Shown in pieces: positions 1 through 28,770 of a stretch of DNA of 28,770 nt. Positions within the stretch are counted from its first letter, which is position 1, and each line of letters begins with the position of its first letter. The notes under the pieces are model-generated. The model was not told where the DNA came from. It did no database searches and was given only the letters and a program-made list of their open reading frames with translations. The translations under genes and the position numbers were made by a program. The DNA comes from a virus, in the IMG/VR virus record IMGVR_UViG_3300043466_001525, positions 1-28,770 of that record. One strand, 5' to 3'.

Positions 1-182
1 CCCATTAAAGCGTATGTAGATGTGATAATGTCGCCATTGCGGTATTCGCGAAGAATCTGCCAGATAGGCTGAGACGTAGTTCCTCGCATAGAACTAGAGC
101 GGCCAATATACCTAATATTGACTTCAGGCTCATCGATCTTGATGAGCTTTATCTCTTGGGTTCTTACCTGCCTGACTTCCAT
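1..182 (-). CDS. Unknown protein, 3' end cut by the window edge
   Basis: This is the first 60 codons of a minus-strand gene that runs off the left edge. It opens MEVRQVRTQEIKLIKIDEPE and continues without a stop to base 1. Its ATG shares one base with the TAA stop of the gene before it (TAATG at 184-180), the same junction used repeatedly in this operon, which supports both the start and the reality of the gene. The visible part is charged and soluble-looking with no signal peptide. I do not recognise the family. Its place at the far end of the ejection-protein block suggests a virion-associated or late function, but that is inference from position only. Confidence 0.7.
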   Translation of the reverse strand, partial: MEVRQVRTQEIKLIKIDEPEVNIRYIGRSSSMRGTTSQPIWQILREYRNGDIITSTYALM

Positions 183-643
183 TATTTAACTTCCTTTGAT
201 TTTTTTACAAGCTCATCAAATGTTAGTTTCTTTTTGGCAGTTTTATCAGCTCTTTTTTTGATATCAGCATATTCTTCTGAATCAGAAACAGGCCCCGCTG
301 AAGCGTCTTGCATGGCGGCAAGCTGTCTATTTGTTACTTCCCATTGTGGTAACGCTTCCTGGGTAAATATATCTGTTTTTTCAGATGGCACACCATATTG
401 AGTCATCACATTTATATCATTAGGAGAAATGTATCCTTTGTCTGTTTTTACAAGAGGATAATCCATCCATTGTGAAAAATTTTCTCCTCTAGGAAGAGAC
501 AGCATTTGAGCAGATTTATCTTGAGCATCAACAAGTCTTTCACTAGCTGGTACTTCCATCAAATACCAAGGGCTTTTAGCGATCATGGCATTGTAGACGT
601 CAGCATTAACTACTGGGCCAAATCCTTTAATGTTGTTTGGCAT
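182..643 (-). CDS. Late-operon protein of unknown function (153 aa)
   Basis: A 153-residue acidic protein starting MPNNIKGFGPVVNADVYN, with a Lys-rich C-terminal helix (roughly residues 125-153). The start has a GGAGAGG-type ribosome site about 7 bases upstream, and the gene begins 2 bases after the stop of the preceding gene, so it is part of the same transcript. No catalytic motif, membrane segment or signal peptide is visible. I do not recognise the family. The short SPWYLME segment near residue 25 recalls the QSPWYRMALE segment in the Gly-rich protein at 4810-5580, which is only a weak hint that both belong to the same virion sub-assembly. Confidence 0.75.
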   Translation of the reverse strand: MPNNIKGFGPVVNADVYNAMIAKSPWYLMEVPASERLVDAQDKSAQMLSLPRGENFSQWMDYPLVKTDKGYISPNDINVMTQYGVPSEKTDIFTQEALPQWEVTNRQLAAMQDASAGPVSDSEEYADIKKRADKTAKKKLTFDELVKKSKEVK

Positions 644-645
644 AA

Positions 646-948
646 TTAGTCCTCTCCATCAGACTCACCATCCATTTCAGCCATGACCTTCTCGTTGTAT
701 TTTTTCTTGAGGTCTTTTAATGACTTTGGAGCTTGAGCTTTGTTTTCTTGTTTGAAAAGTTCTTCAACCATCTTGTTCTTGGACATGGCGTAGTCTTTAA
801 CCATGGCAAATAGCTTTGGATCAGCCTCAATCTTCTTGGCTTCAAGATAGCTTTCCAACATCTCTTCCATATGCTCTTGATCGTAAACACCATCATTACT
901 CTTTGGCATTTCTTCGCCTTCTGGCTTTGCGCTCATGTCCATTTTCAT
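646..948 (-). CDS. Small highly charged protein (100 aa), unknown function
   Basis: A 100-residue, strongly charged protein rich in Met, Glu, Asp and Lys, starting MKMDMSAKPEGEEMPKSN and ending in an acidic tail (MAEMDGESDGED). It is probably mostly helical, with no hydrophobic segment. The ATG shares a base with the TAA of the 720-aa gene (TAATG) and is preceded by a G-rich ribosome site. A short acidic protein next to ejection proteins could be a chaperone or a small scaffold-like factor, but nothing in the sequence proves it. I do not recognise the family. Confidence 0.7.
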   Translation of the reverse strand: MKMDMSAKPEGEEMPKSNDGVYDQEHMEEMLESYLEAKKIEADPKLFAMVKDYAMSKNKMVEELFKQENKAQAPKSLKDLKKKYNEKVMAEMDGESDGED

Positions 949-3110
949 TATTTACCCCCCATTAATTGCCATGCTGAATATGTTGCGCCTTGTGGCGTTA
1001 GTGCTGGTTTTAACCACTCTGGTATATTTTCTGCCGCCTGACTAATTCTATTCACTACAGCTTGAGCAGGTGTACCTTCTATTGCCCTCGCGGCTCCTCC
1101 AGCTAATGATTCTCCAGCCCTTCTAGCCGAAGTTTTACCACCCAAATATGATGCAACAGCAGCAGGAGAAGCCAAGATAGACCCTGCCGCACGACCAGCG
1201 GCCAATGCTGCCGGAGCAACACCAGCTGATCCACTCATTAATCCGAAAGCATAACCACCAGAACCAAGAAGTTCGCTGGCTCTTAATATCTTTCCAGTAG
1301 AAGTAGCTCCACCACTTGAAATTGCCTCTAAGCTTGGATCTCCAAAATATTTAGCAACATCAGCAAGATCTGCAAGCTTCATAATATTTGTGCCATGTTC
1401 GGCATCAAATCTATTTAGCTTTTCTTTCAAAATTCTCATTGATTTATTGTTTATGCCTTCGAGAGTTTTTACTGCCTTTTCTGGTGTAGCAAAATATTTA
1501 GCAACGTCTTTAAAATAGTCCCTATTCATCTTATATAAATTTCTAAGAGATTCATCTGGGCTGTTTTTAAAAGAATCAATTGCATTATAGATTTGATCTT
1601 GCAAACCTTCTTTTGCATCGCCAACAAGATTGCGAAGTATTTTATCTTCAGCGGATTGGTTAGATAATGCTAATGGGCTTTTGGTGTAATCCATAAAAGC
1701 AGACAGAGCATTGTTAATGTCCATCGCTTCTGATCCTGTAACAAAATATTCTTTTCCGGCACGAAGACTTCTTCGTTCTATTTGATTGCCAGCCTCATTA
1801 AATATTGGGCCTCTATGAGCAGCAACGTTTTCTATTTGATTTCCAGCTTGGTCAAATATCTTTTGTTGTATTTGTTTTTGAGGAGTAAAATATTTTGCAA
1901 GAATTTTTTTGGCAGCTTCACCTTGTTGTTTAACAGCTGGTATCTCTGATTTTTTTGTTCTTTCAATTAAAGCTTCTAAACCTTGTTTTAAATTTGTTAT
2001 TTCAAATTGTTTTCCAGAAGAATTAAGCGCAGAACTATACGCATTGCTTAGTTGTTGTTGAACATTTTCCACCGCAGAAAAAGCTGTATCTGCTGCTACG
2101 CCGCCAAAGCCAGCAAGTCCGCCTTGAGATTCTAGGGCTTGGGCTATTTCCATATTTGTATATTTAGCGTTTGGATCTAAAGACAATCCGCTTTCTACAA
2201 GATCTCCAACAATTGTTTGGTCAACATCTTTAACTGCATTTTGTAAAGTTTTAGATGGTGCTGCGCCAGAAAGAACGCTTAAAGCTTTTCCACCAACTCT
2301 TTGTGCAATACCTTTTTGTGCGTTTTCTAAATATTCTTGAACTATTTTTTGCTGTCCAACATCGGGAACTTGTCCTTTTGGCAAAAATCCAGCGCTTGTT
2401 CTTTGTAGAATTTTAGCAGCAGTTGCTGGTTTTGCCGCCTCTTTGGCAATCTGTTTTGCAGTAGAACCACCACCAAAAAGACCGCCAGTTAATGCTGAAA
2501 GACCTCCAACAAGAGCAATGTCTCCAACGTTTGTTTCTCCTGCAGTTCCTAATTGTTGCCCTATTTTTTGACGTAAATATTCTGTCCCAGCACCAAGTAT
2601 TCCAGATGTTGCTGCTGCTGTTGGAACAGCCCCGAATCCACCTGTAGCAACAGCCGCTGGTAAAGCTGTGGCAGCCGTTCCTGCTGCTGTAATGGCTCCA
2701 GAAGCTATATCTGTACCAACATCAAGAAGGTCTTTAAATGCTTCGCGTGGGTCTAAATTTGCCCAACCACTAGGATCAAGTTTTTTCCAGTCTTTTTCTC
2801 CACGCTTTTTTGCAACAATTTCATCATTTATTTGGCTTACTTCTAAATCAGGGTTTTTTTGTTGAAGGTAATTTATTTGATCTTGAGTAGATCCGCCAAA
2901 GTTTTTAACTGCGGTGCGCTGTTGCAAAGGAATATCAGCGGCTTCGTTTAATATTTTTGCGCTTTGTGTGAATTTTTTGTTGGTTGTTTGATCTCCAGAT
3001 AAAAACGCATCTAATTCAGCGTCGGTCATATCTTCTGGTCTTTTAGTGGAAGATCCACCAGACAAATATGCATCCAATTCTGCGTCTGTCATTTCTTCTG
3101 GACGTTTCAT
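948..3110 (-). CDS. Large Gly/Ala-rich protein with duplicated N-terminal motif; probable ejection (internal virion) protein
   Basis: A 720-residue protein. Residues 2-18 and 23-39 are a near-identical 17-residue duplication with core RPEEMTDAELDAYLSG. Residues about 130-215 are Gly/Ala-rich with hydrophobic stretches, the middle (about 230-600) looks helical and Gln/Lys/Glu-rich, and residues about 620-680 are again Gly/Ala-rich and hydrophobic. This resembles the ejection proteins of short-tailed phages (for example the P22 gp7/gp16/gp20 group), which are packed in the capsid and cross the host envelope with the DNA. The likeness is in composition and gene position, not in a recognised domain. 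It starts in a TAATG overlap with the upstream gene. A lytic transglycosylase motif was looked for and not seen. Confidence 0.75.
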   Translation of the reverse strand: MKRPEEMTDAELDAYLSGGSSTKRPEDMTDAELDAFLSGDQTTNKKFTQSAKILNEAADIPLQQRTAVKNFGGSTQDQINYLQQKNPDLEVSQINDEIVAKKRGEKDWKKLDPSGWANLDPREAFKDLLDVGTDIASGAITAAGTAATALPAAVATGGFGAVPTAAATSGILGAGTEYLRQKIGQQLGTAGETNVGDIALVGGLSALTGGLFGGGSTAKQIAKEAAKPATAAKILQRTSAGFLPKGQVPDVGQQKIVQEYLENAQKGIAQRVGGKALSVLSGAAPSKTLQNAVKDVDQTIVGDLVESGLSLDPNAKYTNMEIAQALESQGGLAGFGGVAADTAFSAVENVQQQLSNAYSSALNSSGKQFEITNLKQGLEALIERTKKSEIPAVKQQGEAAKKILAKYFTPQKQIQQKIFDQAGNQIENVAAHRGPIFNEAGNQIERRSLRAGKEYFVTGSEAMDINNALSAFMDYTKSPLALSNQSAEDKILRNLVGDAKEGLQDQIYNAIDSFKNSPDESLRNLYKMNRDYFKDVAKYFATPEKAVKTLEGINNKSMRILKEKLNRFDAEHGTNIMKLADLADVAKYFGDPSLEAISSGGATSTGKILRASELLGSGGYAFGLMSGSAGVAPAALAAGRAAGSILASPAAVASYLGGKTSARRAGESLAGGAARAIEGTPAQAVVNRISQAAENIPEWLKPALTPQGATYSAWQLMGGK
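2994..3107 (-). repeat. Duplicated 17-codon segment in the 720-aa protein
   Basis: Bases 3107-3057 and 3044-2994 encode two copies of K-R-P-E-[ED]-M-T-D-A-E-L-D-A-[YF]-L-S-G, separated by four codons. The differences between copies are conservative (E/D, Y/F). Two short acidic amphipathic helices at the very N-terminus could be docking tags. Confidence 0.85.
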
Positions 3111-4252
3111 TACTTACCTTCCATTTTAATTCTAGCTGCCTCTATTTTTTGTTCTCTAGTCATAGAGCTTAAATTTGTTGGCTCTTGGCCTCCGCGTTCT
3201 TGAGAGTAAATAGCTTTTTGAGCGGCAAAAAGTGGATCTGCTATTCCTTTAAATCTTATTTTTACAAGCTGCTCATGCTCTTTCATTTTCTTATCACCGG
3301 CAGCAATTAAATCATCAAGAACACCTCTTTGTCCTCTGTTTAATCCAACTGCATTTTTAAGATATGCTTCAAGCAAGCTTGGATCGTTAGAAGCCGCAGC
3401 CTCAAGAAGCTTTTTATCGGCTCCAGCCAATGCACCAAGTTTAGCAACATCCCTGTTATATCCGGTGATAATTCTTGATACGGCTCTTTTGTATTGGTCA
3501 AACTTTGCGATATCTGTTGGAATATTTCCACCAGCTTCTTCAATAAGATTTTTGGCGTCTTTTGCAGCAGATATAACTTCCGTAAGACCTGAAATTCCTT
3601 CTCCAAATTGATCGTAGTATTGTTTGTTTTGTTCAAGCTCAAGCCTTAATTTTCTATCTTCTGCACGATCTTCTTTTGCTTGCCTAAGTTCTCCTTTTCT
3701 TAAAGAAATCTCTTCAAGCCTCTGCTCTCTTGCAGCCTTTTGTTCTTCTAGTTGAGCAACATCTTTAGCTCTCATGCGAGCAACTTCAGCGGCTCCGCCA
3801 CGTGCTTTAAGCACTGCTTCTTGCAATGCTTGAATTTGTTTAGATTGATTCTGTGGGCGAGCATATCCAGAAACAAGATCAGTTCCAGTCCATTGAGATG
3901 CAAGACTTAGCAATGGAGTTAAATCAAACTGTTGTGGCTTAGAACGAGCGGCTGCAAGTTGCTCTTCTGCATTCTTAATTGCCTCTGCCTGAAGTCTTTG
4001 TTGCTCTGCGTATGCTTGTAGAAGGCTTGTGCCTTGATCTTCCGCGCCTTGTGGCGGTGCGCTTCCGGCTTGAGCATTTAAATTTGTCTGAGTAGGTGGT
4101 GCTTCTTGCTGTGGCGCAACAGGAGCCTGAGCCATCAATGGTACCTGCTGTGGAGCTGCCTGCATTCCAGCAACTCCATTCATATCTACTGGCATCATTT
4201 CATCAAAGCCAGCTGGTTTTCTACCCATTAATAGATATGGATTTTGAAGCAT
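3110..4252 (-). CDS. Gln/Ala-rich coiled-coil protein, probable ejection protein (380 aa)
   Basis: A 380-residue protein in three parts: a Pro/Gln/Ala-rich low-complexity N-terminus (to about residue 85), a long Glu/Lys/Arg/Gln-rich coiled-coil-like centre (about 85-215), and a more ordered C-terminal helical part (about 215-380). There is no membrane segment or catalytic motif. The start has a GAGGT ribosome site, and the stop overlaps the next ATG (TAATG at 3110). Its place between two Gly/Ala-rich proteins after the head-tail genes fits an internal virion or ejection protein. The specific family is not recognised. Confidence 0.7.
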   Translation of the reverse strand: MLQNPYLLMGRKPAGFDEMMPVDMNGVAGMQAAPQQVPLMAQAPVAPQQEAPPTQTNLNAQAGSAPPQGAEDQGTSLLQAYAEQQRLQAEAIKNAEEQLAAARSKPQQFDLTPLLSLASQWTGTDLVSGYARPQNQSKQIQALQEAVLKARGGAAEVARMRAKDVAQLEEQKAAREQRLEEISLRKGELRQAKEDRAEDRKLRLELEQNKQYYDQFGEGISGLTEVISAAKDAKNLIEEAGGNIPTDIAKFDQYKRAVSRIITGYNRDVAKLGALAGADKKLLEAAASNDPSLLEAYLKNAVGLNRGQRGVLDDLIAAGDKKMKEHEQLVKIRFKGIADPLFAAQKAIYSQERGGQEPTNLSSMTREQKIEAARIKMEGK

Positions 4253-4267
4253 TTTAAACCTCTTAAA

Positions 4268-4651
4268 TTAAGCAATGCCGTATTTAGTCATTCCAAAATA
4301 TGGATTCATTTGCATGGGGCTTTGTCGTTGAAGCGGACTAGCTGGCATCATGTATGTTTGTTCTTGTGTTGGCTGCATAGCAACAACTTCAGAAACATCT
4401 TTAGCTGCGCCAGTGTTTCCACCTTGAAGATTTAATTGCTGGCCAAGAGAAGCTCCGGTTAAACCTGTAGATAAAGCAGCTCCAAACGGATCAGCTTCCT
4501 TTATTTGTCCTGGCTGCATTCCAGTCCATGGTGACCAACGCATGATCTCTGCTGCCATTTTGCGCTGACGCTCTTCTTTTGGCCTATCAATAAACTCGGA
4601 CTTTGCAAGACCAACTCCAGCACCAATTAGGCCTAAGGTTATCGGGTCCAT
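4268..4651 (-). CDS. Small virion-associated protein, unknown (127 aa)
   Basis: The reading frame is open back to 4750, but I place the start at the ATG at 4651. It has a strong AAGGAG ribosome site 6-7 bases upstream, and it removes a very basic 33-residue extension that merely shadows the neighbouring gene. The product starts MDPITLGLIGAGVGLAKSEF, a short Gly-containing hydrophobic stretch, then a charged segment and a Gln/Met/Pro-rich C-terminus (TYMMPASPLQRQSPMQMNPY). The hydrophobic N-terminus followed by disorder fits a small ejection protein. The family is not recognised. Confidence 0.7.
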   Translation of the reverse strand: MDPITLGLIGAGVGLAKSEFIDRPKEERQRKMAAEIMRWSPWTGMQPGQIKEADPFGAALSTGLTGASLGQQLNLQGGNTGAAKDVSEVVAMQPTQEQTYMMPASPLQRQSPMQMNPYFGMTKYGIA

Positions 4652-4652
4652 C

Positions 4653-4805
4653 TTATTCTCCTTCTTTCTTTCCCATGTCCATCCACGGGCTTTTCTTCTT
4701 TTCTGGAAGATCTTTTTCGTTCTTTGTTTCTTTTTCCCAACGAGCCGCAATCTTGGGGTGCTGGGAATACATAAACTTCATTTGTGCTTTTGACTGAAAT
4801 GGCAT
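4653..4805 (-). CDS. Small conserved-type phage protein, MPFxSKAQ...HPxIAxRWxxET motif (50 aa)
   Basis: I place the start at 4805, giving MPFQSKAQMKFMYSQHPKIA and ending in a basic, Lys-rich tail. The motif order (S-K-A-Q, then H-P-x-I-A-x-R-W-x-x-E-T) is one I recognise from many tiny proteins of unknown function in tailed-phage genomes. The frame is open back to 4868, but that extension overlaps the upstream gene. The 4805 ATG lies 4 bases after that gene's stop and has a weak GGGTGA site. The stop lies just before the next gene's ATG. The function is unknown. The Lys-rich tail could bind nucleic acid. Confidence 0.7.
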   Translation of the reverse strand: MPFQSKAQMKFMYSQHPKIAARWEKETKNEKDLPEKKKSPWMDMGKKEGE

Positions 4806-4809
4806 GTTA

Positions 4810-5580
4810 TCACCCAAATAGTCCGCCAAGAAACCCTCTGTTTCCTGCGTTTTCTGTTGCCTGCGCACTCATAGCAGCGCCTTTTGCTTTCATTCCTTCT
4901 TGGTATTGCAATAACTTTCTCTGCTCTTGAGCAGCAAGGTTAGCAAGCTGAGTTTGAAGGTTTGTAACATCTGCGCCAGTCTGCTGACCAACATTGAATT
5001 GAGCCAACCTAGACGCAAGATCTGCGCCTTGCATACCAAGTTGTCCGCGCTCTACCGCACCAGTCTGACGCTGTTGTTGCATCATGTTAGCAACATTTTC
5101 AGCTCCACCCATAGCAAGTCTTTCAGCAGCTCCACCGCGAAGACCGCCACGCATAGCAAGCTGAGATCTAGCGCCAGCCATTGCTCCGGCCTGCTGACGA
5201 GAAGCTTGGTCCATAAGTCTAGCTTGTTCTGCGCCTTGTTTTTCTAAGGCCATGCGGTACCATGGAGATTGCTCCATTTGCTTTTGAATGTCTTCACCAG
5301 AAATGGTTCTAGCCGTTAATTGGCCACCACCAGGAAGAGATTCTATTCCTGCATACTCGCCAAGCTGTGGAGTTGGCATTTCTGTGCCATATCTTTTTGT
5401 TGTGTTGCCAGAGATGTTTCCTTTGCCCCAACCAGATATTTGTTGCTGAAGAGCTGGCATTCCGCCAGTAGCAAGTGCACCACCAGCCTGAGCTCCACCA
5501 ACTGCTCCTAATGGACCAAGTAGAGAACCGGCAGCACCACCAACAAGTTGTCCTGTTGCCTTTTTCCAATTAAAAGCCAT
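4810..5580 (-). CDS. Gly/Ala/Gln-rich protein, probable ejection protein (256 aa)
   Basis: A 256-residue protein. The N-terminus (about 10-45) is a glycine-zipper-like stretch, GGAAGSLLGPLGAVGGAQAG, able to insert into or cross a membrane. The rest is a Gln/Ala/Arg/Met-rich helical region with many small residues, ending in a short GFLGGLFG hydrophobic tail. This composition is typical of small ejection proteins of podoviruses, but no specific homologue is recognised. The ATG overlaps the adaptor gene's TAA (TAATG) and has a GGAGG ribosome site about 10 bases upstream. Confidence 0.75.
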   Translation of the reverse strand: MAFNWKKATGQLVGGAAGSLLGPLGAVGGAQAGGALATGGMPALQQQISGWGKGNISGNTTKRYGTEMPTPQLGEYAGIESLPGGGQLTARTISGEDIQKQMEQSPWYRMALEKQGAEQARLMDQASRQQAGAMAGARSQLAMRGGLRGGAAERLAMGGAENVANMMQQQRQTGAVERGQLGMQGADLASRLAQFNVGQQTGADVTNLQTQLANLAAQEQRKLLQYQEGMKAKGAAMSAQATENAGNRGFLGGLFG

Positions 5581-6281
5581 TAGATATTACCTCCGGTCAT
5601 TTCAGAATATAGCCTATAATCAGGCTCAATAGTGTTTTCATTATCTGGATACATTTCAGCCAATGATTTTAGTGTGTCTTCTTTTTGCTGCTCAAGATCT
5701 TGAATAGCTTTAGGAAGATTTGGATGAAGTTCTTTTTCAAGACATTTCATCTTAATGTAGCTCATAACGTAGTTAACCGCCTCTGGTATGTCACAGATTG
5801 ACGTATCATCTACGAGCTCGTTTGCATTGCGAATGTACCAGATCTGAAGAAATGATCCGGCCTCTGTCGGTGTTGGTGTGATTAATACTTTTGGCTCACC
5901 AGGAACAGAGTTTAAAATGAAGTAGCCATATTGCTGAGTTCCGCTAGGAGAGGCCTTGTCTGTTTCATAAATGCCAAACTTATTCCAATTACGAAGACGA
6001 CTAAGCTTCCATACTTGCGTTCCTGATCTGTAAATGATCTGACGGATCTTTAATCCATAGATGTCTGAAGGGATATCGTATTCCTCTTCGCCAGGAACAA
6101 GAGTTAAAACACTTCTTGTTACAAAATAGTCCTCACATAGAGTAAGGATTTGACGCTCCACTTCATCGATAGCTTCATTGGCATAACCGAGAAGCTCTGT
6201 CTCTGTGATGAATGTCTCGCCTTCTAGGTCGAGATCACGAAGCACCTTTGACTTAATTTCGTTCCACGTCCAAAATTTCAT
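5580..6281 (-). CDS. Head-tail adaptor (connector) protein
   Basis: A 233-residue protein starting MKFWTWNEIKSKVLRDLDLE. The pattern is N-terminal helices (ELLGYANEAIDEVERQI), then a beta-rich segment with YDIPSDIYGLKIRQII and LITPTPTEAG, then C-terminal helices. This matches the ring-forming adaptor proteins that sit under the portal in podoviruses (P22 gp4 / T7 gp11-type role). I chose the ATG at 6281 rather than the one at 6290. It shares a base with the upstream TGA (TGATG), and the GGGAG site lies 9 bases away from it but directly against the earlier ATG. It works with the nozzle gene just upstream. Confidence 0.75.
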   Translation of the reverse strand: MKFWTWNEIKSKVLRDLDLEGETFITETELLGYANEAIDEVERQILTLCEDYFVTRSVLTLVPGEEEYDIPSDIYGLKIRQIIYRSGTQVWKLSRLRNWNKFGIYETDKASPSGTQQYGYFILNSVPGEPKVLITPTPTEAGSFLQIWYIRNANELVDDTSICDIPEAVNYVMSYIKMKCLEKELHPNLPKAIQDLEQQKEDTLKSLAEMYPDNENTIEPDYRLYSEMTGGNI

Positions 6282-6598
6282 CAGGTACATCTCCCAACAA
6301 GACAGCGAATAGTGGTTGCTCCAGCGGCTGTTATATCAAGCTCATTAGAATCAAACTTAGAATAATTAAGCGTAACTGCTACATTATTATAGTTGTGCAT
6401 AATTATAACATCTAACGGCACAAATCCTAAGCCATGTCTGTATCTAAAATTGCTTACTGCGCTAGGTATTTCAATAGAAAAAAACTTAAAATTACCCCTG
6501 TCCAATGGATTGGCATTGCCATAGTCCATAAGTCTTTTAAAGTTCTCTTGGACATATGGATCTTCAATCTCTTTTCTAAGAAGAACGGGGAATGTCAT
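6281..6598 (-). CDS. Small beta-rich virion protein (105 aa), unknown
   Basis: A 105-residue protein with the segment FRYRHGLGFVPLDVIIMHNY followed by ELDITAAGATTIRCLVGR. A conserved 'HGLGFVPKDVI...DxxNLDITxxGATTIRxxVGR' arrangement is familiar from small structural proteins of short-tailed phages, but I cannot give an assigned function. It lies between the nozzle and adaptor genes, with a 4-nt ATGA overlap at its start, a GGAGG ribosome site 7 bases upstream, and a TGATG junction at its end. Tight packing between two tail genes suggests a tail-accessory or fibre-attachment role. Confidence 0.7.
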   Translation of the reverse strand: MTFPVLLRKEIEDPYVQENFKRLMDYGNANPLDRGNFKFFSIEIPSAVSNFRYRHGLGFVPLDVIIMHNYNNVAVTLNYSKFDSNELDITAAGATTIRCLVGRCT

Positions 6599-9207
6599 GA
6601 ATTGACCTCCCCGCTCTCAGCGGTTCTAAAGGCATTTTGAGAAGGACCAGAAATGTCATAAATAATGGAGAAATTAAGCAGATTTAGCGCCTCTCCTTGA
6701 GGTTTGCCGCGCATAACCCACTTTTGACCTAATCCGCTAACTGATTGATTTAACGGATCATTGAATACAAGAGAGTCATTTGTTCTTGTAATGATCTCAT
6801 ATTCTTTGGTGTATCCATCCTCTTCAAAGGAAATAAAATAGCCTACAGCCTTATCTGGCCAGTCATAGCTAGTAATATTGGTAAGGATGGCTGTCTTAGA
6901 AATGTTGTCGACTGTAACCGTCCCGATAGTATCACTTGATAGCAGGGCCACCTTAGCATTTGTGAATTTAAGGCTCTTATAGTTACAGCGAAGGCTCTTG
7001 GCTGGCATAAGGCGCTTCTCGTGGATAAGACCCTGCTTATTCCATTCAAGGCTTACGTCGCCCCAATAAACGTCTGGCTCGCCCCAGAGGATGTTGCCTT
7101 TGTATCTAATAGGCAGCAGGTTTGCCACCACGCGATTGTCGTCGTTATTGCTAACAATCTGCAGGGCCACGTTAGTATTGCTCTCACAAGTGATATTAGC
7201 CTGCGTAACGTACTTTCTAGTGGCAGACGTACCAAAGTTATAAGAAGCCGTCTCAAGCGTGTAGATAATGGTTTCATTGATCCAATTGGCTACAGAAATG
7301 TCTGGGTTTATTTTTGGATCGACATATATGCCGTCCCTGTGAACAAGGACATAACCATACTTATCGCAGCGAATCATGTCGCCATTAATAAACTCGATAG
7401 CGCAGGGAACAAAGGACGCGCCCGAGACAGTTGTGAATGTGGCGTTTTCTCTGATGCCCCAATTAAGATCTAGTACATAACATTTGCTCAAATCATTGGT
7501 ATTACTATCAGGTATAGTCCACCAGACACGATTCTTTTTAGAATCATACTTACCTTGTATTTTTTTATTGTTATTATCATTTGCAACAAAAGTTTTATAA
7601 GTCTGGTCATAGTCTTGGTTTAGTTTTAATACTTTAAAACCATCTGTATAATAAACAGCATCTTTTCCAAGCCATAGCACACCGTCTAATGCTTGTACCG
7701 CACACTGACTATTAAGACATCCTGCCGTATCGCTTATGCGCTCTACTGTCATGCCGCCACGACCGAGCTCATCAAAGAAGCCGTCGACACGATAAGCGTA
7801 GTTTTTGCAAAGTATGATGACGTTATTTTTTGTAGAAGACACCGCGATGATGTCGTCATCTACGTCGACATAAAAACTTTCAGGGCAGCTGTCTGGATCG
7901 CCTTGAATAGATTGTCTAAGCCTAAAATATTCGTTTTCACAGTTTCCGTAATAGGCAATATCATTTCTGATGTGAATGCTTTTACATCTTGGTGGAGGAT
8001 CGTTTGCTACAACGCCCCCGTTTGTATAAAGCTCTTCATTTGTTTCTAATGCAGCAGTATCCCACAATATGTATGTGCTTATTGCCGATAGCCAAATAAA
8101 GTATTGCTTGGTGTCTCTAGCATAATACAAGTAATTTGCCGTACCAGTTGCCGGAAACGCTGCCTTATTATCATATGCTAATATTGGCAAAGTCGAGTCT
8201 GGTAACGAGTCTGTAAACTCTGTTTCTCCATTATCTATAAAACCACAATAGAAATATGTAGTTCCATTATTTAGTGTTCTATATACATCTATTCTAACAT
8301 CTAAAGGCCAATTTGTATTAGCATCATTAGTTAATACAGGAATGTTTTCAAATTTAACAGAAAATCTTATTCTGTTATAAAGTTCTTCTGAGATTGTTAT
8401 GTCTACATATTCTGTAGTCCATTTGTAATACTTATTAGTATCTTTAACAAAATAAGTAACACTAGAGCTTCCAACAAGCGGGAGATCGCCAAATGTGTTT
8501 ACTGCAGAGATTGGTCCTTCTGGAGATCCAATTGCAACTGTTGGATCTGTAGAACTTCCAAAATTGATAACTTCGACTGGAAGACTTGGAGTGCCAATAT
8601 CTTTGAATGAAATTGAAACTCCTGCGCTATAGTTATAGCTATACACAAACTTATAAAGATAGTTTTTCCCGCCACTGGTTACAGATGTAAACGTTGTCTT
8701 AATCTGCTTTGACTTAGGATCTGTTAAATCAGAATCAAACTTTGGCAAACCAGCTTGTCTTAAAAGAGGATTGTCAGTTACCACAATTTTCATTGGATAA
8801 CCAAGTGAAGTCGAGTTGCCTATGAACGTGTGGTAATTCCAATTTGCATAGGTAAACGTGTCATTTCCTGTCGCGCCAGGGAATGCAACATGCAGATCTG
8901 GTGATGGGCCTTTTATTTCAACCCATTTATCACCGATAGCAGATGAATTGTAATAATAAAGTTTATCAGCACTTTGAGCGTACAGCTTTCCTTGATAATG
9001 AAAACATGTGTTGATCCTAGAATTTGTTCCTACTCGTGGATGCTGAGAATCGTATAATACAGAGCCAGGCCTAGTAAAAACTTTGCCTTGGTCTTGATAT
9101 TGATTAATTAGAAGATTATCACACTGCTTAACCTTGTTTGGCGGAGCAGACAGGTAATAATCGGTAATACCACCAGAGAAATCTTCTACTTCGACTTTCT
9201 GTGCCAT
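6595..9207 (-). CDS. Large tail protein, probable tail nozzle / DNA-stabilisation protein (870 aa)
   Basis: An 870-residue beta-rich protein. It opens with VEVEDFSGGITDYYLSAPPN and then has blade-like segments (for example KLYAQSADKLYYYNS, NVIILCKNYAYRVDG, GVLWLGKDAVYYTDGF), consistent with a beta-propeller-like tail nozzle such as the P22 gp10 / T7 gp12 functional class. The N-terminal DFSGG(I/L) signature is common in this group. It is encoded next to the adaptor gene, as expected for proteins that form the short tail tube below the portal. No clear ribosome site precedes the ATG, which lies 2 bases after the upstream stop, so translation probably depends on coupling. Assignment is by pattern and context. 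Confidence 0.7.
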   Translation of the reverse strand: MAQKVEVEDFSGGITDYYLSAPPNKVKQCDNLLINQYQDQGKVFTRPGSVLYDSQHPRVGTNSRINTCFHYQGKLYAQSADKLYYYNSSAIGDKWVEIKGPSPDLHVAFPGATGNDTFTYANWNYHTFIGNSTSLGYPMKIVVTDNPLLRQAGLPKFDSDLTDPKSKQIKTTFTSVTSGGKNYLYKFVYSYNYSAGVSISFKDIGTPSLPVEVINFGSSTDPTVAIGSPEGPISAVNTFGDLPLVGSSSVTYFVKDTNKYYKWTTEYVDITISEELYNRIRFSVKFENIPVLTNDANTNWPLDVRIDVYRTLNNGTTYFYCGFIDNGETEFTDSLPDSTLPILAYDNKAAFPATGTANYLYYARDTKQYFIWLSAISTYILWDTAALETNEELYTNGGVVANDPPPRCKSIHIRNDIAYYGNCENEYFRLRQSIQGDPDSCPESFYVDVDDDIIAVSSTKNNVIILCKNYAYRVDGFFDELGRGGMTVERISDTAGCLNSQCAVQALDGVLWLGKDAVYYTDGFKVLKLNQDYDQTYKTFVANDNNNKKIQGKYDSKKNRVWWTIPDSNTNDLSKCYVLDLNWGIRENATFTTVSGASFVPCAIEFINGDMIRCDKYGYVLVHRDGIYVDPKINPDISVANWINETIIYTLETASYNFGTSATRKYVTQANITCESNTNVALQIVSNNDDNRVVANLLPIRYKGNILWGEPDVYWGDVSLEWNKQGLIHEKRLMPAKSLRCNYKSLKFTNAKVALLSSDTIGTVTVDNISKTAILTNITSYDWPDKAVGYFISFEEDGYTKEYEIITRTNDSLVFNDPLNQSVSGLGQKWVMRGKPQGEALNLLNFSIIYDISGPSQNAFRTAESGEVNS

Positions 9208-9209
9208 AA

Positions 9210-9599
9210 TTAAACCAAGAAGTAAGCGGTTGCACTTAGGCTGCTGTCATTTGAATATACTTTGTATTTTGTCACTGCTGTGCCTGGCTTTACATCAAGA
9301 AATAGTTGTTCGCCTGCAGCATTCTTTACCATGATAAATACATTGGCGTAGCTCTTGCCGTTAGGAACAGTCTTCTCTTGGACATATGCCCCATTAACAT
9401 CTGCAACCCAGTCTGAAGACGATAATGCTTGAGTGACTACTCCGATATTGGTGCTTGGAATAACCGCGCCCACAGATCCGTCATGGACGTGATCGTTAGT
9501 TTGAGTGATGTTGTACTCGAGTGCTGGGAACCAAACCGAGCCTTTATCGCCAGTATCTGGCAGCTTTAATTTAAGACCAGTTTCGTACTGAGTAGCCAT
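9210..9599 (-). CDS. Small tail-associated protein with HVHDG motif (129 aa)
   Basis: The start is placed at 9599 (MATQYETGLKLKLPDTGDKG), with an AGGAGAGG ribosome site 3-7 bases upstream, not at the in-frame ATG ten codons earlier. Residues about 30-45 hold NDHVHDGSVGA. The His-x-His-Asp-Gly pattern is widespread in phage fibre and hub-like proteins, where it often coordinates a metal on the trimer axis. That role is inferred here. The rest looks like beta sandwich, ending SATAYFLV. Its position between the lipoprotein and the nozzle suggests a small fibre or tail decoration protein. Confidence 0.7.
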   Translation of the reverse strand: MATQYETGLKLKLPDTGDKGSVWFPALEYNITQTNDHVHDGSVGAVIPSTNIGVVTQALSSSDWVADVNGAYVQEKTVPNGKSYANVFIMVKNAAGEQLFLDVKPGTAVTKYKVYSNDSSLSATAYFLV

Positions 9600-9607
9600 A
9601 ACCTCTC

Positions 9608-10483
9608 CTATAATTGTCCAGCCGCCCAAGCGGCAATTAAAAAGTCCACACCGTCATGTACTTTATCGCTATCACAAGGCTGCCAATCAGCGCCTAAGTC
9701 ACGTTGCCATAGATACTCTTCGCATCGATCTCGTGCGGTAGGCAGTCTGTCACTTGGGAAGATGCTTTCGTCTAATAAAACATCAATGGCTTGCTGCTGG
9801 TTGCCGTCACGGTACTTGTTATACAAGGCGGAAAACAATGCGTTGCGTGGGCTTGCATCTGAATATTTCCTGATTTCTTCATATTGCAATGGATCAAGCC
9901 CACCACCGATCATAGCCTTTAAGATCAAATCAATAGCGTCTAAATGCTTTTCAAAACCTGCTTTTTTAACGACAGGCTCCTCTGACTTTTGCCCAACATC
10001 AAAGCCAAGCATGCGCTGTAACGTCCAAACCATTGGAGGCGTCAAGAATGTACGACTAAGAGGCCCGCGCCCCATAGTCCAGCCGTTAGCTTTACCGTAG
10101 TCGTAAATCTCACGCAGGTTTTGTTTGTCACCTGTGGCGTAGAGGTACGGCCAAAGCATGATAAACATATCTTTAGAGATATCAGACTTTGATTGGCCAA
10201 GGTCATAGCATTGATGCGATTCATTGCGATACCATCGTCCTGGCTCAGCTTCGCCTTCAGCTTTGTAGATGTCAACATCTTGACACCCGCCAGCTAGTTT
10301 ACACAGTGCAGTAAAGCCTAAAGAATCGCAGCCACCTTGATGCGCCCAGCCTTTATGTAGTGATTTATAAAGCTCTGCTTTAGCTTTAATCTTAGGCTCA
10401 ATTTGGTCAGGAGATTGAGCGGGCTTTTTTTGACACGCCAAAGCCAGCGTCAAGATGACAATACTGGCTAGGCGTAGTTTCAT
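9608..10483 (-). CDS. Phage-encoded lipoprotein (291 aa), function unknown
   Basis: The N-terminus MKLRLASIVILTLALACQKK is a textbook lipoprotein signal peptide: Lys/Arg, a hydrophobic core, and a lipobox ending ALA-C with Cys17 as the acylation site. Gln at +2 would favour sorting to the outer membrane in a Gram-negative cell. The mature part is soluble, with an N-terminal Cys-containing section (GGCDSLGF, LCKLAGGC) that may form disulfides, then a helical region with MFIMLWPYLYATGD and WTMGRGPLSRTFLTPP. I do not recognise an enzyme. It lies between tail-fibre and tail genes, with a GAGGT ribosome site. Possible roles: receptor masking or superinfection exclusion, or a surface or virion-associated factor. 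Confidence 0.8.
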   Translation of the reverse strand: MKLRLASIVILTLALACQKKPAQSPDQIEPKIKAKAELYKSLHKGWAHQGGCDSLGFTALCKLAGGCQDVDIYKAEGEAEPGRWYRNESHQCYDLGQSKSDISKDMFIMLWPYLYATGDKQNLREIYDYGKANGWTMGRGPLSRTFLTPPMVWTLQRMLGFDVGQKSEEPVVKKAGFEKHLDAIDLILKAMIGGGLDPLQYEEIRKYSDASPRNALFSALYNKYRDGNQQQAIDVLLDESIFPSDRLPTARDRCEEYLWQRDLGADWQPCDSDKVHDGVDFLIAAWAAGQL

Positions 10484-10492
10484 GATGACCTC

Positions 10493-13303
10493 TTAATAAG
10501 CCCAAGTTGGTTTCGCCGCTAACTCAACGTCACCGCTTAAACAAACACCGTTTGCTGTAATTGAAGCTGTGGTAGTTGTTTGCAGCTGGTTTGAATTGAT
10601 TAAAGCATAAGATTTCAAACCTGTAGAGTTTCCGCCATAAATTGCTGAAATGCTTTGTGTATATGATGCGCTCATCAAAATACCATTTACGCTTACAGTA
10701 ATTGTCTGGACAGAAGCACTTGTGAAATCACCCTGTAGGTTAAACTTTAATCTCCATACTCCGTCTGCCATTTGATACGGAACAAAGACAGCTCTCAAAA
10801 CTGTAAAGCCAGCTTGAGGGCAGGTTACAGTCGGCGCAATGCCACCAAAATAACCGCCAGCAAAGCCGTGTCTATATTGCATCAACCCTAACTTAGTATT
10901 TCCAGAATAATTATCAGTTGTGTCTAGTAAAGTTATATTTGCAGGTGCAATTGGGAATCCTACGGCTGCGCCACCGGAGACTTTTCTCACTCTCCAGAAT
11001 ATTTTTCCAGAATCAGCCGCTGCGATTGCTCCAGACCAAGTTACAGTTGTACCATTGCTTCCATTTTGTGAAAACCAACGCCCAAACCAAACATCAACAT
11101 CAGTTGACGAACCGGTGACAGGAGAATAACCAACACCAACACCACCGACAGCGTTTGCCGTGTTGTATTGAAACGGTGAAAAAGCATATTGATTTGTTGG
11201 AGTAATAGCACCAGAAAGCGGAACCCAAGCATTGTTAATTTTAATTTCTATTTCTATTTTATCTGTTGCTTGAATAGCAGATTGAAACCTAATTCTTCTT
11301 GTGCGGTTTGATGTTAAGTCAGTACTTGTAAATGCTGATCCTGTTGGACCGTACCCAAATGATGAAGAATCTGTAGAATCTCCCCAAGCCGCAGTATTGT
11401 ACGCATACTCCTCAACCGCTCTGTCTGCTAGGGTTGTTGTGCCGGAGGACCATTGGTCAATATCAAGCTCAAATTCAACATTAACTAGAGTTGAAGCTGT
11501 AGTAAATTCATTCCCATTCTGTTTTGTATAACTATTTTGAGCTGTAGCGTATTCACTTATGCCAAAATAAATTAATGTTTTACTTGTATTTGCTTCTGCT
11601 AAAATAACCCCACGTTTCGGGTTGCTTATGCTAGCAAGGTTCGTAACCCAAGAGCCAATGACGGCTGGGCCTGTGCCCGTTGCTGGTAGAGAATGAGTTA
11701 AATTACTTGGTAACAGTATAGACGCAGTTGATGCAGTAGGTGTACCAGCTTGAAATTGACCTACTACTTTCATTCTTGTACCTGAGCGATACCATTTGAA
11801 AGGCAAAGGATAAGTTGAAACTGTACCAAACCCCGTTAAAGTTGGAGTAAATGTATTTCCACCTGTAACAACCGCACCTTGAGCAAGTGACTGAGGCCCT
11901 ACAAATAGGCTATCAATCAAGAAATCATCATCAACAGCGGCAAGTTTACGGAAACGAAGTGAATAGTAATGGCTTGCGTCACCGGCTGGGATAAAGAATC
12001 CCCTAAATTTAGTTGTGCCTGTTGGTAATTGTGCGCTAGAAGGTGAGCCAGTAGATGCGTTACCAGCTACAGAAATAGTAGCCTCATAAACACCGTTTAA
12101 CGCATATTGCATAACTACAATATCGTAGCTTGTGCTAGCTGCAATATCTCCAATATCAAACTCAATAGAGATAGGCTTACCAAGATCTGCATTATCTAAA
12201 GCAAAAACTGGAGTTTCTACAAAAGCACCACTTGTCGTGTTTAAGCTGTCAATTTTGATACAGGAAGTCTGACGCAGCGGGTTAACTGTTTCGGTGCCTA
12301 TCGTCATGTTTGAGGTACTAGATGCACCCCACTGAAGGTTTGCTCCACCACTAAAACTTCTATTTCCTGTGGCTGTAAATCCGTTTAAAATTGTGCCAAT
12401 TGGCTTAGAGCCATCAAACCAGTCTTGTAGATAATTTCTACCTGTGCCTGTACCACTTCCGCCGATTTCTGTCTCTGTTTGCGTGTCATCTTTTTTATAA
12501 ATTTTGCCGTCTTCTTTTGCGTAAACAGCAACTTTTCCACCACTTACAACCGCAGGGCCAGAGGCTTCTTCATTAAATGTCAAAAAGTTATCAATGATAG
12601 GCTCTACTAAGGTTTTGCTAGATAGTGATTCTGAGCCAGCAAGTGTCGCAAGTGTGCCAGTCGTAGGAAGTGTTACTCCAGTTACCCCCGTGGTTGTAAG
12701 AGTAAGAGCATGATCTCCAGAGCGCGTAAGAGTAGCCGCGTCGTTATTTGCAACACCCGTTCCGCCTTTGCTCGGAGCAACTGTTCCAGTTAAATTTGTT
12801 GCCGTAATATCAGCGGTTGTTGCAAGAGTTCCTGTTGTTGGCAGCGTCAAGCTTGTTGTTGCTGTTGTTGTAAGCGTAAGAGCGTGATTTCCAGATCTTG
12901 TTAATGTTGCAGAATCATCGTTTGCTACACCTGTACCGCCTTTTGATGGTGTAATAAGCGGAAGATCTGATGCTGACAAAGAAGCTGCGCTTGCAACACC
13001 GGCTGCAATTTTTACAAATCCAGACCATGCACTTGCATCTGCTCCAAGTCCACCTTTTGCAAGCGTTGTAATTGGAAGTGCTGATGCGCTTATGGAACAT
13101 GTTGCATCAATTGTTTTTGCCGACAAAGTTTGAGATGAGTTTAAATCTACGGCAGTCTTCCAGGCAGAACCGCTGTACCAGTTGATTCCAGCATCAGTAC
13201 CGGCTCCAGAATTGAAGTAAATCAATCCGATTGCTGTAGGTGATAATGCTGAAGATGAAACTTGAAGCTGCGCTCTAATTAATTCGCCATAAATCTGTGC
13301 CAT
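10493..13303 (-). CDS. Tail fibre protein with SKGGTG repeats (936 aa)
   Basis: A 936-residue Ser/Thr/Gly/Ala-rich protein. Residues 119-163 and 177-221 are two copies of a fibre repeat running from PSKGGTGVAN to LPTTGTLATT, a motif common in trimeric phage tail fibres. A degenerate third copy (LAKGGLGADAS) precedes them near residue 82. Residues about 290-480 contain a jelly-roll-like, carbohydrate-binding-type segment (for example SCIKIDSLNTTSGAFVETPV), and the C-terminal half is beta-rich with no visible catalytic motif. The start has an AGGAG ribosome site. It is probably involved in receptor binding. It is encoded next to the second fibre gene. Confidence 0.85.
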   Translation of the reverse strand: MAQIYGELIRAQLQVSSSALSPTAIGLIYFNSGAGTDAGINWYSGSAWKTAVDLNSSQTLSAKTIDATCSISASALPITTLAKGGLGADASAWSGFVKIAAGVASAASLSASDLPLITPSKGGTGVANDDSATLTRSGNHALTLTTTATTSLTLPTTGTLATTADITATNLTGTVAPSKGGTGVANNDAATLTRSGDHALTLTTTGVTGVTLPTTGTLATLAGSESLSSKTLVEPIIDNFLTFNEEASGPAVVSGGKVAVYAKEDGKIYKKDDTQTETEIGGSGTGTGRNYLQDWFDGSKPIGTILNGFTATGNRSFSGGANLQWGASSTSNMTIGTETVNPLRQTSCIKIDSLNTTSGAFVETPVFALDNADLGKPISIEFDIGDIAASTSYDIVVMQYALNGVYEATISVAGNASTGSPSSAQLPTGTTKFRGFFIPAGDASHYYSLRFRKLAAVDDDFLIDSLFVGPQSLAQGAVVTGGNTFTPTLTGFGTVSTYPLPFKWYRSGTRMKVVGQFQAGTPTASTASILLPSNLTHSLPATGTGPAVIGSWVTNLASISNPKRGVILAEANTSKTLIYFGISEYATAQNSYTKQNGNEFTTASTLVNVEFELDIDQWSSGTTTLADRAVEEYAYNTAAWGDSTDSSSFGYGPTGSAFTSTDLTSNRTRRIRFQSAIQATDKIEIEIKINNAWVPLSGAITPTNQYAFSPFQYNTANAVGGVGVGYSPVTGSSTDVDVWFGRWFSQNGSNGTTVTWSGAIAAADSGKIFWRVRKVSGGAAVGFPIAPANITLLDTTDNYSGNTKLGLMQYRHGFAGGYFGGIAPTVTCPQAGFTVLRAVFVPYQMADGVWRLKFNLQGDFTSASVQTITVSVNGILMSASYTQSISAIYGGNSTGLKSYALINSNQLQTTTTASITANGVCLSGDVELAAKPTWAY
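12641..12949 (-). repeat. Two diverged copies of a 45-codon fibre repeat
   Basis: Bases 12949-12815 and 12775-12641 encode residues 119-163 and 177-221 of the 936-aa fibre. The amino-acid copies are very alike (PSKGGTGVAN, ATLTRSG, HALTLTTT, LPTTGTLAT), but the DNA copies differ at many third positions. This suggests an old duplication kept by protein-level selection rather than a recent one. Confidence 0.8.
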
Positions 13304-13305
13304 TA

Positions 13306-15423
13306 TTAAACTCCTACAAGCCTATAAGTTCCCGCTGGAAGCGGTGATCCAACCGTTATTCTTACATTAGTGGCAGAAGTGCCCTTAATGCTAACATACA
13401 TAACTTCAAAATCGTTACTATTATCTTTAAGCTGCCAGATTGCTAGCCTTGCATCAATACCAGAAACAGTAACGTCTTTTGTCGTATCGCTGCCATTCCA
13501 CGATGTATCATAATATACTCGACTTCCACCGACTTGTTTAATGGAAAGCCCAGTATCGATGTAAACGTTTGCGTCAGTTGTCAGGTAGTATGCACGACCT
13601 GGCGTAGAAGACGAAGCCGATGGCAAAGTATCTACATTCTCAAGTCTTAGGCCTTTATGCTGGCCTGCAGAGTAGATATCTTTCCATCTTTTTGAGCTAT
13701 GACCAAGATCTGTGCCAGCCCACTCCGTTGTGTACGAGGCATCCGTAAATGGTCTTAAATTACTTTTTGCTTGGATAGATCCTTTTGTAGCATTCGATGT
13801 GCTTTCTAGGTCAAGGCTTTCACCAGCAGCAGTTCCGCCAATAAGTTCTTGCCCGCCAGCGCGTCCTGCTAGTAGCGCAAACTGTGTGTGTCCTGCGTCA
13901 CCAGTTGTAAGACCGCTAAGTGATCCGTGAGCTATTTCTGTATCAGGCGCAGATGCAAGCCAATTACTTCCATCATAAAACAAGCTATCGCCTGGCTGTG
14001 CTGGCTGAGTTTGAGTAATGTCTCTAAATCTGATGAATCTTAGTGTAGATAAACTTTGAATTGGTATATTAACAAACTCTGTTTTTATAGAACCATAAAA
14101 AGATAGATAAATATCTTTAAATTTATAAGAAGATGAACCCAAATCATAAGCAATATCAGTTGATGGAAGAATGCTGCCGCCAGAGACAACGGAAGCGCCT
14201 GATGTAACTAAATTAATTCCTGTTCCGGAGGAAATATTGTTTGCATCAAAAATAAGATTGTCGACTGTTAGAGATGAGTCAGTGCCGCTTATGGTGACAA
14301 ACGAATTTGTGACATACAGAGGACTTTGTAATCTTGTTTCGTTTCCAAGATTAATTTTTCCTGTTCCAGTGGCATAAATATTTAAGCTTTTATCTGTTCC
14401 AACAGCAGTCAATGTATTTGTGCTGATTTGACATTCGCCAGCGTTCAATATGCTGCATGATAATGAACTTGTAGTCGTAAGATTTAAAGCGTTTAAACTT
14501 ACAGTTGGTGTCGCACATGCAATATTGCCGTTAGTGAACGTAAAGTCTGCGATCTGTGATCCAGATGGTAAGCTTAAGCCACTTGTAAGGTTAAGCGAGT
14601 CAGCGTAAAGATCTCCAGTGGTGCGGATATCGTTATCAAGAAAGTCTACTTCTCCAGTAGTGTCTGTGATAACGCCATTGCCCATAGTCATTGTGCCAGC
14701 GGTTACATCTCCGCCAGTTACAAGATCACTTGAGCCAAAATCAATTTCACCAGAGGTATCTGCTATAGATCCGCTGGTGATTGTCATTGTTCCTGATGTG
14801 ATCTCGTCTGTCCAAACCTTTAGCCAACGTTCATCTGTTGTGCCGAGCTCTAATGCGCTATCTGTTGTTGGTCTAAAGTCATCTGTTACCTGTACATAAC
14901 CTGTCTGCGGACCAGCACCGTCGCCAGAGTTGGCAGATAGCGTCATATTGGTGTTAGCAGATGCTCCACCAAATATTCTTTGACCGGCATATAAGCCAGT
15001 AATTGGTGTGCCTGTCTCATCTGCGTCATCATGTCCAATTTTTTGAACATAAAGACCAAGAGTTTGATCTTGCCATGCAGACAAAATAGACTGGCTAGAC
15101 CAATCTACATCGTAGATCTTATGCCAGCTAGGAGCAGCTTCACCTTCGCGTTGCTCCCATCGATAACCAGCACTGCGGCCATCACCATCGTCATTTACGA
15201 CTCGGTAATCAGCAAGAGTGTTTCCTGTCAAAGGAAGATCTGCTGGGGTTGGTACTGCTGCTTTTGCGTTTGGATAAATAACAGCGACTAGATAATCTAG
15301 CGCGCCTTGCATGTTTGTTACGTCTGGCAGATTTGGATTTGAATATCCAAAGTCAGACATGTTGTGAACAAAAGGATGCTGGTTCTGATTCCAGATTTGG
15401 AATCTATGATGGTTAAAGATCAT
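13306..15423 (-). CDS. Tail fibre / virion-attached fibre protein (705 aa)
   Basis: A 705-residue protein. The N-terminus (about 25-110) has DVTNMQGALDYLVAVIYPNA and VPTPADLPLTGNTLADYRVV, an arrangement typical of the virion-binding end of phage tail proteins. The shaft carries repeats: TSGTMTITSGSIADTSGEID and a similar TAGTMTMGNGVITDTTGEVD (residues about 209-260), and three D-x-LG...(R/K)(W/F)KDIY-type units (about 188-208, mid-protein, and about 560-590). The C-terminus ends LPAGTYRLVGV. The start at 15423 has AGGAG 7 bases upstream. With the 936-aa protein it probably forms a branched or two-part fibre, this one the likely adapter to the virion. Confidence 0.8.
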   Translation of the reverse strand: MIFNHHRFQIWNQNQHPFVHNMSDFGYSNPNLPDVTNMQGALDYLVAVIYPNAKAAVPTPADLPLTGNTLADYRVVNDDGDGRSAGYRWEQREGEAAPSWHKIYDVDWSSQSILSAWQDQTLGLYVQKIGHDDADETGTPITGLYAGQRIFGGASANTNMTLSANSGDGAGPQTGYVQVTDDFRPTTDSALELGTTDERWLKVWTDEITSGTMTITSGSIADTSGEIDFGSSDLVTGGDVTAGTMTMGNGVITDTTGEVDFLDNDIRTTGDLYADSLNLTSGLSLPSGSQIADFTFTNGNIACATPTVSLNALNLTTTSSLSCSILNAGECQISTNTLTAVGTDKSLNIYATGTGKINLGNETRLQSPLYVTNSFVTISGTDSSLTVDNLIFDANNISSGTGINLVTSGASVVSGGSILPSTDIAYDLGSSSYKFKDIYLSFYGSIKTEFVNIPIQSLSTLRFIRFRDITQTQPAQPGDSLFYDGSNWLASAPDTEIAHGSLSGLTTGDAGHTQFALLAGRAGGQELIGGTAAGESLDLESTSNATKGSIQAKSNLRPFTDASYTTEWAGTDLGHSSKRWKDIYSAGQHKGLRLENVDTLPSASSSTPGRAYYLTTDANVYIDTGLSIKQVGGSRVYYDTSWNGSDTTKDVTVSGIDARLAIWQLKDNSNDFEVMYVSIKGTSATNVRITVGSPLPAGTYRLVGV

Positions 15424-15441
15424 CCTTGATCTCCTACTATC

Positions 15442-15666
15442 TTAAAAAAGCTCCCAAGAAGCATCCCAGGTTGCTGTGTCTTCTTTCATGTAAAGCACGC
15501 GACTGGACAGCCCGTCGTATGCATATCTTACCACAGAACATGGCGTGCCGTCTGCTGCATCGGCCCGAACAGTGTAAACATATTGCATGCGACCAGATCC
15601 ATCATATTCGCAATGTTGTTTAACTAGCTCATGTGCTTGGGTTTTTAAATGGCCGGTATCCGCCAT
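15442..15666 (-). CDS. Small protein after the capsid gene (74 aa), unknown
   Basis: A 74-residue protein starting MADTGHLKTQAHELVKQHCE, followed by a beta-rich segment (MQYVYTVRADAADGTPCSVV) and ending ATWDASWELF. A GGAGG ribosome site lies 4 bases before the ATG. It follows the major capsid gene after a strong hairpin and precedes the fibre genes. Small beta proteins at this position can be capsid decoration or fibre-base proteins, but no family is recognised here. Confidence 0.7.
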   Translation of the reverse strand: MADTGHLKTQAHELVKQHCEYDGSGRMQYVYTVRADAADGTPCSVVRYAYDGLSSRVLYMKEDTATWDASWELF

Positions 15667-15683
15667 AAATCCTCCAGTTAGAA

Positions 15684-15728
15684 GGGGAGAAGCATGACCG
15701 TCCTAGCCATGCCCTCCCCCCGTTTTTT
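15684..15728 (+). terminator. Strong hairpin after the capsid gene; T-run on the plus strand
   Basis: GGGGAG (15684-15689) pairs with CTCCCC (15714-15719), and GCATG (15692-15696) pairs with CATGC (15708-15712), with an 11-base loop. On the plus strand the stem is followed by CCG and six T residues (15723-15728), the layout of an intrinsic terminator for antisense transcription. On the minus strand the run is TTCTAACT, so for the late operon it would be at most a weak attenuator or an mRNA-end or processing structure. Confidence 0.55.
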
Positions 15729-15733
15729 AGCTG

Positions 15734-16987
15734 TTAGTAAGCGACAGTGTGCATGATTGCGTTATGGCCTGGGGCGTTAACCTCAAGCTGCCCAAAAAGG
15801 CACATGTCGACTACGTATTTGAAGCCATCGGTTCCACGGACTTCAAAATATTCCTTACCTTCTGGGGACTTGCGCTTACGGAAGCCACCGCGAGTACGGA
15901 ATACCATTGACTTAAGATCAAGGTACATAATCACGTCGTCGTCCATCTCTACGATGCCAACGAGTTTCAATGTTCCCTTAACAGAAGTGATCTCAATCTC
16001 TGTCCAGCCGTAGATCGAAGCAGATGGCTGCTTAGTAACTGCGAATGGACCTTTTTGAGTCTCAAGAAGCTTCATAACAGAGCCAAGGTGCTTAAACGAC
16101 ATAAGAATCGTGTTAGCATTGCCTTTAGCTTTGCGACGAACTTCAGTGTATCCATCGAACAATTTGTCGAGGATGTTGGATGCTGTAACAGCAGATCCAT
16201 CAATGTTTACAGCTTGCAAAATTGGGTAAGCAAGTTTGCTAACACCGTGAACAGTTGCAGAACCACCGTTTGCAGAGCTTAAAAGAACTTCGCGAATCGA
16301 TGTGAAAGATCCTGCAAGTGCACCTGGATGATAACATTTTGCTGCAGCAGAAACTGTGTAAGCAGAAACGTCAACAGCCAAACCAGCGCGAGAAGCGGAA
16401 ACCGTTACAGTTCCAGTTCCAGTTGTTGCTGCGTTAACGTCAATTGCAATGACGTAAACTGTCAATGGTGCGCTGTTTGAGTCATCAAGAACAAGTTTTT
16501 GGCCAAGTTGGAAACGGTCGATGTGGTCAACTTCAAATTGACCGCCAGCCGTACCATCAGTAACCAATTGAGCAAAGTGGCTTCCAGCACCCAAAGATGT
16601 GGAGACAACTTGCTTAAAGTAATCAACCATTGCATCAACTTCTCCTGGAAGAATCTTCAGGAAAGTTGCTTCAGGAATCTTACCTTCAGCGTCCATAAGG
16701 TCGCGGTGGTTGAAAACAAGAGAAGCCCAAGCTTCTACATAGCTATCAATCGAACCACGAACATATTGTGATTGAGAGATGTCTGTGACATCTGCCAATT
16801 GACCAAACTCAACAGAAGATGCACCAGCGCCTTTGAAAGGAACGATGATCTTCGAGCCTTGCCAGCCATTGTCGATTTCGAGGTTAGAAAGGAACCAGTC
16901 ACGCTTGACCAATTCTTCCATAATCATTCTGTTCGGTAGATACTCATTGAGCATCGACTGAAACGAGCTATTTACTACAGTTGCCAT
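15734..16987 (-). CDS. Major capsid protein (HK97-like fold expected)
   Basis: A 417-residue protein starting MATVVNSSFQSMLNEYLPNR. It has the arrangement seen in podovirus major capsid proteins: a helical N-terminal arm, a beta-rich segment with FKGAGASSVEFGQLADVTD, a long spine-like helical region (LPGEVDAMVDYFKQVVSTSL), a Thr/Ala/Val-rich inserted domain (about 175-225), and a C-terminal part with KSMVFRTRGGFRKRKSPEGK and YVVDMCLFGQLEVNAPGHNA. It lies directly after the scaffold gene, as expected. The ribosome site is AAGGAG, 6 bases before the ATG. It would be the most abundant virion protein. A strong hairpin follows the gene. Confidence 0.85.
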   Translation of the reverse strand: MATVVNSSFQSMLNEYLPNRMIMEELVKRDWFLSNLEIDNGWQGSKIIVPFKGAGASSVEFGQLADVTDISQSQYVRGSIDSYVEAWASLVFNHRDLMDAEGKIPEATFLKILPGEVDAMVDYFKQVVSTSLGAGSHFAQLVTDGTAGGQFEVDHIDRFQLGQKLVLDDSNSAPLTVYVIAIDVNAATTGTGTVTVSASRAGLAVDVSAYTVSAAAKCYHPGALAGSFTSIREVLLSSANGGSATVHGVSKLAYPILQAVNIDGSAVTASNILDKLFDGYTEVRRKAKGNANTILMSFKHLGSVMKLLETQKGPFAVTKQPSASIYGWTEIEITSVKGTLKLVGIVEMDDDVIMYLDLKSMVFRTRGGFRKRKSPEGKEYFEVRGTDGFKYVVDMCLFGQLEVNAPGHNAIMHTVAY

Positions 16988-17015
16988 TTCTCACTCCTTG
17001 AGAGATTTTGTTTTT

Positions 17016-17999
17016 TTAATATTGATCGCTTAGTTCTCGAGCCCGCTTCTTAAGATCGTCCAACGATTTCACTGTTGGCTTTACTGCACTTGTCCCGCGA
17101 CCTTGAATGTTAGGGATGACTGGCTTTTGTGAAGGCTGCACTACTTGCGACACACCAGCAGTTGTAGCAGAACCTATGGCTGGGTTAACCGCTCTCAAAT
17201 GTTTGATGGCTTCACTGACGGCTACGTTTGCTGGGATGTCTTGTCCGCGAGCTGCGTATGCCTGACCAATCTGGATACAGTAATCTTTAAAAGCTTCAGG
17301 GCTACCCATTCCAGCGTTGTATGCATCAGACACAGCCTTGGCCTCTGGTTGTGAAAGCGCGATATCAAGCTCAAATGTTCGTTGCTGAACTGCAAACTGC
17401 TGCTGGCTTTGCTGCAATTGTTGGTTCTGCACCTCGTAATAACGAGCAGCTTCACGGGCTTGCTTGCTGGCTTCCCACTGAGCCTTCTGCTCAGGCGACA
17501 TCTGCTCGCGTTTTACTAATTCTAAAGCATATCCTAAAATTTTATCTTTGGGAATATTAAGACCTTCAAAAAAGCTATCAAAATCATTCTCAGATACATA
17601 CTTTCCAAGAATATCTAATGCTTTCTCTGTTTGAGCCATCTTTGCTTTAGTTTGTTCTAATTCTTCTTTAACAGCATGATGTTTTGGCTTAATACTCTCA
17701 AGACCATAAGCTTTTTCATAAAGATCTTTTACTTTCTTCTCAATTTCTTGATTTTTAATAAATGGACGCATCCATTCATCAATTTCATGATCTTTATCTA
17801 AAACTTTAAACTTGTAATTAGGAGCATATGCCTCAGCAGGCGTTACAACTTTGTCTGTTGTCTTTGGTCCGGCTTTTAATGCTTCTAGTCCAGTCCCAGA
17901 TGGTGGCGTAGACGACTCTGCGGCAGGCGCTTCTGTGGCTACTGGTGCGGTTTCTGTTGCTGTTGCTGTGGTTTCTGTGACTGTAGACTCGACTTCCAT
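17016..17999 (-). CDS. Capsid scaffolding protein
   Basis: A 327-residue protein with the scaffold layout: a disordered acidic Thr/Ala/Pro-rich N-terminus (1-50), a charged coiled-coil region (about 80-150), a Gln-rich helical segment (about 185-210, YYEVQNQQLQQSQQQ), and a basic C-terminus (VKSLDDLKKRARELSDQY) of the kind that binds the capsid protein. It lies between portal and capsid genes, the classical position. The ATG overlaps the portal's TAA (TAATG), with AAGGAG 7 bases upstream. It is expected to act inside the procapsid and leave before or during packaging. No protease motif was seen. Confidence 0.8.
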   Translation of the reverse strand: MEVESTVTETTATATETAPVATEAPAAESSTPPSGTGLEALKAGPKTTDKVVTPAEAYAPNYKFKVLDKDHEIDEWMRPFIKNQEIEKKVKDLYEKAYGLESIKPKHHAVKEELEQTKAKMAQTEKALDILGKYVSENDFDSFFEGLNIPKDKILGYALELVKREQMSPEQKAQWEASKQAREAARYYEVQNQQLQQSQQQFAVQQRTFELDIALSQPEAKAVSDAYNAGMGSPEAFKDYCIQIGQAYAARGQDIPANVAVSEAIKHLRAVNPAIGSATTAGVSQVVQPSQKPVIPNIQGRGTSAVKPTVKSLDDLKKRARELSDQY

Positions 18000-20092
18000 T
18001 ACATAACTCCTTCAGGGCTTTGCTGGCCCATTTGTTGCCCAGATTGGCCAAGGAGCATACCGGCTACCTCTGCAACCTGTGCTTGGTTCATTTGCTGCAT
18101 AGCATCTTGCGTCATTCCCTGCTGTTGAAGCTGTTTTAGCAACCAATCTAGGGCCTGATACGGAATCCTTACACGTTTAGGTGCTTTTGTTGGATCTGTA
18201 TCTGGCACATACATATCGGCAGCAACCATCGCGCCACCAGTAGGGATAAATTCAGACTGAGCAGCCTTGAGTGCAGCAGCTTCGTTAGCTTGCTTCTCTA
18301 AATGATACTGCTCGTATTGCATATATAGCTCTTGAACCTCTGGAGCCAACAATCCGAAGTCTCTTTCCTTCTTTCTTTTGGCAACTTGCTTAAGAACATA
18401 CTGCGAATCATCGCTTGGAGAGATCTGCGGCATCTCGCCACGCTCAATTGCAAGGAAATCGTTCTTAACGTTACGCTCATTGATCGTAAAGTCACCAAAC
18501 GCCTCTTGCCAGTTAGCAAAAGGAAACTGTGTGATGAGTTTTCCGATGTCATCGCGCTGTAAGTTAGTGCCAACATACTGCATGATGTGATTAAGCACCA
18601 AAGTCTTACCTAGCTTTGTCTCAATTGTTTCAAGTTGGTCTTCTACTTTGATTAAATGAGACAACGGAGTGGTTGTTTTAAACTCTGCGATGTTAATTAT
18701 CTCTGCGCGACCAATGGCAGCGATAAGTTCGTCGCCTTCAAGGTAGAATTTGGCTAGATCTAGGTATTTTTCACAGATCTCAACAAGAAACTCACCAAAC
18801 TTTTCAGCATAAATGGAGAATTTCTGTGTCTGGTTCATGCTGCGAAAAAGCATGGCCATAGGGTCTAAATTGGTCTGTTTTTCCTGATCTACGAGGTCAA
18901 TCATGAGTGCGCGGTTCATTTCCTGCTCATTCATGGCTATGTATTCGTAGAATTGTTCCCCGTTCCTGCCAGGAAGAATGGTTGGCGGCTGGCCTTGGTA
19001 TGTGATACCTCGCACGCCAGGAAGAAGACTACCTTGGGATACCTTTGTCCCCGATTGATATAGGATTTTATCTTCCGCAATAGTGATACCGTGAAGCGCG
19101 ACCTGCGACGACGCACGATTTATTTCCGCCTGCCAAGGCCTAGCAACCTTAACAATGCTAGTGGCCCTTGCTTTAGTAGGATGTTCATCAAAACCTTTCC
19201 AAGCAATCGGGAAGATCCCAGCAGGTAGTGGCCCCTCTTCAAGGATGCCCGCTTTTGTGGTGACGTAAAAGTATCCCTCTGGATACTCTGGAGAAGGCTT
19301 AAAGTAGTATTCAAGGAGTAGAGTTTGATCTTTTTCACGTCCGTACCCATTTTTTAATGAGTCAAACACAACAAACTCTTCGGTGGATTCGGTAATGAGC
19401 TTTAGCTTATCTTCTTGGCCTTTATAGCGTTCTTTTAAGGCTTTGCTTGATTCAAGCTTCTCAATACCGATCCAGCGAGCGTCTTTCATCTGCATGCATG
19501 ATGGATCTCTGAATATATTCTGACCGAAAACACGCTCAAACACAAATTCTCCAGAGAAGACTGGTTTAGCCGGATCTGCCATCGGCATACCAGCCTCGTC
19601 GACCATAGGATTTCCAAGCTCGTCTGTGACGGACTCGTATCCTTTTAGTTTTCCCTTTGTTGGATCAAAAAAGATCTTTACCGCACATTCACCGATCCCG
19701 CAGAAATCACCGCAGAGATCACGAATGAGAGCGTTTAGTTTATATTTGTTTTTTGCATCTTCCCAGACAGCTTGATTGAGCTCTGCAGACTTTTGATCTT
19801 GTAGCTCTGTTTGATTGCGAGGAACAATCGTTACGCCAGGAGCTTGATTCATAATTGCGTTTACATAGATCCTGTGAGCTCTATGAAGCCAGTTTTTCGT
19901 GATGCGCAGCTGATATGGATCAGTCGTCGTGCCGTTAACACGATTTCTTTGCCAAAGATCATTAAGACGCTTAGAATAATGTTCGCCACTAATAAGCAAG
20001 ATGTTAGAGCGCATCTCACTTAAAACTTCTTTATCTAATGACTTTGCATCGTCGTGAAGTTTATTGAGCTCATCAATTTTCATGGGCTTCAT
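17999..20092 (-). CDS. Portal protein (P22-like type)
   Basis: A 697-residue protein, close in length to the P22 portal (725 aa). It starts MKPMKIDELNKLHDDAKSLD. The N-terminal segment has SNILLISGEHYSKRL and TKNWLHRAHRIYVNAIMNQA, typical of this portal family. Residues about 230-470 form the wing and stem region, and the C-terminus is Gln/Met-rich (LLKQLQQQGMTQDAMQQMNQ), likely the barrel or crown. I chose the ATG at 20092: AAAGGAG lies 8 bases upstream, and the preceding in-frame TTG is less likely. It forms the dodecameric DNA gate to which the terminase and the adaptor bind. The gene starts inside the small upstream gene by 20 bases. Confidence 0.85.
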   Translation of the reverse strand: MKPMKIDELNKLHDDAKSLDKEVLSEMRSNILLISGEHYSKRLNDLWQRNRVNGTTTDPYQLRITKNWLHRAHRIYVNAIMNQAPGVTIVPRNQTELQDQKSAELNQAVWEDAKNKYKLNALIRDLCGDFCGIGECAVKIFFDPTKGKLKGYESVTDELGNPMVDEAGMPMADPAKPVFSGEFVFERVFGQNIFRDPSCMQMKDARWIGIEKLESSKALKERYKGQEDKLKLITESTEEFVVFDSLKNGYGREKDQTLLLEYYFKPSPEYPEGYFYVTTKAGILEEGPLPAGIFPIAWKGFDEHPTKARATSIVKVARPWQAEINRASSQVALHGITIAEDKILYQSGTKVSQGSLLPGVRGITYQGQPPTILPGRNGEQFYEYIAMNEQEMNRALMIDLVDQEKQTNLDPMAMLFRSMNQTQKFSIYAEKFGEFLVEICEKYLDLAKFYLEGDELIAAIGRAEIINIAEFKTTTPLSHLIKVEDQLETIETKLGKTLVLNHIMQYVGTNLQRDDIGKLITQFPFANWQEAFGDFTINERNVKNDFLAIERGEMPQISPSDDSQYVLKQVAKRKKERDFGLLAPEVQELYMQYEQYHLEKQANEAAALKAAQSEFIPTGGAMVAADMYVPDTDPTKAPKRVRIPYQALDWLLKQLQQQGMTQDAMQQMNQAQVAEVAGMLLGQSGQQMGQQSPEGVM

Positions 20093-20429
20093 CAAATGCT
20101 CTCCTTTGCTCTACGTTTAATACTTCACGCTCAAAGCCAAATGGATCGTCAATCATTAACTGAGAAAGGCGAACATCGTTCATTAGTTCTTTGTCGATAG
20201 CAGTTGGTTTTTTAACATCATATGCATCAACAAAGTTTCCTACCTCTTGGCTTTTTTCTAAGAAAAACTCGACTTCAAAATCTGTTGTTTTGATTTTGCT
20301 TACGCCAAGTTTTCGACATTCGTTTATAATACCAAGAAGTTTGTATCTTTTGCTAGTTGCCGTACATTTCGTTCCAGGCTGCGACTTCATCTCTAAAGGC
20401 TTGCCACTCATCTTTCGTCTGGTCTTCAT
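20073..20429 (-). CDS. Small protein between terminase and portal (118 aa or shorter), unknown
   Basis: The open frame gives 118 residues from MKTRRKMSGKPLEM. A GGGGAG ribosome site stands 7 bases before this ATG (20429), which would overlap the terminase gene by 77 bases in another frame. An alternative ATG at 20390 (MKSQPGTKCTATSKRYKLLG) reduces the overlap to 38 bases but has only a weak site. The product is Lys/Glu-rich, with KLGVSKIKTTDFEVEFFLEK and a C-terminal MIDDPFGFEREVLNVEQRRA. No known domain is recognised. A small gene between large terminase and portal is common in podoviruses and usually of unknown function. Confidence 0.65.
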   Translation of the reverse strand: MKTRRKMSGKPLEMKSQPGTKCTATSKRYKLLGIINECRKLGVSKIKTTDFEVEFFLEKSQEVGNFVDAYDVKKPTAIDKELMNDVRLSQLMIDDPFGFEREVLNVEQRRAFDEAHEN

Positions 20430-21966
20430 CTAACATCTCCCCGCGACGCTGCTTGATTTGCCATTCCATGAACTTTTCTTTAGTCCATCTAGTATCAGGC
20501 ACTTCTTCTCTTTCGTCATCATCAATTTTTAAATTTGGAGCAATTTTAACAAAATCCCATGGAATTAACTTTAAAACATATCTTAAAGCGTCAGTTAGAT
20601 CGTCTTGGAATTTTCTGTTCTTCTCGCCAGCAGGAACAGACATTAACTCTGTGACAAGCTTACGATTATCGTAAACTCCTTCATCGATAGTTAATGCCTT
20701 GCTTGCAAAGAGTGTGTTGGTGATCTGCTCGCCACTGTTACGTTGTTTGTCGGCAGGAAGAAAAGGCTCCCCCGATCTCGCCGCAATAAGTCCAAACTCG
20801 CGAGACTGATAATCGTAACAGGCTTGTGTGATACTAATACCTTGCCTCAATTCTTGATATTTTTCAAGTATGTCGGCTGCAGTTGTTTCTTCGTGATCTC
20901 CACGCCACGTCCTTATTACTCGTCCTCTGTCCAAATCCGGTGCAACAGCCACAATAACGATAGCGCCTGCACTACGACCGCGACCACCACTACCAATGTC
21001 AATTCCGGCATAATACCTCCAGCTAGATGGAATTTTCTCAGAAGAATCCCCAAGGCATTTATCAGGATCAAACGTCAGATAACGCCTTCCCTCGTCTTTT
21101 ACAAACCTTCCGTCAATCCTCTTTAAGATCTCAGACTGTGAGGTACAAAATCCTTCAGCCTCTTTGATCCTTGCGTCAGTCCACTGACTAGGTGTGCCAT
21201 CGTCAAAATATTGACAGTCACGCATCGATATGCTGCGCTTCCATGCATCAGGAAACATCTCCTCAGATGTGCCAATACACTCCATGGCCCGATACCATAC
21301 CTGAAGACCACGGGTTGCTGTGAAGACCTGATTAAAGAATCCCCTTGTGGCACGAAGCCTTGCTAAACACTCGTTGATGATCTCCTCTGGGGCCTCCTCA
21401 TCGAATGTAATCATATGGACACTAGAGGTCTGGAGGTTAATCACCTTTTGACCATAGCTCTTGAAGTAAATACTTACACCAGAACGAAAGTGAATCGCCT
21501 GTACGTCTCCACTAGAATACTCAACATCCCAGCCGTAATTTTCGTGATCTTTCATCGCGCCACGAGGTAAAAACTCTGGAATCCATTTCTTCTCCACCTC
21601 ACTCGTAGCTACGCTGTCTGATGGATAGAAATACCAGAACTGCTTAGGAGGAGTTTCCCACAGATCCTTCCACAGCTTCTTATTACATGCCCATTCAATG
21701 TTCTTTCTGATTGCTATGCTGCTCTTACCAATCTGGTTAGCAGCACAAAGAAGATTCATCCTGTTGCGAGATTCAAAAAACTCACGCGCCCATGGATACC
21801 ACTTCCAACCATATAGGTGCGGTAAATCCTGCTGGAGCTCCTTAATCCTAGCCTTGATGACACTTTGCTGAAATGTAATTGGATCTAAATTCTTTGCCCT
21901 AGAAAGCTCTCTAGTTAACTCTACTGTGTCGACCGAATTATCTCGAACGCTCTTTTTCCTCGGCAT
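20353..21966 (-). CDS. terL: Terminase large subunit (packaging ATPase-nuclease)
   Basis: A 537-residue product from the ATG at 21966 (MPRKKSVRDNSVDTVELTRE). ATPase: an adenine-binding region with WYPWAREFFES, Walker A CAANQIGKSS (about 74-83), Walker B HMITFDEEAP (about 184-193) with the catalytic Glu, and the TATRG coupling motif (about 216). Nuclease (RNase-H fold): first acidic residue in YAGIDIGSGG (Asp about 323), ACYDYQSREFG (Asp about 385), and a final acidic cluster in QDDLTDALRY (about 454-462). It pumps DNA through the portal and cuts it. The start overlaps the small-subunit gene by 29 bases. The frame is open 9 codons further up, but the GAGGT site favours this ATG. Confidence 0.92.
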   Translation of the reverse strand: MPRKKSVRDNSVDTVELTRELSRAKNLDPITFQQSVIKARIKELQQDLPHLYGWKWYPWAREFFESRNRMNLLCAANQIGKSSIAIRKNIEWACNKKLWKDLWETPPKQFWYFYPSDSVATSEVEKKWIPEFLPRGAMKDHENYGWDVEYSSGDVQAIHFRSGVSIYFKSYGQKVINLQTSSVHMITFDEEAPEEIINECLARLRATRGFFNQVFTATRGLQVWYRAMECIGTSEEMFPDAWKRSISMRDCQYFDDGTPSQWTDARIKEAEGFCTSQSEILKRIDGRFVKDEGRRYLTFDPDKCLGDSSEKIPSSWRYYAGIDIGSGGRGRSAGAIVIVAVAPDLDRGRVIRTWRGDHEETTAADILEKYQELRQGISITQACYDYQSREFGLIAARSGEPFLPADKQRNSGEQITNTLFASKALTIDEGVYDNRKLVTELMSVPAGEKNRKFQDDLTDALRYVLKLIPWDFVKIAPNLKIDDDEREEVPDTRWTKEKFMEWQIKQRRGEMLDEDQTKDEWQAFRDEVAAWNEMYGN

Positions 21967-22822
21967 GAATGACCTCATCAAGTTTGAGTTCAATATCGGG
22001 TAACTCAGGAACCTCTGGAATGTCTGGCATCATCATGCGCTGAGATGACTTTGTTACGTTCTCAAAGTCCTCAAGTAACTCACCACCAATAATCAATTCC
22101 CTTTGCTCATGGGTGATACCTTTTAAATACTTTGTCTGATCCCTCTTGGCCTTCTCTATGCGACGCTCTAATGCCTCGAGATCCTCAAGCTGCAAAGCTT
22201 GGATACTCATCCTAGCCTGCTCTACTCCAGAATCAGCATTGAGGTTTAAGTTCAGATTCTTCTGCTCAACCTGCATCCTCTGCACAATACCACCCTTCAC
22301 ACGCATATCAGCTAACTGCCATGCCTTGAGAACAAGTGTCGCTACCTTCGTGTCAATCTTACCTTCCTTATCTGTCATAGGAAGATTCATGATCTCAAGA
22401 AGACGCTCTGTGCCACGGTAAAGAATCTGACGCATAGCCGCGACATAACTCGTAGGCGGAGTAAATACCCAAAGCATCTTGTGATTGTTAGGCTCATAAA
22501 TAGTTACCCAACCCTCCCAAGAACATGCGCCACAAATAACACTCTGCAAACTCATCTTCTTACCAGCAGCTGTAGCAGCATTATACTCGTCCCAGAATGA
22601 TAACCTCACACGATCATCACGCTCATCAGGCTCGCAGTAATTTCTTAACTCACGCTCAGTCCTTAAAAGCATCCTAGGCAACTTATCCTTCACACGCTCC
22701 AATATCGGAACAAGCCTCGGAGGAATCATGTTGATTAATGCCTGCGGATTCTCAGGATCATATAAGCTACTTAATGCCTCATCAGACACCGCTTTCGGTC
22801 TACCTGGCTGCCTACCGGCCAT
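21938..22822 (-). CDS. Putative terminase small subunit (294 aa)
   Basis: A 294-residue protein directly upstream of the large terminase. It has a basic, Pro-containing N-terminus (MAGRQPGRPKAVSDEALSS), a central ordered segment (YVAAMRQILYRGTERLLEIM), a charged coiled-coil region (about 205-245, LEDLEALERRIEKAKRDQTK), and an acidic C-terminal tail (IPEVPELPDIELKLDEVIHA) of the kind that can contact the large subunit. It is longer than typical small subunits. The assignment rests mainly on gene order, coiled coil and acidic tail. No clear helix-turn-helix was verified. The start has GGGGT about 5 bases upstream. It would recognise the packaging site, which may lie in the non-coding region just upstream. 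Confidence 0.65.
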   Translation of the reverse strand: MAGRQPGRPKAVSDEALSSLYDPENPQALINMIPPRLVPILERVKDKLPRMLLRTERELRNYCEPDERDDRVRLSFWDEYNAATAAGKKMSLQSVICGACSWEGWVTIYEPNNHKMLWVFTPPTSYVAAMRQILYRGTERLLEIMNLPMTDKEGKIDTKVATLVLKAWQLADMRVKGGIVQRMQVEQKNLNLNLNADSGVEQARMSIQALQLEDLEALERRIEKAKRDQTKYLKGITHEQRELIIGGELLEDFENVTKSSQRMMMPDIPEVPELPDIELKLDEVIHAEEKERSR

Positions 22823-22909
22823 AAAATACCCCGCTGTGTTATTTCCTTAATAACATCTAAGCAGCTTTATAAGATTTTGTGAACGTTTAAAAAATTTTAA
22901 GAAGGGGGC

Positions 22910-22923
22910 AATGCAATTGCATT
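22910..22923. repeat. Perfect 14-bp palindrome 1 (AATGCAATTGCATT)
   Basis: The sequence equals its own reverse complement over 14 bases. It lies 88 bases upstream of the terminase small-subunit start. It shares the GCAATTGC core with palindrome 3. Confidence 0.8.
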
Positions 22924-22947
22924 TATTTTCCGACCCCCACCCCCCCC

Positions 22948-22963
22948 TGTCAGTTTTCTGACA
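22948..22963. repeat. Perfect hairpin TGTCAG-TTTT-CTGACA beside a C-tract
   Basis: A 6-bp perfect stem with a four-T loop, directly following the C-rich tract at 22934-22947 (G8-T-G5 on the minus strand). No T-run follows on either strand, so it is not a typical terminator. It could be a protein-binding or packaging structure. Confidence 0.6.
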
Positions 22964-23087
22964 CCCTGGCTGGAAATTAGACGGTCTGCCTGCGCTCGCG
23001 TCGATTCAGCCTTTACTCAATATTGTGTGCGGTTCTATTTGTTGCGCGCTGTAATCCTCCAGTTGGGTTGCGTGTATTTCGCGGTTG

Positions 23088-23101
23088 AGAATTGCAATTC
23101 T
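23088..23101. repeat. Perfect 14-bp palindrome 2 (AGAATTGCAATTCT)
   Basis: A perfect inverted repeat over 14 bases. It is related in content to palindromes 1 and 3 (ATTGCAAT at the centre). It lies 16 bases from palindrome 3. Confidence 0.8.
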
Positions 23102-23117
23102 GCCGCCTGATTACTCT

Positions 23118-23131
23118 ATTGCAATTGCAAT
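23118..23131. repeat. Perfect 14-bp palindrome 3 (ATTGCAATTGCAAT)
   Basis: A perfect inverted repeat over 14 bases with the GCAATTGC core of palindrome 1. The centre-to-centre distance to palindrome 2 is 30 bases, close to three helical turns, so a dimeric protein bound at both could sit on the same DNA face. Confidence 0.8.
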
Positions 23132-23397
23132 GCCAAGTCATAAGGCGTTGAATACATTGACTAACGCTATTAGTGGTGGTGTCATGATTTTATACACTCG
23201 TTCATTAAACAAGTGTTAATTGAACGCCTATATTTGTATGGTACTTAATGTGCACACATTGAACCCCTCTATAACGCTCTAAAATCGACGCTATTGCGCT
23301 GCGCTGTGGATTGAGGGTAATGGCCGCGACTTGACGCTGCGCTCTTTATACGCTATTCTTGCGAATCTTACGCGCTGCACCCATAACCAATTCACCC

Positions 23398-23427
23398 AAA
23401 CAAACAACCCCCGTATTATTACGAGGG
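23398..23427 (-). terminator. Intrinsic terminator of the amidoligase cassette
   Basis: On the minus strand CCCTCGT (23427-23421) pairs with ACGGGGG (23414-23408), a 7-bp stem with one T-G wobble and the loop AATAAT, followed by TTGTTTGTTT. It lies 25 bases after the last cassette gene's stop, and no comparable T-run follows on the plus strand. Confidence 0.7.
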
Positions 23428-23452
23428 CTCATTGTCCAATATTTGATCTATC

Positions 23453-23686
23453 CTAACCCAATTCTGCTAACGCCAGTCCTACGGTCAATCGACTGTATTT
23501 CGCTCCATCGGGCGTCCTTGGCGGCAATTGCTCCATTAGCCAGTAAACTTGATCGCGCCTACTATTGAATCTATCCTTTGCCTGAACCATTAGCCGATAC
23601 AGTGACTCATCATTATACAGCCACAATGATACATTCCAAGCCGTCCATGAGCGATGGCCATTGTATTCCTTAATCTCGTTGCCCAT
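23453..23686 (-). CDS. Small Trp-motif protein, last gene of the amidoligase cassette (77 aa)
   Basis: A 77-residue protein from the ATG at 23686 (MGNEIKEYNGHRSWTAWNVS). The ATG shares a base with the zinc-ribbon gene's TAA (TAATG), with an AAGGGGG ribosome site upstream. The frame is open further, but that stretch shadows the upstream gene. Its hallmark is W14-x-x-W17-N-V-S-L-W22 followed by NDESLYRL. I recognise this pattern from tiny phage proteins of unknown function that also begin with a G-H-x-x-W-x-x-W segment. The C-terminus ends with SRLTVGLALAELG. There are no catalytic residues or membrane segment. Co-translation suggests it serves the amidoligase system, as partner, adaptor or substrate. 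Confidence 0.75.
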   Translation of the reverse strand: MGNEIKEYNGHRSWTAWNVSLWLYNDESLYRLMVQAKDRFNSRRDQVYWLMEQLPPRTPDGAKYSRLTVGLALAELG

Positions 23687-23874
23687 TATTTTTTCCCCCT
23701 TAGAATATTGGCGCATGATTGACATACCTTGCACTGATGCCTCAAGTACCGAACCCATCGGCCTTGATCATTTTTAGTCTCATTACAGCGCATACAACGG
23801 TACTTGAATTTTTTAGTCGATTTGTCCATTGGCTTAGTTCTATCGTCAATTACTAACGGTATTAAAATAATCAT
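23686..23874 (-). CDS. Small zinc-ribbon protein in the amidoligase cassette (62 aa)
   Basis: A 62-residue basic protein with C27-x2-C30 and C48-x2-C51 (plus C54), a classic zinc-ribbon spacing. The ATG overlaps the amidotransferase TAA (TAATG), with a strong AAGGAGG ribosome site 7 bases upstream, so the start at 23874 is well supported. The first ten residues (MIILIPLVID) are hydrophobic but too short for a membrane span. Zinc ribbons bind nucleic acid or protein. Here, between an amidotransferase and a Trp-motif protein, it may present a substrate or regulate the pathway. The Lys/Arg content would also allow DNA or RNA binding. Confidence 0.75.
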   Translation of the reverse strand: MIILIPLVIDDRTKPMDKSTKKFKYRCMRCNETKNDQGRWVRYLRHQCKVCQSCANILRGKK

Positions 23875-24542
23875 TACTTGGCCTCCTTATGTGTATCCCA
23901 TCCATTCAAGTAATCATCAGAATCCCATCGGCTATTAAAGTCCCATGAGTCCCATCGGTATTCGCTTGGCTTTGACAAGTCCAAGTCATGATCGGTCACG
24001 GTGTATTCTGCCACTGGCGTTGTAATCGCATCGAACGCATGGGTTGAGTAATTGCCATTGCCGTCAGTAAACAGTGAACCAGTCATTGATCGGTGAACAA
24101 TATAATTGCCGTCAACGGTATTTACTAAGAATACATTGGCGAATGGTTCATCATGGAGTTTATCTATTGTCTCATCAATCCCATAGAACTCAAGCCAATA
24201 GCGTATTGCTTCAGAATCCACGTTGAATCGTTCGCTAATCTTGGAGCGAATAGAACCATTATGAAATACATAAGTCCCGTTATGGTTCCATCCATGCGTA
24301 TTATGCAATGCAGCAATGCCTTGAGTCGCGTAGCGGGTATGTATGAATATTCGCTTATAATCCATTATTTCAATTAGACCAATGATCGGGTCGGTATTCA
24401 TCGACTGGATGAATAGTGGAGTCCCGTCTAATTGAATCATAAGCATCGCAAAGCCGTCCGAATTACTCATTGAGTCGCTGATGATGCGTTCAATTACTGA
24501 CTGTTTATTGATTGATTGATCGACTGTAATGACTGTACACAT
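23874..24542 (-). CDS. Class II (Ntn-type) glutamine amidotransferase
   Basis: A 222-residue stand-alone glutaminase-type domain. Met1 is followed directly by Cys2, the N-terminal nucleophile exposed after Met removal. Other class II landmarks in order: DGFAM (29-33), HTRYAT (68-73) with the Arg that binds the glutamine carboxylate, NTHGWNHNGTYVFHNG (81-96) with the oxyanion-hole Asn-Gly, and an acidic position after it (about 109). It should hydrolyse glutamine and pass ammonia to a partner. No synthase domain is fused, and the obvious partner is the amidoligase ending 11 bases upstream. The C-terminus (194-217) is an unusual Trp/Asp-rich tail with RWDS twice. The ribosome site is AAGGAGT. 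Confidence 0.85.
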   Translation of the reverse strand: MCTVITVDQSINKQSVIERIISDSMSNSDGFAMLMIQLDGTPLFIQSMNTDPIIGLIEIMDYKRIFIHTRYATQGIAALHNTHGWNHNGTYVFHNGSIRSKISERFNVDSEAIRYWLEFYGIDETIDKLHDEPFANVFLVNTVDGNYIVHRSMTGSLFTDGNGNYSTHAFDAITTPVAEYTVTDHDLDLSKPSEYRWDSWDFNSRWDSDDYLNGWDTHKEAK

Positions 24543-24553
24543 TGATTGACTCC

Positions 24554-25510
24554 TTATGCCGATTGGCGTGATTGATTGAGTTTACGGTAATGACGCAATT
24601 GTTTACTGACTGGCATTGAACAGATTAAGCATTCGCTGAACAATTCATGTAAGTCACCGCCGTATGAATCGGTAAGTAATGACTTTCCTTGTTGAGTGAC
24701 TTGGTAAGCATGAGCCATTGCTTCAATCGCAATATTGAGGCAAGTCAATCCATCCTTTGTATTGTGGACGTTGCCGAAACACCTGAATTCCCATGTGCCT
24801 TGCTCGTGAGCGTAAACGAATGAATATTTATTTTTAGACGATAGCAGGCCTTTAATATATTGATTCTGTGGCGCGTTCTTCCAACGTTTACGAACCGTTT
24901 TAGGTATTCTGTGAATATTCTCAATCAAATATTCAACCAATGCCAATTGGAAGCGATCGCCATAAGAATGCTTGACGCCCGGGATGCTTAGGTGAATGTG
25001 ATACGAGCAATTCTCATCAATTCTATGATCGAGAGAGAATGCTGCGCGTGATGCAATGACGAATTGAGCGTAAGTCAACGCGCCAATAGTTCTGAACTCA
25101 TAACCGTCGACGCTGCCGTCTTTACCGCATTCAATTTTAGGTTTGTCAATATTGCTGGACGTTGAATATTTGCGTAATTCATTGCGAACCGCGCTATCTA
25201 TTTCATTCTGAAGCAATTCATTTATATCAGTTTTATAATCGCTGTAATCAAAGTCACTGCTGACTGAATCCCATACCGCCTCACGAACCTGATTCATAAT
25301 TCTGTCACTAACATGATTCTCTAATGAACGCCCGATTATTTCATCGACTTGATCGCCAATTGCATCATTGGCTGCATCATGATCTATATCCTCACCGCAT
25401 TCTATTGCATCGCAGCCAGTGGCTTGAGTCTCGAGCTCAAATCCACAGCGAATTATTGCGCGTCGAGCGATTGCATTAGCCTCTAAGAATTTTTTAATTG
25501 CTGGGTTCAT
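24554..25510 (-). CDS. Amidoligase of the glutamine-synthetase-like (COOH-NH2 ligase) fold
   Basis: A 318-residue protein with the ordered motifs of this family: GFELE (23-27), KDGSVDGYEFRT (130-141, with D131, E138 and R140), CSYHIHLS (168-175, with the HxH pair) and TWEFRCFGN (239-247). In glutamine-synthetase-fold ligases these Glu, His and Arg residues bind Mg-ATP and the carboxylate. Known members form amide bonds by ATP-dependent ligation. An acidic helical insertion (about 34-120) separates the first two motifs. The substrate is unknown. It starts the cassette with a TGGAGT ribosome site, and the next gene is the glutamine amidotransferase that could supply ammonia. Codon use (AGC/TCA Ser, CGN Arg) differs from the late genes. 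Confidence 0.82.
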   Translation of the reverse strand: MNPAIKKFLEANAIARRAIIRCGFELETQATGCDAIECGEDIDHDAANDAIGDQVDEIIGRSLENHVSDRIMNQVREAVWDSVSSDFDYSDYKTDINELLQNEIDSAVRNELRKYSTSSNIDKPKIECGKDGSVDGYEFRTIGALTYAQFVIASRAAFSLDHRIDENCSYHIHLSIPGVKHSYGDRFQLALVEYLIENIHRIPKTVRKRWKNAPQNQYIKGLLSSKNKYSFVYAHEQGTWEFRCFGNVHNTKDGLTCLNIAIEAMAHAYQVTQQGKSLLTDSYGGDLHELFSECLICSMPVSKQLRHYRKLNQSRQSA

Positions 25511-25607
25511 CTTGTTTACTCCAATTAAGGCGGTATTGCCTGAACTGGACTCAGCAATGCTTATGCCAATGTGTAAGTCATTGATTACTCATTATTTACT
25601 GGCGTTA

Positions 25608-25669
25608 TTGACTAATTATTTGACAATGTGTCTAAAAAGTTGACAGATGCCAGGTGCATGTTCTAGTAA
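25608..25669 (+). promoter_or_regulatory. Tandem promoter-like boxes reading toward the plus-strand genes
   Basis: TTGACT (25608-25613), 17 bases, TCTAAA (25631-25636), and a second set, perfect TTGACA (25640-25645), 18 bases, TAGTAA (25664-25669). The -35 boxes are good and the -10 boxes only partial matches to sigma-70 consensus. A further TTGACA starts at 25620. If used, transcripts would carry a leader of about 430 bases. Confidence 0.35.
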
Positions 25670-25713
25670 AATCAAGCACTTACATGTTGGCACAGGCATT
25701 GCACTATTAATTG

Positions 25714-25733
25714 TGTGGTAATTGTTTACCACA
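25714..25733. repeat. Perfect hairpin/operator-like repeat TGTGGTAA-TTGT-TTACCACA
   Basis: Two perfect 8-base arms around TTGT. It is just downstream of the promoter-like boxes in the divergent region, so it could be an operator or an RNA hairpin in the leader. Confidence 0.7.
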
Positions 25734-25851
25734 ATTAAACCAGCACAATCAGCAGGTTACGGGCCTTTACGGCCTTACCGCCGCACGCTTTCGCTCGTCC
25801 AAAATTTTCCCATTTTTTTTAACACCGAAAAAAACCCCTTATATGGCTATT

Positions 25852-25897
25852 CCGGATTTCAAAATCCGGTCCTGGAAAATTGAAAATCGATTTCCAG
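25852..25897 (+). repeat. Pair of adjacent hairpins in the leader of the plus-strand genes
   Basis: CCGGATTT (25852-25859) pairs perfectly with AAATCCGG (25862-25869), and two bases on, CTGGAAA (25872-25878) pairs with TTTCCAG (25891-25897) around a 12-base loop. No T-run follows, so these are not terminators. Confidence 0.6.
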
Positions 25898-26103
25898 ATT
25901 TCATCCCAGACAAAGACATGCCATTTAAAAGCCCTCAGCATAGCCTAGAATCGAATAAAATAGTCCGGCAATACAATGACTCCATAAACATTTAAAACGC
26001 GCCAGAATTGATTTAAACGTTCCAAAATATTGCCTACGTGGAAATGCCTATAGTTTCACCAAGATGTGCTAAACTTAGGCAACCGACAGATGGAGGCTCG
26101 CCA

Positions 26104-26841
26104 ATGAAGACGTACCTCGTGCTGCCTGACCTGCATATCCCGTATCACTGCCCGAAGTTTCTAAAACTTGCAACGAAGCTAATCAAAGAATTAAATCCTG
26201 ATGGAATTATTCAACTTGGCGATGCTCTCGATGCATTTCAAATCTCCACATACAGCAAAGATCCATCGCGAAGAAATCTTTTGGTCGACGACATCGAAGA
26301 CTGGAAACAAGTTTTGAATGAATGGGCAAGGCACTTAAAGTCTGGTGCAACAATTCACCTTCTCGAAGGCAACCACGAATATAGGCTATCGCGTTACATC
26401 GCGTCACAGTGTCGAGATCTGCACGGACTTGTACCAGACTGGAAATCACTTCTCGCGATCGATCTTCGCAATAAAGCAGGCAGACACAAGTGGCATTGGC
26501 ACAAATACACGAAATGGGACAGCTGCCGAATTGGTGATTGCGTCGTCATGCATGGTTTTTATTTCAACCAACACGTAGCCGCTACTTGCCTAGCGAAGTA
26601 CCGCACCAATGTAATCTTCGGACACACTCACAGATTGCAATATGTTTCTGACGGTACACATTACGCCTGTTCACTTGGTCACGGCAGCAATGAACATGAA
26701 ACAGCGCATCAGCCAACTCCGACAGGATGGCAGCAATGTATGGGATTGCTACACGTTGATGGCCAAGGTAAAACTAAACTAGATATTATCCAGGTACATG
26801 ACGGCAAGGCGGTGGTCTATGGCAAGCAAATCAGTGTTTGA
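26104..26841 (+). CDS. Calcineurin-like metallophosphoesterase
   Basis: A 245-residue protein from the ATG at 26104, chosen because TGGAGG lies 7 bases upstream, whereas the earlier in-frame start at 26038 has no site. Metallophosphoesterase motifs in order: PDLH (8-11), QLGDALD (37-43), EGNHEYR (88-94), a metal-binding His at 150 (VVMHGF) and FGHTHR (172-177), giving a full dinuclear metal site. The family hydrolyses phosphoester bonds in nucleic acids, nucleotides or proteins. The substrate here is unknown. It is the first gene of a two-gene plus-strand island and overlaps the next gene by 23 bases. A role in DNA or nucleotide processing or in countering host phospho-signals is possible. 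Confidence 0.88.
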   Translation: MKTYLVLPDLHIPYHCPKFLKLATKLIKELNPDGIIQLGDALDAFQISTYSKDPSRRNLLVDDIEDWKQVLNEWARHLKSGATIHLLEGNHEYRLSRYIASQCRDLHGLVPDWKSLLAIDLRNKAGRHKWHWHKYTKWDSCRIGDCVVMHGFYFNQHVAATCLAKYRTNVIFGHTHRLQYVSDGTHYACSLGHGSNEHETAHQPTPTGWQQCMGLLHVDGQGKTKLDIIQVHDGKAVVYGKQISV

Positions 26842-27124
26842 TCTGAAGCGTCCACCACGTAGCGTGATGGTGTGCGGTCAGAAGGTTGCTGTGAAGGTAG
26901 TCGCATATCTCGAAGACGAAAGCGAAGAGCTCTTAGGAGCGTTCAACGGTGAAAGCAAAACAATTTACATTCTTCGCGGCACGAACTGGAAGCAAACGTT
27001 GCTTCATGAAATTTGTCACGCCATTTTATATTTCTCTGGAGCAAGCGAAGGTTTGACAATCAGCCGAGAAGAACAAATTGTTCTCGCTCTCGAGCATGGC
27101 CTCATGCCTCTTTTGCAGAAGTAG
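26819..27124 (+). CDS. Small HExxH zinc metallopeptidase-like protein (101 aa)
   Basis: A 101-residue protein from the ATG at 26819 (MASKSVFDLKRPPRSVMVCG). An earlier in-frame ATG at 26798 is less likely. The core is LLHEICHAILYFSG with H63-E64-x-x-H67, the zinc-binding and catalytic motif. Glu84/Glu85 in SREEQIVLALEHGL is a plausible third ligand, as in ImmA/IrrE- or SprT-like minimal peptidases. The N-terminal half is a small beta sheet with an acidic loop. Proteins of this size and motif occur in phages, often with unknown targets; ImmA-type relatives cleave repressors. The gene overlaps the 3' end of the opposite zinc-ribbon gene by 23 bases (27102-27124). Confidence 0.82.
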   Translation: MASKSVFDLKRPPRSVMVCGQKVAVKVVAYLEDESEELLGAFNGESKTIYILRGTNWKQTLLHEICHAILYFSGASEGLTISREEQIVLALEHGLMPLLQK

Positions 27125-27419
27125 TTTTTTTCTTTTTTCCGCCTCGTTGTGGCGCTGAGAAGTAACCAAGAGATTTTAATTCATCCCGTTTTCTTTTTCC
27201 GATCGTCCAGCCAATTTCCATGCCTGGGTAATATGGCGGACACTTATCGCAACGTTCAACTTCGACGTACTTGCTTGGTTCACCATACCGCACAAAACAT
27301 CCTGGACAAATGAAACCATATTCTTTCGGATCTTCTGGCCGTTCGCAGTAGACAATGTGATCGAGAGGATCTCTCCAGAGTCCAAGCTCATCACGACTGT
27401 CTTCTCGGCCACCAATCAT
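27102..27419 (-). CDS. Zinc-ribbon protein downstream of the helicase (105 aa)
   Basis: A 105-residue protein with FICPGCFVRYG and VERCDKCPPYYPG, a CxxC...CxxC zinc ribbon (about residues 38-60), followed by a basic C-terminus (QRGGKKKKTTSAKEA) suited to binding nucleic acid. The ATG shares four bases with the helicase stop (ATGA), so it is translated with the helicase. That suggests a replication or DNA-binding accessory, for example helicase loading, but this is inference. The A-rich Lys codons at its end are the reverse of the T-run following the plus-strand peptidase gene. Confidence 0.75.
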   Translation of the reverse strand: MIGGREDSRDELGLWRDPLDHIVYCERPEDPKEYGFICPGCFVRYGEPSKYVEVERCDKCPPYYPGMEIGWTIGKRKRDELKSLGYFSAPQRGGKKKKTTSAKEA

Positions 27420-28699
27420 TTTTGCGTGTACCTACAAATCGAATGGTTAAATTTCAAGTGACATTGACCAACCATGCCGTGGCGATTTTTTGCCAGACGC
27501 ATAATTATATCCGTAGATGAATCGTCATGTCCATCATCTGGCCTGTGAAGTATGATTACCACGTCAGCGTCTTGCTCAATGCTTCCCGAATCTTTGATGT
27601 GAATCATGGAAGGTACTGGCGCATCTTTGCCGTTTGTTTTCTCTGCTTCACGGTTTATTTGCGCAAGACAAATAACTGGAATATCGAGATCACGACTAAG
27701 TTTTTTCATAGCGTCACTCACAAGACTTACTTGCTCTGTCTTGGTTTGACACTTCGGTACGCGCACTTGTTGAATGTAATCAACAAACACCATATCACAA
27801 CGTCCTTTTGCATGCTCTGCATGTACTGTAGCAATCAACTGGTCCAGTGACCAACCACTTTTTTCATCAATGATTAAATTTAACTTCCCAAGATTGGTTA
27901 TTGTTTTGTGAAGCTCTACGTTTTGAAAGTCGTTTAGCGTCCCAGTTTGTAAAGTTTTAGCTGGAATTCCAGACATCGATGAGATCATTTTTTCCATGAT
28001 GTCTTCCTTGTCCATTTCGTTTGAAAAGAATAATGGCTTCTTTCCTTGCTTTAAAGCTTCAAGGCAAATGAAAGTAGCAAACGAAGTTTTACCAACAGAA
28101 GGTCGTGCTGCGATGATGTAAAGCCTTCCGCCCTTTATGCCGTGAATGGCTGCGTCTAGTTTTTCAATTCCTGTTTTAATTCTTCCAGACTCAAGTTCAT
28201 CTTTGAACTGCATGCGAGTAAGTATTTTATCAATCGTAGATTCCAAGATGTCATGCATCTGACAAGAATCTTTTTGTTCAGACTTTGCTTCAACCATTTT
28301 GCTTACGACGTTTGCGATCTTTGCAATCATCTTGTCGCTATTCTCAGTTTCTTTTGCAGACAAAACTTCTTTCATCGCAGCAGACAACTCTGGCAATGCT
28401 GATTTTATTTTGTGCCACTCAACAATCTGCCTCATCATCCACTCCACATTCATCTGAACTGGAGCCTCTGTGTATAAATTCATAATCAGGTTTTGATTTT
28501 CATATCCAACGTTGTGAAAGATTATCGGCAAAGCAATCTCATCGTGCGTTGTAGAAATATCGGCAATAGCTCTTGCGATTTTAATTCTTGCTGGATCTCC
28601 AAACACTTCTGGATTCCACATTGGCTTTAAAGATTTCCAATGTTCTTTGTGATATCTCATTGCCGCACCAAGCACCATGTCGTGTAGTTCGTAGCTCAT
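27416..28699 (-). CDS. DnaB-type replicative DNA helicase
   Basis: A 427-residue helicase of the DnaB/RecA-like family. The N-terminal domain (1-about 110) is DnaB-like and helical (HDMVLGAAMRYHKEHW). The linker spans about 110-170. The ATPase core has Walker A ARPSVGKTS (198-206), FFSNEM (224-229) with the catalytic Glu, Walker B MVFVDYIQQ (303-311), the AQINRE motif (346-351), a CxDLSGS-like acidic region (KDSGSIEQDAD, 369-379) and a KNRHG segment (404-408) carrying the arginine finger. It unwinds DNA at the phage fork as a hexamer. The start has an AAGGAA site. The upstream partial gene ends 17 bases before it. Confidence 0.9.
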   Translation of the reverse strand: MSYELHDMVLGAAMRYHKEHWKSLKPMWNPEVFGDPARIKIARAIADISTTHDEIALPIIFHNVGYENQNLIMNLYTEAPVQMNVEWMMRQIVEWHKIKSALPELSAAMKEVLSAKETENSDKMIAKIANVVSKMVEAKSEQKDSCQMHDILESTIDKILTRMQFKDELESGRIKTGIEKLDAAIHGIKGGRLYIIAARPSVGKTSFATFICLEALKQGKKPLFFSNEMDKEDIMEKMISSMSGIPAKTLQTGTLNDFQNVELHKTITNLGKLNLIIDEKSGWSLDQLIATVHAEHAKGRCDMVFVDYIQQVRVPKCQTKTEQVSLVSDAMKKLSRDLDIPVICLAQINREAEKTNGKDAPVPSMIHIKDSGSIEQDADVVIILHRPDDGHDDSSTDIIMRLAKNRHGMVGQCHLKFNHSICRYTQK

Positions 28700-28716
28700 G
28701 ATCTAGTTCCTTCCGA

Positions 28717-28770
28717 TTACAGTTCTTTGTTTAATCTTGTTTCAACCCGTTGCTGAGAGGTGGCGTTTGC
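28717..28770 (-). CDS. 3' end of an upstream gene, cut by the window edge
   Basis: Reading in from the right edge, the minus strand encodes ANATSQQRVETRLNKEL and then TAA at 28719-28717. The frame is open for only 17 codons, so the product cannot be identified. A stop 17 bases before the helicase ATG, with the helicase ribosome site between them, fits an operon partner. Confidence 0.45.
   Translation of the reverse strand, partial: ANATSQQRVETRLNKEL

Follow-up and report, generated by a model that had tools for sequence, protein, structure and literature searches.

A conserved phage gene pair of a diverged amidoligase and a small class II glutaminase, predicted to amidate a host carboxylate

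Two neighbouring phage genes, encoding a diverged amidoligase (AML) and a stand-alone class II glutamine amidotransferase (GAT), form a conserved unit of two genes rather than the four that were originally proposed. The most likely role of this pair is the amidation of a host carboxylate using glutamine, plausibly in peptidoglycan, which would be directed against superinfection. The window in which the genes were analyzed is an entire virus contig of 28,770 bases. The enzyme classes and the partnership of AML and GAT are assigned with high confidence.

Gene organization and conservation

The original prediction described a cassette of four minus-strand genes between positions 23453 and 25510, and the positions of the open reading frames bore out these coordinates (Table 1). 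AML and GAT are separated by 11 bases and the remaining two junctions are TAATG overlaps, exactly as had been described. Upstream of the two TAATG junctions the motifs AAGGAGG or AGGGGG are found. The terminator predicted to close the operon corresponds to a strongly folding hairpin, although terminator-like patterns as such occur in the region at chance frequency (3 observed, 2.8 expected). All sequence motifs on which the prediction was built were present, namely GFELE, HIH and EFR in AML, Cys2, HTRYAT and HNG in GAT, the CxxC pairs of the third protein and WTAWNVSLW in the fourth.

Table 1. Features of the AML-GAT region in the window
Feature	Position	Strand	Basis
AML (318 aa), PF12224-like amidoligase of GS fold, diverged; residues 30-122 (approximate) form a helical insert	24554..25510	-	hhalign, AF2 model, Foldseek
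GAT (222 aa), class II (Ntn) glutamine amidotransferase as a stand-alone domain; Cys follows the initial Met	23874..24542	-	hhalign, AF2 model, Foldseek
Zinc-ribbon-like protein, 62 aa, two CxxC pairs; accessory	23686..23874	-	kept in L005 and L013
DUF7249 (PF23907 / phrog_871) protein, 77 aa; probable passenger	23453..23686	-	Pfam 1.7e-10; not in the other 13 contigs
Intrinsic-terminator-like hairpin closing the operon	23406..23429	-	fold -19.8 kcal/mol, z -3.4 vs shuffles

A TerL search yielded 21 loci which represent one virus lineage and its outgroups. Relatives of AML were found in five further contigs, two from the same lineage (L005 and L013, about 57% identity) and three from other lineages (L027, L028 and L038, 27-37% identity). 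Together the six AML-bearing contigs span at least three phage groups. The GAT gene follows directly after AML in every one of them. A profile search of 14 contigs detected AML in six and GAT in the same six, while both were missing from the other eight. Separate occurrence of the genes in related phages had been set beforehand as a refutation of the original prediction. For the two enzyme genes the linkage withstood this, as they were adjacent in 6/6 AML-bearing contigs and never apart among the contigs found. In L027 (contig G011, 59.5 kb) GAT runs over the contig ends. The first and last 55 bases of this contig are identical, and consequently the genome appears to be whole.

The cassette of four genes was not retained. 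A survey for co-occurrence of all four genes found the full set in the window contig only, and AML plus GAT in all six. The zinc ribbon is kept in all three AML-GAT carriers of the window's lineage (the window, L005 and L013) and was not seen downstream of AML-GAT in L028 or L038. The DUF7249 protein was detected in 1/14 contigs searched, that of the window; elsewhere it is a common, separate family in unrelated large and small phages, and it is probably a passenger. Because the zinc ribbon is specific to this lineage and the DUF7249 protein occurs in one contig, AML and GAT were taken as the conserved unit, and a functional unit of four genes was rejected.

In L028 (10053-10277) and in L038 (7502-7741) the place of the zinc ribbon after AML-GAT is taken by small proteins of 74-79 aa that appear to be related. 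Longer phage class II amidotransferases (L029, L030, L031, L039 and L040) carry CxxC pairs at their C-termini, and up to three ribbon-like units are found at the C-terminus of the Salmonella phage 7-11 amidotransferase. The idea that the zinc ribbon is the detached C-terminal ribbon of such longer proteins received no support from hhalign.

Several further observations concern the virus lineage itself. A search of 50,697 phage records with its TerL (window 20353-21993; L002-L017; contigs of 40-44 kb) brought up no close relative, with weak matches to Arthrobacter phage terminases only. A calcineurin-like metallophosphoesterase (phrog_221) at 26038-26841 on the plus strand overlaps a short protein at 26798-27124 on the same strand which contains the SprT-like zinc-peptidase motif HEICHA. 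Most members of the lineage keep both genes, with about 72-80% identity, and the neighbouring genes lie on the other strand. In L011 (6584-7279) and L010 (1646-2341), which have no amidoligase, the site of AML-GAT encodes a 231-aa protein and several small unknown genes. The 231-aa protein may resemble phage GP88-type proteins.

Enzyme assignments

AML showed no significant family match in Pfam, PHROG or NCBIfam, and PF12224 was absent at E<=1 from the Pfam search for the window AML and four relatives. A search of PDB sequences with AML gave no match, and tblastn produced no significant match in the 50,697 phage records. In hhalign, the profile of the six AML sequences matched nine phage PF12224-type amidoligases with an E-value of 1.1e-6, which improved to 1.9e-8 when the helical insert was removed. 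In a column-shuffle control (n=100) the top score was 20.8 compared to 62.4 for the real profile. The alignment spans all core motifs (GFELE/GVEIE, DGS/DGS, CSxHIH/CSVHIH and EFR/EFR), whereby the GFELE-GVEIE pairing appears once the insert is removed. By this profile-profile comparison GxExE, DGS, HxH and EFR are homologous and in order, and they are invariant or nearly so among the distant relatives of AML. As a negative control, the AML profile was compared with the GAT profile and no match was obtained. Comparison with PF14395 (COOH-NH2 ligase type 2) resulted in an E-value of 0.33, and the reading of AML as a ligase of that type was rejected. Judged from these profiles, AML appears to represent a ligase family beyond Pfam recognition that current profile libraries miss.

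The AlphaFold2 model of AML (pLDDT 80.8) was compared with known structures using Foldseek. Glutamine synthetases were the first PDB matches (E 4e-4, probability 0.98), with low TM-scores of 0.2-0.35. YbdK followed with a probability of 0.91, and many viral models labeled as amidoligase enzyme were matched with E-values down to 5e-7.

GAT likewise matched no Pfam family. PHROGs labeled it as L-glutamine-D-fructose-6-phosphate aminotransferase-type (7e-9), and its profile matched phage class II amidotransferases (GAT-II) with an hhalign E-value of 9e-14. Cys2, H68-T69-R70, H94-N95-G96 and V108-D109-S110 are invariant in five proteins. The AF2 model (pLDDT 75.8) corresponded in Foldseek to the GlmS glutaminase domain (2e-9) and to EgtC (5e-8, TM 0.63-0.65). 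Thus, the Ntn glutaminase fold and the profile homology were both recovered for GAT. Failure of structure prediction to give a GS-like and an Ntn fold had been set beforehand as a refutation of the original prediction. Both folds were obtained, and the two enzyme assignments stood. A scan of genome contigs for bacterial homologues, with an insensitive pattern-based first step, found none.

In size and fold GAT is as close to EgtC as to the GlmS domain, which makes a pair of the EgtA/EgtC kind the strongest alternative. AML would then make a gamma-glutamyl amide, and GAT would later remove the glutamyl group or cleave such amides, so that the pair would cycle or mature a small molecule and no ammonia would be channelled. 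GAT is a stand-alone protein with the EgtC fold as a top match, a GS-like ligase works with EgtC in ergothioneine synthesis, and larger phage cassettes are accompanied by a gamma-glutamyl cyclotransferase. This cyclotransferase, however, was not found in the six AML-GAT genomes, and the active-site residues of GAT are common to both kinds of enzyme and do not separate them. EgtC cleaves a gamma-glutamyl amide, and no further ergothioneine pathway gene was seen at the window. We consider this alternative unlikely, and amidation fed by ammonia is the probable chemistry according to the sequence motifs and the structural models.

Relation to known phage cassettes

An amidoligase together with a class II amidotransferase has been reported in LUZ24-like, tf, TC6/PA11, OM43 and RIO-1-like phages, in most cases accompanied by genes for an ATP-grasp enzyme, a COOH-NH2 ligase and a cyclotransferase (PMC3890496, PMC3517423, PMC6209634, PMC10580990, PMC5498523). 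We found both enzyme classes encoded together in LUZ24, TC6/PA11, Vibrio phage 1.262.O, phage ctwe8250 and Arthrobacter phage Kharcho. The window resembles the peptidoglycan modification cassettes of LUZ24, phiEco32, 7-11, PA11 and RIO-1 in that an amidoligase of the PF12224 type is encoded close to a class II glutamine amidotransferase. To these two genes the cassettes add a PF14395 ligase and an ATP-grasp enzyme, and in many cases a gamma-glutamyl cyclotransferase as well, whereas the window has the pair alone. At 382-649 aa in the six examined, the amidotransferases of these cassettes exceed GAT in length and most possess C-terminal CxxC pairs, and AML differs from their ligases in having diverged past Pfam recognition. 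ATP-grasp, PF14395 and GGACT partners were detected in none of the 6/6 AML-bearing genomes, of which only G011 is demonstrably whole and the others may be incomplete, while control phages were positive. Among annotated phages, a two-gene form is exemplified by gp65-gp66 of Arthrobacter phage Kharcho (carboxylate-amine ligase and glutamine amidotransferase), in which the ligase adjoins a stand-alone amidotransferase as it does here. The Kharcho ligase matched a PF12224 phage protein in BLAST (E 1e-10), whereas AML did not.

AML-GAT is a diverged, minimal version of a known phage gene set and not a new kind of system. What sets it apart is the diverged ligase family and the missing ATP-grasp, COOH-NH2 ligase and cyclotransferase genes, with the reservation on genome completeness given above. 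It is doubtful that AML-GAT is instead a separate, self-sufficient enzyme of two subunits, in which a new ligase family, having gained a small glutaminase of its own and a different target, has spread as a compact module among unrelated phages, independent of the large cassette.

Proposed reaction and target

The PF12224 profile match, the fold matches, the adjacency in 6/6 contigs and the co-occurrence in known phages all argue for an amidating pair. AML and GAT would constitute a two-subunit, glutamine-dependent amidating enzyme. Its conserved Ntn active site suggests that GAT hydrolyses glutamine by means of the N-terminal cysteine and releases ammonia. The GS fold and conserved motifs of AML suggest that it converts a carboxylate to an acyl phosphate at the expense of ATP, and that this activated group would then be coupled to the ammonia released by GAT or to another amine. 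The likeliest substrate would be a carboxylate left free in a cell-wall precursor of the host, for example that of D-Glu or of meso-diaminopimelate within the stem peptide. Competing phages might consequently find the infected cell harder to enter or to digest.

A wall target is proposed here because the literature on the larger cassettes proposes it, where peptidoglycan modification against superinfection was put forward as their role (PMC5498523, PMC10580990). In the literature searched, no experiment proving the target of any such phage cassette was found. The proposal for phage cassettes reportedly originates from Iyer et al. 2009. In bacteria, LtsA/AsnB-type enzymes and MurT-GatD amidate carboxylates of the stem peptide using glutamine. 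LtsA/AsnB-type amidation of meso-DAP and MurT-GatD thus offer a likeness in reaction, but the synthetase folds of AsnB (ATP-pyrophosphatase) and MurT-GatD (Mur ligase) are unlike that of AML, and GatD is a class I amidotransferase whereas GAT belongs to class II. No recognised cell-wall gene lies beside AML-GAT, and in 6/6 genomes the partners on which the peptidoglycan argument is built were not found, which counts against a role in the wall. The low TM-scores of AML to glutamine synthetase also weigh against the explanation. By analogy, the cell wall is tentatively named as the target. The whole explanation, in which AML-GAT would amidate cell-wall precursors with glutamine and thereby hinder rival phages, is likewise put forward tentatively.

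The same chemistry could act on a protein side chain, which would be amidated or aminoacylated either in the virion or in the host, where RNA polymerase and the ribosome are examples. In the window's lineage and in G013, AML-GAT sits a short way upstream of the terminase genes and shares their strand, and protein modification is an established prediction for certain families of amidoligases and ATP-grasp enzymes (PMC7824862). The pair has no dedicated substrate protein conserved alongside, though, as the zinc ribbon and DUF7249 were not found with all members, and we judge a protein target to be quite unlikely. An equally low probability is given to the synthesis of a small metabolite or to a function in defence or counter-defence, where the product would block either a rival phage or a defence signal of the host. 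The site of AML-GAT between the metallophosphoesterase and TerS is variable in the window's lineage (L011, L016, L006 and L010 contain other small genes), as is usual for accessory phage genes; PADLOC defence models, on the other hand, were not matched, and a known defence system was rejected.

The pairing of amidoligase and glutaminase itself is already known from publications on several groups of phages, in which it is predicted to be a module for modifying the cell wall. AML adds to it a ligase family overlooked by present profile libraries. A phage gene set of unproven target is reduced here to two genes, and with two small proteins and no ATP-grasp enzyme or second ligase, the question of what phage amidoligases modify becomes easier to address.
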